This document shows, in pieces, positions 1 through 64,000 of a stretch of 64,000 nt of DNA. The translations under genes were made by a program, and so were the position numbers. Source of the stretch: Akkermansiaceae bacterium (GTDB lineage Bacteria; Verrucomicrobiota; Verrucomicrobiia; Verrucomicrobiales; Akkermansiaceae); the NCBI GenBank assembly GCA_903919975.1, contig CAIXKE010000064.1, forward strand, positions 1-64,000, in the 5' to 3' direction. The notes under the pieces are model-generated. The model searched no databases, was not told the origin of the DNA, and saw only the letters and a program-made list of their open reading frames with translations. Position 1 is the stretch's first letter. Each line of letters begins with the position of its first letter.

Positions 1-1
1 C

Positions 2-907
2 ACGCTTTCTCTCGGTCATGCGACTGACACGCTTTCCAGTAGTTCGGCAGTCTCAGTGGATGGAGCCACCGCGGTGCTTGCCATCGCCGGCAATAGCGAC
101 ACGGTCGGCGCGGTGAGTCTGAAAAACGGTGGATCCATCACTGGTTCGGGCGGCACCCTGACAGGAGCCAGCTACGCAGTGGAATCCGGCAGCGTTTCCG
201 CCAAGCTCGGCGGAGCAGGCATCGCCTTGACCAAGTCCACAGCGGGCACCGTCACCCTCTCCGGGGTGAATTCCTACACCGGCGCCACTCTCATCACCGG
301 CGGCACGCTGGCATTGGGTGCCAGCGGCACCATTGACAACACCAGCGAAGTGTCCCTGGGCACCGTCGGCACCTTCGATGTCTCCGCCAAGAGCGGCTAC
401 GCCGTGGGCACCCTCAAGGGATCCGGCAACGTGACCGGCGCGCTGACGGTTTCCACCACGCTGGCCATCGGCAATTCACCCGGCACCATCAACTTTAGTA
501 GCAACCTCACGCTGGACGCGTTATCCACCTACGAATACGAACTCATCGGCGGTGCATCTCCCAGCCTCGGCTCGGCCGATCTTGGCGACATCGCCGGCAA
601 CCTGAACATCAGCGCCGGATCAATTCTGGATTTGGTCCAGCTTGGAGCCTACACCGCAAACAACAAGTTCACCTTATTCGCCTACGATGGCACACTCACC
701 GGAACCTTCGACGGCTTGGCCGACGGCGCGACCTTCACGGATGCCGGAGGAATCTGGACGATCGATTACAACGACACAAGTGCCGGAGCCAATGGAGGAG
801 TGAGTGCCAGCAATACCTACGTCACCATCACCGCCATCCCCGAACCGAATGCCGCAGCCTTGCTCGGTGGTCTCGGCGTCCTCGCCCTACTGCGCCGCCG
901 CCGCTGA
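2..907 (+). CDS. Autotransporter-repeat PEP-CTERM surface protein (5' end outside window)
   Basis: The reading frame is open from the first bases of the window, so the true start lies upstream; the GTG at 56 is only an internal codon. The visible part is Gly/Ser/Thr/Ala-rich with the repeat style of autotransporter-associated beta-strand proteins (blocks such as AGTVTLSGVNSYTGATLI followed by GGTLALG). It ends with a PEP-CTERM sorting signal: the PEP motif in AIPEPNAAA, a short hydrophobic helix (LLGGLGVLALL) and a terminal Arg cluster. Such proteins are exported and processed by an exosortase, and serve as surface or matrix proteins. The ligand or role of this one cannot be read from the sequence. 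The domain and sorting calls are firm; full length is unknown. Confidence 0.88.
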   Translation, partial: TLSLGHATDTLSSSSAVSVDGATAVLAIAGNSDTVGAVSLKNGGSITGSGGTLTGASYAVESGSVSAKLGGAGIALTKSTAGTVTLSGVNSYTGATLITGGTLALGASGTIDNTSEVSLGTVGTFDVSAKSGYAVGTLKGSGNVTGALTVSTTLAIGNSPGTINFSSNLTLDALSTYEYELIGGASPSLGSADLGDIAGNLNISAGSILDLVQLGAYTANNKFTLFAYDGTLTGTFDGLADGATFTDAGGIWTIDYNDTSAGANGGVSASNTYVTITAIPEPNAAALLGGLGVLALLRRRR

Positions 908-1011
908 GGAGCCAGTGCTTCGGTTGCCGCTTCACGGCCCGGTGCTTCAGTGAATCAGTAAGAGCAAAGCGAAAGACGCGGCGCGCAGCAACGGATCCTT
1001 TCTCTCTTACC

Positions 1012-1067
1012 GAAACACTGAAACACTGAAACACTGAAACACTGAAACACTGAAACACTGAAACACT
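1012..1067. repeat. Perfect tandem repeat, 7 x 8 bp (GAAACACT)
   Basis: Seven uninterrupted copies of GAAACACT follow one another with no mismatch, just after the PEP-CTERM gene. Such an array can slip during replication. Its 8-bp period is not a multiple of three, so it is not a coding repeat. Confidence 0.95.
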
Positions 1068-1105
1068 GATTTTCCGGAAGTTAATGGGTTTTCTTCGGGA
1101 TCAAT

Positions 1106-1135
1106 GAGGCCGCCGACTGGAGGGTCGGTGGCCTC
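1106..1135 (+). terminator. Hairpin after the PEP-CTERM gene, possible terminator
   Basis: A 12-bp stem (GAGGCCGCCGAC against GTCGGTGGCCTC, with one G-T pair) closes a 6-nt loop. Only a short T-poor tail (GTAATCTTT) follows, so it is a weak candidate for an intrinsic terminator. It could simply be a structured 3' end. Confidence 0.45.
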
Positions 1136-1411
1136 GTAATCTTTCCGCTTCATTGCCTCCGGAAGCACAAGGAAATCGCAATAAAGTCTCTGCGCCTTAA
1201 ACGATTATCCGCTCTTTCACTCAGCATTCTCAAACAACCGCAATGAACCAATCACTCACCTCGAAATGGCTGGTTTTCATCAACACCCGCCCTTGAAACT
1301 TACCTAAGAAACGATCATAAATATTACCGCTCAGCTCATAAGCGGATTCCCAAGATCATCAAGCCTGACGAAGCATTTACTGCAACTTAGCCCGATCTTG
1401 AACTTCAAACC

Positions 1412-4400
1412 ATGTTTCTGAAAAAACGTCACTCTTCGCATCGCAAAGGCTTCGCGCTGGTGGTGACACTTTCGCTCATGATCCTATTGACCATCGTGGC
1501 AGTGGGTCTCCTGACGCTTTCCAGCGTTTCACTGCGGGCCACCACCCAGAGCCAGGCCATGGCTGCGGCGCAGGCAAATGCTCGCATGGCCTTGATGATC
1601 GCGCTCGGGGAACTCCAGCTTTATGCCGGGCCCGACCAACGCGTCTCCGCCAGCGCGAATATCATTCCTAACGGATATGCCGCCGGCCACGCCCACTGGA
1701 CAGGCATCTGGGATACCAGCGCCTATGATCCCAAGGTTCCTGCTCGGAAAACCTTTCTGCGCTGGCTCACATCATCCAAAGATCCCAGCCAGTCGACTCT
1801 CACCGATGCCAAGACCGCAGCAAGCAGTGACGACGTGGTGATCTTCAAGGGCAAGGATGACAATTCTTCGGTCAAGGTTCCAAAAGTCAGTATTCGGAAT
1901 TCACAAAAGGGAGACCACGCCTTCGCCTACTGGGTGGAAGAGGAAGGTATCAAGGCGGACCTCCGCTGGAACGAAGGGGAGTTCACCGAGGCCGCACAAA
2001 AGCAGACGGCCCGGCTATCCGCATCTCCCGGACCCGATTACGAACGGTTCGAAGGCCCATTTACCGCCAATGTCACTCATCCCCTTGCCATAGGCACCGC
2101 CAATGCTTGGCTGAAAAAAATCGAGAAATCGGTGACGGCATCCGACATGCAGCTGGTGATGGATAAAGCCGCACCGGACTGGCTACGCGACAAGCGACAT
2201 GACATGACCTTCGGAAGCCAAGGCGTCCTCGCCGACGTCAAGAAAGGTGGCTTGCGCCGCGATCTCTCGTTGGCCTTCGAAATGGACGGCTCTCAGGACG
2301 ATCCAGCGCAACTCAGCAAATTCAACAGCACGATCGGTGAATTTGTCGGAACCGGCAGCCGGACCACCGACCCGAATTCTGCTCAATATTTTCCGATGCC
2401 CACCGCCAGCTTTTATACGCGACACCTCTATACCGACGTCCCCAGAACAGGCCATCTCGTGCGCGGCCCGACATGGCATGCCATGCGGGATTTTCACAAT
2501 CTCTACAAACGGCTGACTCCCGACGGCGACGGCTACCGCATGAACGCTCGCGCAACCTATCCTGATAAAACCAATGCGGCGCGAGGCGTCGCTTTGACGG
2601 AACTCTACATCAACAGCGGCATTGCCGTCACTTCGGAAACCTACTTAACCAATAGCCCTGTCAATACAAACAAAGGGCTTTATCGCTACATGCCACTGCG
2701 CGGAAACTACAGCCCTGTAGTGTTAAACATTCGCTTTCTTTGCAGCATCGTGGCTGTTGATTACAATCCTGCCACCGGCCAGGCGACTCTCGCGACCTGT
2801 GTTGATCCCATCATCTATCTATGGAATCCCTATGGCACCGCTCTCACTGTTCCCAGTGTCACCATTAGCTTCATTGAAAACATTCCGTTCGGGATGCAGT
2901 TCAGCATCGCCAGCGGAACTGGTAATATCACGAGAAAAGTCCAAGGCTTTGGGGACTATCTTCTGGCGAATGCGAATAACAAAAGTATCCCATTTCAATT
3001 CACCATCACGGATTCCGGAGCTCCCTTGATCATGGCACCGGGCGAAATCCTCGTGGTCTCCCCCACTCCACCGACCGGATTACAGCCCATGCCAGTTGAA
3101 AATCTCAACCTTTCATCTGCCCGCTATAATTTTAAAGCATCACCCGGCTACAACTTCTCTCCCGGAAATGGATATTATCTTACAAAAATGCCGGTTTACA
3201 CCACAGATACCAATGGAGGCAGTGTTTATAGCTCCAGTAACATCCAATTGATTGATGCAAGCCCCACCAGCACCACAACGCTTGCGGCCACCTTCAGCCC
3301 ACCGCAATATAGGATTTCCGCAACGGCGACCATGGGAGGTGGACGCTTCTGGTATAACTCCAGTCTAGCCGGAGGAAATCAACCGATCCAGCAAATGCAC
3401 GTGAACATCTCAGGCCCGGCTGACGGTGAGGAAATGAGCGCTGGCACACTCAACAGCATCATGCCTTCGGAATTGCTGAATCGTAAAAACTGGCTGGGGC
3501 AGGTCAGCTATTACCGGAAGCCGACCGGTGCTGTCCTCTACGAAAAAAGTACCGGGGGCACCGGCACCTCGCCTCCGGTTGAGGTTTTTGGCCGCTTCAA
3601 CCCTATGCCCCTGAGTTGGGAGGGTACCCCATGGCGCTTGAGCCAGTATGACCAATTCTTCTCGCTCAGCTACGGCAGCAGCCTCAATCAACTCTTGGGC
3701 GCGAGCGGCCAATCCATCGAAGCCAGCAGCGGCCGCCGCGGATATTGGGGGAAAGCCTATGACGCCTCCGGATCGTCCTTGCTGCCGATGGTCGCCATTC
3801 CCAGCGCGCCACCTCTTTCACTCGCCACTTTCCGTCATGCTGCGCTCGGTTTATACGGATTCGAACCCCTCCACCCGATTGGAAATTCACTCTCCAATCC
3901 CTATCTGCCGGGAAACCTGCTTGCAGACAAGGTGGATTATCTCAGCTATGGCCCGGATCGGACCGACACCGGTGCCCCATGGTGCTTCGATAGTTCCTGG
4001 CTCATCAACAACTCCCTATGGGATCGCTATTTCCTCTCTGGAATCGCCCCCGAGTATTCCATTGGAGCCAGCGGCTACATCATGGCGGCGAGCTCAGCGA
4101 CGACAGGAATTAAAGAAACGCTCACCCGCTTCTTTTCCCTCAATCCCGCCAATGCGAAAGCGAACCCGACATTGAGCCCATTGATTTCCGTATCGAATGC
4201 GGCAGCGGAACCAATCACGGACCTGTCAAAAACCGATGGCTACAAAAAGATGGCCGCCTATGCGGTCATCGATGGGGCCTTCAATGTGAACTCGACCTCC
4301 ACCCGCGCCTGGGCCGCCTTGTTGAGTGCCAACCGCGATCTCGTCGTGCGCGTGATCAATCCTGCCTCAAACAATGCAGCCAACGACTCCCGCAGCGGAA

Positions 4401-5092
4401 TCCCATTCCCAAAAGCCGCCTCGATTCACGGAACTTCAGACAATCCATGGCAGGGATTCCGCCGTCTCAGCGCCAAGGAAATCTGGGACAACAAAGGAAC
4501 CGACGATTCCACAGATGACACCGGCCTTGCCGCCGAGATCGTTAAACAGGTCAAGCTGCGCGGACCGTTCCAAAGCATCTCGAACTTCGTCAACCGGAGC
4601 CTCACCAACGACGAAAACGGCTACTGGGGTGCGGTTCAAGCTGCGATCCAAGCCGCAGGCCTGAATCAATCCGTCCGCCCCGAAGGCGTCACACCCGACT
4701 ATAAAGCCACCACCAGAGCGGTCGGACATTTTCGCAATGAATCACCCTCAACCGGCAGCACGTCCGCCGATATCAACGGCTCCATCACTCAGGCTGACAT
4801 CCTTGAACCGATCGCCTCCCGGCTCAGCGCCCGCTCGGACACCTTTCGCATCAGGGCCTATGGCGAGGCGAAATCCGGCGGCACGACCGCCCGCGCCTAC
4901 TGCGAGGCGGTGATCCAGCGGCGGCCTGAATATTTGGACCCGTCATCGACCACAGGCAACGAGCCCTGGGATGACACCACCTTCCAAAGCACCCTTTCTC
5001 CAGGGGGAAAAACCCTCACCAACCTCAACAAGACCTTCGGCCGACGCTTCTCCATTGTCCAATTTCGCTGGCTATCCAGCAATGAAATCTAA
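1412..5092 (+). CDS. Verru_Chthon cassette protein A-like, pilin-like N-terminus
   Basis: This 1226-residue protein starts with a basic leader ending in KGF (residues 12-14), then a long hydrophobic helix (ALVVTLSLMILLTIVAVGLL). This is a type IV prepilin-like N-terminus, though the Glu usual at +5 is absent. The rest is a long soluble body without enzyme motifs I recognise. The N-terminus, size and low-complexity tail match the Verru_Chthon cassette protein A family of Verrucomicrobia, where A is usually encoded beside the short pilin-like proteins B, C and D. Those partners are absent here; the only close neighbour is the small secreted protein 6 bp downstream. A role in a pseudopilus-like surface structure is inference from the N-terminus. 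Confidence 0.8.
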   Translation: MFLKKRHSSHRKGFALVVTLSLMILLTIVAVGLLTLSSVSLRATTQSQAMAAAQANARMALMIALGELQLYAGPDQRVSASANIIPNGYAAGHAHWTGIWDTSAYDPKVPARKTFLRWLTSSKDPSQSTLTDAKTAASSDDVVIFKGKDDNSSVKVPKVSIRNSQKGDHAFAYWVEEEGIKADLRWNEGEFTEAAQKQTARLSASPGPDYERFEGPFTANVTHPLAIGTANAWLKKIEKSVTASDMQLVMDKAAPDWLRDKRHDMTFGSQGVLADVKKGGLRRDLSLAFEMDGSQDDPAQLSKFNSTIGEFVGTGSRTTDPNSAQYFPMPTASFYTRHLYTDVPRTGHLVRGPTWHAMRDFHNLYKRLTPDGDGYRMNARATYPDKTNAARGVALTELYINSGIAVTSETYLTNSPVNTNKGLYRYMPLRGNYSPVVLNIRFLCSIVAVDYNPATGQATLATCVDPIIYLWNPYGTALTVPSVTISFIENIPFGMQFSIASGTGNITRKVQGFGDYLLANANNKSIPFQFTITDSGAPLIMAPGEILVVSPTPPTGLQPMPVENLNLSSARYNFKASPGYNFSPGNGYYLTKMPVYTTDTNGGSVYSSSNIQLIDASPTSTTTLAATFSPPQYRISATATMGGGRFWYNSSLAGGNQPIQQMHVNISGPADGEEMSAGTLNSIMPSELLNRKNWLGQVSYYRKPTGAVLYEKSTGGTGTSPPVEVFGRFNPMPLSWEGTPWRLSQYDQFFSLSYGSSLNQLLGASGQSIEASSGRRGYWGKAYDASGSSLLPMVAIPSAPPLSLATFRHAALGLYGFEPLHPIGNSLSNPYLPGNLLADKVDYLSYGPDRTDTGAPWCFDSSWLINNSLWDRYFLSGIAPEYSIGASGYIMAASSATTGIKETLTRFFSLNPANAKANPTLSPLISVSNAAAEPITDLSKTDGYKKMAAYAVIDGAFNVNSTSTRAWAALLSANRDLVVRVINPASNNAANDSRSGIPFPKAASIHGTSDNPWQGFRRLSAKEIWDNKGTDDSTDDTGLAAEIVKQVKLRGPFQSISNFVNRSLTNDENGYWGAVQAAIQAAGLNQSVRPEGVTPDYKATTRAVGHFRNESPSTGSTSADINGSITQADILEPIASRLSARSDTFRIRAYGEAKSGGTTARAYCEAVIQRRPEYLDPSSTTGNEPWDDTTFQSTLSPGGKTLTNLNKTFGRRFSIVQFRWLSSNEI

Positions 5093-5098
5093 TCTCCC

Positions 5099-5842
5099 AT
5101 GAAACGATCCCTCCAAAAGCTGTTCGCATCGCTGATCGCAACGTGCTGCGTGGGTGAGGCTTCCGCAGGGCCGGAGGCCGCCCCGAGCATTGAGTTCACC
5201 TGCGCCCATGTTGGAGCCCTACCCTATGATGAGCTCTTCTTCCGCCAAGGCAAGCAGGCTGAGGCTCTAATCCTGCGGGCCATGCGGCGCTCGCTGCCCC
5301 GCAAGCTGACAGCTGGAACCACCTTCGATGTCATGATTCCGGAGACCCAGCCGGACGGATCGCAAGGTTTCAAGGTCATTGGCTCCGCCGCACTTCCCCC
5401 CGGCGCGAAACAGGTGATGTTCCTGCTCGCAGCGAAAGCAAATCCCCAGCCCGGGAAAAAACCCATCTACATCATGGCACTGGATGATTCCCCCCAGGAA
5501 TTCCCGATCGGCAGCTTCCGTTTCGCCAATGCGACCCGAGTCCCGCTTCACGTCAAATTCGGATCAACCGGCCAAGTCATCGCCTCGGGTGGGATCATCG
5601 TGATCAAACCCAGCTCCGCGAAAGAGGGATTTCTACCGGTCATCATCGCGGAAACGACCGGGAAAATCCTCTTCCAAACCCGGTTTTTTTGGGAACCGAA
5701 GGTCAGGGAGTTCGTCATGATCAGCCCTCCTTCGAGTCCGGAAGCCCCCCTCAATCTCCAATTCATCTCAGAGATCGTCCAACCGCGGCCACCGACTTCC
5801 ACCAGCTCAGCTTCATTAAATCCAAGCTCAAAAGCGCCATGA
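5099..5842 (+). CDS. Secreted protein of unknown function, partner of cassette A
   Basis: 247 residues with a cleavable-looking signal peptide (basic start, hydrophobic core, cleavage near ASA-GPEA at about residue 24). No recognisable domain: the body is beta-rich in appearance with a Ser/Pro-rich C-terminal tail (about residues 220-247). It starts 6 bp after the cassette A stop and its stop overlaps the next start by ATGA, so the three genes are probably co-transcribed. I cannot assign a function. Following cassette A so closely suggests it belongs to the same surface machinery, although the overlap would also allow a link to the glycosidase locus downstream. Confidence 0.72.
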   Translation: MKRSLQKLFASLIATCCVGEASAGPEAAPSIEFTCAHVGALPYDELFFRQGKQAEALILRAMRRSLPRKLTAGTTFDVMIPETQPDGSQGFKVIGSAALPPGAKQVMFLLAAKANPQPGKKPIYIMALDDSPQEFPIGSFRFANATRVPLHVKFGSTGQVIASGGIIVIKPSSAKEGFLPVIIAETTGKILFQTRFFWEPKVREFVMISPPSSPEAPLNLQFISEIVQPRPPTSTSSASLNPSSKAP

Positions 5843-8163
5843 AACCATCCATCTTCATCGCCACCACCATGATGATCTCATGGACTGCGATGGCCCAAAC
5901 AACCACGGATCCGCTCCCAAACACCAAACAAACAGGATCCGGTGCCGGACTTGACTACCGGAACTGGAATGGCGCGGTTTTGCAGGGACCTTCAGGAGCT
6001 CTGTTCGGTGTGCGGGTGGGATATGTCGAGAATGGGAAACTTGTCACCGGGTCCGCCTTTTACGAGAAAGTCGCCCGGGTTGGAGATTATGACCCGGAAG
6101 GGAAATACGCCTGCGTCACGACGGACGGGATCAAACTGGAATGGCGGATCGAAGGAAATGAACTCTACGGCATGGCGAGTGTTAAATCGGCCATCCCGAT
6201 TGTCGTAGAGCTCTACCCGGCGCACGATTACTCTGGAGCAGTCATTCCCGCAGACGCCTACATCCCATACCGTAACCCCGCTACCTTTGATGTGTTAGGC
6301 AAACGAATGGCGGGCGGTTCCTCGCCCATCCCGGGTATCACCGCGGGCGATACGTTCGTGACAGGCGGGCATGCACGGGTGACCGGGCGGAAGCTCGAAC
6401 CCAGCAAGGACTCGAATAAGATGGATCACTTCGGAATCGAAATGGCTTCCGAGCCACTCAGTTCCTACTCTGGAGACTCCGCAAAAATCCCGGATCACTT
6501 CGCGGTGACGCGGGACGGCGTCGCAAAAACAGGCCCAGCGGACAAGGAGGATGGCGGATTCTGGGTCGATCAAAACCACATCACCTATTTCTATTTCATG
6601 GCGAAGCCGGACAAGCCGGTTGCTTTCAAGGCAGCCACCTCATCAACGCCGTTTTCCGCCGCAAATCCAATCATCGACCGCGAGATCCCGGCCTTCATCC
6701 GGGAAGGGCGGGCCAATTTCGATCGTGAAAAAATCGATGGAAAGGGGGCCCTCGCCGGATGGACGAGGCCCATGCTCAACGAGCTCTCGTGGATGAAGAT
6801 GCTCCATCCCTTCGAAAACAAAATCGTCATCCCGGCCGGCCGACCCTGGATGATGGACGGCAGATACAACTGCTGGGGCTGGGACGAGAACTTCAACGCC
6901 ATGATCGCTGGAGTGGAGGACCAGCGTACCGCAGAAAACAATCTGGGCTGGGCCCTCGGGTGCGAGCGCATCGGCCCCCTCGCATCCTGGTCGGTCTATT
7001 GCCGCCAACCCAATATCGAGTTACTCAAGAAAGTCTATCCAGCATACAGGAAGATCTATCCACCTGCCGATTCAGATCTCGTGTCCGGGCAACCCGGCTG
7101 GAAATCAGGCCCGTGCGGAAACGGAAACGTCGGCAAAGGGATGGACGACACACCGATGCGCGAACGCTCGAGAAATCTCGGCATGATGTATAGCCTCGAC
7201 ATGAGCTGCATGAAGGCATGGAGCGTCGAAATCCTTTCCAAAATGGCGGCTGAACTGGGCTTGAACGATGACGCGGCCCAGTATCAAAAGGACCTCGCGG
7301 AAATCCGGGTCAAAATCAACGACACGTTTTGGTTGGAAAGTGAAGGGATGTATCGAAACCGCTACGCCTCCGGCGAATGGAGTATCACGGAGAGCCCGAC
7401 CTCATTCTATCCGTGGCTGGCAGGCTGCCCGAGCGAGAAACAATCGCAGGCAATGCTCAGAAACCTGAAAGACCCGCGCAAATTCTGGGGGAATCATGCG
7501 ATTCCAACTCTGAGCCGGCAGGATCCTGAATATGGAAAGGACTCCTTCGAATTGCACAATGGCAAAGCCTTCCCGCCTTATTCCTACTGGCGCGGATCGA
7601 TCTGGCCCCCGACCAACTTCCTCGTCTATGAGGGGATGAAACGCTACCAGCTTGATGACGCAGCATCCGAACTCGCTCTCAAAAGCGTTTCCCTCTGGGG
7701 CCGGACCTGGGACGCCAATGGCTGGGCCTGCGAGAACTACGATCCTGAGACCGGAAAAAGAGCCAAGATGTCTCACACCCACCAAAGCTGGGCGATGCTC
7801 CTCCCTCTGATGGGAGTGAAGGAACTCATCGATATCGAATGGTGGAATCAACCGGCAACCTTGCGTTTCGGAAGTCTCGCCGAAGGCAGCCATGAACTCA
7901 AAAACTTCCCGCTTCACGGCCATCTCTATGACCTGAAACAAGACCAGGGCCGTCTCGAGCTCAGGGTCGATCAAAAGCCAGTCATCCATGTCGATGGCGG
8001 AATGGGAATCATCCGTAATTTCACGCTCGACGGGAGGTCCCTCGCATTCGACCTGAAAACCACCGAGAAAACCACCGTCACATTGTTCGCTGGCTCGGTG
8101 AAGGAGAAGAAGCTCGTCATGCCGGCTGGCACCAACCGAATCCACGGGGATGTCGGACCTTAG
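5839..8163 (+). CDS. Secreted glycoside hydrolase, trehalase/GH63-like (alpha/alpha)6 fold
   Basis: The frame is open further upstream, but the ATG at 5839 overlaps the preceding stop (ATGA) and is followed by a clear signal peptide (MKPSIFIATTMMISWTAMAQ), so it is chosen as start. The product is 774 residues. The first ~280 residues look like a beta-sandwich domain. From about residue 310 the protein has helical-barrel motifs seen in trehalase, GH63 and mannosylglycerate-hydrolase-like enzymes: GRYNCWGWDENF near 340-350 (candidate acid Asp), a SPTSFYPWLAG block, YSYWRGSIWPPTNF, and SHTHQSWAMLLPLMG near 645. A C-terminal beta domain follows. Being first in a locus with esterases and a GH28, it probably trims side chains or oligosaccharides; the exact sugar is unknown. 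Confidence 0.82.
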   Translation: MKPSIFIATTMMISWTAMAQTTTDPLPNTKQTGSGAGLDYRNWNGAVLQGPSGALFGVRVGYVENGKLVTGSAFYEKVARVGDYDPEGKYACVTTDGIKLEWRIEGNELYGMASVKSAIPIVVELYPAHDYSGAVIPADAYIPYRNPATFDVLGKRMAGGSSPIPGITAGDTFVTGGHARVTGRKLEPSKDSNKMDHFGIEMASEPLSSYSGDSAKIPDHFAVTRDGVAKTGPADKEDGGFWVDQNHITYFYFMAKPDKPVAFKAATSSTPFSAANPIIDREIPAFIREGRANFDREKIDGKGALAGWTRPMLNELSWMKMLHPFENKIVIPAGRPWMMDGRYNCWGWDENFNAMIAGVEDQRTAENNLGWALGCERIGPLASWSVYCRQPNIELLKKVYPAYRKIYPPADSDLVSGQPGWKSGPCGNGNVGKGMDDTPMRERSRNLGMMYSLDMSCMKAWSVEILSKMAAELGLNDDAAQYQKDLAEIRVKINDTFWLESEGMYRNRYASGEWSITESPTSFYPWLAGCPSEKQSQAMLRNLKDPRKFWGNHAIPTLSRQDPEYGKDSFELHNGKAFPPYSYWRGSIWPPTNFLVYEGMKRYQLDDAASELALKSVSLWGRTWDANGWACENYDPETGKRAKMSHTHQSWAMLLPLMGVKELIDIEWWNQPATLRFGSLAEGSHELKNFPLHGHLYDLKQDQGRLELRVDQKPVIHVDGGMGIIRNFTLDGRSLAFDLKTTEKTTVTLFAGSVKEKKLVMPAGTNRIHGDVGP

Positions 8164-8326
8164 CACCCGTCAGATGACAGGGGTGACACGCAGAAAATCC
8201 ACTGTCCATCCTATAAAAGTAGGATAGGCACCCTCCGCATTCCTGATGAGAATCCCTACCTTCGGCTCAATCACCATGTTTAATCTAACAGAAAATTAGA
8301 AGACTCTCCTGAAACCATAAGACCCC

Positions 8327-10315
8327 ATGAAAACCGTCACCAATCTCGCCTTCACGTGGCTTGCGCTCGCAGCTCCCCTGTCCGCCATTGAAGAGACACT
8401 TCCGCCATTGAAAAACGGCAAGGCCCCGCAATCCGTTGATGAGTTGTGGGGCGGATACGATCCCCGCAAAGAACCTCTGGAAATTGAAGTGCTCAAAGAA
8501 TGGGAACAGGACGGGTTGATCTGCCGCGTGATCCGTTATCAAGTTGGAGTCTTCAAAGGGGCTCCCGCGAAAGTTGTGGCTTTCTATGCCTTCCCTAAAA
8601 ATTCGGTAAAATTACCGGCGATTCTTCAACTGCACGGAGGAGGGGGTGCGGCCAGTCTGAGCGTGGTGACCACCGAGGCCAAGCGTGGCTACGCGAGTCT
8701 GTCCCTCAACTGGGGAGGAAACAAAATGAGTCTGGGAAACGAGACTTGGAGCGGACCTCAGACCGATTGGGGAAATCTCGATGCCACCCACCCTCCGCAA
8801 CGTAATAAGAAAAACCATTTCGCCGGGGCCCTCACGCCCGATGAATTCACCCTCGACGCCATCGAGTCCCCTCGCAACAGCAACTGGTTTCTCGTATTGA
8901 TCGCGGCTCGCCGCGCTCTGACCTTTCTGGAGCAGCAACCCGAGGTGGATCCCGCAAAAATGGGTGTGACCGGCCACTCGATGGGAGGCAAGCTTACGGT
9001 CAATCTTGCTGGAATTGACGAGCGCATCCGGGCGGCCGTCCCATCCTGTGGCGGCTCGGGAGAGCTCTTGGATACCCATACCGACGCACAAGGTGGCGTC
9101 CGCACCAAACCGACCGCTCTCGAGCTAGCCTGCATCGCGGACAATGCCTACATCCCCCGGATCACCTGCCCGCTTCTATGGCTCTCGCCGACCAACGATT
9201 TCCACGCCGTCATGGATAACATGACGTGGAACTGGCGTAACATCCCTGATGAGCGGGTTCGTTTCAGCATCTCTCCGCATCTAAACCATCATCACAGGAA
9301 TGAAAACAACATCACGTCCTATCTCTGGTTTGAGCAGTATCTCAAGCAGGCGTTTACGGTCCCACAGACTCCAGAAATGAGCCTAACAAACGTTGCCGGT
9401 GTCCCCCGCATCAATGTAACACCCGACCCCACGGTTCCTGTGAAGCGCGTGGAGGTTTACTACTCGACCGATCCTCACACACTCACCCGTTTCTGGCGCA
9501 GCGCCGAGGTGACTCAAGAAGGCGGAGTATGGAGCGCCGCCTGCTCGGTCATGAGCTTGAACGAACCGCTATTCGCCTTTGCCAATGTGACTTACGAACT
9601 GCCTGCCCGTTATCAAAAGATCGCTCAAGTTCCTGGCTCCGAGAGCACCGATTGTTTCGTCATCAGCTCACGGGAAATTGCAGTTGGTCCCAAGGAATTG
9701 CAAGCAACCGGTATCAAGGCGACCGACTTGCGGGATCGGATGATCGATGACGGCCGCAACGGCTGGCGCAACTGGTATCAACTTAACTGGGGTCACCCGC
9801 CTCTCTGGTATGCTGTCACAAGGAAGCTCAAAGACCCCAAGTGGCGCGGCCCTGACGGGGCAAAGCTTGTGTTCGAGATTCAGAGCCATTCGGACAACAG
9901 CCTCGTCGTCACGGTGAACTGTAACGCGTGGGGAGCATTCCTAACCGGAAAGCCAGCCGTCGATTATTCAGTAGTCAAAGACCTCAAAGGCTCACCCGAT
10001 TGGCAAACCATCACGGTGACCCTAGAAGAGCTTCTACCAACGAATCCCGGGATTTCCGACCCGTTGCCCAATTGGCAAACCGTCACCGAGCTCAAGCTCA
10101 GCCCCAGCGGGGAGGTGGTGAAGGGAGGGCTCAAGGAGAAAATCGTCGGCGCCGCCTGGCAGGGGCCAAGGGAAATCCGCAATCTCCGATGGGAGGGTGG
10201 GCAGTATGCCGCTCAACAGTCTGCCGGAGGAACGCTATCTGAAGCGGAACAGCAAAAGCAGTTCAACGACTCCATCAAGGCATCTTTGGAGCAGGAAAAG
10301 ATCCAAGCCAAATAA
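8327..10315 (+). CDS. Secreted alpha/beta-hydrolase esterase (acetyl xylan esterase-like), paralogue 1
   Basis: 662 residues: signal peptide (about 1-21), an alpha/beta-hydrolase domain to about residue 340, then a long C-terminal region. The nucleophile elbow is GHSMGG with Ser at about 218. A SPTNDFH segment and a His-rich loop (HLNHHHRN) are candidates for the acid and histidine of the triad. The family resembles dienelactone-hydrolase/acetyl-xylan-esterase enzymes that deacylate plant polysaccharides. The C-terminal part begins with a beta region (VEVYYSTDP) and ends in a putative carbohydrate-binding-like beta domain. It is followed 15 bp later by a paralogue sharing the same layout and the PRKEPLE segment near the N-terminus. 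An esterase role in pectin or xylan de-esterification is inferred from neighbours. Confidence 0.82.
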   Translation: MKTVTNLAFTWLALAAPLSAIEETLPPLKNGKAPQSVDELWGGYDPRKEPLEIEVLKEWEQDGLICRVIRYQVGVFKGAPAKVVAFYAFPKNSVKLPAILQLHGGGGAASLSVVTTEAKRGYASLSLNWGGNKMSLGNETWSGPQTDWGNLDATHPPQRNKKNHFAGALTPDEFTLDAIESPRNSNWFLVLIAARRALTFLEQQPEVDPAKMGVTGHSMGGKLTVNLAGIDERIRAAVPSCGGSGELLDTHTDAQGGVRTKPTALELACIADNAYIPRITCPLLWLSPTNDFHAVMDNMTWNWRNIPDERVRFSISPHLNHHHRNENNITSYLWFEQYLKQAFTVPQTPEMSLTNVAGVPRINVTPDPTVPVKRVEVYYSTDPHTLTRFWRSAEVTQEGGVWSAACSVMSLNEPLFAFANVTYELPARYQKIAQVPGSESTDCFVISSREIAVGPKELQATGIKATDLRDRMIDDGRNGWRNWYQLNWGHPPLWYAVTRKLKDPKWRGPDGAKLVFEIQSHSDNSLVVTVNCNAWGAFLTGKPAVDYSVVKDLKGSPDWQTITVTLEELLPTNPGISDPLPNWQTVTELKLSPSGEVVKGGLKEKIVGAAWQGPREIRNLRWEGGQYAAQQSAGGTLSEAEQQKQFNDSIKASLEQEKIQAK

Positions 10316-10330
10316 CTCCACTCCACTGCA

Positions 10331-12196
10331 ATGAACCATCGCCATTTCATCCGATGCAGCCTGCTCGCAGGCCTGAGCCTCTGCCACGCTCAAGAGTCCC
10401 TGCCGCCCTTGATCGATGCGAAAGCACCGCAGACGGATGAGGGGCTCTGGTCCGGATACGACCCGCGCAAAGAGCCTCTGGAGACGGAAATCCTCAAGGA
10501 ATGGGAGCTGGAGGGGGTGGTCATGCGGGTGATCCGGTATCGCATCGGCACATTCAAGGGACAAAAGGCGATGATGGCGGCCATCTATGGTTTTCCAAAA
10601 GGAGAGACTAATCTCCCAGCACTCGTCCAGATTCATGGAGGTGGGCAGTATGCCAATTCCGAAGCTGTCATGACGAATGCCAAACGGGGATATGCCACCA
10701 TTTCCCTCGCTTGGGCAGGAAGAATCAGCGCTCCAGGATACTCGGTGACTGAAAAAGAAGTGAAACTCTTCTGGGAGGAAAAAACCTCGGATCCGCAATA
10801 CAAGGTGACCACCGACTGGGGAAATCTGGACGCCTATCACGCACCCTGTCGCAACGCGAAAAACAGTTTTTCATCGGTCCTCCCCGCAGAGTGGACTTTG
10901 GACCCGGTGGAGTCGCCCCGGAACAGCCCCTGGTTTCTCTGCACGCTCGGGGCACGACGGGCACTGACTTTCTTGGAACAACAACCTGAGGTGAACCCGG
11001 AGCAGTTAGGGGTCTACGGACACTCCATGGGAGGAAAACTCACCGTTCTCACCACTGCGGCGGATTCACGGGTCAAGGCATCGGCTCCCTCCTGCGGCGG
11101 CGTCAGTGATCGAAACGATCAAAACCCGATCTTTGCCAAAACACTCGGTGACGATGTCAGCCTCAAACGGATTTCGTGCCCAATCCTGTTTTTGAGCCCT
11201 GCCAATGATTTCCACGGCCGCATCGACGATCTCCAAAAAGCGCTTGGAGAGATTCGCAGCAGGGACTGGCGCGTCACCTGCGCTGCCCACCACCAGCACC
11301 AAGATACGGCACCCTACCAAGTCGCCGGACTTGTCTGGATGGACCAGTGGCTCAAGGGCAATTTCAAGTTTCCACGCACCCCTGACGTATCCCTAAAATG
11401 GAAGGAGGGCATCCCCACCTTCACCGTCAGCCCCGACCCATCCACGCCGCCTCTATCAGTCGATATTTTCTACACTCAACAAGGCCAGAACGAAGGCGAA
11501 AAGGACATCACCGAAAATACCAAAAGCCGATTCTGGCGACTCGCTAGCCTTCAAAAAGGTGGCAATACGTGGAGCGCTGATCTCCCGTTGTTTGATCTCC
11601 AAAAACCGGTCTGGGTCTACGCCAACGTCCTCTATCCCTTGGCGACTCCAGTGACAGGGGCCGGCTACTACTACGGTCGCTATACCGCCACTGATTACAA
11701 CATCTCCTCCGCGATGTTGATCGTGACTCCCGCACAACTCCAAGCCGCGGGGGCGAAGGCGACCCTCAAACCCTCGCTGCTGATCGAGTCATTCGACAAG
11801 GACTGGCAAAAGCAATGGTTCACTTATGACCCGGGTCAATGGCCGCGCCGGACTCTCAAACTGCATGACCCCGTTTGGCGAGCGCCAGTTGGAGCGAGGC
11901 TCGCCATCGACATCCGCTCCGAAACTCCGAACAAGTTGGTGATCGGATTAGACCAGCATGCCACGGAAATCAACCTCAAGGGCAGTTCGGAATGGCAGGA
12001 AGTCATTCTCACACCCACCGATTTCAATCAGGCCGCCGGCACGCCCCTTTCCAGCTGGGAAGGCATCCGGGAACTACGGCTTGGATCGCGAGAAACACTT
12101 AAAGCGAGAAGCGGGGAAATTGAGAAGAAACTCGATCTCGGCACCACGTGGCAGGGACCTGACCCGCAATTCCGTAATCTCAGATGGATCCAGTAA
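10331..12196 (+). CDS. Secreted alpha/beta-hydrolase esterase, paralogue 2
   Basis: 621 residues, same architecture as the upstream gene: signal peptide (residues 1-20, ending CHAQ), alpha/beta-hydrolase core, beta-rich C-terminal region. The nucleophile motif is GHSMGG with Ser at about 232. The SPANDFH segment and the AAHHQHQD loop match the candidate acid/His regions of paralogue 1. Both copies share SGYDPRKEPLE/GGYDPRKEPLE and the repeated EQQPEVxP block before the nucleophile. This points to an old tandem duplication, now diverged enough that substrate specificity may differ. The downstream gene starts 5 bp after its stop, so the locus reads as one operon. Confidence 0.82.
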   Translation: MNHRHFIRCSLLAGLSLCHAQESLPPLIDAKAPQTDEGLWSGYDPRKEPLETEILKEWELEGVVMRVIRYRIGTFKGQKAMMAAIYGFPKGETNLPALVQIHGGGQYANSEAVMTNAKRGYATISLAWAGRISAPGYSVTEKEVKLFWEEKTSDPQYKVTTDWGNLDAYHAPCRNAKNSFSSVLPAEWTLDPVESPRNSPWFLCTLGARRALTFLEQQPEVNPEQLGVYGHSMGGKLTVLTTAADSRVKASAPSCGGVSDRNDQNPIFAKTLGDDVSLKRISCPILFLSPANDFHGRIDDLQKALGEIRSRDWRVTCAAHHQHQDTAPYQVAGLVWMDQWLKGNFKFPRTPDVSLKWKEGIPTFTVSPDPSTPPLSVDIFYTQQGQNEGEKDITENTKSRFWRLASLQKGGNTWSADLPLFDLQKPVWVYANVLYPLATPVTGAGYYYGRYTATDYNISSAMLIVTPAQLQAAGAKATLKPSLLIESFDKDWQKQWFTYDPGQWPRRTLKLHDPVWRAPVGARLAIDIRSETPNKLVIGLDQHATEINLKGSSEWQEVILTPTDFNQAAGTPLSSWEGIRELRLGSRETLKARSGEIEKKLDLGTTWQGPDPQFRNLRWIQ

Positions 12197-12201
12197 AAAC
12201 G

Positions 12202-14652
12202 ATGAATCATCCTCAAAAGACAACTTCCGCGCTCTCCATCATCCCATTGCTACTAGTTCTTGCTGGATATGGACAGACGTTGACCGCCGCAGAATCAGGC
12301 AGCCCCGAAAGCTCCATCCAATCTGGCTATTCCTACTCATGCTGGCTGAACGGCTGGCGGAAAAACCCGAAGGACAAGAGCCCGGAAATCTTGGCGATTC
12401 AAGCCAGCGCCTACGACTTCACACTGAACCTGACCGACTTCGGAAAGGCTGGATTTTCGCCAAACCGGCGCCCGCCAACAGGCTATGCGGAAGCACTTCA
12501 GTCCGGAACCGATCATTTGCAACAGCTGCCGCCCGCCGAACTCGTGATCGAAATCGTGCAGGACGGTAAGACCTATCGCGCTGTCAGCTGCGCCGCCGGA
12601 ACCGACCCGGACCCCCGCCGATTGGGAGCCGCCAAAATGTGGGAGTCGGGTCGACTCGTGCAACACTTCGAGTTGGAGGACCTGAAATTCCAAGACCCCA
12701 CCGGAAAAACCCTGGGATGCCACGGAAATCTAACATTCGTCGCTTGGCCCGACTCAATGACCTTCACCGCATCGCTCGCCCCGGATACCTCTGCCACCGA
12801 AGCCTGGAAAGATGCGTCCGTCAGGATTCAACTCAAGGGGAAGGATATGGATGCGAGAGTCGAAGAGAAAATCGGTGAAGCATCCGCTGAAAAACCCAAA
12901 GACGTGACTCTCAACTATCAGGCATCCAAAACCAAATTACCTGATGCTCATATTTCTTTAAACGTATCTTCCAAGGCCGGTCAGGTATTTCCCGTGGCTT
13001 TTAATCCGGCGAAAAACTGCGTGGTCGCCTCAGTCTCGGAATTGAAACGCACATTCAAAACGGGGTACACAGATATCCGCGACTATGACGAGTTTTCCAT
13101 CACCATCGACCACACGGGCGATACAGAGAAAGCGGTCCCCTTCCTTCTCGATCTCCGGGGAGCCGCCAACACCACTGGCCTTTGCCCGATTCTCTGTCAT
13201 AAGGATGGACGCCCGACCGGCATCCCGGTGCAACTCAGCAAGAACTGGCATTACAAACCAATGGGCGATTACTTAATGGCTTATGCGTCTTTGCCCGCGA
13301 AACCCGGGCGCACCGAATACCTGCTGCGGGTCGCCTACGGCTTCTACGGCGCTCTGCCATCCGCCAGCCATGCACAACTATCTTTAGTCGGATACAGCGG
13401 CAAAGGAGGCAACGGTCGCTGGGATCAGTTAGCCATCGGATGCTGGGGTGAAACATTCTGCTTAGACATGGACATGAGCCTCGTGAATCGCGCCGTCACC
13501 GATGTGCGCCTGCTCATGGCACGAAACGGCAAGGACGGAAAACAATGGAATTGGACCGACGCGGCATGGGGGGGGGACTGGCTTGGAATCGCTGCATCCA
13601 GCCAGGAGAAACTCAGTTTCCGCGACCTAAAGACCGCCTATCTCGCACACGGCCCCTGCCTTACCGATGTCCGTTACAACGGTTTCTACGGCGCAGGCCG
13701 CGAGGTGGCATTGAACGCCCGGGTTCACACCTTGAGAACCGACGACTATGCCCGCACCTTCCAGCATTTGAAATATACCTTCCAAAAGGAACTGTCGGCG
13801 AAAGACTCCTACTTTTTCCAGATGGGGCCGACCAGTTCATTTGTCACGCCTAAGATCGCGTATGGCAACCGGAACGGGCTGATAGCGGAGCGCGAGGTAT
13901 CTCGCGACCTCAAGCCGAACGACCTGTTCATTGAAACCGAAAAACTAACAGGAGAAGGTCCATGGTGGATCACTTTTCCCGGCGCATCCTTTACCAACAA
14001 CCGCGACTGGGGAACAGGCAGCCGTGCCTTGATCATCCGTTCCTTCCACGCAGTCCACGGCGGCAGGACATACACAAACCCGACGATTTCGATGCCGGTG
14101 AACCAAGTGCAGAAGGATCTGGGACTGGATCTCAATCTTCACCTGGTCGCACCTTCCGAGGTGACGACATTCCAACCGGGAGATTCCTTGGAAATGGATC
14201 TCGAATGGATCACCCTGCCGAAAGTTGCTGATGACTACTACGGCCCAAATGAAGCCTTCCGGCAACATCTGACAGAGAATCCAAAATCGTGGAAAACCAC
14301 CTATCGCGAGGCCATTGCAAATGACCTGCAGGTGGTCGTGAATGGCGGCAAGGTGTTAAACCGATACCCCATTGAAATCCGAGCCGAATCGCCCGTCGTG
14401 GAGGTTTCTATCAAAGGGGGTGCCGGCTACGTCCCCATCCGCTTCCATCATCTGAAGTCAATCAACGGCCTCGCGTTGTTTGAAGTCACTGAAGGAAAAG
14501 AAATCCAGCTCAACCAAGCGGTTCACGGGAACGATTTCTGGCAGGTTGATTTCGATGAGGCTGACAAAACCTATCAGATGACCTACAATCTGCCTTTGGA
14601 CGGAAAACGCGAATCAACTTGGCGCCTGAAAACCGCGTCGGAAGCGAAATGA
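12202..14652 (+). CDS. Large secreted protein of unknown function in the polysaccharide locus
   Basis: 816 residues when started at the ATG at 12202; an in-frame ATG at 12184 overlaps the previous gene. The N-terminus is a signal peptide (hydrophobic IIPLLLVLAGYGQ, then TAAES). I do not recognise the remainder. It is soluble, rich in beta-strand-like segments and aromatic residues (SGYSYSCWLNGW, WNWTDAAWGGDW), and looks like several beta-sandwich domains plus a central catalytic-size region. It has no lipobox or transmembrane helix beyond the signal. Its place between the esterases and GH28, and the ATGA overlap with GH28, suggest it acts on or binds the same polymer. An uncharacterised glycosidase or lyase is possible but unproven. 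Confidence 0.8.
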   Translation: MNHPQKTTSALSIIPLLLVLAGYGQTLTAAESGSPESSIQSGYSYSCWLNGWRKNPKDKSPEILAIQASAYDFTLNLTDFGKAGFSPNRRPPTGYAEALQSGTDHLQQLPPAELVIEIVQDGKTYRAVSCAAGTDPDPRRLGAAKMWESGRLVQHFELEDLKFQDPTGKTLGCHGNLTFVAWPDSMTFTASLAPDTSATEAWKDASVRIQLKGKDMDARVEEKIGEASAEKPKDVTLNYQASKTKLPDAHISLNVSSKAGQVFPVAFNPAKNCVVASVSELKRTFKTGYTDIRDYDEFSITIDHTGDTEKAVPFLLDLRGAANTTGLCPILCHKDGRPTGIPVQLSKNWHYKPMGDYLMAYASLPAKPGRTEYLLRVAYGFYGALPSASHAQLSLVGYSGKGGNGRWDQLAIGCWGETFCLDMDMSLVNRAVTDVRLLMARNGKDGKQWNWTDAAWGGDWLGIAASSQEKLSFRDLKTAYLAHGPCLTDVRYNGFYGAGREVALNARVHTLRTDDYARTFQHLKYTFQKELSAKDSYFFQMGPTSSFVTPKIAYGNRNGLIAEREVSRDLKPNDLFIETEKLTGEGPWWITFPGASFTNNRDWGTGSRALIIRSFHAVHGGRTYTNPTISMPVNQVQKDLGLDLNLHLVAPSEVTTFQPGDSLEMDLEWITLPKVADDYYGPNEAFRQHLTENPKSWKTTYREAIANDLQVVVNGGKVLNRYPIEIRAESPVVEVSIKGGAGYVPIRFHHLKSINGLALFEVTEGKEIQLNQAVHGNDFWQVDFDEADKTYQMTYNLPLDGKRESTWRLKTASEAK

Positions 14653-16142
14653 TCAAAATAGAACGACTCCGCACATCAATGACACTAACATCCATTGCTC
14701 TGAACAATTATAGCCGCCGTTTCATGCTGAGCGCCGCAAGTGCAGTCGCACTGCTGCTGGGGCTCCCGACATCCGAGACGCTGGCCGCTCCCGAAAACAG
14801 CAAGGAATTTAACATCCGCAGCTTCGGAGCAACGGGCGACGGCACCACTCTTGATACGGAAGGGATACAGAAAGCGATCGATGCCTGCGCCGCTGCCGAC
14901 GGAGGCCAGGTTCTGATCCCAAGCGGTAATTACGTGACGGGAACCCTTCGCATGAAGGACCATGTCACCCTCCACCTCGGAAAAGGAGCTACCCTCCTCG
15001 GCAGCACCAACCTCGCCGATTACGCGACGGACATCGTTGGCAGCATCGAGGCTCCCGCCTTCAACCGCTGCCTGATCTATGCGCACTCGGCGAAAAAAAT
15101 CGCCTTCACCGGCTCTGGATGGATCGATGCGCGCGGCTCGAAAACCCATTTCCCGGAAAAAGTGGGAAACGGCCTGGGCGAACGGCCGATGCTGATGCGC
15201 CTGATCGCATGCCAGGATGTCGCGTTTCAAGACCTCAACTTCAAAAACTCCGCCTCATGGGGCCTCCATCTGGTGGATTGCGATCGGGTGCGTTTCAACG
15301 GCATCCGCATCGAAAGCCAGAATAACAACGTCAACAACGACGGCATTGATCTTGATGGTTGCCAAGATGTGGAAATCATCAAGTGCCGCATCAACGCCGG
15401 AGATGATGCGATTTGCCCGAAGAGCACGACCGAGCGGCTGTGCAAAAACATCGTGGTGCGCGACTGCGTGCTGAGCAGCCATACCGCAGGCTTCAAACTC
15501 GGCACATCCTCCCGCGGCGGATTTGTGAACATCGAAGTCACCAACACGCGGTTCGTCGATTGCCCGATGGGCGCAATCAAGCTGTTGCTGGTCGATGGCG
15601 GCCGGATGGAAAATGTTCTACTATCCGACCTTAAAATGGAACGCGTAGGCGGGCCGATTTTCGTGCGCCTCGGCAACCGGGGACGCGCCTACAACCAGCC
15701 GACTGAGCAGATCTATGATGGAGACCAAAAACCGGAGGGCGTGCCCACCGGCATCATCCGGAACATCCACATCAAAAACATCGATGCCACGATCACTGGG
15801 GATCAGCGGGACCGCCAAGGCATCATGATGACCGGGATTCCCGGGCATCGGATTGAGGATGTCGCACTCGAAAACATCCGGATCAGCTTCCCGGGCGGCG
15901 GCACCGAACCGGAGGCGAAGCGCATCGTTCCCGAAGACATCGCCCGTTATCCGGAACAGTTTTTCTTTGGGGTCTTGCCATCCAGCTTCCTCTATGCTCG
16001 CCACATCAAAGGGCTCTCGCTCAAGAATATCACCGTGACTTTCGAGAAAACCGACGCCCGGCCTCCCGTCCATTTGGAGAACGTCGAAAAGCTGACTCAC
16101 TCGCGCGTGATCTTTGATCAAAGACCCTGGAAGCCAAAGTAG
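14649..16142 (+). CDS. GH28 family glycosidase (polygalacturonase/rhamnogalacturonase-like), exported
   Basis: Start taken at 14649, which overlaps the previous stop as ATGA; a later ATG at 14679 is possible. The leader carries YSRRFMLSAASAVALLLG, which resembles a twin-arginine signal. The mature protein begins with the typical FNIRSFGATGDGTTLDT block, then a right-handed beta-helix. GH28 catalytic landmarks are present: NNDGIDLDGC (about 228-237), INAGDDAICPKS (about 250), and the GTSSRGGFVNI and AIKLLLVDGG segments. GH28 enzymes hydrolyse galacturonan or rhamnogalacturonan backbones with inversion. It is the last gene of the locus and is the best clue that pectin-type polymers are the target. 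Confidence 0.9.
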   Translation: MIKIERLRTSMTLTSIALNNYSRRFMLSAASAVALLLGLPTSETLAAPENSKEFNIRSFGATGDGTTLDTEGIQKAIDACAAADGGQVLIPSGNYVTGTLRMKDHVTLHLGKGATLLGSTNLADYATDIVGSIEAPAFNRCLIYAHSAKKIAFTGSGWIDARGSKTHFPEKVGNGLGERPMLMRLIACQDVAFQDLNFKNSASWGLHLVDCDRVRFNGIRIESQNNNVNNDGIDLDGCQDVEIIKCRINAGDDAICPKSTTERLCKNIVVRDCVLSSHTAGFKLGTSSRGGFVNIEVTNTRFVDCPMGAIKLLLVDGGRMENVLLSDLKMERVGGPIFVRLGNRGRAYNQPTEQIYDGDQKPEGVPTGIIRNIHIKNIDATITGDQRDRQGIMMTGIPGHRIEDVALENIRISFPGGGTEPEAKRIVPEDIARYPEQFFFGVLPSSFLYARHIKGLSLKNITVTFEKTDARPPVHLENVEKLTHSRVIFDQRPWKPK

Positions 16143-16201
16143 CACCTCATCAAGGAAAAGCGGCCGATTCTTCCTCCCCACAATGTATGATAATTCGATT
16201 T

Positions 16202-16583
16202 TTACTCAATGTTCTTGCGGACGAGGTTGGTCCCCGCTGGAACGATAAACTTTTGAGCGACGGTGGGATCCTCGGTTAGCCAGACGGTGGTGGTCTTGCT
16301 GGACTTCATCTCGAACTCAACGAACTTCTCAGTTCGAACAAACTTGCGGATGACCACTTTGTCACCGACTACTTTGACCCCCAGCTTTTGATTGATCATA
16401 AGTTCAAGGCTGGTGGCATCCTGCCGCAGGTCATAGAGATGGCCTTGGATTGGAAGGCGTTTGATTTCGTGAACGCCCGCCGCGAGGCTGCCAAATCGGA
16501 GCGAGGGAGTCGTGTTCCACCATTCCACGTCGATGAGATCCCTTAGACCCATTAATGGTAGAAGCATGGCCCAGCTTGCGCAT
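16202..16583 (-). pseudogene. 3' remnant of a second glycosidase paralogous to the 5.8-8.2 kb gene
   Basis: On the minus strand the frame reads SWAMLLPLMGLRDLIDVEWW and runs to a normal TAA. It aligns end to end with the last ~125 residues of the glycosidase at 5839-8163, at roughly half identity by eye, and both finish with a PAGTN segment. Homology begins abruptly at SWAM: everything upstream (some 640 residues) is missing and is replaced by transposase-like coding in another frame. It is therefore a truncated copy, not a functional small gene. Its divergence from the intact copy shows that the paralogue was old when it was destroyed. Confidence 0.8.
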
Positions 16584-16769
16584 CACGTTTTCGATGTGGT
16601 TGGTGCTCAGAAACGTCACATTGAGCGTCGCCGGAACGTTGAGCTGGTGGAACGACAGGATCCCAGCCACAAGGCCTGCTGGTGCAAATCGACGGCACTT
16701 GCGTGCAGTTTCCCGTGATGTTTGGTGATGCTCCGCGTTTGAAAATATGCTTCTGATTGCCTTGTTCAC
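16584..16769 (-). mobile_element. Transposase C-terminal remnant joined to the broken glycosidase
   Basis: The minus-strand translation contains a run of TSRETARKCRRF, then VAGILSFHQLNVPATL and FLSTNHIENVMR. This resembles the C-terminal part of IS transposases in which an STNxIEN segment is followed by an RN/RR block. The similarity ends exactly where the glycosidase remnant begins, in a different frame. No inverted repeats or complete transposase are left. I would not assign an IS family without a search. Confidence 0.55.
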
Positions 16770-16920
16770 GTCAATTAATCAGTGCTGGGCTTCCCGCCTC
16801 CCGGAACACTTTGAAACCCTCCATTCCGAGACTTGGAACGACGCGGCATAAAGTTGCAAAATTCACCAAATCCGCACAATTTACTTGCTGGGTGTATTCT
16901 GCATCGCTAGTGAATTCAAC

Positions 16921-17907
16921 GTGCTTTCCCTGAAGCGGCAATTTCTCGATCATTTGGCGGAGGTCACCGGCTCCGCCCCGGATCTGCTCGCCGTCAAGGT
17001 GGCTGGCCTGCCCCTGTTCTTGCGGGAGCGCTATCAATACGCCCGCACCCGGCTTTTCGGCCAAAGCTACCTTTTGGCCTTGGAACAGGGAAACCCGGAA
17101 TCCGCCACCCCCGGCGAATACGAGAAGCACGCCGACACGCTGCGCACCCAAGCTGGCGAGTCCGTCGTGCTGGTCCTGCCCGGGCTACCCGCTTACATTC
17201 GCAACCGCATGGTCCGCTGCGGGCTTCCGTTCATCGTCCCCGGCAGCCAGATTTTCCTGCCCACAGCTCTGATCGACCTGCGCGAACGCTTCCGTCAGCC
17301 CACTCCCAAAGCTGGCAAACTCCTCACACCAGCCGCCCAATGCGTGCTGCTCTACCACCTCCAGCGCCAGCCGCTGGAAAACATGCCCCTGCGGGAAATT
17401 GCCGAAAGGATCGGCTACTCGCCCGTCATGCTCACCAAGGTGAAGGCCGAGCTGCTCGCGGCGGAGCTGTGCGAACCCAAGCGCATCGGCCGCTCCGTAG
17501 CGCTTCACTTCACCACGGAAGGCCGCCAGCTCTGGGACGCCGCCCGCCCCTTGCTTTCCTCGCCAGTCGCGAAGACCGTCTGGATTCAGGGAGAAAAACC
17601 CGGACACCCCGCGCTTCAGGCGGGCCTCACCGCACTCAGCCGCCGCACCATGATCGCGGATGACCGGCTACCCACCTTCGCGCTCTTGTCAAAAGTGTTT
17701 CGGGCCAATCTCGAACGCGAAATTTTCCGCAGTTGCCCCGGCCCGGAGGACGCGGATCTGAAAATGGAAATCTGGGCCTACGACCCCCAGCTTTTCGCTG
17801 ACAACGGATCCGTCGATCCGCTGTCCCTCTTCCTCAGCCTGCACGATTACCCGGACGAGCGGGTTCAGCAGCAACTCGAACTCATCATCAACGAATTCCC
17901 ATGGTGA
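16921..17907 (+). CDS. AbiEi-like winged-HTH protein, antitoxin candidate (pair 1)
   Basis: The frame is open from a TTG at 16885; the GTG at 16921 (reading VLSLKRQFLDHL) gives a more natural N-terminus and is preferred, with no strong ribosome-binding site for either. About 328 residues: an N-terminal region conserved in such proteins (SAGLPLFLRERY-like), then a MarR-like winged helix around residues 150-215 (LLTPAAQCVLLYHL, MPLREIAERIGYSPVMLTKVKAELL). It overlaps the next gene by 7 bp, and that gene encodes a nucleotidyltransferase. The arrangement (HTH protein first, nucleotidyltransferase second, translationally coupled) is that of AbiE type IV toxin-antitoxin systems. The functional assignment is inference. 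Confidence 0.7.
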   Translation: MLSLKRQFLDHLAEVTGSAPDLLAVKVAGLPLFLRERYQYARTRLFGQSYLLALEQGNPESATPGEYEKHADTLRTQAGESVVLVLPGLPAYIRNRMVRCGLPFIVPGSQIFLPTALIDLRERFRQPTPKAGKLLTPAAQCVLLYHLQRQPLENMPLREIAERIGYSPVMLTKVKAELLAAELCEPKRIGRSVALHFTTEGRQLWDAARPLLSSPVAKTVWIQGEKPGHPALQAGLTALSRRTMIADDRLPTFALLSKVFRANLEREIFRSCPGPEDADLKMEIWAYDPQLFADNGSVDPLSLFLSLHDYPDERVQQQLELIINEFPW

Positions 17908-18686
17908 GAGGTCTCGAAATCTTCCGCGAACGCTTCCGCCGCTTTGAGGGCTCTTTCATCCTCATCGGCGGGGCAGCTTGCGACCAGTGGTTTGCCAACA
18001 ACCGCCTCGAATTCCGTGCCACCAAGGATTTGGACATGGTCCTCATCGTTGAAATTCTCGACCGGGACTTCGTCGCCACCATGCGGGCTTTCATCGAGGA
18101 GGGCGCTTACGAAATCCGCCAGCGCAGCAGTGGCAGGCCCATCCTTTATCGTTTCGCAAAACCCGCCAGCGAGGACTTCCCCTTCATGCTGGAACTCTTC
18201 ACCCGCAGCACGGAGGAGGGCGAACTCGCCCCCGGACAGGGAATCATCCCGGTGGAAACCGCCGCCGGTCTCCAAAGCCTATCCGCCATTCTGCTGAATG
18301 ATGCCTACTACGACCTGATCCGCACCCAGCATGAAACCCGTGATGGTCTCGGCTTCGCCAACGCCACCGCGCTGATCCCGCTCAAGGCCCATGCCTGGCT
18401 CGACCTCACGCACCGCCGCACCGAGGGCGAACCCATCGACTCCAAGGACATCGACAAACACCGCAGCGATGTTTTCCGACTCGCCGCCACCCTTCCCGAG
18501 GAACCCGGCCCCGTGCTGCCTGAGCCCATTCCAACCGACCTCGCGGAGTTCCTCCGCGCGTTTCCCGAAGACTCCCCGGAATGGTCGAAGATCCTCGCCT
18601 CCCTTGCCCCAATCTTCGGCAAAGGCCTGCGCCCTGGGGCACTCCGCGCCGCCATCGCATCCTTCTTTCATCTTCCAACGTCCTAA
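17901..18686 (+). CDS. AbiEii-like nucleotidyltransferase, toxin candidate (pair 1)
   Basis: 261 residues. The N-terminal part has the nucleotidyltransferase signature FILIGGAACDQWF followed by RATKDLDMVL (about residues 20-50): a Gly-Gly turn and the D-x-D metal-binding pair as in the MNT/AbiEii superfamily. A second acidic position lies in the MLELFT strand near residue 95. The C-terminal half is helical, with LIPLKAHAWLDL and KDIDKHRSDVFRLA, the latter typical of AbiEii and DUF1814-like proteins. It overlaps the upstream HTH gene. Known AbiEii proteins transfer nucleotides to RNA targets and arrest growth; that activity here is inferred from family membership. Confidence 0.72.
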   Translation: MVRGLEIFRERFRRFEGSFILIGGAACDQWFANNRLEFRATKDLDMVLIVEILDRDFVATMRAFIEEGAYEIRQRSSGRPILYRFAKPASEDFPFMLELFTRSTEEGELAPGQGIIPVETAAGLQSLSAILLNDAYYDLIRTQHETRDGLGFANATALIPLKAHAWLDLTHRRTEGEPIDSKDIDKHRSDVFRLAATLPEEPGPVLPEPIPTDLAEFLRAFPEDSPEWSKILASLAPIFGKGLRPGALRAAIASFFHLPTS

Positions 18687-18699
18687 AGTGCGCGGCGCG

Positions 18700-18795
18700 T
18701 GCCAGTTTTTCGAGGGTCCATGGATGGCTGAGGTCCTCGCGCATGGCGGCAAGCAACTGAGCAGGCGGGTTGCCCGGTGATTCGCGCAGGAATGC
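18700..18795 (-). pseudogene. Fragment of an AraC-type regulator
   Basis: The minus strand reads LRESPGNPPAQLLAAMREDL then SHPWTLEKLARAA, the start of an AraC-family HTH domain with the usual linker before it. The frame then runs into unrelated sequence and no second HTH helix follows. It has no start or flanking body, so it is a relic about 30 codons long. Confidence 0.4.
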
Positions 18796-18796
18796 T

Positions 18797-18862
18797 CGCC
18801 AAAAGCTTCGTGCTGATGGCGTCCAGTATTCCGACTACGTCACCGAGCTCACTTATGGTTAG
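18797..18862 (+). pseudogene. Fragment of a type I restriction HsdM methylase N-terminus
   Basis: Codons read RQKLRADGVQYSDYVTELTYG and then TAG. HsdM N-terminal helices commonly read LRxDGxxYxxYVxELTYLLFLKM, so the match stops at TY, after which a stop replaces the conserved LLFLKM. Only about 21 codons survive. It is evidence that a type I restriction system once lay in this island. Confidence 0.45.
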
Positions 18863-18965
18863 ACTCTTTTGGCTGGTCGCCTTTCCCGGTCAGCCCCTCC
18901 ATTGGATGTGAGGGGATCAAATTGTCGTTCGTTTCGAAGTGCGCCACGGACCTCCTCTCAAACAT

Positions 18966-19448
18966 TCACAGGAGCCGTTTCACGATGCGCATGCCGTCGG
19001 TGAGGCAGGTGCCTTCCGCGGTGACCCAAAAACACGGGATGCCTAATTTGGCATACATAATACGAGTCCGGGGATTGCTCTCAATCGCGATGTAGCGGGC
19101 GCACTCTCCGTGGATCGGGAACACTTCCTTTTTCAGCAAGTGCTGTTTGATTGCGGGTGGATTCCACCATCCTAGCGGAGCGAAACACGCATCTTGCGGA
19201 CGCCAGCCGGTTTGCTCCTCAATGCGGTCGAGGGTTTTGATCATCCATGTTTCAGGCCGGGCGGTCATGAGAACGACGGTGTGCGGTCGCACCAACTCAA
19301 CGAGCCACTGGCGATATAGTTCATGTGCCAATCGTTTCTCCATACGTTCGGGTGAGGTGCCGCGTGCTAGATTGTTGGCCACCAGTGTGTAGTTGAGATC
19401 GAGCAGGATGATCGGCTTTCGTGGGCGGGTGGTGTTGGACTGATTCAT
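18966..19448 (-). CDS. HAD-like protein of the mobile-element operon
   Basis: 160 residues from the ATG at 19448, which overlaps the AAA ATPase stop by ATGA. HAD landmarks: motif I in IILLDLNYTLV (about 14-24), motif II in VVLMTARPE (Thr-containing), and motif IV in YIAIESNPRTR, followed by a C-terminal strand (GIPCFWV). Motif I is D-L-N rather than the usual D-x-D, so the second Asp that acts as general acid/base in most HAD phosphatases is replaced by Asn. The spacing of motifs without a large cap recalls phosphatase domains of phage-type polynucleotide kinases. Its activity is uncertain because of the Asn. It is the last gene of a five- to six-gene minus-strand operon. Confidence 0.68.
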   Translation of the reverse strand: MNQSNTTRPRKPIILLDLNYTLVANNLARGTSPERMEKRLAHELYRQWLVELVRPHTVVLMTARPETWMIKTLDRIEEQTGWRPQDACFAPLGWWNPPAIKQHLLKKEVFPIHGECARYIAIESNPRTRIMYAKLGIPCFWVTAEGTCLTDGMRIVKRLL

Positions 19449-20113
19449 GACAGTCCCTCCACGTCCAGCCATGATTCCAGATCGGCGAGTGCGGCACGGA
19501 CGCATCCGCCGCTGCCCACCGCGATTCGCAAAGACGTCTGTTCATCGACCGGCCATTGATGGCAGAGCATCGTGGCAATTTCCTCGGTGGAGGGTGCCGC
19601 GAGCTTGATCGACTGGAAGCGCGTCTGGAACCTTTCGGTGAGCAGGTCGAGTTGCAGGTTGCTGGTGCCTATCACCGCCCGCCCAGGCGGCAGGTGGTCG
19701 AGATAGCTCAGGAGCAAGTCCTGCGCATCGCGGGTGCATCTATCCATTTCGTTGATGATCCGAACGGAATAGACACCGAACAGCGAGCAGGTGCCGATGC
19801 CGGACATCCACTGTTTCAGGGTTTCGACGGTAACGAGCTTGCCGTTGAATTCCTCGACTGCAAAGCGTGTGCCGGATAGAGCGTCCGCCACCATGTCCGC
19901 GATGCTGGTCTTGCCAACACCGGGCGGGCCGTAGAGCAGAATCTTCACCGGCACGCTTGGATCATCGTGGAGTTTTTGCGCCTTGGTGACGAGTCGGCGG
20001 GCGACGGTTGCGGCTGGGTCGCAGAGGTCATCGGGTCCGATAGGTCGCCACGCCAGCGGCGGGCTTGCGGGGCGTGGTGACGGGGTTGGGAGAATCTTCA
20101 AGGATCGTGACAT
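19445..20113 (-). CDS. AAA+ ATPase, clamp-loader-like
   Basis: About 222 residues from the ATG at 20113 (an upstream ATG at 20197 lies within the overlapping small gene). Walker A is LLYGPPGVGKTS; the Walker B region reads VRIINEMDRCT, with Asn-Glu in place of the usual Asp-Glu. A sensor-1-like GTSN follows RAVI, and a TRF segment (RFQTRFQSIKL) fits the arginine-finger region. The C-terminal lid is short. The layout resembles small-subunit clamp loaders (DnaX/RFC/T4 gp44-like) rather than full-length replication proteins. Its neighbours are small mobile-element proteins and a HAD protein, so a role in element replication or repair is plausible but inferred. Confidence 0.68.
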   Translation of the reverse strand: MSRSLKILPTPSPRPASPPLAWRPIGPDDLCDPAATVARRLVTKAQKLHDDPSVPVKILLYGPPGVGKTSIADMVADALSGTRFAVEEFNGKLVTVETLKQWMSGIGTCSLFGVYSVRIINEMDRCTRDAQDLLLSYLDHLPPGRAVIGTSNLQLDLLTERFQTRFQSIKLAAPSTEEIATMLCHQWPVDEQTSLRIAVGSGGCVRAALADLESWLDVEGLS

Positions 20114-20267
20114 GGGGATCTGAGTTGGAGTGGGTGATGGCCCGGGCGACGGCTTGCGCGCCTTTTCGATAAAGGGTGACGGCGAGAAGCTCTTCATTCA
20201 CCCACACCGACCAGTAGCGCGTGGCGTAGCCATCGGGTTTGCGGTATTTTTCGACCGCGACCTTCAT
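20028..20267 (-). CDS. Small hypothetical protein of the mobile-element operon
   Basis: 79 residues, no recognised domain. The N-terminal ~50 residues look structured (VAVEKYRKPDGYATRYWSVWVNEELLAVTLYRKGAQAV), while the tail is Pro/Thr/Arg-rich. Its ATG shares one base with the stop of the upstream gene (TGATG) and its 3' part overlaps the start of the AAA ATPase by about 86 bp in another frame, so it is translationally coupled on both sides. A function cannot be proposed. Confidence 0.6.
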   Translation of the reverse strand: MKVAVEKYRKPDGYATRYWSVWVNEELLAVTLYRKGAQAVARAITHSNSDPHVTILEDSPNPVTTPRKPAAGVATYRTR

Positions 20268-20602
20268 CAGAAGTTGTAGTCGTGGAATTGGCGGCGGCCG
20301 GGGATGACTGGCTCGCCGTTGGTGGTGCGGAACTAACCATCCTTGCGGCGGCTGGCGCGATGAACGGCCCCTTCGAGATTGAGCGAGTATTGGTAGGTCT
20401 GCTCGGTGTTGTTCACGCAGTGGCCGGCGAATCCGCCAGGGATGAACTCGGGTTTCCAGTCGTCGAGAACGGCGGGGTCCTCCTGCATCCAGACGGTCTT
20501 GCCGCTGGGGCTGACGCGGATCACCGTGCAGGCGGTCCGGTCGCTGTAGTGGCAGACGGTCGCGCCGTCACCGACAGCCGGTGTCCAGTCGGGCGCGCTC
20601 AT
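20267..20602 (-). pseudogene. Small phage/plasmid-type protein interrupted by an in-frame TAG
   Basis: The gene reads VGDGATVCHYSDRTACTVIR and so on to RRKDG, then TAG at 20333-20335. The same frame continues for another 21 codons (FRTTNGEPVIPGRR, then FHDYNF) to a TGA that overlaps the next start as TGATG. Homologous small plasmid/phage proteins that I know continue past this point with an aromatic residue, so the TAG most likely replaced a TGG Trp codon. Either the gene has lost its last quarter by a nonsense mutation, or the stop is read through. The upstream gene overlaps its start by ATGA. Function unknown. Confidence 0.65.
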
Positions 20603-21117
20603 TTACCCCACCCCTCCCTGCGGATGCGGGTTTTGAGCGTGTTGGGGGAAAGGCCGAAGTGCTCGGCGGTCTGCTTCACGCTGCGGCATTCGAGCCAGTA
20701 GGCCCGGACCTGCGACCAGTGGTCGTCACCGTGGCCGGGATTGCCGACCTTCTTGGCGGGCTTGGATGCATTCGCCTTGGGTGGCGTGGCCTCCGCGGGC
20801 GTTGGTTCGGGCTCAGCCGCGTCAGCGAACGCGTCGTAACGTCCCGGGCTGGCATCAGGTTCGGGGCGGGTGAGCGGCACGATGTTTGCGGCAGGCGCGA
20901 CGTTGTTGCCGTCGCCCCCGGCGAGTATCTCCGCGACGATCTCGCGGATCAGTGGTACGGGGATTTCGGTGATGGTGAAGACCAGTCCGTTGAGCGTCTT
21001 GCGCCCGATGGACTGCTTGAGGAATTTCAATGCCTCGCCGCGTGTGCGACCCTGGTAGCGGCCTTCGAAGACGTTGGTTTCCTTGTCGTCGCAGACGATC
21101 CAATACAGTTTGTTCAT
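20599..21117 (-). CDS. Hypothetical protein with C-terminal HTH
   Basis: 172 residues from the ATG at 21117; a longer frame to 21231 exists but starts inside the upstream gene. The N-terminal ~65 residues form a compact unit (LYWIVCDDKETNVFEGRYQG, then GEALKFLKQSIGRKTL), followed by a low-complexity Pro/Ala/Lys linker. The C-terminus (about 125-172) resembles a small helix-turn-helix: VRAYWLECRSVKQTAEHFGLSPNTLKTRIRREGW. This may be a DNA-binding accessory protein of the element. It lies second in the minus-strand operon and overlaps the following gene by 4 bp. Confidence 0.62.
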   Translation of the reverse strand: MNKLYWIVCDDKETNVFEGRYQGRTRGEALKFLKQSIGRKTLNGLVFTITEIPVPLIREIVAEILAGGDGNNVAPAANIVPLTRPEPDASPGRYDAFADAAEPEPTPAEATPPKANASKPAKKVGNPGHGDDHWSQVRAYWLECRSVKQTAEHFGLSPNTLKTRIRREGWGK

Positions 21118-21124
21118 GGTGGTG

Positions 21125-21355
21125 TTATGGTTTGGGGTTGGTGGCGTTGCCGTCGGTGTCGATCCGGACGCTGAACGCCAGCAGTCCGGTGGGGGTTTGC
21201 TTGGCGAAGTCGGCGCAGAACTCGCGGGCATGAATGCCGGCCATCAGATCGACCGGCAGGATGCGCCGGACGAGGAAGCCGTTGTGTTCAAGACGGCGGA
21301 TGCTTTGCTGCATCGCCTTGGTGAGGTATCTGTTGGTGATGGATGCTGTTGTCAT
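21125..21355 (-). CDS. Small hypothetical protein, first gene of the mobile-element operon
   Basis: 76 residues from the ATG at 21355, preferred over the ATG at 21367 because a GAGGGA ribosome-binding site lies about 8 nt upstream. It has no known domain. The first half is helical (SITNRYLTKAMQQSIRRLEHNGFLVRR), and the second looks like a short beta region (GLLAFSVRIDTDGN). Reading starts beside a divergent promoter region containing a 9-bp inverted repeat, so it is probably among the first genes transcribed from the element. Confidence 0.55.
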   Translation of the reverse strand: MTTASITNRYLTKAMQQSIRRLEHNGFLVRRILPVDLMAGIHAREFCADFAKQTPTGLLAFSVRIDTDGNATNPKP

Positions 21356-21385
21356 AGCATCCCTCATCTGCCCGTCTGATCGGTC

Positions 21386-21444
21386 ATGTCCATGGCTTTC
21401 GTTGTCTTTTTGTCCCTGAAAATGATTCAGTTAGACATGGACAT
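21386..21444. promoter_or_regulatory. Inverted repeat in divergent promoter region
   Basis: ATGTCCATG (21386-21394) and CATGGACAT (21436-21444) form a perfect 9-bp inverted repeat 41 bp apart, between the divergently transcribed minus operon and the plus-strand gene at 21473. The position fits an operator bound by a dimeric regulator, possibly one encoded in the element. Confidence 0.4.
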
Positions 21445-21472
21445 CGGGTGCCAATCTGGCAGAGGCGCAACC

Positions 21473-21751
21473 ATGGCATACCACATCATGGAACCACGCT
21501 TTCCGCTGGGGAAGACCGTCGCCACGCCCGGTGCACTGGCACTTGGCATCGACCTGGCATCCTACATGCACCGCCACCACTTCGGCGATTGGGGCGACCT
21601 TTGCGACGAGGACAAGCAGGCGAACGAGGAGGCGCTCGAACAGGGTTTCCGCATCCTGAGCTGCTACCGAGTTGGCGGCGGCCGGCGCATCTACATCATC
21701 ACGGAGGCGGATCGCAGTTCGACCTGTATTCTCCTGCCCGAGGAATATTGA
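21473..21751 (+). CDS. Small ICE/plasmid-type hypothetical protein
   Basis: 92 residues from the ATG at 21473, preceded by AGAGG at a good distance; longer in-frame ATGs upstream lie inside the promoter repeat. The sequence FPLGKTVATPGALALGIDLA, HFGDWGDLCDEDKQAN, FRILSCYRV and ITEADRSSTCILLPEEY matches a short protein family frequent on integrative elements and plasmids of many bacteria. It is sometimes mislabelled as a restriction subunit, and its function is unknown. It is transcribed away from the minus operon and ends 2 bp before the converging stop of the second AbiE-like pair. Its presence supports the view that this segment is mobile. Confidence 0.68.
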   Translation: MAYHIMEPRFPLGKTVATPGALALGIDLASYMHRHHFGDWGDLCDEDKQANEEALEQGFRILSCYRVGGGRRIYIITEADRSSTCILLPEEY

Positions 21752-21753
21752 AT

Positions 21754-22710
21754 TTATGGTAATTCGATGCCGACGAGCAAAGTTCTAACAGTTTGCACTT
21801 TTGCAAGTTCTTCGAGTAATTCGACTGCGTCACCAAGAACACGATCCCCGGCTGAGCGAAGGGCGTCGAGGGTGGGAGGTTGTGAAGCGAGAAGTCCATT
21901 GAGGCAGGTGTGGTGGGCTTCTTCAAAGTCTGACCTACTGGCGAGCAAGGCGCGAAGACCCGCCCCGACGCGAATTGCGAGCGACCGCCATTCGTTAGGA
22001 AAGCAGGCTTCAAGGGCATTCTTCCAAGAATTTGCCCAAGGGCGGTAGTCGTCGAGGTCCGCCAAGGTGGCGATTGCGAGAACCCGGCCGAGGTCTTTGT
22101 TGCTGCGTTTGATGGCACGGCCCGCAAACAGACCGCTCATGCGTTCCGGTTTGATTTCGGGATGCTCCAGTAGATTGGCGAGCGCCATCATTTCCGGGCG
22201 GGCATAGCGAATACCCAGGTCGTCGGCGGGAAGCGCATCGAAGGCGGTGATGGAAATGAAGCGGAAGGTTGGCAGGCCGAAGTGTCCCTCATCCAGTGGG
22301 AGACGGGTCCACTTGCGACCCTCGTTCTCGGTGGATTCGGGAACCGTGAGGAGTTCGATAAACCAAGCTTCTGCCGAATCGGGATCAACACCCGGTGGAT
22401 AGAGGCGCACGGCAGGAAGCTGATCCACCGGTGTCCCGGCATTTCCTGGTTGCTGATGGTCGCCTGCCATACGCCTTTGCCAGCCTTCATCAAGAAGCCG
22501 GCGGGTGATGGCCTGGCCTGCACCGACGGCGGCATGAAATGGAGCCAGCACGCAATCCACGTCCTTGGTGCGGACGGCTTTGGATGGATCGTTTTTGAAG
22601 AAGTGAAAGCCCGCGGCCAGACTGCCGATGACAACGATATTTTCCCGACACGAGACAGGCACGGCTGCGGCAACTTCTGATAGGACTTTGGTGGGCGAGA
22701 TCTGGTTCAT
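21754..22710 (-). CDS. AbiEii-like nucleotidyltransferase, toxin candidate (pair 2)
   Basis: 318 residues. IVVIGSLAAGFHFF followed by VRTKDVDCVLAPF (about residues 25-60) gives the nucleotidyltransferase Gly turn and D-x-D metal pair; a further acidic strand is in AWFIELLTV (about 115-123). The C-terminal half is helical, with RYARPEMMALANLL and AIKRSNKDLGRVLAIATLAD, the latter resembling the KDL-containing helix of AbiEii-type proteins. It overlaps the upstream HTH gene by 4 bp (ATGA). It is clearly different from the pair 1 toxin in length and sequence, so the two pairs are not a recent duplication. Confidence 0.7.
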   Translation of the reverse strand: MNQISPTKVLSEVAAAVPVSCRENIVVIGSLAAGFHFFKNDPSKAVRTKDVDCVLAPFHAAVGAGQAITRRLLDEGWQRRMAGDHQQPGNAGTPVDQLPAVRLYPPGVDPDSAEAWFIELLTVPESTENEGRKWTRLPLDEGHFGLPTFRFISITAFDALPADDLGIRYARPEMMALANLLEHPEIKPERMSGLFAGRAIKRSNKDLGRVLAIATLADLDDYRPWANSWKNALEACFPNEWRSLAIRVGAGLRALLASRSDFEEAHHTCLNGLLASQPPTLDALRSAGDRVLGDAVELLEELAKVQTVRTLLVGIELP

Positions 22711-23765
22711 GGTCGTGTGCGTGGGCTGAGTTTTTCAAGGAACTCTATGGCCTGTTGTTCCAAGCGGGCATCATGGAGATCGAGGAGACATTCCACCTCG
22801 TCGGCGTAGGTGTCGCCTTTCCCATCCTTGTCGAAGAAGCTGACTGGCCGATAGAGCGTGTGGACCACAATCCGGGCAGGCTCGCCTCGCTCGACTGGCT
22901 TGAGCGCTGGATCGAGACGGCGAACGAGATCGTCCGCATTATCCATACGATTGGAGCAGAGCACGAGATCGAGACGAGGCGTGCCAACCAGATCGAGTCC
23001 CGGAACATAGTGCCGTGCTCCGAGCACACCGCCAATGGCTACGTCGTTGCGCTCCTGCTCACGGAGTCGGCTCAGCAAGGTTTCTGACGAGCGGGGGCGT
23101 CCTGAACGGTCCGCATAGGCATGGGTGGAGCGGACTTTTTCCGACTGAGCGATGAGTTTGAGCCAAGCATCACGGGGAAATGATTCGAGTTCGACCCGCC
23201 GGTCGGAATGACGGCGCAGGTGCGGTTCGAGTCTCACCAAGGCGGCAGAGATCGTGGGGTAGGTGAATCCAGTTTGCTCGGACAACTCTTTGGAAGTGAT
23301 GGGGCCCGACTCCCTGACCCAGTGGACGGCGAGCACACGCAAAATGTCGAAGAACGCCTCGGCGGGACGTATTGGTTTTAGGTGGTTCGGTAAGCGGGCA
23401 TGTTCGATAACCGCTTGAATGCTCTCCCTCTCAGGGTCAGACAACTGGCCGATCACCGGATTGCGTGATTTTTCAAGGTCAATGAACATGGTGAGACGGC
23501 GTAGAATTTCAGGTCTTAGAACGGAACTCATGCTAGACCATTCGTTGAGTAGCCGCGCCTCCGTGATATGGGGATCATTCACGATCAGAATTCCCCGCCT
23601 TTGGGGGGTCACGGAGACAATGCGAGCAAGGTCGATGACCGCGGACCGGAAGCGGCGAACATCGCGTGGTTCGATGAGGGCTTCAAAAATGCTGTCGCCC
23701 AAAACTGCGTCTGCCCGGAAACCGGGGAGATCCTTCATGGAAACATCGAATTGCAGGGCGTTCAC
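22707..23765 (-). CDS. Winged-HTH protein, AbiEi-like antitoxin candidate (pair 2)
   Basis: 352 residues starting with GTG at 23765. The HTH lies around residues 150-190 (VHWVRESGPITSKELSEQTGFTYPTISAALVRL), a winged-helix fold of MarR type. The N-terminal part may form the dimer or target domain; the C-terminal ~150 residues are acidic and helical. The gene is coupled to the nucleotidyltransferase by an ATGA overlap. A perfect 10-bp inverted repeat lies only 9 bp upstream of the start codon, as expected if the protein represses its own operon. AbiE-like antitoxin function is inferred from the pairing. Confidence 0.68.
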   Translation of the reverse strand: MNALQFDVSMKDLPGFRADAVLGDSIFEALIEPRDVRRFRSAVIDLARIVSVTPQRRGILIVNDPHITEARLLNEWSSMSSVLRPEILRRLTMFIDLEKSRNPVIGQLSDPERESIQAVIEHARLPNHLKPIRPAEAFFDILRVLAVHWVRESGPITSKELSEQTGFTYPTISAALVRLEPHLRRHSDRRVELESFPRDAWLKLIAQSEKVRSTHAYADRSGRPRSSETLLSRLREQERNDVAIGGVLGARHYVPGLDLVGTPRLDLVLCSNRMDNADDLVRRLDPALKPVERGEPARIVVHTLYRPVSFFDKDGKGDTYADEVECLLDLHDARLEQQAIEFLEKLSPRTRP

Positions 23766-23774
23766 GTGATTAAA

Positions 23775-23800
23775 TTGCGACTTTTATTTGAAAGTCGCAA
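23775..23800 (-). promoter_or_regulatory. Operator candidate for AbiE-like pair 2
   Basis: TTGCGACTTT (23775-23784) and AAAGTCGCAA (23791-23800) are a perfect 10-bp inverted repeat with a 6-bp spacer, directly upstream of the GTG start. A third half-site AAAGTCGC lies at 23810-23817 in the same orientation as the right arm. Autoregulation through inverted repeats in this position is known for AbiEi proteins. Confidence 0.55.
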
Positions 23801-23998
23801 GTAGAAATTAAAGTCGCGCTTAAAATATCGGAAGGAGGCCAATTGGTCGGTTTGCATGGTTTATCACCGAAGATTCGTCATTTTCAGCGAATACGGCACT
23901 TTCACCATTTGATGAGATAGTCATTTTTTCTGAAATCGGCGCTTAAGAGATCTTGCTGGATAATTGATGCACGAGAATCCAACCAATGCCCCATCGTT

Positions 23999-24052
23999 AA
24001 TGTTTGACATTTCACACGTAAAATGCTTTTTAAGTCCAGAGTATCAAACATT
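23999..24052 (+). promoter_or_regulatory. hipBA promoter/operator candidate
   Basis: AATGTTTGA (23999-24007) and TCAAACATT (24044-24052) are perfect 9-bp inverted arms that bracket the presumed promoter. The left arm overlaps a consensus -35 box TTGACA (24004-24009) and the right arm abuts the hipB start. The -10 box is less clear (T-rich stretch near 24027-24033). HipB repressors bind such paired sites. Confidence 0.5.
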
Positions 24053-24379
24053 ATGGGAAGAGAAACCACCAGCCTATTACCCAAGCACGGGCGTCTTCTG
24101 ACCGAGATGGGAGAAAATTTACGATTGGCGCGGCTGCGGCGTCAGCTCAGTGCCGAGCAGGTTGCGGAACGGGCGGGAGTCAGCCGCTCGACGCTGCATT
24201 TGATGGAAAATGGATCGGCCGGCACATCATTGGGCAAGCTTCTGCAAGTCCTGGTCGTGCTGGGCCTCGAATCTGACCTCGCCCGGCTCGCAACTGACGA
24301 TGTGCTGGGGCGCAAGCTGGAAGATGCCCGCCTCACAGAAACCCGGCGGCGGGCACCGAAACGCAAATCCAAACCATGA
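24053..24379 (+). CDS. hipB: HipB-like XRE-family antitoxin
   Basis: 108 residues from the ATG at 24053; an earlier in-frame start at 24023 would lie inside the operator. The HTH spans about residues 24-80 (MGENLRLARLRRQLSAEQVAERAGVSRSTLHLMENG), a standard Cro/CI-type fold, with a basic tail (RRRAPKRKSKP). It overlaps hipA by 4 bp (ATGA). HipB proteins neutralise HipA and repress the operon; the paired inverted repeat upstream supports autoregulation. The assignment is firm for the fold and good for the pairing. Confidence 0.82.
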   Translation: MGRETTSLLPKHGRLLTEMGENLRLARLRRQLSAEQVAERAGVSRSTLHLMENGSAGTSLGKLLQVLVVLGLESDLARLATDDVLGRKLEDARLTETRRRAPKRKSKP

Positions 24380-25644
24380 GTCGGGAAATTGAAATATGGG
24401 CCGACTGGCGGGAACTGGGTGCCCCGATGCGGATGGGGCATCTTCGCTCCACACCCAGCCGTGGCAAGGAGGTGTTCTCGTTTTCCTACGATCAGGCCTG
24501 GCTTGACGCCGGGCATTCGCGGCAACTCGATCCCGACTTGCGGTTTTTCAGCGGTCCCCAGTATCTCAGTGCCACGGATCGCCCGAACTTCGGGATCTTC
24601 CTTGATTCGTCGCCCGACCGCTGGGGTCGCTTGCTGATGCAGCGACGCGAAGCGGCACAGGCGCGTGAGGTAGGGCGTTCCGCCCACCGGCTTCAGGAGA
24701 CCGATTATCTGCTTGGCGTGCATGACGAGCAGCGGACCGGTGCGCTCCGGTTCAAGGAACCTGCCAGAAGCGACGCGTGGCAGTGCGACGAGCCATGGAT
24801 GCGCACCCCGCCGTGGGCTTCGTTGCGAGAACTCGAACACGCCAGTTGGAAAATCCAGGACGAGTCCGCGAACGACGACCCGCACTACCTCGAATGGCTC
24901 AAGCTTCTGATGGCTCCGGGTTCCTCCCTTGGTGGCGCGCGACCGAAGGCCGGGGTCAAGGATCCCGGTGGCGACCTCTGGATCGCGAAGTTCCCCGGGC
25001 GATCCGATACTCGGGACATGGCCGCATGGGAGATGCTGGTCCATCAACTCGCCATGAAAGCCGGGCTTCAAGTTGCGGAGTCGAGTTTGCATGCATTTGG
25101 CCAAGAACACCGGACATTCCTGACACGGCGTTTCGACCGGGCTCCCGGCAGCGACGGACGGGAACGCATTCACTTCGCCTCAGCCATGACCTTGCTCGGG
25201 CATGCCGATGGAGATGGCTATGATACCGGCGCGAGTTATCTGGAACTGGTCGAGTTCATCGTCCGAAACGGAGCACGGCCGGCAGCGGACCTTGAGGAAT
25301 TGTGGCGCAGGATTGTCTTCTCCATCGCCGTCCACAACACGGACGATCATCTCCGAAACCACGGTTTCCTGCTCACGGACAGCGGGTGGGTTCTCTCGCC
25401 CGCTTTCGATCTGAATCCGGACCCCAGTGGCACCGGACTGAGTCTCAATATCTCCGAAACGGACAATGCGTTGAACTTCGATCTGGCGTTGGAGGTTTCG
25501 CCCTTCTTCCGTCTCAAACCAGCCGATGCGGAATCCATCCTGCAACAGGTCAAGCAAGCCGTGAAATCCTGGCAGAGCCATGCGAAGACACTTGGCATCG
25601 CGCGAGTGGAACTGGAGATCATGGCGACGGCGTTCGAGGCTTGA
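24376..25644 (+). CDS. hipA: HipA-like serine/threonine kinase toxin
   Basis: 422 residues, close to the usual HipA length. An N-terminal HipA domain (DWRELGAPMRMGHLR onward) is followed by the P-loop-like segment PGSSLGGARPKA (about 190), the kinase catalytic loop HNTDDHLRNHGF with Asp at 323, and a metal-binding AFDLNP block. HipA kinases phosphorylate glutamyl-tRNA synthetase or related targets and induce dormancy. All the key kinase residues I can place are present, so the toxin is likely intact. It is followed by a hairpin with a T run and then by a decayed ImmA/IrrE gene. Confidence 0.86.
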   Translation: MSREIEIWADWRELGAPMRMGHLRSTPSRGKEVFSFSYDQAWLDAGHSRQLDPDLRFFSGPQYLSATDRPNFGIFLDSSPDRWGRLLMQRREAAQAREVGRSAHRLQETDYLLGVHDEQRTGALRFKEPARSDAWQCDEPWMRTPPWASLRELEHASWKIQDESANDDPHYLEWLKLLMAPGSSLGGARPKAGVKDPGGDLWIAKFPGRSDTRDMAAWEMLVHQLAMKAGLQVAESSLHAFGQEHRTFLTRRFDRAPGSDGRERIHFASAMTLLGHADGDGYDTGASYLELVEFIVRNGARPAADLEELWRRIVFSIAVHNTDDHLRNHGFLLTDSGWVLSPAFDLNPDPSGTGLSLNISETDNALNFDLALEVSPFFRLKPADAESILQQVKQAVKSWQSHAKTLGIARVELEIMATAFEA

Positions 25645-25670
25645 TGCAAACTCGTTCGGCGATGGGAAGC

Positions 25671-25706
25671 ATGTGGGAAGCAAAGACCCGGACTTCCCAC
25701 ATTTTT
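25671..25706 (+). terminator. Intrinsic terminator after hipA
   Basis: ATGTGGGAAG and CTTCCCACAT form a perfect 10-bp stem around a 12-nt loop, followed directly by a run of T. It lies 27 bp after the hipA stop. Confidence 0.6.
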
Positions 25707-25838
25707 GGGAAGCGGATTTTTTTCCGTTAAAACGTTAAAATGGATTGGTGCTGGTTGATCGGGCGATGTTCCGACATCGCCTGTTTGGAATTGAATTCAA
25801 ACCAGCCAACACCATGAACTATCGCACAATACGCGCTT

Positions 25839-26240
25839 ATGGAAAATGGGCCGGAGTGGAAGCTGAACCGTCTTCGCTTCACTGTGGCCCATGAGTTGGC
25901 TCATTATTTTCTACACCGCGATCTTCCGAAGGCATCCCACTTCGCCAGCCTTCCGGATTTCACCAAGTGGACGGTGAGTTACGGAGGTCGCAAATAAACG
26001 GCGGAACAGGAAGCCAATGAGCTTGCCGGGCGTTTGCTCGTGCCTGAAACGCGGCTCGGTGATTTGTTCGACGGATTCGCCGGTCCTGCAGAAAGGCTGG
26101 TGCCCAACTTCATGGAAAGCGGCGAACTTCGCGACAAGTTCTCGCAGACGATTGCGCCTCGCTTCGGAGTCAATGCGCAGGTCATCGCGATCCGCTTGGA
26201 TCGGGACGGCATCTGGCCTGCGACCGGAGCGGTATACTGA
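25839..26240 (+). pseudogene. ImmA/IrrE-type metallopeptidase remnant with internal stop
   Basis: From ATG at 25839 the frame reads LNRLRFTVAHELAHYFLHRD, containing the HExxH zinc motif of ImmA/IrrE proteases. After GGRK there is a TAA at 25995-25997. The same frame then continues with TAEQEANELAGRLLVP, the conserved helix that normally follows, to a natural stop at 26240. The 5' part upstream of the HExxH segment is also too short for a complete protein. Such proteases often pair with an XRE regulator to control mobile elements or stress responses. Here the gene is dead unless the stop is bypassed. Confidence 0.72.
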
Positions 26241-26344
26241 GGCAACGAAGGAAGCTGTTCCAGGGCTGTGCGCGCCTATTCAGCAACCTGCCTTTTCCGG
26301 TTTCCCAGCGACGGTCACACAGGCGGATTCCGACCCAAACAGCA

Positions 26345-27160
26345 TCAATCAAGATTCGCGGCTTTTCCGGAGATGACGGCGAAGGCGTTGTGGTCGTGAA
26401 TGCTTTCTTGGTTCACGGCCTTGACGGTGAAGGAGGCGACGCGTGGATCCGCTAACAAAAGAGCGGCGGCGTTTCTAACGACGTCCTCGACAAATACCGG
26501 ATTGTCATAAGCCTGCATGGTGACATGGCGTTCATCGGTGCGTTTGAGCAAGGCATACACCGGCGCGGAGCCGGATTTCTCGGCGACTTCGATCAAGTCT
26601 TCGATGAGGATCAGTTCGCAGCCATTGCCCTTGCGTTTCGGGCGGACTTCCAGCGTCACGTAGCCGCGCTGATTGTGTGCGCCGTAGTCGCTGATTTCCT
26701 TGCTGCACGGGCAAAGTGTGGTGACGGGAACGGTGACGCGCAGCATGAGATCATCGTGCGTGCCATTCGATGTGCCCATGAAAACGCAGTCGCAACCGAC
26801 CTTCGCCGGCGCGCCGGAAACCGGGGCTTTTTTGGTGACAAAATACGTGAAAGCCACCTCGATGTGGGCTTCTTCGGCGTGGAGTTGTTGTTTTAGATCG
26901 TGGAGGATGTCAGGCAGCGTGCGCGAAGTGACTTCGCCTTCATGTTTGCTGAGCACTTCGAGGAAACGGCTCATGTGCGTGCCTTTGAATTGATGCGGCA
27001 AATGCACGGACATCGAGATCTTGGCCACCGTCGGAAACGGATTGCCGAGGTGGTCGGTCACTTGGATCGGATAGCGGAGATCCGAGACTCCGACTTGGTC
27101 GATGGCGATGCCGCGGGTGTCGGGTGTCGCTTGAATATCCGGAAGATTTTTGTTAGACAT
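26345..27160 (-). CDS. folE2: GTP cyclohydrolase FolE2
   Basis: 271 residues, typical FolE2 (COG1469) length. Conserved blocks include SVHLPHQFKGTHMSRF, the metal/catalytic Cys region VTTLCPCSKEISDYGAHNQRG, and the C-terminal ESIHDHNAFAVI. The enzyme converts GTP to dihydroneopterin triphosphate, the first step of both folate and queuosine synthesis. FolE2 is the form that does not depend strictly on zinc. The gene is last in the minus-strand queuosine operon and starts 3 bp after queD, so its product is probably channelled to QueD. Confidence 0.95.
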   Translation of the reverse strand: MSNKNLPDIQATPDTRGIAIDQVGVSDLRYPIQVTDHLGNPFPTVAKISMSVHLPHQFKGTHMSRFLEVLSKHEGEVTSRTLPDILHDLKQQLHAEEAHIEVAFTYFVTKKAPVSGAPAKVGCDCVFMGTSNGTHDDLMLRVTVPVTTLCPCSKEISDYGAHNQRGYVTLEVRPKRKGNGCELILIEDLIEVAEKSGSAPVYALLKRTDERHVTMQAYDNPVFVEDVVRNAAALLLADPRVASFTVKAVNQESIHDHNAFAVISGKAANLD

Positions 27161-27163
27161 GAT

Positions 27164-27622
27164 TCAGAGAGTGTGTTCGTATTCGGCCCAAGACGAGGTG
27201 GTTTCCCAAACGCGCACGCGGACCAGGCGGACGCCGGGAGCGAGGCGGTAGCGGGTGTCTTTGCGGGCGGCGTAGTCGATCAAGGATTGCGATGCGTGAT
27301 CGAAAATGGTGCGGGCCATGAGTTCGGTGGTCGGATCTTGGTTTTCGAAACCGATGACGCGATCGCCGTAGCGGGCTTTGAAATCAGCATAGGCTGGATC
27401 CGCCGTGTTCATGCAGAGGGCGTGATCAAAAGTATCGAGCCACTCGCCGACGGCTTCCTTGATGATTTTGAAATCGCAGACCATTTGGTTTTCATCGAGT
27501 TCATCCGCCTCGATGATGAATTCGACTTTGCGGGTGTGGCCATGGGGAAACCGGCACTTGTCCGGATGCTTGGTCAGCATGTGGCCGTTCTCGACCTCGA
27601 GGGATTTGCAGATGCGATACAT
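27164..27622 (-). CDS. queD: 6-carboxy-5,6,7,8-tetrahydropterin synthase QueD
   Basis: 152 residues of the PTPS/QueD family. Zinc and catalytic landmarks are visible: the ENGHMLTKHPDKCRFPHGHTRKVE block gives the first His, the catalytic Cys and the HGH pair; FDHALCMN and PTTELMARTIF follow as in QueD. The enzyme turns dihydroneopterin triphosphate into carboxytetrahydropterin on the way to 7-deazaguanine. It lies between folE2 and queC and is separated from queC by a 160-bp inverted-repeat unit. Confidence 0.92.
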   Translation of the reverse strand: MYRICKSLEVENGHMLTKHPDKCRFPHGHTRKVEFIIEADELDENQMVCDFKIIKEAVGEWLDTFDHALCMNTADPAYADFKARYGDRVIGFENQDPTTELMARTIFDHASQSLIDYAARKDTRYRLAPGVRLVRVRVWETTSSWAEYEHTL

Positions 27623-27639
27623 GGAATAGAAGATATTTT

Positions 27640-27799
27640 AACCGCAGATGAACGCAGATGGACGCAGATAAGAGGAATGGACTAAGAGGATGAAGTTCCG
27701 AGTGGAGGCCGCGTTCAAAACGGCAAACGCTGATCCGATCATCAGGGCTGCTTCTTTTTTGTATGAAAAATCAGTGTCCATCTGCGTTCATCTGCGGTT
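27640..27799. repeat. 160-bp unit bounded by a perfect 24-bp inverted repeat
   Basis: The left arm (27640-27663) begins AACCGCAGATGAACGCAG; its exact reverse complement forms the right arm (27776-27799). Each arm holds internal copies of GCAGATGAACGCAGAT-like text, which I know as a dispersed repeat in many environmental bacterial genomes. The right arm ends on the first base of the queC stop codon. The unit could fold as a long hairpin in the queC-queD transcript, or be a MITE-like insertion. Confidence 0.75.
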
Positions 27800-28494
27800 C
27801 ATTTCCTTTTTTCTTCACCCAATTCGGGCAGCGCGGGAGTTTGCTCATAGACTGTGGGATCGGGCAAGCCGGCGAGCATAAACGCTTCGCGGCGCTCGAC
27901 GCAGGTGCCGCAAGTGCCGCAGTGGATGGCGCCACCTTTGTAGCATGACCAAGTCTCGGCGAAGTCGATGCCGAGCTCGTTCCCACGACGCGCGATGGCG
28001 GTTTTATCCATCGAGATAAATGGCCGGAGGAGTTGGAGATTCGCATAGGTGCCCGCCGCCATCGCCTCACCCATGGCGCGCATGAAGGGCTCCCGGCAGT
28101 CGGGGTAGATCGCGTGATCGCCGGAATGGGCGGCGATGACCACGCCTGACGCGTCGGTGCTTTCGGCGTAGCCGGTGGCGATGGCGAGCATGATGCCATT
28201 GCGGAATGGCACGACGGTTTGTTGCATGGAGGCCTCGGCGTAGTGGCCGTCCGGGATCGCGCCGCCGGAGCGGAGGAGGTCGGATTTGAAGAGCCGATCC
28301 ATGAAATCGAGCGTGATTGTGTGGTGCGGGATGCCATGACGCTCGGCATGGAGTTTGGCGAAAGGGATTTCGCGGGCGTTGTGTTTTGCGCCGTAGTCGA
28401 ACGAAAGACAAGATGTCACCTCATGGGTGCGCAGGGCATCGTGGAGCACAGTCACCGAGTCCATGCCGCCGCTGAGGAGGACGCAAACCTTCAT
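27799..28494 (-). CDS. queC: 7-cyano-7-deazaguanine synthase QueC
   Basis: 231 residues. The N-terminal PP-loop is VLLSGGMDSVT; a conserved VPFRNGIMLAIATGYAES and AAHSGDHAIYPDCR follow. The C-terminal zinc site is CYKGGAIHCGTCGTCVER with four Cys. QueC makes preQ0 from carboxydeazaguanine using ATP and ammonia. It overlaps queF by 4 bp and is followed by the inverted-repeat unit. queE, which supplies its substrate, is not in the window. Confidence 0.95.
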   Translation of the reverse strand: MKVCVLLSGGMDSVTVLHDALRTHEVTSCLSFDYGAKHNAREIPFAKLHAERHGIPHHTITLDFMDRLFKSDLLRSGGAIPDGHYAEASMQQTVVPFRNGIMLAIATGYAESTDASGVVIAAHSGDHAIYPDCREPFMRAMGEAMAAGTYANLQLLRPFISMDKTAIARRGNELGIDFAETWSCYKGGAIHCGTCGTCVERREAFMLAGLPDPTVYEQTPALPELGEEKRK

Positions 28495-28910
28495 GAGGGC
28501 TCGGGATAGGTGGCCTCGGTGGTGAGTTGGATGCCACCGCGTGGGGCGAACTCACCGCGGACGACGAGTTCCTGTGGTTTCATGATGCGGACGAGGTCGT
28601 CGAGAATGCGGTTGACGATTTCCTCGTTGAAGGCGGGTTGGTTGCGGAACGATGCGAGGTAAAACTTGAGGCTTTTGGTTTCCACACAAGTCTCGCCGGG
28701 AACGTAACGGATCAATATGCGGGCGCTGTCTGGCTGGCCGGTGACCGGGCAGAGCGATGAAAATTCCGGGCAATTGAGCGTGATCCAGTATTTCCGGCCA
28801 GGCCGTTGGTTTGGGAAAACCTCGAGCTGCGCCTCTTCGGGACACGAAGGGAGTCGGGTTTCGGGTTTTCCAAGTAGGGAAAGATTCTTGAGGTCCTCGC
28901 GTTCGGCCAT
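28491..28910 (-). CDS. queF: NADPH-dependent 7-cyano-7-deazaguanine reductase QueF
   Basis: 139 residues from the ATG at 28910 (MAEREDLKN), the usual short type I QueF. The active-site Cys is in CPEFSSLCPVTGQPD, and the NADPH/substrate motif ETKSLKFYLASFRN follows. A C-terminal RGEFAPRGGI block closes the fold. It reduces preQ0 to preQ1. It is the first gene of the operon; I looked for a preQ1 riboswitch upstream and saw none with the known consensus. Confidence 0.93.
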   Translation of the reverse strand: MAEREDLKNLSLLGKPETRLPSCPEEAQLEVFPNQRPGRKYWITLNCPEFSSLCPVTGQPDSARILIRYVPGETCVETKSLKFYLASFRNQPAFNEEIVNRILDDLVRIMKPQELVVRGEFAPRGGIQLTTEATYPEPS

Positions 28911-29016
28911 GCGGGATTCTTGAAATCCAGACCAGAAGGTCGATCCGATTTTTTCACGATGAGAAATCGCGCGTGCTCCGCCTTGCAAGGGCGCTTGCCG
29001 CATGGCATGTCCGAGC

Positions 29017-29859
29017 ATGCGTTTCACGGTTCTGATTCCCATGGTTTTTCTGCTGTGTCACTGCACGCCGGCCCGGGAAATAGCAGCCTCGCCAAAGCTC
29101 TTGGCGGTCCCGCTTCCCGTGAAAATTGCCCCCGCAGCGGAGCTTTCGGCGGCCTCGGAAATCCCGGTGGTATCGGCGAAATCAGCGGAAATCGCCAATC
29201 AAACGGTTTCCGGAATTCTTTTTGAGGGAGTGGCGTTTGATTCGCGCAGTCACCGGTTGGTGGTGGTGGATCAGGCGGGTGGGCTAGGTTCGCGGTTTGC
29301 GGATGCGGCGAGTGCGGGTCGCTCGCTCAGCGGGCATGCCGCCGCAAATGCCGGTTTTTTCACACCGGAGGGTGCGCCGCTGGGTTTGGTGATTTCCAAA
29401 GGAAACCGAGCCGGCGCATGGAATTCCGGATCCTCACTCGGCAGCGGCGTTTGGCACGCGGACTCATCCGGTAAATCCGCTATCAGTCGCCGCGAACATC
29501 TAGGCCGCCCTGCGGCATCCGCCATGCGGGAACTCATCCAGGCCGGACCGATGCTCATCGAAAATGGCGCGGGTGTTTCCGGACTCGATGCCACCAAACC
29601 CAGCATCCGCACTATGATTCTGTGGGATGGTGGGACCTGCTGGTGGCTCGGTCGGTCGTCGATCTGCACGCTGGCGGACCTCGGGACCGCGCTCGCGCAA
29701 TTCCAGCCTGCGGGCTGGAAAGTCCGCCATGCGCTCAATCTCGATGGCGGCCGCTCGGCCGATTTTTGGGTTTCCGATGCCATTCAGGGCGGCCCGCTGG
29801 TCAGGCGCAACGCATGGAACCGCCCGGTGCGGAATTTCCTCGTCCTCGTGCCTCGCTGA
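29017..29859 (+). CDS. Phosphodiester glycosidase-like (NAGPA/DUF2233) lipoprotein
   Basis: About 280 residues from ATG 29017 (an ATG at 29002 is also in frame). The N-terminus is a lipoprotein signal with a lipobox ending FLLCHC. The C-terminal two thirds match the phosphodiester glycosidase/NAGPA fold: AAANAGFFTPEGAPLGLVIS, AGPMLIENG and ALNLDGGRSADFWV, where the DGG segment is the family hallmark. Family members cleave GlcNAc-phosphodiesters or cap sugars in the envelope. The gene starts divergently from queF with about 100 bp between. Substrate unknown. Confidence 0.78.
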   Translation: MRFTVLIPMVFLLCHCTPAREIAASPKLLAVPLPVKIAPAAELSAASEIPVVSAKSAEIANQTVSGILFEGVAFDSRSHRLVVVDQAGGLGSRFADAASAGRSLSGHAAANAGFFTPEGAPLGLVISKGNRAGAWNSGSSLGSGVWHADSSGKSAISRREHLGRPAASAMRELIQAGPMLIENGAGVSGLDATKPSIRTMILWDGGTCWWLGRSSICTLADLGTALAQFQPAGWKVRHALNLDGGRSADFWVSDAIQGGPLVRRNAWNRPVRNFLVLVPR

Positions 29860-29941
29860 ACCGGCACCCCGGTGACAATTTTGTCAAAAACCAAAGATCG
29901 ACAGAAAGTCACGAAGTGTTATATTAAGATCCTCATCCCCC

Positions 29942-30310
29942 ATGAACTGCATGCTACGGACTCTACATGGACTCCTGATTTTCGCGAGCTTGGCTCTGGT
30001 TTCTTGCGCCACGCTTAAATCGGCAGGCAATAGTTCGGTCGCGGCGATGAAAAATTCCGCTTCGGTTGCGATGAATTCAGTGTCCGGTCTACCCCTGGTC
30101 TACCGACTTCCCGGCCAAGGACCCAAGGTTGTCGAAGTCCGCGAAAAAGACCTCAAGGAAATGCCGACCGGCCAAGAACTCGCGAAAGTGCACCAAAAAC
30201 GCAGGAGCGGTTTTTGGATTTTCGGCGGTCCGATCGATTTTGAGGAGCCCACACTTCCGCAACCTGGTTCCGATCTCGATGGTAGCCTGTTGCCGCCTAG
30301 AATGCCCTGA
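29942..30310 (+). CDS. Small lipoprotein of unknown function
   Basis: 122 residues with a lipoprotein signal (lipobox LVSC at about residues 19-22), then a Ser/Ala-rich stretch (KSAGNSSVAAMKNSASVAMNSVSG) and a basic-acidic region. The C-terminus is Pro-rich. It has no recognised domain. It is followed about 60 bp later by a D,D-carboxypeptidase that is also a predicted lipoprotein, so both may act on the envelope. Confidence 0.65.
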   Translation: MNCMLRTLHGLLIFASLALVSCATLKSAGNSSVAAMKNSASVAMNSVSGLPLVYRLPGQGPKVVEVREKDLKEMPTGQELAKVHQKRRSGFWIFGGPIDFEEPTLPQPGSDLDGSLLPPRMP

Positions 30311-30368
30311 TTTTCTAATCGTCGATTCGCGGCTTGATCCTTGGGTTTGCATGCCGATCATTCCGCCC

Positions 30369-31283
30369 ATGTCCAGAAAGCTCTGCACACGCTTCGCCGC
30401 GCTCGCCTTTACCATAATTCTCATCACTTCTTGTGGTGGGAATCCTCCGCCAAGGATTACTCCGCGAGGAGACGCCTACCGCCAGCCGGTCAGCCGCAAC
30501 CCGGAACCCGTGCGCGTCGCCGTCATTCCAAAAACGCCGCCGCCAGCCATTAAAGGTGAGAGCGCCATCGTGGTGGATGTCGAAAGTGGCCGGGTGCTCT
30601 ATGCGAAAAACGCCGATCAACCGCGCGCGGTGGCCAGCACCCAAAAAATCATCACCGCCCTCTGCGTCTTGGACGCCGGGAACATCGACAAGGCCGTGAC
30701 CATCAGTAGCAGCGATGGTGCCTGCCAACCCACCAAGCTCGGACTGAAACCCGGCGAAGTTTACACCCGCCGCGAACTCCTCAAAGTCCTTATGGTCAAA
30801 AGCGCCAATGATGTCGGCCGGTCGCTCGCTCGCGATGTCGGAGGCGATCAGGAATCGTTCGCCGGGATCATGAATCGCAAAAGCGTATCCCTCGGTATGC
30901 GCAACTCGAATTTCAAAAACCCGCACGGCCTCACGGAGCCCGGCCAATATTCGACCGCGCGTGACATGGCCATCGCTGCTCGTGCTGTCTATCGCAGTCC
31001 GCTGCTCCACTCATTCACCTCTACCAAGTCCTTCAATTTCCGTTTCAATAATGGCCAGACACGTCTGCTAGAAAATACCAACAAGGTGCTCAAAACCTTA
31101 CCATATTGCGATGGTCTGAAAACCGGCACCACCGATGCATCAGGCCGTTGCCTCATTTCCAGTGGTGCGCTCAATGGCCGTTCGGTGATCGTCGTAGTCC
31201 TCAAATCCAATACACCTAACATTTGGACGGACTCCACCAAGCTCCTCCGCTGGGCACTCGAACGCCCGCCCGCCGGCGCATGA
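30369..31283 (+). CDS. D-alanyl-D-alanine carboxypeptidase family protein (S11)
   Basis: 304 residues from ATG 30369 (30351 is an alternative). The N-terminus is a lipoprotein signal (FTIILITSCGG). All three penicillin-binding motifs are present: STQK with Ser at about residue 90, SAN in VKSANDVG, and KTG in DGLKTGTT. The fold ends soon after, without a beta-rich C-terminal domain, so this is a short DacA/PBP5-like enzyme. It trims the terminal D-Ala of peptidoglycan peptides and is probably tethered to the inner leaflet or the outer membrane by its lipid. Confidence 0.88.
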   Translation: MSRKLCTRFAALAFTIILITSCGGNPPPRITPRGDAYRQPVSRNPEPVRVAVIPKTPPPAIKGESAIVVDVESGRVLYAKNADQPRAVASTQKIITALCVLDAGNIDKAVTISSSDGACQPTKLGLKPGEVYTRRELLKVLMVKSANDVGRSLARDVGGDQESFAGIMNRKSVSLGMRNSNFKNPHGLTEPGQYSTARDMAIAARAVYRSPLLHSFTSTKSFNFRFNNGQTRLLENTNKVLKTLPYCDGLKTGTTDASGRCLISSGALNGRSVIVVVLKSNTPNIWTDSTKLLRWALERPPAGA

Positions 31284-31493
31284 GCCATGGCCCTGTTTTT
31301 TATCCATATGTTTCGATATCTCTCTAATGCGGTCGGTCCCCATCCGCAAGGAGCGGCGGAACATGTCCGCCGTGTCCATGGAAAGCCAATGCAAAGTGCA
31401 TCTGCTCGACTCATGGTCGCCTCATGGTCGTGGGCGAACACGTTTCGCCCCTCCTTGGTCCAGTCGCCGCCAATTTGTATATAAAATCAGGTC

Positions 31494-32657
31494 ATGGCCA
31501 GTCCCACCGAAGAACTCCGGAAACTGCGGGCCGAAGGATTGCTGCGCACCCTGACGCCCCTCGACTCCCCGGCCGGACCGCGCGTCACCCGCGATGGCCG
31601 CGAGCTATGGAATTTCGCTTCTAACGATTACCTTGGTCTCGCCCGGCACCCGGAGATCGAAGCCGCAGTCATCGAGGGCGTTCAACGATTTGGAGCGGGA
31701 GCCGCCGCCTCGCGTTTGGTTTGCGGCACGCTGCAACCTCACAAATTGCTGGAAGATGCGCTCGCCGCGGCCAAAAAAACCGAAGCGGCCCTGACCTTTT
31801 CCTCGGGCTTCGCCACTTCCCTAGGTGTCATCCCCGCGGTCGTCGGGAAAGCTGATTTTGTCATTCTCGACAAACTCTCACACGCCTGCCTTGTGGATGC
31901 CGCTCGTCTATCAGGAGCCACCATCCGGATTTTCCCGCACAATGACATGGCCAAGCTGGAGCGGCTGCTCACCGGCATCCGCGCCAAGTCTCCCCAAGCC
32001 CGGATTCTCGTCGCCACCGAGTCGGTCTTCAGCATGGACGGAGATCTCTGTCCGCTCGCCGAAATCGTCGTGCTCGTGGAAAAATATGACGCTCTTTTAT
32101 TGCTAGACGAAGCCCATGGCTTCGGAGTGCTCGGGGATTCCGGCATGGGCCTCGCCGAGCGCGAGGGGCTGCAACGCCGCGTTACCTTCCAAATGGGCAC
32201 TCTCAGCAAGGCCGTCGGGCTCTCCGGCGGATACGTCGCCGCCACGCGCGAGTGGATTGACCTGCTCACCAACCGCGCCCGCTCATTTATTTACTCCACT
32301 GCTCCGCCGCCCGCGCTGGCCCACGCCGCACTCGCGTCACTTGAACTCATCCGCTCGGAAGAAGGGAAAAAACTCCGGCAGCGGATGCAGGAAAATATCG
32401 CCTGCATCAGCCGGTCCTCCACTCCGATCCTGCCCGTCATCCAAGGTTCTAACGAAGCTGCCCTTGCAGCCTCCGTCGCTCTCGCCGATGCGGGTTTCCT
32501 CGTTCCCGCCATCCGCTTTCCCACCGTTCCCCGCGGCACCGCGCGCCTGCGAATCAGCCTCTCCGCCAGCCACCCGCTGGAGGCCGTCTCGGCACTGGCT
32601 CTGACAGATATCCTGGCATCTGTCGGAATTTCGGACAGTTCTCGTGAACGCGCGTGA
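31494..32657 (+). CDS. bioF: 8-amino-7-oxononanoate synthase
   Basis: 387 residues, standard BioF size. PLP-dependent aminotransferase class II motifs: FASNDYLGLA, SRLVCGT, DKLSHACLVDAA, ESVFSMDGD, LLDEAHGFGVLG, and GTLSKAVGLSGGY with the Schiff-base Lys at about 239. BioF condenses pimeloyl-ACP with alanine, the first committed step of biotin ring synthesis. No other bio gene is adjacent. A related 2-amino-3-ketobutyrate ligase is possible but the motifs fit BioF better. Confidence 0.85.
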   Translation: MASPTEELRKLRAEGLLRTLTPLDSPAGPRVTRDGRELWNFASNDYLGLARHPEIEAAVIEGVQRFGAGAAASRLVCGTLQPHKLLEDALAAAKKTEAALTFSSGFATSLGVIPAVVGKADFVILDKLSHACLVDAARLSGATIRIFPHNDMAKLERLLTGIRAKSPQARILVATESVFSMDGDLCPLAEIVVLVEKYDALLLLDEAHGFGVLGDSGMGLAEREGLQRRVTFQMGTLSKAVGLSGGYVAATREWIDLLTNRARSFIYSTAPPPALAHAALASLELIRSEEGKKLRQRMQENIACISRSSTPILPVIQGSNEAALAASVALADAGFLVPAIRFPTVPRGTARLRISLSASHPLEAVSALALTDILASVGISDSSRERA

Positions 32658-32700
32658 ATCTATTTGGCTTCGGGCGGAGGCGCCCGGTTCACTGTGGCGC

Positions 32701-32717
32701 GGGCATCCTGCCCGCTG
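32701..32717. repeat. GCGGGCA/TGCCCGC hairpin downstream of bioF
   Basis: GCGGGCA (32701-32707) and TGCCCGC (32711-32717) form a 7-bp stem with a 3-nt loop inside the text TGGCGCGGGCATCCTGCC, a motif I know as dispersed in verrucomicrobial and related genomes. It lies between the convergent bioF and RND genes and may serve as a bidirectional terminator. Confidence 0.4.
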
Positions 32718-32804
32718 CCATTCTTCTACCCGATCTGATTGATCTTTACCTGATCGAAGAATGTCTGAGTCTGCCCGAAAATTCGAATTCTAATGGCGTA
32801 TCGA

Positions 32805-35800
32805 TCAGGCTACTTCGTCACTCACTGCTGCCGCTTTCTTCTCCTTACGATCCGAAAACTTCTGCACGAAGACATAACAGACCGGGATCAGGAATAGGCC
32901 GATGGCGGTGGAAATTGTCATGCCGAAGACCACGCCGGTGCCCATGGTGCTGCGTGAGGCGGCGCCGGAACCGGTGGCCAGCATCAACGGCACGCAGCCA
33001 AGGATGAAGGCGAACGAAGTCATCAGAATCGGCCGCAGGCGGAGTTTCGCACCTTCAAGTGCAGCTTCGAGTGTGGGCATGCCCTCGTCCCGTTTCATTT
33101 TGGCGAACTCGACGATGAGGATGGCGTTCTTGGCGGCGAGACCGATCAGCATGACCAATCCGACCTGTGCATAGACGTTCATCTCGAAATTCCGCAGTAA
33201 CAGGCCGATCATCGTTCCAAGAATGACGGTGGGCACGGAAAGCAGAACGGCGAATGGCAGCGACCAACTTTCATACTGCGCGGCTAACAACAAGAACACG
33301 AAGATGATCGCCATGCCGAAAATGAGTCCCGCCTGACCTTCGGATTTCTTTTCCTGAAGCGTGAGGCCGGACCATTCGTAACCGACGTTGGACGGCATCG
33401 TGGCCATCACTTCCTCCATCGCCTTGAGTGCTTGCGCCGAGCTGTAGCCGGCAGCGGGCGCGCCCATCATCTCGGCGGATAGATAGAGATTGAAACGGGT
33501 GGCGAAGTTGGGCCCGGAAATCTTGGTGATATTGACCAGCGTGCTCAGCGGAACCATGCCACCGTCGTTGTTGCGCACCCAGAATTTCCCGATGTCTTCC
33601 GGCGTGTTGGTGAACTCGGGCTCGGCTTGCAGGAAGACTTTGTAAACCCGGCCGAATTTCACGAAATCGTTCACGTAGAGGCCGCTCAAATACGACTGCA
33701 ACGTTTGGAAGACGCTGTCCACCGGGACTCCGAGCGTGCGGGCTTTCTCGCGGTCGAGCTCGACTTTGACCTGCGGCGTCGCGGGGTTGAATGTCGTGCT
33801 GACGCGGCCGATTTCCGGGCGTTTCGCAGCGGCGGCTTGCACTTGATTCACCATCGCCGCAAGTTGCTCGACGTTGCCGCCCGAGCGATCCTGAAGTTGC
33901 ATAGTGAAACCGGAAACGTTGCCGTATCCGGGCAGCGCCGGCGGGCCGAAGGCAAAGATGCGCGCCCCGGGAATCGTCGCGAATTTCTTATTCCATGCAT
34001 CGGCGATCGCCTTGGCGTGGAGTTCGGGGGTCGCGCGCTCCTCCCAGTCATCAAGACCGATGAACATCAGCGCGGCATTCGGCACGTTGAGGTTATTCAG
34101 GATATTCATACCGCTGAGAGCCAGCGCCGAGCGCACGCCTTGGGTATTGTTGACGATTTCCTCAACCTGCTTGAGTAATTCATCCGAGCGTTGCAACGAG
34201 GCGCCTTCCGGCAGTTCGATGGCGATGAACATGTAACCCTTGTCCTCGTCCGGAATGAAGCCGCCGGGGACGATCTTGCCGAGCCCCCAAATGCCACCGC
34301 AGACGATGACAAGCATCAGCATCGAGAATGTTGCCTTGCGCGTAAGGCCGCCGATAATCTTGCCATAACGTTCGATTACCCAGTCGAAGAAGTTGTTGAA
34401 CTTCTTGAAAAACCAAGCGACCGGCCCACGACCGGGTGTCGGTTTGCGCAGCAACAACGCGGAGAGCGCCGGGCTGAGCGTGAGCGCGTTGATCGCGGAG
34501 AAAATCACCGAGACGGCGATGGTAATGGCAAACTGTTGATAGAGTCGGCCGGTCACACCACCCATGAAAGCGACGGGCACGAACACCGCGCAGAGAATCA
34601 ACGCAATGGCCACCACCGGACCGGAGACTTCCTTCATCGCCTTGCGCGTTGCATCGACAGGCGAGAGCCCGTGCTCAATGTGATGTTGCACGGCCTCGAC
34701 CACCACGATGGCATCATCGACGACAATGCCGATCGCAAGCACCAGCCCGAACATCGTGAGCGTGTTGACACTGAAACCGAGCATCGGGAAAGCGATGAAA
34801 ACACCTAACAGAGAAACCGGAACCGTGAGCATCGGAATGATCGTGGCGCGGAAACTCTGCAGGAAGATGAATACCACGATGAGCACCAGAACGATCGCCT
34901 CGAACAGCGTGTGGACGATCGCTTCCATCGAGGCCTTGATCGGCAGGGTGGAGTCGAGCGTGATGCTATACTCCATGTCCGGCGGGAAGCGCAGTTTTGC
35001 CTCCTCCAGAATTTTTTTCACGTTGTCCGCTGTTTCAAGAGCGTTGGCACCGGGGGCCAGATAGACACCGAGCGCACCGGCGGGCGCCTTGTCCATGCGG
35101 GCGTGAAGATCGTAGGTCTGCGCGCCCAGTTCCACGCGGGCGACGTCCTTGATTTTCACTTGCTGGCCATCGGTGCTGGAGCGGATGATGATTTCTTCAA
35201 ACTCCTTGGGGTCCTTTAGCAAACCGAGCGCGCGCACGTTGAACTGGCTTTCCTGTCCCTCTGGCGCGGGCTCTGCGCCGATCCGCCCGGCGGGCGACTG
35301 AGCATTCTGCTCCTTGATCGCATTGGAAATATCGGTCGGCGTCACACCGAGGGAAGCGAGTTTGTCCGGCTTGAGCCAGATGCGCATCGAGTAATCCTGC
35401 GCGGTGAAATTCTTTACGTCGCCCACACCACGGACGCGCTTGATTTGGTCCACTAGATTGATGTCGACATAGTTGCCGAGAAAAACTCCATCATACGTGC
35501 CCTTCGGCGAGGATACTCCAATCGCTAACAAGATATCAGGACTGGAGCGGTTGGTGATGACGCCCTCGCGTTTCACCGCATCCGGCAGCTGGGCTTCCGC
35601 CTGGCCCACGCGGTTCTGCGTGTTGACCTGCATGATGTCCACATCGGTGCCGACATCAAAGGTGACGTTGAGTGTCATCTTGCCGTCGTTGGCGTTGTAG
35701 GACTGCATGTAGAGCAGCTTGTCCACGCCGTTGACCTTGGACTCGATGGGCGTCGCCACGGATTCCATGACTGCCTCGGCGGCGGCACCGCGATAGGTCG

Positions 35801-35939
35801 AGGTGACCTGGATTAGGGTGGGGCTGACATTCGGGTATTCCGAAATCGGCAGGCGTGAGAGTGAAATGAGGCCCACGATGCAGGTGACGATCGAGATGAC
35901 CATCGCCACGATCGGTCGGCGGATGAAGAATTCAGCCAT
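32805..35939 (-). CDS. RND efflux pump, AcrB/MexB (HAE1) type
   Basis: 1044 residues with the full inner-membrane RND architecture: FFIRRPIVAMVISI at the start, two large periplasmic loops and twelve transmembrane segments. The proton-relay Asp pair is in GIVVDDAIVVVEAVQHHIE (TM4). The C-terminal GLAAKNAILIVEFAK and FGMTISTAIGLFLIPVCYV blocks match AcrB-type drug pumps. It exports hydrophobic compounds with the adaptor encoded 6 bp upstream and a TolC-like channel, probably the one at 46.8 kb, which the intervening island separates from the pump genes. Confidence 0.93.
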   Translation of the reverse strand: MAEFFIRRPIVAMVISIVTCIVGLISLSRLPISEYPNVSPTLIQVTSTYRGAAAEAVMESVATPIESKVNGVDKLLYMQSYNANDGKMTLNVTFDVGTDVDIMQVNTQNRVGQAEAQLPDAVKREGVITNRSSPDILLAIGVSSPKGTYDGVFLGNYVDINLVDQIKRVRGVGDVKNFTAQDYSMRIWLKPDKLASLGVTPTDISNAIKEQNAQSPAGRIGAEPAPEGQESQFNVRALGLLKDPKEFEEIIIRSSTDGQQVKIKDVARVELGAQTYDLHARMDKAPAGALGVYLAPGANALETADNVKKILEEAKLRFPPDMEYSITLDSTLPIKASMEAIVHTLFEAIVLVLIVVFIFLQSFRATIIPMLTVPVSLLGVFIAFPMLGFSVNTLTMFGLVLAIGIVVDDAIVVVEAVQHHIEHGLSPVDATRKAMKEVSGPVVAIALILCAVFVPVAFMGGVTGRLYQQFAITIAVSVIFSAINALTLSPALSALLLRKPTPGRGPVAWFFKKFNNFFDWVIERYGKIIGGLTRKATFSMLMLVIVCGGIWGLGKIVPGGFIPDEDKGYMFIAIELPEGASLQRSDELLKQVEEIVNNTQGVRSALALSGMNILNNLNVPNAALMFIGLDDWEERATPELHAKAIADAWNKKFATIPGARIFAFGPPALPGYGNVSGFTMQLQDRSGGNVEQLAAMVNQVQAAAAKRPEIGRVSTTFNPATPQVKVELDREKARTLGVPVDSVFQTLQSYLSGLYVNDFVKFGRVYKVFLQAEPEFTNTPEDIGKFWVRNNDGGMVPLSTLVNITKISGPNFATRFNLYLSAEMMGAPAAGYSSAQALKAMEEVMATMPSNVGYEWSGLTLQEKKSEGQAGLIFGMAIIFVFLLLAAQYESWSLPFAVLLSVPTVILGTMIGLLLRNFEMNVYAQVGLVMLIGLAAKNAILIVEFAKMKRDEGMPTLEAALEGAKLRLRPILMTSFAFILGCVPLMLATGSGAASRSTMGTGVVFGMTISTAIGLFLIPVCYVFVQKFSDRKEKKAAAVSDEVA

Positions 35940-35945
35940 GACGTG

Positions 35946-37148
35946 TTAGTGCTTGGTGGGTTTCACTTCGGCGGCGGGCGCGGATTGCATGGCGGCCATC
36001 TGGCTGGCGTCCAACGCCTTCACCCGCGCTCCTTCACGCGCTTTCTGGATGCCTTCGAGGATGATGCGCTCGCCAGGTTTCAATCCTTCGGAAATGAGGA
36101 TGTTTGAATCGACCTGCTCGGCTGTGGTGACGGCACGCTGATTTGCGATGCCATCCGGACTCACCACCCAAACAAATGATTTGCCCTGCAATGAGACTAG
36201 AGCGCGCTCCGGGATGGCGATGCTGTTCTTGCGCGTTCCGATGTCCACGCGGACTCGTGAGAACATCCCGGGACGCAGCAGCTTGTCCTTGTTGGGAAAC
36301 TCCGCCCGGATGCGTAGTGTGCCGGTTTTCACATCCACCGCTCGGTCGATGAAGACGAAGCGGCCCTGATCCGGGTGATCCTTGCCATCAGCGGGAATAA
36401 GAGTGAGGGGAAGTGCAGCCAGTTCACGGCCCAGCTTGACGCTTCGCTCTTGGGCGCGGATGTAATCGACTTCGCTGAGGTTGCAGTAAAACCAGATGGG
36501 GTCGAGCGTGGAAATCGTTGCTAATAATGTAGGTTCGCCCTTACCGACGAAATCGCCGATGGAGACTTGCTTGGCACCGATCAAGCCAGTGATGGGAGCT
36601 TTCACATCGCAATAGCCGAGGTCCAGTTTGGCGGAATCCACCCGCGCATTCGCGGACTGGACACCCGCATCACCGACCTGCACCGCGGCGAGCGCGTTGT
36701 CGAGATCCTGCTTGGGAATCGCCCGTTTTTCGAACAACGGTTCGAGCCGGGCAACGTCTGCTTTGTATTTGGCAAGTGCGGCTACGGACTCGGCGAGGGA
36801 GCCCTCTGCGCCTTTGAGCTTCTCCTCATACGGCCGCTTATCGAGTTTGAAAACGATCTGGTCCTTTTGCACCTCGGTGCCTTCGATAAATGGCGTTTCC
36901 TCAACGAAAGCTTCCACCCGCGCCCGCACATCGACATTTTGCGGCGAGTCGAGCTGGCCGATCAGAGTCGCTGTCAGTGGCACTTCCGATGTGGTGATTT
37001 CCAGCACCTCGACGATGGGCGGGGGAGCTATCACAGCTTCGGGTTTCTTGCAGGCTGCCAGCGAAAAAGCCACTATCAAAGCAGCTCCGATGGGCACTGT
37101 GGCGTGGCGGGATGATCCGCCATGAGGTTTGCGGGAGATGGTTTTCAA
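35946..37148 (-). CDS. RND periplasmic adaptor (AcrA/HlyD-type)
   Basis: 400 residues. A membrane-anchoring signal (PIGAALIVAFSLAACKK, with a lipobox ending AAC) precedes the barrel/lipoyl/hairpin layout of AcrA: VRARVEAFVEETPFIEGTEV, KDQIVFKLDKRPYEEKL, a coiled-coil hairpin (about 105-160), and the DLGYCDVKAPITGLIGA repeat of the lipoyl domain. It bridges the pump to an outer-membrane channel. No repressor gene is adjacent. Confidence 0.92.
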   Translation of the reverse strand: MKTISRKPHGGSSRHATVPIGAALIVAFSLAACKKPEAVIAPPPIVEVLEITTSEVPLTATLIGQLDSPQNVDVRARVEAFVEETPFIEGTEVQKDQIVFKLDKRPYEEKLKGAEGSLAESVAALAKYKADVARLEPLFEKRAIPKQDLDNALAAVQVGDAGVQSANARVDSAKLDLGYCDVKAPITGLIGAKQVSIGDFVGKGEPTLLATISTLDPIWFYCNLSEVDYIRAQERSVKLGRELAALPLTLIPADGKDHPDQGRFVFIDRAVDVKTGTLRIRAEFPNKDKLLRPGMFSRVRVDIGTRKNSIAIPERALVSLQGKSFVWVVSPDGIANQRAVTTAEQVDSNILISEGLKPGERIILEGIQKAREGARVKALDASQMAAMQSAPAAEVKPTKH

Positions 37149-37299
37149 TGTGGAGGTTCGCTCGGGTTGAGTGTGAAAAACTTCTAAATTCGATTTGCAT
37201 TTCCTCAGGAGGCATCTCCTAAGGAGAACAAAAGCGCCTTTTTACTAAATAAGCACGCCTTGGGTGTCAACCATGACCTCGGGAGCTATGACTTTAGTC

Positions 37300-37385
37300 T
37301 TACTGTGACTTCTTCGGTCGTGGCTTCTTCTCTTTCTTGTCCAGCGCCAGCGGGGCGGCGAGTTGTTCGTAGCGGCCGAAGGCTT
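37300..37385 (-). pseudogene. Detached natural 3' end of the MmeI-like gene
   Basis: The minus strand reads FGRYEQLAAPLALDKKEKKP, then RPKKSQ and TAA. This is the expected C-terminus of the MmeI-like protein whose body lies at 43.9-46.5 kb, where the corresponding frame instead drifts into unrelated codons after KKPRP. The upstream side is not coding for the same protein. The tail has therefore been separated from its gene by about 6.6 kb. Confidence 0.7.
37313..37380. repeat. Left copy of a 68-bp direct repeat (attL candidate)
   Basis: Matches 43903-43970 in the same orientation over 68 bp with two mismatches by eye. It starts TTCGGTCGTGGCTTC and ends GGCCGAA. Similarity stops sharply at both ends. 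An integrase remnant begins about 25 bp inside this copy. Confidence 0.85.
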
Positions 37386-37405
37386 ACGGCTGAGTGAGGT
37401 CCACC

Positions 37406-37545
37406 TTCGTTTTGGAGCGTGTCATCATTGATCTACGGGCTGGTCAGGCGAAAACCGCTTCCCGCCGCATTATTCCGATCACCGGGAATCTGCGGACGTA
37501 GATTGAGCCGCTGTCGCGCAAGGGGAAGCTGGTCCGGGCCACGCC
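37406..37545 (+). pseudogene. Tyrosine recombinase remnant
   Basis: The frame reads IIDLRAGQAKTASRRIIPIT, then GNLRT and a TAG at 37499-37501, then IEPLSRKGKLVR. Phage/ICE-type integrases commonly carry AKTxSRRxxPIxxNLRAWL, so the TAG most likely replaced a TGG Trp codon. Catalytic R..HxxR/Y regions are missing, and the text before AKT looks shortened. It is the only integrase trace inside the direct repeats. Confidence 0.6.
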
Positions 37546-37559
37546 GACTCCAGAAAGTA

Positions 37560-37601
37560 GGGTTTCACCCCATTGCGGAGCGGCGTCCTCTCGCCTATTT
37601 T
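37560..37601 (+). promoter_or_regulatory. Shared ACCCCAT promoter motif, copy 1
   Basis: GGGTTTCACCCCATTGCGG (37560-37578) ends its CAT core 22 nt before a -10-like TATTTT (37596-37601). The presumed target is the entericidin-like gene starting at 37644. Confidence 0.55.
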
Positions 37602-37643
37602 AGGTTCGTGAGAACTACATGGAAAAACACCATGTAACGATCA

Positions 37644-37775
37644 TTGAAACACATTGCCATGCTCGCGCTCGCATGCGCTCTTGTAGGGGTCTTCACCTCG
37701 GGTTGCGGCACCGTCCGCGGCTTCGGTAGGGACGTCGGCACCGTCGGCGAAGGCATTCAGAAATCCACCCGGTAA
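37644..37775 (+). CDS. Entericidin-like small lipoprotein
   Basis: 43 codons from a TTG at 37644; an ATG at 37659 is the alternative start. Signal peptide and lipobox (VGVFTSGC), then the mature part CGTVRGFGRDVGTVGEG, which matches entericidin A/B-type lipoproteins (C-x-TVRGxGxDV). Such peptides sit in the envelope and are induced by stress or stationary phase. It lies behind promoter motif copy 1 and is followed 49 bp later by a DUF5670 membrane peptide, with which it may form an operon. Confidence 0.72.
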   Translation: MKHIAMLALACALVGVFTSGCGTVRGFGRDVGTVGEGIQKSTR

Positions 37776-37824
37776 GCCGTTCGGTTTTTAAAATCCAATC
37801 ACCAACAAAGAAAGATCCCGATCC

Positions 37825-37974
37825 ATGTTAATGACTCTCGCAATTATCCTTCTCGTGCTGTGGGCCTTGGGGCTCGTCACCAGTTACACCTTGGGAGGGT
37901 TCATTCATATCCTGTTGGTGATAGCTGTCATCGTTGTTTTAATCCGGGTGATCCAGGGGCGTCGAATCCTCTGA
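37825..37974 (+). CDS. DUF5670 (lmo0937-type) small membrane protein
   Basis: 49 residues: MLMTLAIILLVLWALGLVTS, then YTLGGFIHILLVIAVIVVLIRV and a short basic end. Two hydrophobic helices around a TxGGFIH turn are the hallmark of the lmo0937/DUF5670 family, a tiny inner-membrane protein found next to stress genes in many soil bacteria. An AAAGAAAG ribosome-binding region precedes it. Function unknown. Confidence 0.8.
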   Translation: MLMTLAIILLVLWALGLVTSYTLGGFIHILLVIAVIVVLIRVIQGRRIL

Positions 37975-38041
37975 TTCATGGCACGATCAAGCACAAGTGC
38001 CGCTGCAAAAAGGCCTGTTTCATTTTCACCATCAAATCTCC

Positions 38042-38257
38042 ATGAATCTTAAAGCCATTGTCGCCATCGTCTTGGTCATTCTCGGCATCGTGGTGCTCGC
38101 CTATTCGGGCATCACTTTCACGACTCCGGGAGAAACCGTCCAGTTCCTCGGAATGCGCATTGAAACCCGTGAGTCACACTTCATCCCGCCGGTCTTCGGA
38201 GCGCTCGCCCTTATCGGCGGGATCGTGTTACTGCTCTTGAAACCCAGATCGGTTTGA
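38042..38257 (+). CDS. DUF3185-like small membrane protein
   Basis: 71 residues from the ATG at 38042 (the frame is open from 37997). Two hydrophobic helices (AIVAIVLVILGIVVLAYSG and VFGALALIGGIVLLLL) flank a soluble loop TTPGETVQFLGMRIETRES. This pattern matches DUF3185-type membrane proteins, which occur with DUF5670 and DUF3309 genes. It lies 67 bp after the DUF5670 gene, probably in the same transcript. Function unknown. Confidence 0.75.
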   Translation: MNLKAIVAIVLVILGIVVLAYSGITFTTPGETVQFLGMRIETRESHFIPPVFGALALIGGIVLLLLKPRSV

Positions 38258-38280
38258 TCAGAGCGGGGAAATAGGATCCT

Positions 38281-38302
38281 GAGATCCTATTGATAGGATC
38301 TC
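38281..38302. promoter_or_regulatory. 10-bp palindrome upstream of the response regulator
   Basis: GAGATCCTAT and ATAGGATCTC form a perfect inverted repeat with a 2-nt centre, just after the DUF3185 stop and 15 bp before the -35 box of the regulator gene. It could be a short terminator stem (no T run) or an operator. Confidence 0.4.
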
Positions 38303-38316
38303 GCGGTAGAATGCAT

Positions 38317-38346
38317 TTGCCTTCGGATGATTGTCCGTGGTATAAT
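38317..38346 (+). promoter_or_regulatory. Sigma-70-type promoter of the response regulator gene
   Basis: TTGCCT (38317-38322) and a perfect TATAAT (38341-38346) are 18 bp apart, about 40 bp upstream of the start codon. The ACCCCAT motif seen at other promoters of the segment is absent here, so this promoter may be constitutive. Confidence 0.55.
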
Positions 38347-38387
38347 ACAGCGGGTAGGAATGTCAAAACACGGCGCACCATGAACCT

Positions 38388-39065
38388 ATGAAACCAATCA
38401 CCGTCCTGTTGGCTGAAGATCATACTCTGGTGCGTGAGGGGATCCGCATGATTCTCAATCTTGAAACGGATCTGGATGTCGTCGGTGAGGCGCATGACGG
38501 GCGACAGGCCATCAAGCTGGCCCTTGAGTCCAATCCCGATGTGGTGTTGATGGACATCGCCATGCCCGGTCTCAACGGACTGGAAGCCACCCGCCAGTTG
38601 CTGAAGGTCCGTCCCGGCGCGAAAATCATCATTCTCACCGCACATTGCGATGACACTCACGTCAAACGCGCCGCCGAATCCGGGGCGATGGGATTCCTGC
38701 TCAAACAGGATTCCACCCACGATGTTTGCCGCGCGATTCGGGAAGTTCACCAAGGCAGGATTTTTTACTGCACTTCGGTTTCGGATCGTTTCACTCGCAT
38801 CAATTCTCATGCGCGCGACCTATTGGGAAATTCCGTGAGAAAACCCTCCGTGCTGACCTCGCGCGAGATGGAAATACTTCAACTCATTGCCGAGGGAAAA
38901 GCTAACAAGGAAGCCGCAGCGGAGCTCGGAATCAGCATCAAGACGGTGGAGAAACACCGCGGACAACTGATGAAAAAACTCGATATCCACGATACTGCGA
39001 GCCTCACTCGCCATGCCATCTCGGCGGGTATCATCGAGAGTAGCGTGCAGGTCACCATGCTGTGA
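38388..39065 (+). CDS. NarL/FixJ-family response regulator
   Basis: 225 residues. Receiver domain: acidic pocket LLAEDH near the N-terminus, phospho-acceptor Asp at about 56 in VVLMDIAMPG, the switch Thr in IILTAH and the Lys in FLLKQ. The C-terminal LuxR-type HTH is LTSREMEILQLIAEGKANKEAAAELGISIKTVEKHRGQLMKKL. No histidine kinase is adjacent; only a deleted kinase remnant remains 4.7 kb away (43737-43853) inside the same segment. Candidate targets are the four promoters carrying the ACCCCAT motif at about -41. Confidence 0.9.
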   Translation: MKPITVLLAEDHTLVREGIRMILNLETDLDVVGEAHDGRQAIKLALESNPDVVLMDIAMPGLNGLEATRQLLKVRPGAKIIILTAHCDDTHVKRAAESGAMGFLLKQDSTHDVCRAIREVHQGRIFYCTSVSDRFTRINSHARDLLGNSVRKPSVLTSREMEILQLIAEGKANKEAAAELGISIKTVEKHRGQLMKKLDIHDTASLTRHAISAGIIESSVQVTML

Positions 39066-39089
39066 GACGCTTGGCGGCTCCATGCCAGT

Positions 39090-39132
39090 GGGATTACACC
39101 CCATGGCGGTTCATCGTGGAATATGCTAATTT
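39090..39132 (+). promoter_or_regulatory. Shared ACCCCAT promoter motif, copy 2
   Basis: GGGATTACACCCCATGGCGG (39090-39109), with the CAT core 22 nt before TAATTT (39127-39132). It lies upstream of the small lipoprotein gene at 39178. Confidence 0.55.
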
Positions 39133-39177
39133 CTCCTTGGTTGGGGAACAGCCCAATCAATTAACACCTTAATCACC

Positions 39178-39348
39178 ATGAAAACCATCATTGTCAGTCT
39201 CCTTGGCCTCGGCGCTCTCAGCTTTCTAACCAACTGCACTCTCGTCGAGAGCCGGGAACCTTCCACACGCACCACCAGAACGACGACGACCGAGGTGACC
39301 CCGACCACCTATGGCACGGTGGAAACCAAAACCACGCGTTCTTACTGA
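39178..39348 (+). CDS. Small Thr-rich lipoprotein
   Basis: 56 residues: signal peptide with lipobox (LSFLTNC), then a Thr/Arg-rich mature segment (RTTRTTTTEVTPTTYGTVE). No family is recognised with certainty; the low-complexity mature part suggests an envelope tether. Its promoter carries motif copy 2. After the stop, 39349-39635 holds no gene I can support. Confidence 0.6.
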   Translation: MKTIIVSLLGLGALSFLTNCTLVESREPSTRTTRTTTTEVTPTTYGTVETKTTRSY

Positions 39349-39635
39349 TCTGGACGCACCCGTCCGGGGCACGGATGCTTGATTCCATCTATGGGAGTCC
39401 AATCCGGCTTTTTGGATGGGATCATGAGTCGGAGTGGTTCCAAACTGCCGAAACAATGACCCTCGGGGGGGGCAAAACATGCATCACCCCCGCTCTATTT
39501 AGGCCGCGCGGCGCTTGCGGTTCGCTTGCCTGCTGCTGTTTGATAGAAGGCCGACAGTGAATGGACGCGACCCTCAGGAAACCGGGAAGTCCCCGCTAAA
39601 GTTGATCCACCAGGGTTGCGGATGATTTGTTGCCT

Positions 39636-40413
39636 TCACGGTAAGGGGATCTTGTTGATCGGAAGCGACAGTCCGCCGGGTATGGGCGTGCTGCCGGAGA
39701 GCAATTCATCAGACGGAACCGGGACGTCCTTTTTTGCCTGCGGGATCAATCGCCCGATCGCCTCGGCCAGCGAGGTCACGATTTCATCAGCGCCGGAGTC
39801 ACGCAAGGCGGCGGCGTTCTCCGGACTCAGGTCCGGTCGTCCCCACAAGCCGACGACGATTTTCAAACTCGCGGAAAGCGCCCGGATTTTCACACATAGA
39901 TATCTCGCGTGAATGAGCGTGCTGGGCGGCACCACTGAGATGCAAACAACATCAGCTTTCGCTTTCCGGACCCACGCCACAAGCTCACCCAACGGCATCG
40001 TTGCCGCCGCGCTCTGTGCGGACAAGCCATGCTGACCAATCAGTCGGATGATCCGGTTCCGCAATTCCTCCCGCTGCATCAAGAAGGACGACAACCAGCG
40101 CGGCCGTTCCGAGCGGTCCAAGCACCGGTGCCAAAACCACCTGCATGAACTCAATGCGCTGATCATTTCCATTGACGATCTCTACCGGCGTCACTTTTCC
40201 CGCCGGTCGCCTTGTGGAATCCGGACGGGACTCGGGGCCATCCGGCAGATCCTTCTTCAGTTCTTCGAGGGTTGTCGAGATCGTTGAGAGGGGTCCATAC
40301 TGCGGCACTTGGATCGAGCGCAATTTGGTTGCTTGTGATTCTGCGGACGAGGGTCGCTTTGCGGGTATGGCCATGTGGATTTCCGGTCGCAACGGCAAGT
40401 GAAGGACGTTCAA
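39636..40413 (-). pseudogene. AI-2E/PerM-family transporter remnant (frameshift, deletion)
   Basis: The 5' part reads KVTPVEIVNGNDQRIEFMQV and LAPVLGPLGTAALVVVLL, then loses frame. The -1/+1 frame resumes as FLMQREELRNRIIRLIGQ, the next block of AI-2E transporters. A short stretch later the protein jumps to AKADVVCISVVPPSTLIHAR and IVVGLWGRPD, a cobalamin-binding-like cytosolic domain found at the C-terminus of some members. The N-terminal helices and most of the membrane core are missing. It is a decayed gene. Confidence 0.65.
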
Positions 40414-40477
40414 GACGGATTCAACCCGTCATGAACGTCCCTATCAGATGAAGTGTCACGCCTCCTATTTAAAGCGA

Positions 40478-40780
40478 CTATTTGTTTTCCGCATCCACCT
40501 TGGCCTTGGCTGCATCCGCCTCGGCTTCGGCTTTCTTCTTCTCGGCATCGAGTTGTGCTTGGGCGGAAACTTTGTCGGTCTCGATCCTTGCCTTGTCGAT
40601 CTTGGCGTTCACGTCGGTTTGTTGGTTCGCGTATTTGGCATCCGCGTCCACTTCGTCCTTGCGCGTGTCGATCGCCTCCTTGGTGGCGTCCGTGGATTCA
40701 TCAATGGCGGTTTTCTGTTTGTTGCAGCCATAGGTGAAGGCTGCGGCAATCGCGACGATTGCGAATTTTGAGTATTTCAT
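40478..40780 (-). CDS. Coiled-coil small lipoprotein
   Basis: 100 residues: lipoprotein signal (AIVAIAAAFTYGC), then an Ala/Lys/Glu/Asp-rich helix for the rest of the protein (for example QAQLDAEKKKAEAEADAAKA), which predicts a long coiled coil. Proteins of this kind stabilise or space the envelope. It starts 25 bp after the stop of the YXWGXW gene on the same strand and may be co-transcribed with it. Confidence 0.7.
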   Translation of the reverse strand: MKYSKFAIVAIAAAFTYGCNKQKTAIDESTDATKEAIDTRKDEVDADAKYANQQTDVNAKIDKARIETDKVSAQAQLDAEKKKAEAEADAAKAKVDAENK

Positions 40781-40805
40781 GGCGGTGTGTTTCTATGGTT
40801 ATGGT

Positions 40806-42632
40806 TTAATTACGTTCCTTCTTCTTGGTTTTCCCGGAGGATTGCTCGGCATCTTCCTTATCCGGATCGGATTTTTCGCTGCCGGAGGGCTTCTTCGGAG
40901 CGGTTTTTGAGGACTGGCGGGGTTGCGGTTGAGTTCTGTGTTCCGGTTCCCTGACTTTAGGTTGTTGCTCCGGTCGGGATTTTTTTTGCGGCATTTCAAC
41001 GCGCCGCTCTGGTTGCGCCTGTTGTTTTTTTGTTTGAGGCGTGGCCTCACGCTGGGGTTGCGGCTGTTGTTTATCTAAGCGGGGGGCAGGTTCCTTGCGT
41101 TCGGTCTTCGGTAGTTCTTTTTTTCTTGTCCCAGGTCCACGTTGTTCCGGTTGGCCTTTGGTTTCAGGCCGAGGTTTTTCCAGATCGGGCTTGCGGTCGG
41201 GCGTTTCCTTTTTGGGCTCGGTGATCACAGAGCGTTGTGGCTTCTTCGGCGGAGCATTCTTTTTAGAAAAACGATCAGGCGATCTTCCCACAATCGGTGA
41301 TGTGGGGAGTTTGACTCTCGTCGGCTTGATATCCCGTTCGACCTTTCCGGCGGCGGTATCCACGCCCTCTGTCTCAAGCGCTTTTCTCCGCTCGCTGTTT
41401 TTTCGCACTTCCCGGCCGACATCGGCAAGTTGGCGCCGTTCTTTCTCTGGCACCTGCTGGACGCTTATCGGACTGTCAGAATTTTTCGCCATTTGGTCCA
41501 GCGGGGAGGCAATCAGGAGCTGCTGCTCTTTGACCTCAGCCGTATCCAGTCTGAGCCTCTTCTGATCGGCCCAAGTGCGCGGCGGACGTGCTGACTCATG
41601 ATCGCGGCGATAATCATACGATGCTTTATAACGGCGTTCCCAATCGCGATCCTGCCGATGTGTCCAACGCCGGTAGGAATACACCGGGTCGTAACCGTAG
41701 CGGCTGGAATGATAGGCATACGGCGAATAGTATCCGTTGTCGCTGTATCTTCGGTCGTAATAGTCACCAAAGTAGTAGTGATGATAATTGGGCCGCAGGA
41801 ACAGATGCTCCATCAGCGCCACAAGCCCGATAGCGACCACCGGCGAGTAGGAATAGCCCGGGCGGGAATAGTAACCCGATTGGAAGTAAACCGGAGCATA
41901 GAGAACGCCCCGCCGATTGAAGCTGTAGTCCCAATAACCATCGACAAAGACATAGCCTCGCGGAGTCCACACATAGTGGGCAGGAATCCAATCCCAATCG
42001 GAACGTCCTTGCGCCCAGTAGCCGGGTCTCCATGCGTAACGTTCCTGCTGCCACATCCAGTTTCCCGGCGTCCATCCATAGTCACGCGACGGTGCCTCGA
42101 CATTCGGGCCGGCCTCCACAGTCACCGGAGGTTTTGGTAGATAGGTGGTTTCCTCAACGGTTGAATCGGCCCAATATCCGGAAATCCACTGGTTGCCTTG
42201 TTCGGCAGTGGTCCAATAACCGGTGGTCCATTGGCGGCCGGGCGGCAGGGCTCGCCAGGTGCCGCTGATCCAGAGATAATCACTCCGCTCGTCATCCCAG
42301 GCCCAATATCCGGGTATCCAAGTGATGTTGTCTCCCGATGGTCGTTCTTTCGGCGGCAGTTCCTCAATGGCTTGCGGAGGGGCTTTTTCCACAATGACAC
42401 CCGGCTCGGGATTGTAACTGACGATTCCAGCAAAAGCCTCATGGATCGGCCCACGGGTGAGCACTTGCGCGCCCTGGTCATCGTTTCCGGATTCTTCGGC
42501 CCGGCCGTTTGTGGCGACGGCTGCGATGCCAAGCAGGACGGCTTGTGCAACCGCCATTCCGTATCCGGACAGCCTGCGGACAAGGACGTGAGGGCCGGAG
42601 CTTGATGGCATTTCAATTGGTTCGTGTTTCAT
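40806..42632 (-). CDS. YXWGXW-repeat secreted protein
   Basis: 608 residues. After a signal peptide come several repeats of the YXWGXW type: WIPGYWAWDDERSDYLWISG, TTGYWTTAEQGNQWISGYW, GWTPGNWMWQQERYAWRPGYW, WTPRGYVFVDGYWDY (residues ~100-250). Then a Tyr-rich region and a very basic Lys/Pro/Arg/Gln tail from about 400 to the end. The repeat family is periplasmic or surface-exposed in many bacteria, with no biochemical role established. It is adjacent to a coiled-coil lipoprotein and a DUF3309 gene. Confidence 0.78.
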   Translation of the reverse strand: MKHEPIEMPSSSGPHVLVRRLSGYGMAVAQAVLLGIAAVATNGRAEESGNDDQGAQVLTRGPIHEAFAGIVSYNPEPGVIVEKAPPQAIEELPPKERPSGDNITWIPGYWAWDDERSDYLWISGTWRALPPGRQWTTGYWTTAEQGNQWISGYWADSTVEETTYLPKPPVTVEAGPNVEAPSRDYGWTPGNWMWQQERYAWRPGYWAQGRSDWDWIPAHYVWTPRGYVFVDGYWDYSFNRRGVLYAPVYFQSGYYSRPGYSYSPVVAIGLVALMEHLFLRPNYHHYYFGDYYDRRYSDNGYYSPYAYHSSRYGYDPVYSYRRWTHRQDRDWERRYKASYDYRRDHESARPPRTWADQKRLRLDTAEVKEQQLLIASPLDQMAKNSDSPISVQQVPEKERRQLADVGREVRKNSERRKALETEGVDTAAGKVERDIKPTRVKLPTSPIVGRSPDRFSKKNAPPKKPQRSVITEPKKETPDRKPDLEKPRPETKGQPEQRGPGTRKKELPKTERKEPAPRLDKQQPQPQREATPQTKKQQAQPERRVEMPQKKSRPEQQPKVREPEHRTQPQPRQSSKTAPKKPSGSEKSDPDKEDAEQSSGKTKKKERN

Positions 42633-42718
42633 GATTCGTATGGATTGTGTGTTATATCTTTGGCTGCCGTGCCAAGCATACGGCGGCGTGGCGGCGGTTT
42701 GATGACTGGCGCACTTGA

Positions 42719-42877
42719 TCAGATCTTACCAAGCAGCAGCAGGATGATCAGGATTAGGAGAATCAAGCCCAGCGCGCCGCTCGGGTAATATCCCCAGCTC
42801 CGGCTATGGGGCCATGAGGGGATTGCTCCGATCAAAAGCAGAATGAGCACAACGAGCAGAATGGTTCCTATGGTCAT
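42719..42877 (-). CDS. DUF3309 small membrane protein
   Basis: 52 residues: MTIGTILLVVLILLLIGAIP, SWPHSRSWGYYPSGALGLIL and a terminal hydrophobic helix ending LLLLGKI. The central SWPHSRxWGYxPSG motif is diagnostic of DUF3309. It is transcribed from a promoter with motif copy 4, divergent from the fasciclin gene. Function unknown. Confidence 0.85.
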   Translation of the reverse strand: MTIGTILLVVLILLLIGAIPSWPHSRSWGYYPSGALGLILLILIILLLLGKI

Positions 42878-42906
42878 GGCATTGTTTGGTTGTTGATGAC
42901 ATGCAC

Positions 42907-42943
42907 AGCGTAGCGCGTAACGAGGAAACTCTCTATGGGGTAT
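42907..42943 (-). promoter_or_regulatory. Shared ACCCCAT promoter motif, copy 4
   Basis: On the minus strand CTATACCCCATAG, with the CAT core 22 nt before TACGCT (42912-42907). It lies 58 bp upstream of the DUF3309 start. The weakest copy: the flanking GGG and GCG of the other copies are not conserved. Confidence 0.4.
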
Positions 42944-43002
42944 AGTTCTACTTTTGGCCGCGCGGATTCGAGTGCGTCACCGGCGCATCGTTTGAAAACG
43001 GT

Positions 43003-43045
43003 GGGGATACACCCCATAGCGTTCCTAGCGCTTTTCATCCATCTT
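43003..43045 (+). promoter_or_regulatory. Shared ACCCCAT promoter motif, copy 3
   Basis: GGGGATACACCCCATAGCG (43003-43021), with the CAT core 22 nt before CATCTT (43040-43045), 82 bp upstream of the fasciclin start. The -10-like hexamer is weak. Confidence 0.5.
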
Positions 43046-43098
43046 CATGACTGAAGGGTGGGAACAAATCCTGTCTACTAACCGAATAATAACATATT

Positions 43099-43662
43099 AT
43101 GAAAACAAAACGCCTGACTCACACCGTGCTGTTCATTTCGATGGCGGCGCTCATTCCAACCACGTATGCCCAAGATGATAAAATAGGCAAGACTGTGATG
43201 GAAGAGAAGAATGCCGCCGTGAAGGCCGGTTCACTGACCGCAGTCATTGCTGACAGCGCCTCATTCTCCACGCTCTCGAAGGCCCTCAAGGCCACGGGGC
43301 TCGATGCAACCCTTGGACAAAAGGATGAATTCACGGTCTTCGCGCCCACGGATGAGGCGTTCGCAAAACTGCCGACCGATACGCTCACCAAGCTCATGCT
43401 TCCGGAGAACAAGGAGAAACTCCGCATGCTTCTGCTCTATCATGTGGTTGCCGGCAGGATGATCGCCGCGGAGCTGATCAGCGGCGACGTGAAGACCGTC
43501 AACGGTGAGAAATTGAAGATTGGTGTCTCAGCCGATAAAATCGAAGTCAACGGAGAAAAGGTGTTCAGCGCCGATGTGATTGCCACCAATGGCGTCGTGC
43601 ATTCCATTGGCAAGGTGTTGGTTCCAAAATCTCTTGATGAATTTGTTGGTCTCAAGCAGTGA
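43099..43662 (+). CDS. Fasciclin (FAS1) domain secreted protein
   Basis: 187 residues: signal peptide ending TYAQ, then one FAS1 domain (about 45-185). Hallmarks are FTVFAPTDEAFAKLP, LLYHVVAGRM and ATNGVVHSIGKVLVP. FAS1 domains mediate adhesion or protein contacts at the cell surface or in the periplasm. It is controlled by the promoter with motif copy 3 and is followed by a strong terminator. Confidence 0.9.
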   Translation: MKTKRLTHTVLFISMAALIPTTYAQDDKIGKTVMEEKNAAVKAGSLTAVIADSASFSTLSKALKATGLDATLGQKDEFTVFAPTDEAFAKLPTDTLTKLMLPENKEKLRMLLLYHVVAGRMIAAELISGDVKTVNGEKLKIGVSADKIEVNGEKVFSADVIATNGVVHSIGKVLVPKSLDEFVGLKQ

Positions 43663-43693
43663 ACCTCGTCTTACCCCTCTCCCTCTGAAAAAT

Positions 43694-43727
43694 AACAGAC
43701 GCCTGCGGTTTGCCGCAGGCGTCTGTT
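43694..43727 (+). terminator. Strong intrinsic hairpin after the fasciclin gene
   Basis: A perfect 15-bp stem (AACAGACGCCTGCGG with its complement) and TTTG loop, 32 bp after the stop. It is symmetrical enough to terminate from both directions. The T tract is short. Confidence 0.7.
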
Positions 43728-43736
43728 CATATCGGC

Positions 43737-43853
43737 TCAGATCGCGGGAAGCTCTATCTGAACCGTGGTGGGTTCGCCGGGCGCGGAGTCAACGCGGAAT
43801 GTGCCGCCGATCTGGAAACCCTGCCCGTCGTCCTTGATGGTCATGCGGATAAC
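43737..43853 (-). pseudogene. Histidine-kinase C-terminal remnant with internal deletion
   Basis: The minus strand reads MTIKDDGQGFQIGGTFRVDS then APGEPTTVQIELPAI and TGA. DDGxGF is the G1 box of a NarX/DegS-type HATPase domain and GGTFRVDSAPGEGTT is its very end. The intervening GxGLxxMRxR block, about 35 residues, is missing. The 5' side runs into the end of the MmeI-like pseudogene. It is a dead kinase, possibly the former partner of the response regulator at 38.4 kb. Confidence 0.65.
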
Positions 43854-43877
43854 TTTTTTGAACAACGATTTTTGAAT

Positions 43878-46491
43878 TCAACAAGATAGACTTTTAGTAA
43901 TATTCGGTCGTGGCTTCTTCTCTTTCTTGTCCAGCGCCAGCGGGGCGGTGAGTTGTTCGTAGAGGCCGAAAAGGAATTCGACGCGCAGGCGGTCGGTGGC
44001 GAAGGGTTCCTTGCGGTAGCAGCGGTCCACCGCGCGGTCGAGCGCCTCATGAGCCTTGGCGAGCCGCGGCGGCATCGACACCGGATCGTAAAGGTCCGCC
44101 AAGGTGCTGCCAGGGAATTGCTCGCGCTCCGCAAGGACCTCGCTCGCGCATTCTTCGACTTTCGCGCGCTGGGCGTCCGTCGCGTCCATCGGCCAGGGGA
44201 AGTTGTTGTAAACCATGCTACCCGAATACTGGAAATCCGATTTCAAACGTCCACTCACCGTCTTCACCCAGGCCATGTGCATGGTTGAAGAAAGAACGCC
44301 GAAAAGAAATACGCTGTTCGTCGGGATAAGGTAGAGCTTTTTACTGGCTATAATTTCCGGCGAGAGGAATCCAATGGGGATAAAACTGCGCCTTTCAGAA
44401 GACGCTTCCGGGATGGCGATGAAATTGGAGGCTGGCTCGGTAATACAAAGCTCCTTCATCTAAGCGTCGGATAAAATTAGATTGCCCCCGTCGGAAGGCT
44501 TGTTCCCACAACGCATCTCAGGGATATTTCCAAACGGTTTGGTTCGCTTGGTCACAAAGGCGTCCGATCCGGGAGTCAGATAGGGACTGATATTGATGGC
44601 TTCGCTTACAACTGGATGTTCGGAGTCGTTTTCGTAGTCGTAAATTGCTTTCGGTGTGTGGTCGTTTACGCCGAATCCGACAATAACAACATGGACATGA
44701 GCCTTTCCTCGCGCCTCGCTTTCCCAGGCGAAAGTGCGGTGGGCGAAGTGAATCTTCACTCCATAGCGTCCGAACAGCAGGCCTCAGATGATAGGTAATT
44801 GCTCTCCCTGCACGATGTTTTTTGTGGAGACCAACGCGCAGCGAATCGTGGTGCCGCGAATGTAATCAGCGGCTTTGACAAACCACGAGACAACGAAATC
44901 CACGTCTCCGTTGTTGTCGAACTCCCCGAAAACAACGCCCATGTCAGCTTTCTGCTCGGCATTTTGGTAGTGCTTTCCGACAAACGGAGGATTCCCCAAA
45001 ACGTAACTGCATTGTTCCGGCGGCAGCACGGTTTTCCAATCCGTCCGCAACGCGTTCGCACAAACGATGTGCGGCGATTTCTTTAGAGGAATCCGCCGGT
45101 AGAGCTGGCCGAAGGTTTCCGATAGCGCGATGTTCGCCTGATGGTCGGCGAGCCAGAGGGCGACCTCGGTGATCTTGGCGGGGAACTCTTCGATTTCGAT
45201 GCCGTGCATTTGATCGACATCGACTTTGGAGAGTTTGGTGACATCGAAGGAGAATTCGTGTTGGGTTTCGCTGAGTTCGTTGCGGTGGAGTTCGAGCAGG
45301 ATTTCGAGTTCGAGGGCGCGGAGTTCGCGGTAGGTGATGACGAGGAAGTTGCCGCAGCCGCAGGCGGGATCGAGAAAACGGAGTATGGCGATGCGTTCGT
45401 GCAAGGCTTCAAGGCGGGCGGTGGGTGGATTTGTCGGCCTTGGCGGCATCAAATTCGGCGCGGAGTTCGTCGAGGAAGAGCGGGCGGATGAGTTTGAGAA
45501 TGTTCTTTTCCGCCGTGTAGTGCGCGCCGATCTGGCGGCGCTCGGTGGGGTCCATCACGCCTTGGAACAAGGAGCCGAAGACGGCGGGCGAGATACGCGC
45601 CCACTCGAAGGAAGCGGCTTTGAGAAGATGGCCGCGCATCTGCGCGTTGAAGTCGGCGAAGGAGATGCGCTCGGAGAAAAGGTCGCCGTTGATGTAAGGG
45701 AAAGGGGCGAGGTCTTCATCGAGATTGGCCTGTCGCTGATCCTCCGGGGTGTTGAGCACGTCGAAGAGACGCGCGAGCATCGGGCCGGTGTCCCCGCCAT
45801 CGGCTTTGGTGCGATTTTCGATGAAAAGCTGGAAGTCCTTTTGGTTGAAGATGCCGGTGTCGTCGGCGAAGAGGCAGAACAGCAGACGGACGAACAGGAC
45901 GCGGAGATCATGACCGGAAAATCCACCGGCGAGCAGCGCGTCATGGAGTTTCGCCATAATTTCGGCGGCCTCGATGTTTGCGGGATCCTCGGGGTCGAGT
46001 TTGTGCTGTTTGTAGCCGGGGATGAAGGCGAAGCGGCGGACGTGTTTGTGCAGGTCCTCCAGCGGAAAGACGATGGACGGCGGCTGTTGTTTGAAGAGCG
46101 GCAGGTCGGGGTCCTGCTCGGGTTCGAGGTCGTGGAGGGCGATGCGTTTGAAATCAGAGACGATGAGCCAGCGCGGCAATTCCTTTTCACGGTCGGAATC
46201 GACGAGGCCGCGGATGTATTCCATGCCCTGCGCGTGGGCCTTGTCGAGGTCCTGCCCGGCGGACTTGTGCTCTACGAGGACTTTGCCCGGCCAGAAGAGG
46301 TCGATCTTGCCTCAAGTGCCGGAGAGTTTTTTCACCGGTTCCTCAAACGACGCGACTGTGTGGCGCTTGATGCCAAAGACGTGGAAGAAATCGTTCCAGA
46401 ACGACTGGCTTTCAGATTTCTCTGAGGTGGTGTCCCGCCACTCACGGGAGAGGCCGATGGCACGGTGGCGGATTTCGTTCCAAGAGAGCAT
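43878..46491 (-). pseudogene. MmeI-like type IIL restriction-methylase, multiply broken
   Basis: Reading from ATG 46491 (MLSWNEIRHRAIGLSREWRD) the protein shows the N-terminal nuclease region, with FEEPVKKLSGT then TGA (46312-46314), then GKIDLFWPGKVLVEHKSAG in the same frame. The helicase-spacer region follows. A frameshift near 45430 joins KADKSTH to ARLEALHERI. The methylase core has DPACGCGNFLV and GNPPFVG. An in-frame TGA at 44784 (between LPII and GLLFGRYGVK, probably a former Trp) and a TAG at 44460-44462 follow, the latter with about 80 residues missing, then the TRD/C-terminal part. The very end drifts after KKPRP into the island. Intact relatives cut and methylate DNA in one polypeptide of about 900-1000 residues; this copy cannot. 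Confidence 0.85.
43903..43970. repeat. Right copy of the 68-bp direct repeat (attR candidate)
   Basis: Direct-orientation match to 37313-37380 with two mismatches. Here it is fused on its right side to the body of the MmeI-like pseudogene; on its left side the coding frame is foreign. Confidence 0.85.
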
Positions 46492-46779
46492 GTGATTGGG
46501 CAGGATTGGGCTGACAGATTGCATATCTGAAATTCAAAAAGACAGGCCTTTTTGAAGAATTTGCTCCGGTTCGAGGTCGTGGAGGACCGGGTGGACCTCG
46601 GATCCCACCCGAAAAGAATCCACTTGATGCCTGCGAGGGTCTCGACAACATCCCGTTCTTCCACTAAACAAGGGGCTGGCAGGGATAATTCTTACCTGTC
46701 GGAACCCCGGCCCCACTCACTGCGGCTGATCACTAAGCTGACATAACCCGGAAGTCCTTCCATACCGATTGCGATCACG

Positions 46780-48168
46780 ATGCGAACCACCGCCCGACCT
46801 CTAGCCCTCGTTTCCAGCACGATTATTCTGAGCTCCTGCGTGCTCGGCCCCCCACCGGGATCTCCGGACTATCAAACTCCCGGATCCATTCGCGGGGATT
46901 CCTCCCCTCACGGCACCTCATTCGGCGACAAGGCTTGGCGCTCGGTCTTCTCGGACTCCACCATGCGCAAACTCATCGAAAGCGCGCTGAAAAACAACCC
47001 GGACCTCGTCGCCGCCACTTATCGCATCGAGCAAGCCCGCGCCCGCGCGAATGCCTCCCGCTCCGATTGGTTCCCACAGCTCGGGGGCAGTGGGGGCGCG
47101 TCCACTAACTACGGCTCGATCAATGGCGGCCAAGTCGCCCCCGGTAGCGATCGCAGCTCGGAAACTTACGATCTCACCGGCCTGCTGAGCTGGGAAATTG
47201 ACCTCTGGGGCGGCATCCGCCGCAGCAACGAAGCGTCCCGCTCAAGATTGTTAGAATCAGAGTATCTGCGTGATGCCGTGCAAACCGGCTTGGTCGCTGC
47301 CGTTGCCGGCTCATACATCGAATTGACCAATCTCGATGAACGCCTCGCGATTTCCAAACGCACGGCGCAAAGCCGTCAAGAATCACTCAAGCTCGTCACC
47401 AGTCGTCGCGATGGCGGGGTCAGTTCCGATCTTGAAGTTGGTCAGGCCGAAGCCCTCCTGGGTCAGGCGCGCACCGCCATCCCGATCACTGAGCAAGCCA
47501 TCGCCGCCAAGGAAAATGAAATCCGCTCGTTGCTCGGCGAGTTCCCCGGCAGCGTCCCCCGTGGCGGCCAACTCGATTCCTCACTCGGCATCAAAGGTGG
47601 TCTGCCGTCCACCTTGTTGGAACGCCGGCCCGACGTTGCCGCCGCAAATCAAGCCTATCAGGCCGCCACTGCCGAGATTGGCGTCGCTATCGCCCTGCGC
47701 CTGCCATCACTTTCTCTTACCGGTAAGGGTGGCGTCATCAGCAGTTCACTGGATAACCTGCTCGATAGTAACTCCGGAGCTTACTCCATCGGGCCGAGCC
47801 TCGCCGGACCGATCTTCGATGCCGGCCGCTCCAAGGCCCGGGTGGATGCCGCCAAGGCGCTCGCCGGTGAGGCCCTTGCCGCCCATGACAAAGCCGCGAA
47901 ACAAGCATTCCGAGAAGCGGCGGATTCGATCAACGCCCATGTGAAAACCGGTGAGATCTCGGCCGAACAAAGCCGCCTTGTGGAAGCTAACCGCAAAGTC
48001 GCAACGGTTGCCAACGAGCGCTTTGAAGGTGGTGAATCGAGTTATCTCGAAGTGCTGGATGCCGAGCGCAATCTGTTCAGCTCCGAGCTCGATCTTGCGG
48101 ACGCCCGCCGTGACCAATTGCTCTCAGTCGTGCAGGCCTACCGCGCTCTGGGCGGCGGCTGGAAGTAA
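46780..48168 (+). CDS. Outer-membrane efflux lipoprotein, OprM/NodT type
   Basis: 462 residues. A lipoprotein signal (STIILSSC, Cys at about 20) precedes the TolC fold: two long helical-hairpin repeats (IEQARARANASRSDWFPQLG near 85-105; VDAAKALAGEALAAHDKAAK near 350) and beta strands (LSWEIDLWGGIRRS, IGPSLAGPIFDAGRSK). The ERRPDVAAANQAY segment is characteristic of the NodT/OprM family. It probably completes the RND pump encoded at 32.8-37.1 kb. The island and restriction pseudogene now lie between them. Confidence 0.92.
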   Translation: MRTTARPLALVSSTIILSSCVLGPPPGSPDYQTPGSIRGDSSPHGTSFGDKAWRSVFSDSTMRKLIESALKNNPDLVAATYRIEQARARANASRSDWFPQLGGSGGASTNYGSINGGQVAPGSDRSSETYDLTGLLSWEIDLWGGIRRSNEASRSRLLESEYLRDAVQTGLVAAVAGSYIELTNLDERLAISKRTAQSRQESLKLVTSRRDGGVSSDLEVGQAEALLGQARTAIPITEQAIAAKENEIRSLLGEFPGSVPRGGQLDSSLGIKGGLPSTLLERRPDVAAANQAYQAATAEIGVAIALRLPSLSLTGKGGVISSSLDNLLDSNSGAYSIGPSLAGPIFDAGRSKARVDAAKALAGEALAAHDKAAKQAFREAADSINAHVKTGEISAEQSRLVEANRKVATVANERFEGGESSYLEVLDAERNLFSSELDLADARRDQLLSVVQAYRALGGGWK

Positions 48169-48186
48169 TCCCTCGCCCCGCCGTCG

Positions 48187-48630
48187 ATGCTCAAGCTCCT
48201 GCTGCTGCTCTTCGTTCTCGTTTCCGCCTGTGTCGCAATCCATGGCATGGGGATGGTCCTCGGCTTGCGCTGGTTCGCCCGCACCAGACCGGTGCACCAC
48301 CATCACTTCAGTCTGCCGACGATGTTTTGGATTCTGGTCCGTGTGGTGTATGGTCTGTTAGTTCTTCATCTGCTGCAAATTCTTGCTTGGGCGGCGTGTT
48401 ATCACTGGGCCGGCTGTTTTCCGGATTTTACCACTTCGTTCTATTACTCCGCGACCAGTTATTCCACCGTGGGCTTTGGGGATGTGATTCCGCCGGAAAA
48501 TTGGCGTATCATCGGCTCCGTCGAGGCCGTCACCGGCATCCTGATGTTCGGTTGGAGCACCGGCGTGCTGTTCTCGGTGGTCAATCACCTGCAAGCCCGC
48601 TTCGCGGAAAAACATCAGGCTGGAAGATGA
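48187..48630 (+). CDS. Small two-helix potassium channel-like protein
   Basis: 147 residues with a K+ channel pore: helix 1 (about 1-28), helix 2 (about 44-70), pore segment FTTSFYYSATSY and selectivity filter STVGFGD (94-99 region), then a final helix (IIGSVEAVTGILMFGWSTGVLFSV). This is the Ion_trans_2 topology without a cytoplasmic RCK domain. It starts 19 bp after the efflux channel gene and overlaps no other gene. Ion selectivity is inferred from TVGFGD. Confidence 0.82.
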   Translation: MLKLLLLLFVLVSACVAIHGMGMVLGLRWFARTRPVHHHHFSLPTMFWILVRVVYGLLVLHLLQILAWAACYHWAGCFPDFTTSFYYSATSYSTVGFGDVIPPENWRIIGSVEAVTGILMFGWSTGVLFSVVNHLQARFAEKHQAGR

Positions 48631-48652
48631 CACGGAATCTCGTGAAACCAGC

Positions 48653-50410
48653 ATGATCACTCTCGCCAATCCCCTGGGTCTGATCGCTCTGCTCGGTATT
48701 CCCGCGATCCTCGCGATTCATTTTCTTCAGCGCAAGGTACGGGAAATCCCCGTCTCGACCTTATTCTTGCTAGATCAAACTCGGCGCGAGGCGGCCAGCG
48801 GCAGGAGGCTTGATCGATTGATCCCATCGATCCCGCTGTGGATGCAATTACTCGCCGTCCTTTTGCTCACATGGTTTCTATCAGAACCGCGCTATCGGAA
48901 ATCCGGAAGCGTCCAGCGAGTCGCGGTGGTGGTGGATCCATCCGCCTCCATGAGCGTCTTCAAGCAGAAGGCGATCGAGCGTTTGGTCGGAATCCTGCCC
49001 GAGCTTCAGGGGCCCGCATCGGAAATCCAGTTGACCGTTTTGGAATCCGCTCCCGACCGGCCGCGCCTTTACACCGGCTCCTCGATCGATGCGCTCAAGG
49101 CGGCCCTCGAATCATGGCAGCCCCATGACGGACCGGTCGATCCCACCCGCTCCCTGCGCCTCGCCCGCTCGTTCGTTTCACGCGAAGGAATCGTTCTCTA
49201 TCTAACCGATGCGCCGTCCGGACCGCTGCCATTCCAAGCCCGCTTGCTGGCTGTGGGCGAGGCGATCGAGAACGTCGGATTCACGGGCGTTTCATTCACC
49301 ACCGAGGAGGGAGCGCTGGTTTGGCGCGCGCTGCTGAAAAATCACGGCACCCAAGCGGTCGACCGGACTTGGTCGATGCAAACTTCAAGTGGCTCCACCG
49401 AACCTAGGCCTGTCTACCTCAATCCGGGTGCACTTGTCACGCTTCAAGCGTCATTTCCGCACGATGCGAAAAATGTTCGCATTGTTTTATCCTCCGATCA
49501 ATTTCCGCTGGATGACGTGTTGCCGCTAGTCGCGCCTCGCCCAAAAACGATCTCCTTATTAACCGCCACCTCGCCCGCGTTCGCCGGACTGGCCACCAAG
49601 CTGCTACACGCGCTTGATACTGCGGAAACCTCCCGTGATGCGGCGACGGCCGATCTATCCATCGCCAGCTACAATCCGCTCAATCCCGCGTTACCCACAA
49701 GAAATGCCATTGTTTTCGTTGAGAATGAAGTCCGCACCGGAGCTTGGCTCAAGGGTGGCATCGTCGCGGAAGCCAACCCGCTGATGGATGGACTCAATTG
49801 GCAGTCATTGCTGGTCCGAGAAACCGCCGAAATCGAGCGCAGGCAGACCGATACCGTGATACTCTGGCAGGACAAGCGGGCGCTGATTTTTCTGCGCGAA
49901 TCCAATGGCACCCAGCAATTGCTCTTCAACTTTGATCCCGGCCTCTCCAATGCGGAAAAACAACCGGCATTCATCGTGTTGTTGCATCGGTTTGCCGAAT
50001 CCATCCGCTCTGCGAAAATCGCGCCGCTCGCCGCAAATCTCGAAACTGGCGAGCCACTCAACCTCAGGGCCGCACCAGGAATTCCGCTAAGCATCCGCGC
50101 CACCGATCCCGCTGGAAAAACAATCGGCCATGCCGACATTCAAGCCGCCAATGCGCTGCCCGGATTTCTAACCATCGATCAGAACGAGCAAACGCTACTC
50201 ACCGCCGCCGTGCATTTCGGCGATCCCCGGGAGGCGGATTTTTCCGCTTGTGCCACCTCAACCCCTGAGGAAACCCGCAACGCCGCCGCGATCGAACGCC
50301 ACACCCGTCCGGACCCCTTGTGGCGGATTTGGATTTTGGTGTTATTGGTAGCACTGATGATTTCCTGGAAATACACGGCGGCTAAATTATCAACGATCAC
50401 CTCGACATGA
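48653..50410 (+). CDS. BatA-domain membrane protein
   Basis: 585 residues. The N-terminus is the BatA domain: NPLGLIALLGIPAILAIHFL, then QRKVREIPVSTLFLL and a second helix near residue 65. A VWA-like region starts at VAVVVDPSASMSV. The protein ends with a transmembrane helix (IWILVLLVALMISW) and overlaps the next gene by ATGA. Homologues belong to Bat/VWA operons with MoxR ATPases; no MoxR is present here. A role in envelope or aerotolerance functions is only suggested by the family name. Confidence 0.8.
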   Translation: MITLANPLGLIALLGIPAILAIHFLQRKVREIPVSTLFLLDQTRREAASGRRLDRLIPSIPLWMQLLAVLLLTWFLSEPRYRKSGSVQRVAVVVDPSASMSVFKQKAIERLVGILPELQGPASEIQLTVLESAPDRPRLYTGSSIDALKAALESWQPHDGPVDPTRSLRLARSFVSREGIVLYLTDAPSGPLPFQARLLAVGEAIENVGFTGVSFTTEEGALVWRALLKNHGTQAVDRTWSMQTSSGSTEPRPVYLNPGALVTLQASFPHDAKNVRIVLSSDQFPLDDVLPLVAPRPKTISLLTATSPAFAGLATKLLHALDTAETSRDAATADLSIASYNPLNPALPTRNAIVFVENEVRTGAWLKGGIVAEANPLMDGLNWQSLLVRETAEIERRQTDTVILWQDKRALIFLRESNGTQQLLFNFDPGLSNAEKQPAFIVLLHRFAESIRSAKIAPLAANLETGEPLNLRAAPGIPLSIRATDPAGKTIGHADIQAANALPGFLTIDQNEQTLLTAAVHFGDPREADFSACATSTPEETRNAAAIERHTRPDPLWRIWILVLLVALMISWKYTAAKLSTITST

Positions 50411-53088
50411 TCTTCACCTCGCTCGAATACTTTTTATTACTCCCCGCCCTGGCACTCGCCGGGTGGTTCTGGCGCGGCCTGCGGCTGCACTCGCCGCTTC
50501 GCGCCTTAATTCTGATTCTCGCCGTGATCGCCCTCGCGGAACCCCGCATCCAGTGGCAACAAAACTCGCTTGATTTATACGTTTTGCTAGACCGCTCCGA
50601 CTCCACCGAGGACTTGATCGACAAAGGCCTGCCGGAATGGCAACGCTTGCTGGAAGATGCCAGACCTGGCCGCAATGACACGCTGCGTTTCATCAACTAC
50701 GCCACCGAAGTCGCCGAACTCGGTGCGGATGGATCGTTCTTCACCGGTTCACGGAAATCCACCCGCACCGGCATCGCGCTTTCATCCATCTCCGCCCAAG
50801 TGGATGACAAACGTCCCTCACGTGTGCTGCTTTTCACCGATGGTTTCGCAACCGAGCCGCTGCATGAGGCCGCCGCGCAAATGCAGGCCAGCGGCATTCC
50901 TTTGGATTTCCGCCTCATCCGAGATGATCAGGAAAACGATTTCCGCTTGAGTCGCCTGAGCTTTCCCGAGCGAGTGCAGGTGGGCGAACCCTTCGTTATT
51001 TCCATCACCGTGCGCGGTGCGAGTGATGCGTCTTTTCCACTCGTCCTGCGCCGGAATGGTCAGACGCTCAGCGAATCGTCCGTCACACTTGTCAACGGTC
51101 TCGCCACAGTCGAGTTCACCGACCGCATCCCGCGCTCGGGTGGCTTCGAATACCAAGCCGAGATCCGCCCGGACAATGACGCGCACCCCGGCAATAACAA
51201 GGCTTCACGCTGGATTGAAATCATCGGCGGACCACGCCTGATCCTCGCCACTCACTATCAGAACGACCCGCTGGCCAAGGCGCTTGAGGCACTCGATTTC
51301 AGCGTTGAAACCGTCACCGACCTCGGGAAACTGCATTCCGGATTGCTCAGCGGCGCAAGGGCGGTCGTGCTCAACAACGTGCCTGCCCACGAGGTTCCGA
51401 CGGATTTTCTCAAGTCGCTCGACTTCTTTGTCCGCGAACAAGGGGGTGGGCTGATGATGGCTGGCGGCGAACAATCATTCGGATCGGGCGGCTATTTCCA
51501 ATCACCCATCGACGAATTATTGCCGGTTTCGATGGAGTTGAAATCCGAGCACCGCAAACTCTCCGTCGCGCTCGCCATCGTGATGGACCGCTCGGGCTCG
51601 ATGTCAGTCGGTATCGCCGGTGGCAAAACCAAGATGGATCTAGCAAACTCCGGCGCGGCGGATGCGATCAACTTGTTGGGAGCCATGGATCAGATCGCCG
51701 TGTTCGCCGTGGACAGCCAGCCGACTACGGTGATTCCGCTCACCCGCATCGATGATAAAAAAGCCAAACTCATCGAAAGCGTCCGTAAGGTGAAGTCCTC
51801 AGGCGGCGGCATCTTCGTTTATGAAGGGCTCAAGGCTGGTTGGGAGGCCTTGCAAAAATCCCTGGCAGGCACCCGCCATCTCATTCTGTTTTCGGACGCG
51901 CAAGATTCGGAAGAGCCTGGCGATTACAAAAATCTGATCAAAACCATGACCGATAACGGCTGCACGATTTCAGTCATCGGGCTTGGCCGGGACTCTGATG
52001 TCGATTCCGCGCTGCTCGAAGACATTGCAAAGCTAGGCAACGGCCGGGTTTTCTTCTCGGACGAACCGATGGATATCCCGAAAATCTTCGCGCAGGAAAC
52101 GGTGACGATCGCCCGCTCCGCGTTCATCAAGGATGCCGTCGGCGCGCTGGCGTCTCCACGCTGGGCGGAGATCTCACCCAAGCCATTGGATTGGATGAAA
52201 CAGGTGGACGGCTACAATCTATCCTATGCCCGCGAGGATGCGACTGTCTCGCTGCACTCCACTGACGAGTATATCGCGCCGCTGGTATCCCACGCCCGGC
52301 GCGGCCTCGGTCGCAGCGCGGCGGTTTCATTTCCGCTCGGCGGCGAGTATTCAGAAACGGTTAGATCATGGGCGGGTTACGGAGATTTCCTGCAAACCCT
52401 CGGCCGATTCCTGATGGGCAGCGAAATCCCACCGGGCATCGCGCTGCGCCACCGACTCGAAGGCACGCGCCTCACCCTCGATCTGCTCTATGATCCGGAA
52501 ACGTGGTCACAGAAGCTTGCCTCCATGCCGCCGAAAGTCCGGTTGTTGGACAATACCGAAGGTGCCACCCTGGATGTGCCGTGGCGGCGCATCGCTCCCG
52601 GTCATTTTTCGCTAACCCGTGATCTCAATGAAGGCGGCGTCGTCCGCGGTGCGGTGCAAGTAGGCGAGCACTCGCTACCCTTCGGCCCGCTCGGCGTGGG
52701 TTCGTCGGTGGAGTGGGCGTTTGAACCGGAGCGCTTGGCCGAAATGCGTGCGGTCTCGAATCAAACCGGCGGACGCGAGTTGCTTGATCTATCAAAAGCA
52801 TGGCTGCGCCCGCCATTCATCGCGGAAACCGCGCTGAATCTACCACTGGGCATCGCGCTCGTCCTATTGATCCTCGCCGAAGCGCTGGTCACCCGCACCG
52901 GTTGGAAACTCCCACATTTTGCGATTGCTCCGCGATCCAAACCCGCGGTAAAACCGCTGAAAATCTCCCAATCCAAACCCATCATCGTTGCCGACCCCAC
53001 CGTCACCGCAGAGGAAATGCCACCGCCCGCAGCACCTGAGGAAACCGACCGCCAATCCCGATTTCAACGGGCAAAGAACCGGAAGTGA
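50407..53088 (+). CDS. Large VWA-domain membrane protein
   Basis: 893 residues. Two N-terminal helices (YFLLLPALALAGWFW, LRALILILAVIALA) precede a first VWA-like unit (DLYVLLDRSDSTEDL) and a glutamine-amidotransferase-like region around ARAVVLNNVPAHEV and GGGLMMAGGEQSFGSGGY. A second VWA domain has a perfect MIDAS motif (VMDRSGSMSVG, about 395). A C-terminal helix (ALNLPLGIALVLLILAEALV) and a Pro-rich tail end it. The pair of BatA-like and this protein is common in Planctomycetes and Verrucomicrobia. Function unresolved. Confidence 0.82.
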   Translation: MIFTSLEYFLLLPALALAGWFWRGLRLHSPLRALILILAVIALAEPRIQWQQNSLDLYVLLDRSDSTEDLIDKGLPEWQRLLEDARPGRNDTLRFINYATEVAELGADGSFFTGSRKSTRTGIALSSISAQVDDKRPSRVLLFTDGFATEPLHEAAAQMQASGIPLDFRLIRDDQENDFRLSRLSFPERVQVGEPFVISITVRGASDASFPLVLRRNGQTLSESSVTLVNGLATVEFTDRIPRSGGFEYQAEIRPDNDAHPGNNKASRWIEIIGGPRLILATHYQNDPLAKALEALDFSVETVTDLGKLHSGLLSGARAVVLNNVPAHEVPTDFLKSLDFFVREQGGGLMMAGGEQSFGSGGYFQSPIDELLPVSMELKSEHRKLSVALAIVMDRSGSMSVGIAGGKTKMDLANSGAADAINLLGAMDQIAVFAVDSQPTTVIPLTRIDDKKAKLIESVRKVKSSGGGIFVYEGLKAGWEALQKSLAGTRHLILFSDAQDSEEPGDYKNLIKTMTDNGCTISVIGLGRDSDVDSALLEDIAKLGNGRVFFSDEPMDIPKIFAQETVTIARSAFIKDAVGALASPRWAEISPKPLDWMKQVDGYNLSYAREDATVSLHSTDEYIAPLVSHARRGLGRSAAVSFPLGGEYSETVRSWAGYGDFLQTLGRFLMGSEIPPGIALRHRLEGTRLTLDLLYDPETWSQKLASMPPKVRLLDNTEGATLDVPWRRIAPGHFSLTRDLNEGGVVRGAVQVGEHSLPFGPLGVGSSVEWAFEPERLAEMRAVSNQTGGRELLDLSKAWLRPPFIAETALNLPLGIALVLLILAEALVTRTGWKLPHFAIAPRSKPAVKPLKISQSKPIIVADPTVTAEEMPPPAAPEETDRQSRFQRAKNRK

Positions 53089-53136
53089 TGCAGTTTTCCA
53101 GATTGCAATTGCTAGTGGTTTTCCGGAAATTCGGAT

Positions 53137-55056
53137 TCAATGCGAGGCGACGACCAGGCCTGCCGCGGCACAAATGATCGCGATGATCGCGGCGAACAGC
53201 GATTCACCAGCTACCAGACCCGAGGCTAGGGGAATCTTGAAGGCTCCGGCGTGACCCGCCGAACGCTTGGCCCACATCCATGCGATGACGGCACCGATAG
53301 CGAAGCCAAGGCTATTGGAAAAATCCACCACGAAACCCAGTCCGAGTCCCATCGCCGACGGCAAAAAACGGCTGACTGATGGCTTCTTCGCTTCGACGAG
53401 CGGCAGCACGATGCCGATCAATCCGCCGATCAACACCGCCCAGAGCGAGCTTTTCGGCAGATCATCGATCCCGTTCGCCAGCAGGTCCGCCATGGCTTTC
53501 CATGCGCTTGCCGCCGGCATAGGGAAGTGTTTGGTTAGATCCTCCACGCTGGGAGCGAGCGCATACCAGGCCGGGACGATCGAGAGGGTCCCAAAGAAGA
53601 CTCCGGAAAACTGCGCGAGGAATTGTTGCCGCGGATTCGCGCCTAACAGATAGCCGCTCTTCAGGTCGGTCAGCAAGTCCGCCGCGCTGCCTGCCGCCGA
53701 TGCGGTGGTGCCGGCGGCCATCAGGTTCACCACCGTATTGTTGCGAGCCAGCATCGCATAGACGAGCTGAGTGACTTTACCCATAGCGCCAACCGGCGTG
53801 GTGTCCGCCTCCCCCGTCGCGCGGCAGGCCACGAGCGAAAGCACGAAGGACATGGCCACCGCGAAAAGACCGAGGATGATGCCGACATTGAAGGCGATTT
53901 TGAGCAGGATCACCAGACCGATGGTGATGGGGACCAGACCGATCCACAGCCACGACATGGGCACTTCGAGGTGCGCCACGGGTGAGACATTTTTGGAGCT
54001 TTTCATCCGGAGCGCGCGAACGAGCGTGCGCCACTGCAGGGCGAAGGATGTCAGGCTCGAAAACACCATCAGGGCGGTGCCGCCCCACACACCCCAGCGA
54101 CGGGGAATCACCTCCTCCATTCCGGGATGCCACATCGATGGCTTGTAGCCCGCCAGCGATGCGAGGGCGATGTCATGGCTCGTGAGGATGGGAGCCAGCA
54201 CCACGCACAACAACACCGAACCCAACAGCATCGAAAGCGCCATCCGGAGTCCGATGATCATTCCCGCGCCGATCATCAGCACGCCCGGTTCGAAACCGAA
54301 GCCGAAGGGGCGGATTCCGTTAGGCATGAACTTGACGGAAAACGGCAACAGATCCGGGATCGGAAGCCCCTTGCTGACCCAAGCGGCAAGCTTTCCGAAT
54401 GTGTGGTTTGAAAATATTTCCGCGAGTGAGCCCATGTTTTTCAGGATGCCGAACAAGCCACCCACCGCGATACCCATTATGAGCGATCGGGCCTTGCTCA
54501 TTGCCACCTTGCCCTCGGAATAGAGACTGCGCAGGGTTTCCGCCGCCGCGATCCCGCTGGGAAACGGGAGTTGATCCTGATTGATCATCTGGCGCTTCAT
54601 CGGGATCGCGAGGAAAACCCCCAGTGAGGCGGTTAGGAAAACCATGCCGGTCAAGACCCACCACGGCTGGTGATGGCCTTCCACCAGATACAATGCGGCG
54701 AAGGCGCTGCCCACGGTGCCGCCGGTGGACATGCCCGCCGCGCTGGCCGTGCTCTGCATGCAGTTGTTTTCCAGCATCGACATCTGGCTGAGTCTTCCGC
54801 CGGTGAGGGCGCGCATGGCGTTCCACAGGACGTAGGAGATCACGCAGGCTGTGATCGCCACGCCGAAACCCCAACCGAGTTTGAGCGTGGTGTAGAGATT
54901 CGAAACCGAGAGAAACATCCCGAGAACTCCACCCGTCAGCACCGCGCGCCATGTCAACTGCCGCTGGTGATCCCCCTGATAAACTTCACGCAGCCACTTG
55001 AGATCCCGTTCTTCGACTTCGGAGAGTGGATTGGTCGCAGTGGTTGCATCGCTCAT
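53137..55056 (-). CDS. OPT-family oligopeptide transporter
   Basis: 639 residues from the ATG at 55056 (MSDATTATN); the frame is open far upstream but that part is not natural protein sequence. About 14-16 hydrophobic helices with OPT landmarks: SVSNLYTTLKLGWGFGVAI, MLENNCMQSTASAAGMSTGG and the RCxxGE-like RATGEADTTPVGAMGKVTQL. OPT proteins import oligopeptides or metal-siderophore complexes with protons. It is separated by 92 bp from the AIM24 genes and points the same way, so it may share their operon. Confidence 0.88.
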   Translation of the reverse strand: MSDATTATNPLSEVEERDLKWLREVYQGDHQRQLTWRAVLTGGVLGMFLSVSNLYTTLKLGWGFGVAITACVISYVLWNAMRALTGGRLSQMSMLENNCMQSTASAAGMSTGGTVGSAFAALYLVEGHHQPWWVLTGMVFLTASLGVFLAIPMKRQMINQDQLPFPSGIAAAETLRSLYSEGKVAMSKARSLIMGIAVGGLFGILKNMGSLAEIFSNHTFGKLAAWVSKGLPIPDLLPFSVKFMPNGIRPFGFGFEPGVLMIGAGMIIGLRMALSMLLGSVLLCVVLAPILTSHDIALASLAGYKPSMWHPGMEEVIPRRWGVWGGTALMVFSSLTSFALQWRTLVRALRMKSSKNVSPVAHLEVPMSWLWIGLVPITIGLVILLKIAFNVGIILGLFAVAMSFVLSLVACRATGEADTTPVGAMGKVTQLVYAMLARNNTVVNLMAAGTTASAAGSAADLLTDLKSGYLLGANPRQQFLAQFSGVFFGTLSIVPAWYALAPSVEDLTKHFPMPAASAWKAMADLLANGIDDLPKSSLWAVLIGGLIGIVLPLVEAKKPSVSRFLPSAMGLGLGFVVDFSNSLGFAIGAVIAWMWAKRSAGHAGAFKIPLASGLVAGESLFAAIIAIICAAAGLVVASH

Positions 55057-55148
55057 CTGGAGCGAGAATCCCCAGCCAGCGGCGCTTGGCAAGGCATTGA
55101 TAAGCGCCTTGATGGCTGCGGGAGAAGTTAAACGAAACGGCAGGGGAC

Positions 55149-55835
55149 TTACTTGGATCGTTTGGCCGGGCGGAATGGTAAAATCCAGCGGGCGAAGGCG
55201 GAGATTTTGCGGGTTTGAATCCACAGGCGGCCGGTGCCGCTGAAGTGGCAGAACAGGCCTTCGCCAGAGAAGAACAGGGACTTGTATCCGCCGATGCGGC
55301 CGACGCGGTAGTCGAGCGACGAAGAGAACGCCACGATGTGGCCGGTGTCCACGGTGTAGCTGCCGTTCACATCGATGGCGATCATGCCGCCGAAGGTGTT
55401 GAACCACAGGTCGCCGGGGCCGGTGCATTTGATGAGGAAGAGCGATTCGCCAGAGAAGAAGCCTTTGATGAGACCTTGCCACTTAGTCTCGAGCGTGACG
55501 CTGGGGCTGGATGCCACATACGCGGTGTTTTGAAGAAAAAGCACTTCACCCTCTTTGAGTGAGGCGTGGTCCATGTCGCCTGGAGAACCTGGGGCGATGC
55601 CGATTTCGCCCGGGCCATTTTGCGCGGTGAACTCATTGATGAACAGGGATTCTCCCGTGAACAAACGTCTCAGTCCGCCGCGCATTTTGGTTTTCATGCG
55701 CAGGTTGGTGTCCATCGTTGCCATGGCGGATGCTTCCACCTTGATGGTTTGCCCGGTCTGGAGACGGACGGTTAGAAAGCTGAAGTCCGGACGGGCTTCG
55801 ATGCGGGACTCGTATTCGGATGGTTGCGGATTCAT
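55149..55835 (-). CDS. AIM24/TIGR00266-family protein, copy 1
   Basis: 228 residues from the ATG at 55835. Beta-rich AIM24 fold with the recurring GESLFINEFTAQ, KGFFSGESLFLIKCTGPG and YTVDTGHIVAF segments. Each strand pair carries the GESLF/GEGLF motif typical of the family. Family members are cytosolic and of unknown function; some are linked to membrane lipid or phosphate contexts. It is one of three consecutive paralogues and overlaps none of them. Confidence 0.85.
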   Translation of the reverse strand: MNPQPSEYESRIEARPDFSFLTVRLQTGQTIKVEASAMATMDTNLRMKTKMRGGLRRLFTGESLFINEFTAQNGPGEIGIAPGSPGDMDHASLKEGEVLFLQNTAYVASSPSVTLETKWQGLIKGFFSGESLFLIKCTGPGDLWFNTFGGMIAIDVNGSYTVDTGHIVAFSSSLDYRVGRIGGYKSLFFSGEGLFCHFSGTGRLWIQTRKISAFARWILPFRPAKRSK

Positions 55836-55849
55836 CGGATGGATTGGCT

Positions 55850-56530
55850 TCAGCGTGGACGAAGTTTGGGCCCCAGGACTTTTCCGAAGCTGGGTGCGTT
55901 GTGGGATTGGCACCACACGGTGCCATGGCCATTAAAGCGGCAGACGAATCCTTCACCGCCGAGGATCGAAGAAACCCAGCTTTTGCCGGCTTTGCTCAGC
56001 TTGAAATCGAGGGTTTCGTCGAAGCCGACGATGTGGCCGGTATCGACGATGTATTCGCCATCCACGCGCACCGGATAGATCGCTCCGTATGAACTGATGA
56101 CGAGGGTTCCCTTGCCGCTGGCGCGCAGCCAGAACAGGCTTTCCTTGGAGAGTAGGTTTTTGAATCCCTGCCAACCCGTGTCGAAATCGACACCGCTGGA
56201 ACACGCCACGAATGAGCCGGCTTGCAGGATGACGGTCTGGCCATCGAGTTGCATTTCCATCATATCGCCCGGGAGGGTCTGCGAGAGCCAGATGTCGGCA
56301 CCGGATGCGCCTGCGGTGTAGTGGTTGAAGAAGAAGGACTCGCCGCCAAACAATCGCTTGGCCGCTTTGAGCAATCCACCGCTGCTGCCTTTTTTCTTGG
56401 TGGTGGTTTCGAGCGTCACATCGCTGCTCATCGCGATCATCGATCCGCCTTCGGCGGTCATTGTTTCGCCGTTTTCGAGGCGGATGCGGGCGGCGGCGGA
56501 CCCTGGATTGTGGATGATTTCTGTTTGCAT
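55850..56530 (-). CDS. AIM24/TIGR00266-family protein, copy 2
   Basis: 226 residues, AIM24 fold: METTTKKKGSSGGLLKAAK region, LFGGESFFFNHYTAG, NLLSKESLFWLRASGKGTLV and YIVDTGHIVGF. It differs from copy 1 in about half of positions by eye, so the duplication is old. It lies between the two other copies with gaps of only 14 and 8 bp, which implies a single transcript. Confidence 0.85.
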   Translation of the reverse strand: MQTEIIHNPGSAAARIRLENGETMTAEGGSMIAMSSDVTLETTTKKKGSSGGLLKAAKRLFGGESFFFNHYTAGASGADIWLSQTLPGDMMEMQLDGQTVILQAGSFVACSSGVDFDTGWQGFKNLLSKESLFWLRASGKGTLVISSYGAIYPVRVDGEYIVDTGHIVGFDETLDFKLSKAGKSWVSSILGGEGFVCRFNGHGTVWCQSHNAPSFGKVLGPKLRPR

Positions 56531-56538
56531 GCGCGGGA

Positions 56539-57198
56539 TTAGAGTCGTGGGTTCAACCAGCTTTTCAGTCCTGAGAGGCTGCGGGATTGGATGGTGATTT
56601 TGCCCTTGCCGTTCACACGTGTGACAAGGCCCTCACCGCCGAAGAAACTGGAGAAAATGCCGCCCGCCATTTGCACTTTCAGGGTCATCTGCGGTTCGTA
56701 AGTGACGAGGTGGCTGGAATCGACGATGAGTTCGCCGTCCACTTCGCGCTCTAACAATGCTCCGTAGGCGCCATACCAGACGGTGCCTTCGCCGGAGGCC
56801 ATGAGTTTGAAGAGTCCTTCGCGACCGATGAACGAGGCGATGCCCGCCCATTTGAGACCGAGTTTCACGCCGGGGGTGCAGGCGATGTAGGCACCGGGCT
56901 GCAGGCAGATGCTATTGCCCTTCAACTCCAGGGCACCCATGTCGCCGGGGGTGCTTTGCACCAGCGTCACGCGGCGGGTGCCGGAGGAGTTGTTGGTGAA
57001 TTCGCTGATGAAGAGGGATTCGCCGCCGAAGAAGCGTTTGAGGAGAGCCGGGAAAAATCCGCCGTTGAAGCGGGCTTTCATATCCATATCCGCGGACATG
57101 CTGGCCATGGCATCGGATTCGGCGACGATGCTTTCTCCGGGTTCGAGGTCTACGTGGAAATGGGCGAATGCGGGGCGCCCTTCGATTGAGGTTTTCAT
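56539..57198 (-). CDS. AIM24/TIGR00266-family protein, copy 3
   Basis: 219 residues with the same fold: KRFFGGESLFISEFTNNSSG, CLQPGAYIACTPGV, GREGLFKLMASGEGTVWYG and LIVDSSHLVTYEP. The C-terminal SFFGGEGLVTRVNGKGKITI closes the barrel. It is the first of the three in transcription order and starts 4 bp after the stop of the M48 protease gene. The conserved order protease, three AIM24 copies and possibly OPT suggests a functional unit, but its job is not known. Confidence 0.85.
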   Translation of the reverse strand: MKTSIEGRPAFAHFHVDLEPGESIVAESDAMASMSADMDMKARFNGGFFPALLKRFFGGESLFISEFTNNSSGTRRVTLVQSTPGDMGALELKGNSICLQPGAYIACTPGVKLGLKWAGIASFIGREGLFKLMASGEGTVWYGAYGALLEREVDGELIVDSSHLVTYEPQMTLKVQMAGGIFSSFFGGEGLVTRVNGKGKITIQSRSLSGLKSWLNPRL

Positions 57199-57202
57199 AC
57201 GG

Positions 57203-58405
57203 TCATTCTTCTTTATCCGGTTCCTGTACGTTAGTATGGAGATTAGTGCGAAGCCTGTTTTGAAAATCCGTGAAGTTCAAATCGAAAGTTCGAAACTTTT
57301 GATCTGTCGGCAGATTCTTCCATTTCTGTTGCAGGGCATCGATGCGTTCTTGGGTGGCCGGGTGGGTGCTGGCGAATTGCAGCGCGCCCTCGCCTACGTC
57401 CACCGGTGTCACTTCCTTCAGTTTTTCATGCACTTTGCGTTCTTCTTCCTGCATGCGTTGGAAAAACCGGATCATGCCGTCCGGGCGGATGTCCGCCGCC
57501 AGCAGATAGTCCCACCCGTGGCCATCGGCTTCTCGTTCGAAATCCCGGGAAAACCGCCTTGAAAGCAGGAACGAGCCGTTGTCCGTGATGACGGCCACCA
57601 AGCCCGTGACATCGCCTAACAGCGACTGCGCGATCAGAAATAATCCTGCGGACGATAGGACACCGCGGATGCCGTGACGTTGTTTGACGTGCGCGATCTC
57701 ATGAGCCAGCACCCCGGCCACTTCTTCCGGAGTCTCTGCCGCCAGGAGCAGGCCGCTGTGTAAAATCACGTTGCCTCCCGGCATGGCAAACGCATTGATC
57801 GTGGCATTTTCCACCACATGGAACTTCAGGGGATATCGCTTGTCGGAAATGCCCTCCACCAAAGGCTCTGTGATCTTTGCTAACTGCGCGGAGATTTGCT
57901 TATCCGTAATCAAGCGCTCGGAAATCATCATTTGCTTGAACAACTGATCTCCCATCCGGATCTCCAAATCCACCGGCACGCCCCGCGCCACGGTTTTCAC
58001 GATGGGATCACGGCATACATAGAGCATCGCCAATGCGAATACCAATCCACTCAGAACTCCGGACATCACCATGCGCCCCACTCGCCTCGTGCGCTCTACC
58101 CGTGAGCGTTGGCGGATTAGCCCTGCGTTTTGCAGCAATAAGGGATGATCCAAAACGCGGCGATCCGGCGTGTGCATGACTGCCTGTGGATGATCCCCAT
58201 GTTTGAAAAATATCAACCGCTCGCTCGCGCCCCCGGCTTCGATCAGCAAGCGGTCCAATGGCAATTCGAAGTTTCCATGCTCCGAATGAAAGCGGATGGA
58301 TTCGATGCCAAAGCTCACCTCGCCCGATGAGCGGCCCGCCGGCAACATGGGATGGAATGCACCGCCCTCAAAGGCGGCGGGAATCAATCGTTCATCAACC
58401 ATCAT
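57203..58405 (-). CDS. M48-family membrane metalloprotease
   Basis: 400 residues from ATG 58405. The first ~110 residues are a soluble domain (FEGGAFHPMLPAGRSSGEVS), then a transmembrane helix (VMSGVLSGLVFALAMLYVC) and the M48 catalytic part: ENATINAFAMPGGNVILHSG, VLAHEIAHVKQRHG with the HExxH zinc motif, a second hydrophobic stretch, and FEREADGHGWD with the third ligand. Closest in style to BepA/YcaL-like M48 proteases with a cytoplasmic domain added. It heads the AIM24 gene row, so proteolytic quality control of the envelope is a reasonable inference. Confidence 0.86.
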   Translation of the reverse strand: MMVDERLIPAAFEGGAFHPMLPAGRSSGEVSFGIESIRFHSEHGNFELPLDRLLIEAGGASERLIFFKHGDHPQAVMHTPDRRVLDHPLLLQNAGLIRQRSRVERTRRVGRMVMSGVLSGLVFALAMLYVCRDPIVKTVARGVPVDLEIRMGDQLFKQMMISERLITDKQISAQLAKITEPLVEGISDKRYPLKFHVVENATINAFAMPGGNVILHSGLLLAAETPEEVAGVLAHEIAHVKQRHGIRGVLSSAGLFLIAQSLLGDVTGLVAVITDNGSFLLSRRFSRDFEREADGHGWDYLLAADIRPDGMIRFFQRMQEEERKVHEKLKEVTPVDVGEGALQFASTHPATQERIDALQQKWKNLPTDQKFRTFDLNFTDFQNRLRTNLHTNVQEPDKEE

Positions 58406-58474
58406 GACTTCACGCTTCCTGCTCACACCGGATTGCGCCAGCCCAAAAATTGTGCGGCTGATATTGGCGTCAGC

Positions 58475-59983
58475 TCAATGGAGGTTTTGCGGTTTGGTCG
58501 ACGGGATGTTTCTGCCGATGATAGTCTCGAGCATGGCGGCGAGATCGGTGACTTTCTCCGGGTGTTTCTCGGCAAGGTTCTTGGTTTCCGCTGGATCTGC
58601 GGTGAGGTGATAGAGCTGGGGCTGCGGGTTATTGCCGGTGCGCTTGCCCTTGTGTTCGGAATTGCCCTTCAGCGGTGGAATGTATTTCCACTCTCCGGCG
58701 CGGAATGCCAGTCCGGGAATCCCTTGCTGAATGATCGCTTTCCGGCCTATCTGCGTTTTGCCGAGTAGCACGTCGATCGCGTTCTCGCTATCTCCTTGCG
58801 GTATGGGTTGGCCGACGAGTGAGGCGAAGGAGGCGAGGAAGTCGATTTGGGAAACTGCTGCATTCGAAACGCTTGGCACGGATTTTCCCAACCATGAAAC
58901 GATGAGCGGGACACGGCAACCGGCTTCGAGCTTCGAATACTTGCCACCGCTAAATGGCCCGCCTGCCTTGTGCTCGCCGTTTTTCTCCACGGCCTGATCG
59001 TCATAACCATCGTTCAGCACCGGGCCGTTGTCGCCACTCACGAGGATGATGGTGTTTTCCAGCAGTTTGAGTTGTTCGAGTTTTGCGACCACCGCGCCAA
59101 CGTGGTCGTCGAGTTGGGTAATCACATCGCCACGCGGGCCAAGTGGCGATTTGCCGACATAACGAGGAGCGGGAACGCGCGGCACGTGCGGTTCGTGCAG
59201 GGCGAAGAAGAGGAAAAACGGTTTGTCCTTTTGTTTCTCGATGTATTCGAGCGCCTTGGCGGTGAAGTGGTCGCCCAATTCATCATCTTTCCATAGCGCC
59301 GCCTTGCCTCCGGTCATGAATCCGATGCGGCTCACGCCGTTGGTAATGGTGTCACTGTGATGGTCGTCGGCACTGAATTTGCGTTGATCGGGATTCTCCC
59401 GTCCGGTCGGCCAATCGCCGACCTTTTTCTTGTAACTCACGCTAATGGGGTCGGCCGGATCGAGGTTCAACACCCGGTCGTTCTCGACATACACGCTGGG
59501 TACGCGGTCACCGGTGGCGGCCATGATGAAGTTGTAGTCAAACCCGATCTGGCGGGGGCCGACGGTGATCGATCCGTTCCAATTGACAGGTTCCGCCGCC
59601 GTGCCGAGTCCGAGATGCCACTTGCCGATGACCGCGGTGTGATAACCTGCTTTTTGCAGGATCGATGGCAAGGTGGGGGAGCCAGGAGGAATGATCAACG
59701 CGGCGTCACCCGGCAGGATGTTGTTGCCTTTTTTCCTCCATGGGTAGTTGCCCGTGAGCAGACCGTAGCGCGAGGGCGTGCAGGTGGCGGATGTCGAGTA
59801 GGCATCGGTGAACCGGATGCCATTCGCAGCAAGGCGATCGAGATGCGGGGTCTGGATCGCTTTGGATCCATAACAACCGAGGTCGCCATAGCCGAGGTCA
59901 TCGGCATAGATCAGCACGATGTTCGGCATGGCTGCGCTCAGAAGCGGAGAAAATAACAACAACAGCGGGATGATGCGGATCAT
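58475..59983 (-). CDS. Secreted sulfatase (S1 family, arylsulfatase-like)
   Basis: 502 residues from ATG 59983, beginning with a signal peptide (MIRIIPLLLLFSPLLSAAMP). Sulfatase landmarks: NIVLIYADDLGYGDLGCYG metal-binding start, formylglycine site CTPSRYGLLTG with Cys at 68, KWHLGLG and HEPHVPRVPAPRY. The Cys is converted to formylglycine by a maturase encoded elsewhere. Verrucomicrobia use such enzymes to desulfate algal or animal polysaccharides. The gene is not next to any glycosidase, so its substrate stays open. Confidence 0.9.
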   Translation of the reverse strand: MIRIIPLLLLFSPLLSAAMPNIVLIYADDLGYGDLGCYGSKAIQTPHLDRLAANGIRFTDAYSTSATCTPSRYGLLTGNYPWRKKGNNILPGDAALIIPPGSPTLPSILQKAGYHTAVIGKWHLGLGTAAEPVNWNGSITVGPRQIGFDYNFIMAATGDRVPSVYVENDRVLNLDPADPISVSYKKKVGDWPTGRENPDQRKFSADDHHSDTITNGVSRIGFMTGGKAALWKDDELGDHFTAKALEYIEKQKDKPFFLFFALHEPHVPRVPAPRYVGKSPLGPRGDVITQLDDHVGAVVAKLEQLKLLENTIILVSGDNGPVLNDGYDDQAVEKNGEHKAGGPFSGGKYSKLEAGCRVPLIVSWLGKSVPSVSNAAVSQIDFLASFASLVGQPIPQGDSENAIDVLLGKTQIGRKAIIQQGIPGLAFRAGEWKYIPPLKGNSEHKGKRTGNNPQPQLYHLTADPAETKNLAEKHPEKVTDLAAMLETIIGRNIPSTKPQNLH

Positions 59984-60256
59984 GCGGTGGTTGCTAGTAA
60001 TTGGCTTTTGGCGGGTGGATTCTGAAACAGCCGTTGGGGCGGGCTTCGCTGCGATCGTCATTTGCCGGGAGCCTAGCTTTCGGGGCCGCTTTACCAAGAG
60101 CATATTTAGCAGCGGTTTTTTCGTGAAATCCTGTTTCCGGACCTGCGATAGACTTGAGAATCAGGATTTGATCGTCATCGAGGTGGATTATCCGGGGGCA
60201 GCCTGCGGAAACGTGGGAATCGACAGCGCGGCATCCTGCGCTAGGATCTGCGGCGG

Positions 60257-61360
60257 ATGACTCTGAAAGACCTTGGCTGGAACCCTGATTTTGAAACCGC
60301 CTTCGCGCCACACCGTGCGAAAGGCTGGGTGCCGGCGCGCCTGATTCGCGAGTCGCCGATCAACTTCGGAGCGTTTCTTGGCGATGGCGAGGAAATCGAT
60401 GTCGTGTTATGCGGCCGTGTTTGGCATGAGGCCACTTGCGATGCGGATTTGCCGGCGGTTGGTGATTGGGTGGCGTTGGAACTTGGCGACGAAAATACGG
60501 ACTCGGTGATCCGTGCAACATTGCCGCGCAAATCGTGTTTTTCCCGTAAAATGCCGGGTAATAGTTCGCAGGCGCAGGTCATCGGTGCGAACATCGACTA
60601 CGTGGCGGTGGTCACGGATGCTGGCCCGGATTTCAATCTCCGCCGGATGGAGCGCTACTTCATGCTGATCGAGCGCAGCGGCGCGAAAGCCGTGGTGTTG
60701 GTAAATAAATCCGACCTTTTTCCAAAAGAGCAAAACACCCAAGCGGCAGCGAATATTGCAGCACTGTGGGACGGCGCGGCGGTGCACGTCACCAGCGCGC
60801 TCAATGGCGAGGGGCTGAAAACCCTCAAGAAATACCTTAAAAAAGGCATCACCATGTGCATCGTAGGCTCCAGCGGTGTGGGGAAATCCACCTTGGTCAA
60901 TCAACTCTACGGCGAGGAATGGCAGTGGACCAGCGAGTGCAACGAAACTACCGGCAAGGGCCGCCACACCACCACCTCGCGCGAGCTTGTCCCACTCTCC
61001 GGTGGCGGCATGCTCATCGATAATCCCGGCATGCGCGAAATCCAAATGTGGACGGACGAAACCACGCTGCGTGAGAGTTTTTCAGATGTCGAGGCGATCA
61101 CGGCGAATTGCAAATACTCGGATTGCAGCCATCGGCAGGATGCGGGTTGCGCGATCCGCAGCGCCGTGGAGAGCGGGGCGCTCGATTCCGGCCGCCACGA
61201 AAGTTTCCTCAACCTCGAAACCGAAATTGCCGCCCTCAAAAAACGCGCAGAAAAACGCCAGATGGCCGTTGAACGTTGGGCGAAGCGCAATCGCCGCGTC
61301 AAAGCCCGCAATCTGAACGACCGCATTCAGCTCGAACGAGACGAGCGCGGCGATGTCTAA
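60257..61360 (+). CDS. rsgA: Ribosome small-subunit-dependent GTPase A (RsgA)
   Basis: 367 residues. Circularly permuted GTPase: the OB-like N-terminal domain, then G4 VNKSDL (about 155), G5-like VTSALNGEG, G1 IVGSSGVGKSTL (about 200-210), G2 TTGKGRHTTT and G3 DNPGMRE. The C-terminal zinc knuckle has C, H and C (CKYSDCSHRQDAGC), followed by a helical tail (KKRAEKRQMAVERWAKRNRR). RsgA checks late 30S maturation. It overlaps the following gene by 8 bp. Confidence 0.94.
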   Translation: MTLKDLGWNPDFETAFAPHRAKGWVPARLIRESPINFGAFLGDGEEIDVVLCGRVWHEATCDADLPAVGDWVALELGDENTDSVIRATLPRKSCFSRKMPGNSSQAQVIGANIDYVAVVTDAGPDFNLRRMERYFMLIERSGAKAVVLVNKSDLFPKEQNTQAAANIAALWDGAAVHVTSALNGEGLKTLKKYLKKGITMCIVGSSGVGKSTLVNQLYGEEWQWTSECNETTGKGRHTTTSRELVPLSGGGMLIDNPGMREIQMWTDETTLRESFSDVEAITANCKYSDCSHRQDAGCAIRSAVESGALDSGRHESFLNLETEIAALKKRAEKRQMAVERWAKRNRRVKARNLNDRIQLERDERGDV

Positions 61361-63725
61361 TGCCATGAGTTATTTCCGCATGAAATCCACCCATATTGCC
61401 AAATTTTTCTGTCTTTTGTTGCTGGCGTTCGCATGCCCTGCGTATGGCCAGCTTTCCGCCCTGAAAAAAGCGGTCGAGGGCAACCAAGCCGCCCCTCCCG
61501 CCGCCCCCGAGAAACCTGAAGAAGTCCGCAAACGACTCGAGCTCTGGCACGACGAGGCCCGCGACATGCTCGGCCGTCTCGAAGCCGATGGTGCCACCGC
61601 CGATCTGCCCGCCGGCATCACGGCGATCGATCTCGAGGACCGCCGCCGCGATCTTGAGCAGATGGTGTTTCTAACCACCGTTTTGATTAAAAACGCCGAT
61701 GCCGTTGCTGAGGCGCGTAAAGCCCTCGAGGCCGCGCGTGCTGACGAAGCGGCTTGGACCGGATTCAAGGAAAAGCCACCCTATTCGATCCTGATGATTG
61801 ATGAGTTGCTCAACGAGCGCGACGCGATCGAAGCTAAACGCCTGTCTCACGAATCCTCACTCGCCAACTTCGAGAGCATTCTTGCCAGCACACTTGGTGA
61901 GGCGAAATCCGCTGAGGAGATGGTGAACAACGCTATCATCGCCGTCCAGAATGCAACTCCCGAAATGTTGGATTTGGCGAAGTGGCGCCTTGATGCCGCA
62001 CGCGCCAAGGCCCGCTTATTCGCCACTCGCGCCAGTTACCTTCAGTCAAATTGTGAGAGCTTTAAGGACCGGGTCAGCGCCTCCAAGTCCGAGCTTGCCT
62101 TGGTTGAGCGCAAGATCCAAGCCGTCGCACCCAAAGCGCAGTTCAGCGAGGCCGATCTAACTAAAATATTGAAAATCGCCAACGACCGGAGAAAAGCTTT
62201 AGGCAAGGAAATCGATGCGATTTCAAAACGCCTCAAGGCCGCGCTCGCCACGCGCGTTCGGGCGCAGGCCGCGCTTGACGAGTTGCCTACCGTGGCTACT
62301 ACCGCCAGCGAAAAGGAATTGGATGACTTGCAACTTGCGAAATTCCGTGTCCAAGTGGCCGATGAGCGCTACGGATCGTTGCAATCCATGATCGAGGGGC
62401 TTGAGAGTCTCGTGCAGCTTGAGAACCTCAATTTAAAGTCGTATCAGAGTCGCCGCTTGATCATGACGAGCACCAATGAGGAGGAGCGCCGCAAGGCTCT
62501 TGATTCCATCACGCTCTTGTCCGATCGCCTCCGTTCATGGCTCAGGGTGGTGGATAATGAAATGGCCACTTGCGGCGCGGAACTCAGCAAGATCGAATCC
62601 CGCGCCGGCTCGATTACCGCCGAGGATTTGCGGTTCGCTTTGGTGAATGAACAACGCGCCGCATGCAGCGAGAAGCTCGCCATGCTTCAACGGGCCTCCC
62701 AAGCGGTTGTCGCACAGCAAAAATTGGTGAAACGCTGGGTCACGGATTTCACGCCGAAAACCGACGGTATCGGACTGACTGATCGTATCACCACGCTGGC
62801 GACGCACGTCTGGGCCACCATGATCAAAATCTGGCACTTCGAGGTCATGTCTTTCGAAGAAAAGATCGAAGTGGATGGCCAGACCATCACTGGAAAATTA
62901 CCCGTCACGCTTGGCATGCTGTTGCGTGCGCTGCTGTTTTTTGTCATCGGCTACTGGATCGCTTCCAAAATCGCCCAGCGCATTCAGCATACCATCGTTG
63001 TCCGCGGCCACATTGCGGAAGCCCAGGCCAAAACCCTCCGCAATTGGGCGATGATTGCCGTCGGTGTGTTTCTCGCAATCGGGACACTGTCGTTTCTTAA
63101 AATCCCACTAACGATTTTTGCGTTTTTCGGTGGCGCATTGGCGATCGGTCTCGGTTTCGGCATGCAAACGCTGATCAAAAATTTCATCAGCGGCATCATT
63201 GTGTTAGCAGAACGCAAGGTTCGGGTTGGTGATATTCTCGATGTGGACGGCATTATCGGCGCAGTCGTCGAGGTCAACACACGGTCGTCGATTATTCGGG
63301 GCGCGGACGATGTGGAAACCATGATTCCCAACTCGGTTTTTCTCGAAAACCGGGTGACCAACTGGACCCTCTCCAGTTCGAAAATGCGGCGCAGCCTGCG
63401 CGTGGGAGTCGCCTACGGCAGCAATCCACAGAAAGTCATGGAGGTTCTCACCGAGTCCGCCGCCCGCCACGGACTCATCCTGAAAGACCCGGTGCCCTTC
63501 GCGATTTTCGAAGACTTCGGCGATAACGCCCTGATCTTCAGTCTTTACTTCTGGGTTCACCTCGGCGGCACCACCAACCCCATGATTGTCAGTAGTGATC
63601 TCCGGTTGATGATTGAGAAACGCTTCGCAGAATTGGAAATCGGAGTGCCGTTTCCGCAGCGTGATATGCACCTGACTACTGATAAACCGATAGAGGTAAG
63701 GATCTCGCCTCGGTTGGACCTATAG
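61353..63725 (+). CDS. Large MscS-family mechanosensitive channel
   Basis: 790 residues at the first ATG; later in-frame ATGs at 61365 and 61380 are equally possible. A signal-like start (AKFFCLLLLAFACPAYGQ) precedes a long helical periplasmic region (about 40-490). After transmembrane segments near 520-590 comes the MscS pore and beta domain: FFGGALAIGLGFGMQTLIKNF, ISGIIVLAERKVRVGDILDV and VETMIPNSVFLENRVTNWTL. It resembles MscK-type channels that open under osmotic downshock. Translationally coupled to rsgA by a short overlap. Confidence 0.86.
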   Translation: MSNAMSYFRMKSTHIAKFFCLLLLAFACPAYGQLSALKKAVEGNQAAPPAAPEKPEEVRKRLELWHDEARDMLGRLEADGATADLPAGITAIDLEDRRRDLEQMVFLTTVLIKNADAVAEARKALEAARADEAAWTGFKEKPPYSILMIDELLNERDAIEAKRLSHESSLANFESILASTLGEAKSAEEMVNNAIIAVQNATPEMLDLAKWRLDAARAKARLFATRASYLQSNCESFKDRVSASKSELALVERKIQAVAPKAQFSEADLTKILKIANDRRKALGKEIDAISKRLKAALATRVRAQAALDELPTVATTASEKELDDLQLAKFRVQVADERYGSLQSMIEGLESLVQLENLNLKSYQSRRLIMTSTNEEERRKALDSITLLSDRLRSWLRVVDNEMATCGAELSKIESRAGSITAEDLRFALVNEQRAACSEKLAMLQRASQAVVAQQKLVKRWVTDFTPKTDGIGLTDRITTLATHVWATMIKIWHFEVMSFEEKIEVDGQTITGKLPVTLGMLLRALLFFVIGYWIASKIAQRIQHTIVVRGHIAEAQAKTLRNWAMIAVGVFLAIGTLSFLKIPLTIFAFFGGALAIGLGFGMQTLIKNFISGIIVLAERKVRVGDILDVDGIIGAVVEVNTRSSIIRGADDVETMIPNSVFLENRVTNWTLSSSKMRRSLRVGVAYGSNPQKVMEVLTESAARHGLILKDPVPFAIFEDFGDNALIFSLYFWVHLGGTTNPMIVSSDLRLMIEKRFAELEIGVPFPQRDMHLTTDKPIEVRISPRLDL

Positions 63726-63735
63726 GAATTATGTT

Positions 63736-64000
63736 ATGAACTCCGACGAGTATTGGATGAATCTCGCACTCACTGAGGCGCGCAAGGGCGTTGGGAAAAC
63801 CGCGCCGAATCCCCCGGTCGGCGCGGTGATCGTGAAGGATAACGTTTTGTTGGGAAGTGGCTGGCATCGTGCGGCCGGTAAGCCGCACGCGGAGCGCGAG
63901 GCGCTGGCGGATGCTTTTGAAAACCATGGTCATGAGGTGGTTAAGGGAGCTTCGATTTACATCACCCTTGAGCCCTGCTCCACCCACGGCCGCACGCCGC
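63736..64000 (+). CDS. ribD: RibD deaminase/reductase, N-terminal part (cut by window end)
   Basis: Starts at ATG 63736 after AGGAATT. The visible 88 codons show a cytidine-deaminase-type domain: NPPVGAVIVKDN, zinc His-Ala-Glu at 51-53 in KPHAERE, and LEPCSTHGRTP, the Cys-bearing loop. This is the deaminase half of RibD, second step of riboflavin synthesis. The reductase half lies beyond the window. Confidence 0.9.
   Translation, partial: MNSDEYWMNLALTEARKGVGKTAPNPPVGAVIVKDNVLLGSGWHRAAGKPHAEREALADAFENHGHEVVKGASIYITLEPCSTHGRTP

Follow-up and report, generated by a model that had tools for sequence, protein, structure and literature searches.

Predicted operators and genes of the island

The window, a stretch of 64,000 nt from an Akkermansiaceae bacterium (contig CAIXKE010000064.1), contains a small island in which, according to the first-pass annotation, four promoters share an ACCCCAT motif and may belong to the regulon of a NarL-type regulator encoded at 38388. 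This raises two questions: whether the four sites represent one operator, and whether the regulator encoded among them acts on it. We consider it very probable that the 38388 regulator is a class II activator of a stress and envelope regulon and works through an inverted repeat of which ACCCCAT is a part. The genes and repeats of the island are as follows.

37313–37380, no strand: left copy of a 68-nt direct repeat flanking the island (repeat comparison)
37644–37775, plus: entericidin-like small lipoprotein, first gene after operator 1 (Pfam Entericidin, E 1.1e-4, 22.5 bits)
37825–37974, plus: DUF5670 membrane peptide (PF18919, E 4.7e-15)
38042–38257, plus: 71-aa protein, no Pfam family; homologues of 35–73% identity in the loci
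38388–39065, plus: NarL/FixJ (LuxR-type) response regulator (Response_reg, E 1.6e-27; GerE, E 8.3e-19)
39178–39348, plus: small lipoprotein after operator 2, no Pfam family; homologues in loci L008 and L052
40478–40780, minus: 100-aa protein; homologues compared across loci
40806–42632, minus: WXXGXW/YXWGXW protein, downstream of DUF3309 (Pfam WXXGXW, E 7.5e-8)
42719–42877, minus: DUF3309 membrane peptide (Pfam, E 3.4e-23)
43099–43662, plus: fasciclin-domain protein after operator 3 (Pfam Fasciclin, E 5.5e-36)
43903–43970, no strand: right copy (97%) of the 68-nt repeat, within the 3ʹ end of a broken MmeI-family gene

ACCCCAT was present at all four positions and was followed after exactly 22 nt by TATTTT, TAATTT, CATCTT or TACGCT. 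The fixed spacing of these -10-like hexamers stood. CATCTT, in front of the fasciclin gene, is a poor -10 box. The heptamer turned out to belong to an 18-bp inverted repeat, as one of its arms. Both arms were found in three sites (37557, 39088, and 43001), while the minus-strand site at 42943 lacks the distal GGG arm and has only one good arm. Taking the hexamer as the -10 box, the dyad is centered near -43.5 and not near -41 as first proposed.

We then ranked the sites with a sequence profile, R1, whose training set was 76 promoters of 46 loci, all in other genomes. In the window, 42999 (E 2.9e-5), 37556 (3e-5), 39086 (4.1e-4), and 42943 on the minus strand (0.099) took ranks 1 to 4. A whole-genome scan with this profile gave the three two-armed sites as the top three matches of the 3.8 Mb genome; the minus-strand site was absent from the genome-wide matches at E 0.5 or better. 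Exact narrower patterns had 3 and 1 matches in this genome.

37557–37577, plus: operator 1, inverted repeat GTAGGGTTTCACCCCATTGCG; -10-like TATTTT at 37596–37601; profile R1 E 3e-5; PWM 18.6
39088–39108, plus: operator 2, GTGGGATTACACCCCATGGCG; -10-like TAATTT at 39127–39132; profile R1 E 4.1e-4; PWM 20.5
42933–42943, minus: half operator TACCCCATAG, without distal arm; -10-like TACGCT at 42912–42907; profile R1 rank 4, 9.1 bits, E 0.099
43001–43021, plus: operator 3, GTGGGGATACACCCCATAGCG; -10-like CATCTT at 43040–43045; profile R1 E 2.9e-5; PWM 19.4

If the likeness of the four sites were due to chance or recent local duplication, the lack of enrichment of ACCCCAT alone (10 copies in the window vs. 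7.2 expected) would fit; for this reason the plain count was dropped as a signal, only the extended motif being informative. However, a profile trained without this genome still found the window sites, and homologous promoters of other genomes have the site. The held-out profile test rules this explanation out, and we give it practically no weight.

Consensus and spacing in orthologue loci

Around 80 orthologues of the regulator, the motif is the inverted repeat ATGGGGTG-WW-CACCCCAT, with the core GGGGTG-WW-CACCCC and a TAnnnT -10 box about 31–31.5 nt downstream of its center. The 80 loci held 111 sites, with none in reversed and none in Markov sequence; the PWM was trained in the same loci where these sites were counted, a dependence from which the held-out and phylum tests are freer. 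Likewise, ACACCCCAT had 107 matches vs. 0 for the reversed control. No site scoring at least 10 was seen in the locus stretch examined for 14 of the 80 loci, seven of which were shorter than 6 kb; in L080, one of the site-less loci of at least 6 kb, sites lay 10–20 kb away. The extended motif did not behave like a sequence scattered through unrelated DNA, as 162 of 220 sites were outside called genes, which by crude calls cover 89% of the DNA.

Two looser patterns were rejected. TACCCCATAG with one mismatch matched the reversed control 112 times vs. 36 for its own sequence, and TRGGGNNWWCACCCCATRG with three mismatches had 52 matches vs. 30 in the control; the latter was too loose and was thus replaced by the sequence profile.

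Each of the three site classes having the distal GG had 22 nt as its most frequent spacing, most sharply the TNGGG class (34/68), and the -10 offset was constant within 1–2 nt. This bears on the idea that the regulator, once bound to the palindrome, represses instead of activates. A site overlapping the -35 region could block polymerase, yet repressor sites are usually more variable in position, and an offset fixed this closely is as found at activator-dependent promoters. We therefore regard repression as improbable and retain activation.

Genes downstream of the predicted operators

Conservation upstream of homologues, which the annotation proposed to compare, was found for some of the genes. 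We used a set of 100 loci, 20 of which had been chosen for their sites. The window entericidin, whose 22.5 bits fall slightly under the curated Pfam cut-off of 23.3 (its L005 homologue is above it), had nine homologues; for five of them a site lay at most 150 nt upstream and for eight at most 500 nt. In the window, the PWM scan placed no site before the gene of the 40478 protein, but in 3/3 homologues one lay 80–117 nt upstream, two of these loci being near-identical. Conservation was partial for the 39178 lipoprotein (1/2; the L008 homologue has a site 95 nt upstream, the L052 homologue none) and for DUF3309 (within 500 nt in 6/13). Of the 40806 WXXGXW protein, which is probably co-transcribed with DUF3309, the L062 homologue has a site 190 nt upstream and four others have none. 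The fasciclin protein had no homologue in the 100 loci, and, family by family, support was weak for DUF5670 (6/26) and YXWGXW (1/9). Overall, an upstream site was found for 56 of 126 target-family genes vs. 152 of 928 called genes, the target families having been picked among genes already found after sites.

The genes with a site in front of them in relatives include those for BON, ferritin-like, ice-binding-like, DUF883, DUF2934, DUF3309, OsmC, and entericidin proteins. These genes were chosen by a crude longest-ORF rule, with orientation set by the better -10 and some frames wrong. Among 172 picked genes of at least 40 aa, the Pfam scans covered one set of 51 and another of 100, the latter re-selected in part by hand, and took in the first 25 families of each set. 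BON accounted for 4/51 and 5/100 genes and DUF883 for 5/100, and Pfam confirmed OsmC, two ferritin-like proteins, DnaJ, and entericidin; csbD was not found after sites among the matches listed. OsmC, ferritin/Dps-like, BON, DUF883, and entericidin-type proteins are known outputs of general stress regulons, and all of them occur here. With the operator in front of such genes, we favor a general-stress or envelope-stress regulon as the output, a functional meaning that the gene content suggests.

The regulator, the kinase operon of relatives and co-occurrence across genomes

The 38388 protein has a receiver domain followed by a GerE helix-turn-helix, the architecture of the NarL/FixJ (LuxR-type) family. 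The annotation called it the only one in the segment; it is the one NarL-type regulator on the contig, with 14 found in the genome. Its recognition helix KTVEKHR is nearly invariant in 81 sequences. Homologues of the 71-aa protein (38042–38257) occur near many orthologous regulators. The 38388 gene is probably in an operon after operator 1; a hairpin between 38257 and the regulator was not significant (z -1.18). In the orthologue loci, no site lay within the first 500 nt of the regulator gene, and a site was directly upstream in only 5 of 108 regulator-like matches in the 100 loci.

In relatives, a histidine kinase and a truncated paralogue of it share an operon with the regulator, and in some the operator precedes this operon. 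Of the 55 loci that extend more than 3.5 kb upstream of the regulator, 14 have a site next to the kinase operon, 1.93 to 2.06 kb ahead of the regulator start; the better -10 faced the operon in 9/14 and away from it in 5/14. The truncated paralogue carried RsbU_N above the cut-off in three of four scanned. Among full kinases, RsbU_N scored 22.9 (L013) and 19.0 bits (L044), below the cut-off of 25.5, and was not detected by Pfam in L066, L073, and L063. In the genome studied here, no RsbU_N kinase stands beside the regulator: the best match to the kinase of orthologue loci had 26% identity over residues 125–371 only and was on another contig.

Among 387 genomes, at least two motif copies were present in 32 of 54 regulator-positive vs. 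11 of 333 regulator-negative genomes (Fisher p 3e-23). The exact pattern was absent in 17 of the 54, and G018, whose regulator scored E 2.6e-69, had no profile match at E 0.5. G257, counted as regulator-negative, has three sites next to a partial orthologue; the other regulator-negative genomes with sites have paralogues or nothing. Two genomes of the same genus without the orthologue (G243 and G254) gave weak profile matches (best E 0.010 and 0.052). In 30 neighborhoods of paralogous regulators, 19 of them from genomes without a complete orthologue, 0 sites were found vs. 20.6 expected.

These data also speak to the explanation that the palindrome serves another dimeric regulator as operator, or is a sigma-factor element, and that the response regulator is merely controlled by it or adjacent. 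Sites by the kinase-regulator operon in 14/55 loci would suit a controlled gene equally, and some genomes have sites and no complete orthologue, or the orthologue and no sites. Against it stand the co-occurrence (32/54 vs. 11/333) and the three sites beside the partial orthologue in G257. In addition, an 18-bp dyad that is centered near -43.5 and followed by an ordinary -10 is typical of an activator and unlike a sigma-factor box. We judge this explanation unlikely, somewhat less so than repression, and hold to the 38388 regulator as the probable activator.

Proposed mechanism and breadth

The annotation's candidate regulon gained support from the controls, the homologue promoters, and the co-occurrence, and it largely withstood the refuting conditions that the annotation had set. 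On this basis, the phosphorylated 38388–39065 regulator would bind ATGGGGTG-WW-CACCCCAT as a dimer at 37557, 39088, and 43001, and at the half site at 42943. With its dyad about 31.5 nt ahead of the -10, the repeat would overlap the -35 region with its promoter-proximal arm, so that the regulator could recruit polymerase as a class II activator and turn on small envelope and stress genes. The regulator's own operon would probably be activated in this way too, from the promoter at 37557. The analysis shows the motif, its spacing and conservation, the co-occurrence with the regulator, and the gene content; binding, activation, autoregulation, and stress as the signal are inferred.

The site-regulator pairing recurs across Verrucomicrobiota, which suggests that the operator is the regulator's switch for a stress programme. 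More tentatively, and at a little under even confidence, we propose that a two-component system, not an alternative sigma factor, runs a general stress response throughout Verrucomicrobiota and possibly throughout PVC bacteria. It would comprise a soluble kinase whose front resembles RsbU_N; a truncated paralogue that lacks the ATPase domain, has mostly lost the phosphoacceptor histidine, and serves the kinase as partner or brake; and a NarL-type activator on the inverted repeat. In some lineages the system may be packed with its targets in a mobile island of 6 to 60 kb. In open-licence PMC text, no title or abstract opening among the matches listed described such a regulon in Verrucomicrobiota, and the motif letters gave only unrelated matches among those listed. 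A sharp operator tied to one regulator would allow target prediction in sequenced Verrucomicrobiota, give testable roles to DUF3309, DUF5670, DUF2934, and DUF883, and point to a possible way in which these bacteria control their stress response.

Comparison with known systems

The operator core of DevR/DosR (Mycobacterium) is GGGACT-WW-AGTCCC, different from GGGGTG-WW-CACCCC here. The DevR/DosR activator site overlaps or lies near -35, a position shared by the dyad here, 31.5 nt upstream of the -10 with start sites predicted from that box. DevR/DosR and OsdR (Streptomyces) are likewise NarL-family regulators with a GGG...CCC inverted repeat and a dormancy or stress regulon, whose gene content differs from that of the regulon here; the OsdR palindrome is given as AGGGCCGATCGGCCCT, with USP-domain genes in the vicinity (PMC5069765). 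By protein sequence, the 38388 regulator matched VraR, DesR, and NarL in the PDB better than DevR (best 5hev, 7ve6, and 4gvp), and these matches, together with envelope-related targets, liken it to VraR/LiaR-type cell-envelope stress regulators. The likeness to histidine kinases with an RsbU N-terminal domain lies in the truncated paralogue of orthologue loci; the full kinases of relatives are below the cut-off or undetected, and the window's genome is without this kinase. The EcfG general stress response of Alphaproteobacteria has csbD, ecnAB, and osmC among its outputs (PMC7083833), which overlap those predicted here apart from csbD, not found among the matches listed. EcfG outputs are under ECF sigma factor control, whereas the genes here have a response-regulator operator and an ordinary -10.

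Candidate operator sequence and −10 spacing

The first-pass annotation had proposed a regulon of the NarL-type regulator from four promoters sharing ACCCCAT at a fixed distance from a −10-like box. The measurement confirms the fixed distance: the hexamers TATTTT, TAATTT, CATCTT and TACGCT each follow after 22 nt. ACCCCAT alone occurred 10 times in the window against 7.2 expected, indicating no enrichment, and the case therefore rests on comparison with relatives.

37557 (+): palindromic site
38388–39065 (+): NarL/FixJ response regulator gene
39088 (+): palindromic site
42943 (minus): half site
43001 (+): palindromic site

With the regulator as query, we collected the loci of the top 80 among 554 relatives (55–69% identical); most carry the label Verrucomicrobiota, and a small number are Planctomycetota, Lentisphaerae and Omnitrophica. 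In these 764 kb, ACACCCCAT occurred 107 times and its reverse 0 times. Across 64 loci, 183 copies of CACCCCAT revealed a second arm and hence the dyad ATGGGGTG-WW-CACCCCAT, with a conserved RGC after it, and A and T at the TAnnnT places 30–31 nt past the first C. A dyad matrix found 111 sites at a score of at least 16 in 54 of the 80 loci, and none in the reversed or Markov controls; since the matrix was trained on the loci in which the sites were counted, the evidence is the contrast with the controls and not the count. Across 221 orientations, the distance from dyad to TAnnnT peaked at 31 nt (26) and 32 nt (19), with 8 at 30 nt, 6 at 34 nt and 0 to 4 elsewhere.

When 20 whole-genome stretches were added to the orthologue loci (100 loci, 235 copies of CACCCCAT), 94 copies had a symmetric distal arm (TGGGG), 68 an arm offset by a single base (TNGGG) and 38 another GG, and 35 had none. 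The 22-nt spacing was the mode in the three classes with a distal arm or GG and sharpest in the TNGGG class (34/68). By the same rule, we assign the palindromes at 37557 and 43001 to the TNGGG class and that at 39088 to the third. The recognition helix of the regulator, KTVEKHR, was nearly invariant among 81 sequences.

A sequence profile was then built from 76 promoters in 46 loci, with the source genome excluded. Its ranks 1 to 4 in the window were exactly the four promoters first reported. The whole 3.8 Mb genome gave four matches, of which the three window palindromes were the top three (E 0.0018, 0.0018 and 0.021) and the fourth lay on another contig (E 0.066). The naive chance that three given matches would all lie no more than 5.5 kb from the regulator is near 2e-8.

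Co-occurrence of the candidate operator and the regulator

Among 387 genomes of the phylum, some of which also supplied loci, so that the two sets partly overlap, the regulator was called present (E below 1e-50) in 54, and at least one exact RGGNNWWCACCCCATR was found in 117. At least two copies were carried by 32 of the 54 regulator-positive genomes versus 11 of the 333 regulator-negative ones (p 3e-23); the exact sequence was absent from 17 of the 54. Among the 11 exceptions, G257 has three sites surrounding a partial orthologue (58%), five have paralogues of about 29–41%, and the remaining five gave no regulator-like match at E 1e-25. The profile matched in 27 of 30 chosen genomes at E 0.5; at this threshold the regulator-positive G018 had no match, and the regulator-negative G021, G113 and G121 each gave a single match at noise level. 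Near paralogous or more distant regulators, 30 neighbourhoods (107 kb; 11 from the source genome, 19 from others) contained 0 sites against 20.6 predicted from the orthologue density.

Given the observed dyad, its −10 spacing, its conservation and its co-occurrence with the regulator, we propose that the regulator would bind the dyad as a dimer and could activate in class II fashion from a site near −43.5. As the entericidin gene, the DUF5670 gene, the gene at 38042 and the regulator all run in one direction, the site at 37557 may also mediate positive autoregulation.

Kinase operon

In relatives, 39 of 80 loci have a full kinase immediately before the regulator. A site lay at the head of the kinase operon, 1.93–2.06 kb upstream of the regulator start, in 14 of the 55 relatives with enough upstream sequence, the better −10 pointing toward the operon in 9 and away in 5; no site fell within the regulator gene's first 500 nt. 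The full kinases scanned have HisKA_3 and HATPase domains, with RsbU_N only below the cut-off, in two. The source genome (98% complete) is missing this neighbouring kinase, its best kinase match (26%) being on another contig, and phosphorylation of the regulator would therefore have to come from elsewhere or be dispensable.

A truncated kinase paralogue was seen at 18 loci.

L013:4134–4832, L044:3545–4243, L066:4102–4836 and 15 other loci: truncated kinase paralogue

It keeps the HisKA_3 dimerisation part, leaves no room for an ATPase domain, and in 14 of the 18 immediately precedes a full kinase. At the phosphoacceptor position, 11 of these paralogues have Gln, 2 have Asn and 5 have His; all 59 full kinases caught by the same pattern have His there. 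RsbU_N scored above the cut-off in three of four truncated paralogues scanned; RsbU_N kinases adjoining rsbT are on record in Proteobacteria (PMC12143880).

Genes behind the sites and island organisation

Downstream of sites in relatives lie, among others, genes of the BON, DUF883, DUF5670, DUF3309, DUF2934, ice-binding-like, ferritin-like and MlaA families, as well as phosphoketolase, acetate kinase, OsmC, DnaJ, and receiver and PAS kinase proteins. Upstream sites were found for 56 of 126 genes of the pooled target families, picked after the sites had been seen, versus 152 of 928 called genes. Rates were highest for a 65-aa protein without a Pfam family (8/9) and BON (14/23), and lowest for YXWGXW (1/9). 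The EcfG general-stress regulon includes csbD, ecnAB and osmC (PMC7083833), and this gene overlap supports reading the putatively site-controlled genes as a stress regulon.

G003 C7, G162 C8; L136–L139, L142–L144: packed regulon sites
37313–37380 and 43903–43970: 68-nt direct repeat, copies 97% identical, 6590 nt apart
38270–38305: inverted repeat in the stretch separating the 38042 gene from the regulator
43881–46524 (minus): restriction-methylation gene of the MmeI family, split over several frames

In genome G003, the 11 of 12 profile matches listed all share a contig with the regulator and are no more than about 58 kb away from it, and in G162 the 8 of 9 listed lie within about 35 kb; these packed sites mark a putative stress-gene island. 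A phosphoketolase gene stands behind one of them in G003. In G101 and G177, matches are scattered over many contigs. In the window, the 68-nt copies enclose the regulator and its four sites, and the right copy lies within the 3' end of the MmeI-family gene. Because of this flanking repeat and the position of its right copy in a broken gene, a single insertion may have brought in the whole island. Folding of the inverted repeat at 38270–38305 was not significant (z −1.18).

Comparison with known systems

The regulator is a NarL/FixJ family member, and its closest solved sequences are VraR, DesR, NarL and DevR. In the titles and abstract openings of the papers that our searches brought up, we found no description of such an operator or regulon in Verrucomicrobiota. 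For the truncated kinase paralogue, the nearest analogue found is FasC of the FasBC pair, a pseudokinase by its authors' proposal (PMC12675982). The regulator is functionally similar to DevR/OsdR (PMC5069765), but its operator core differs from theirs.
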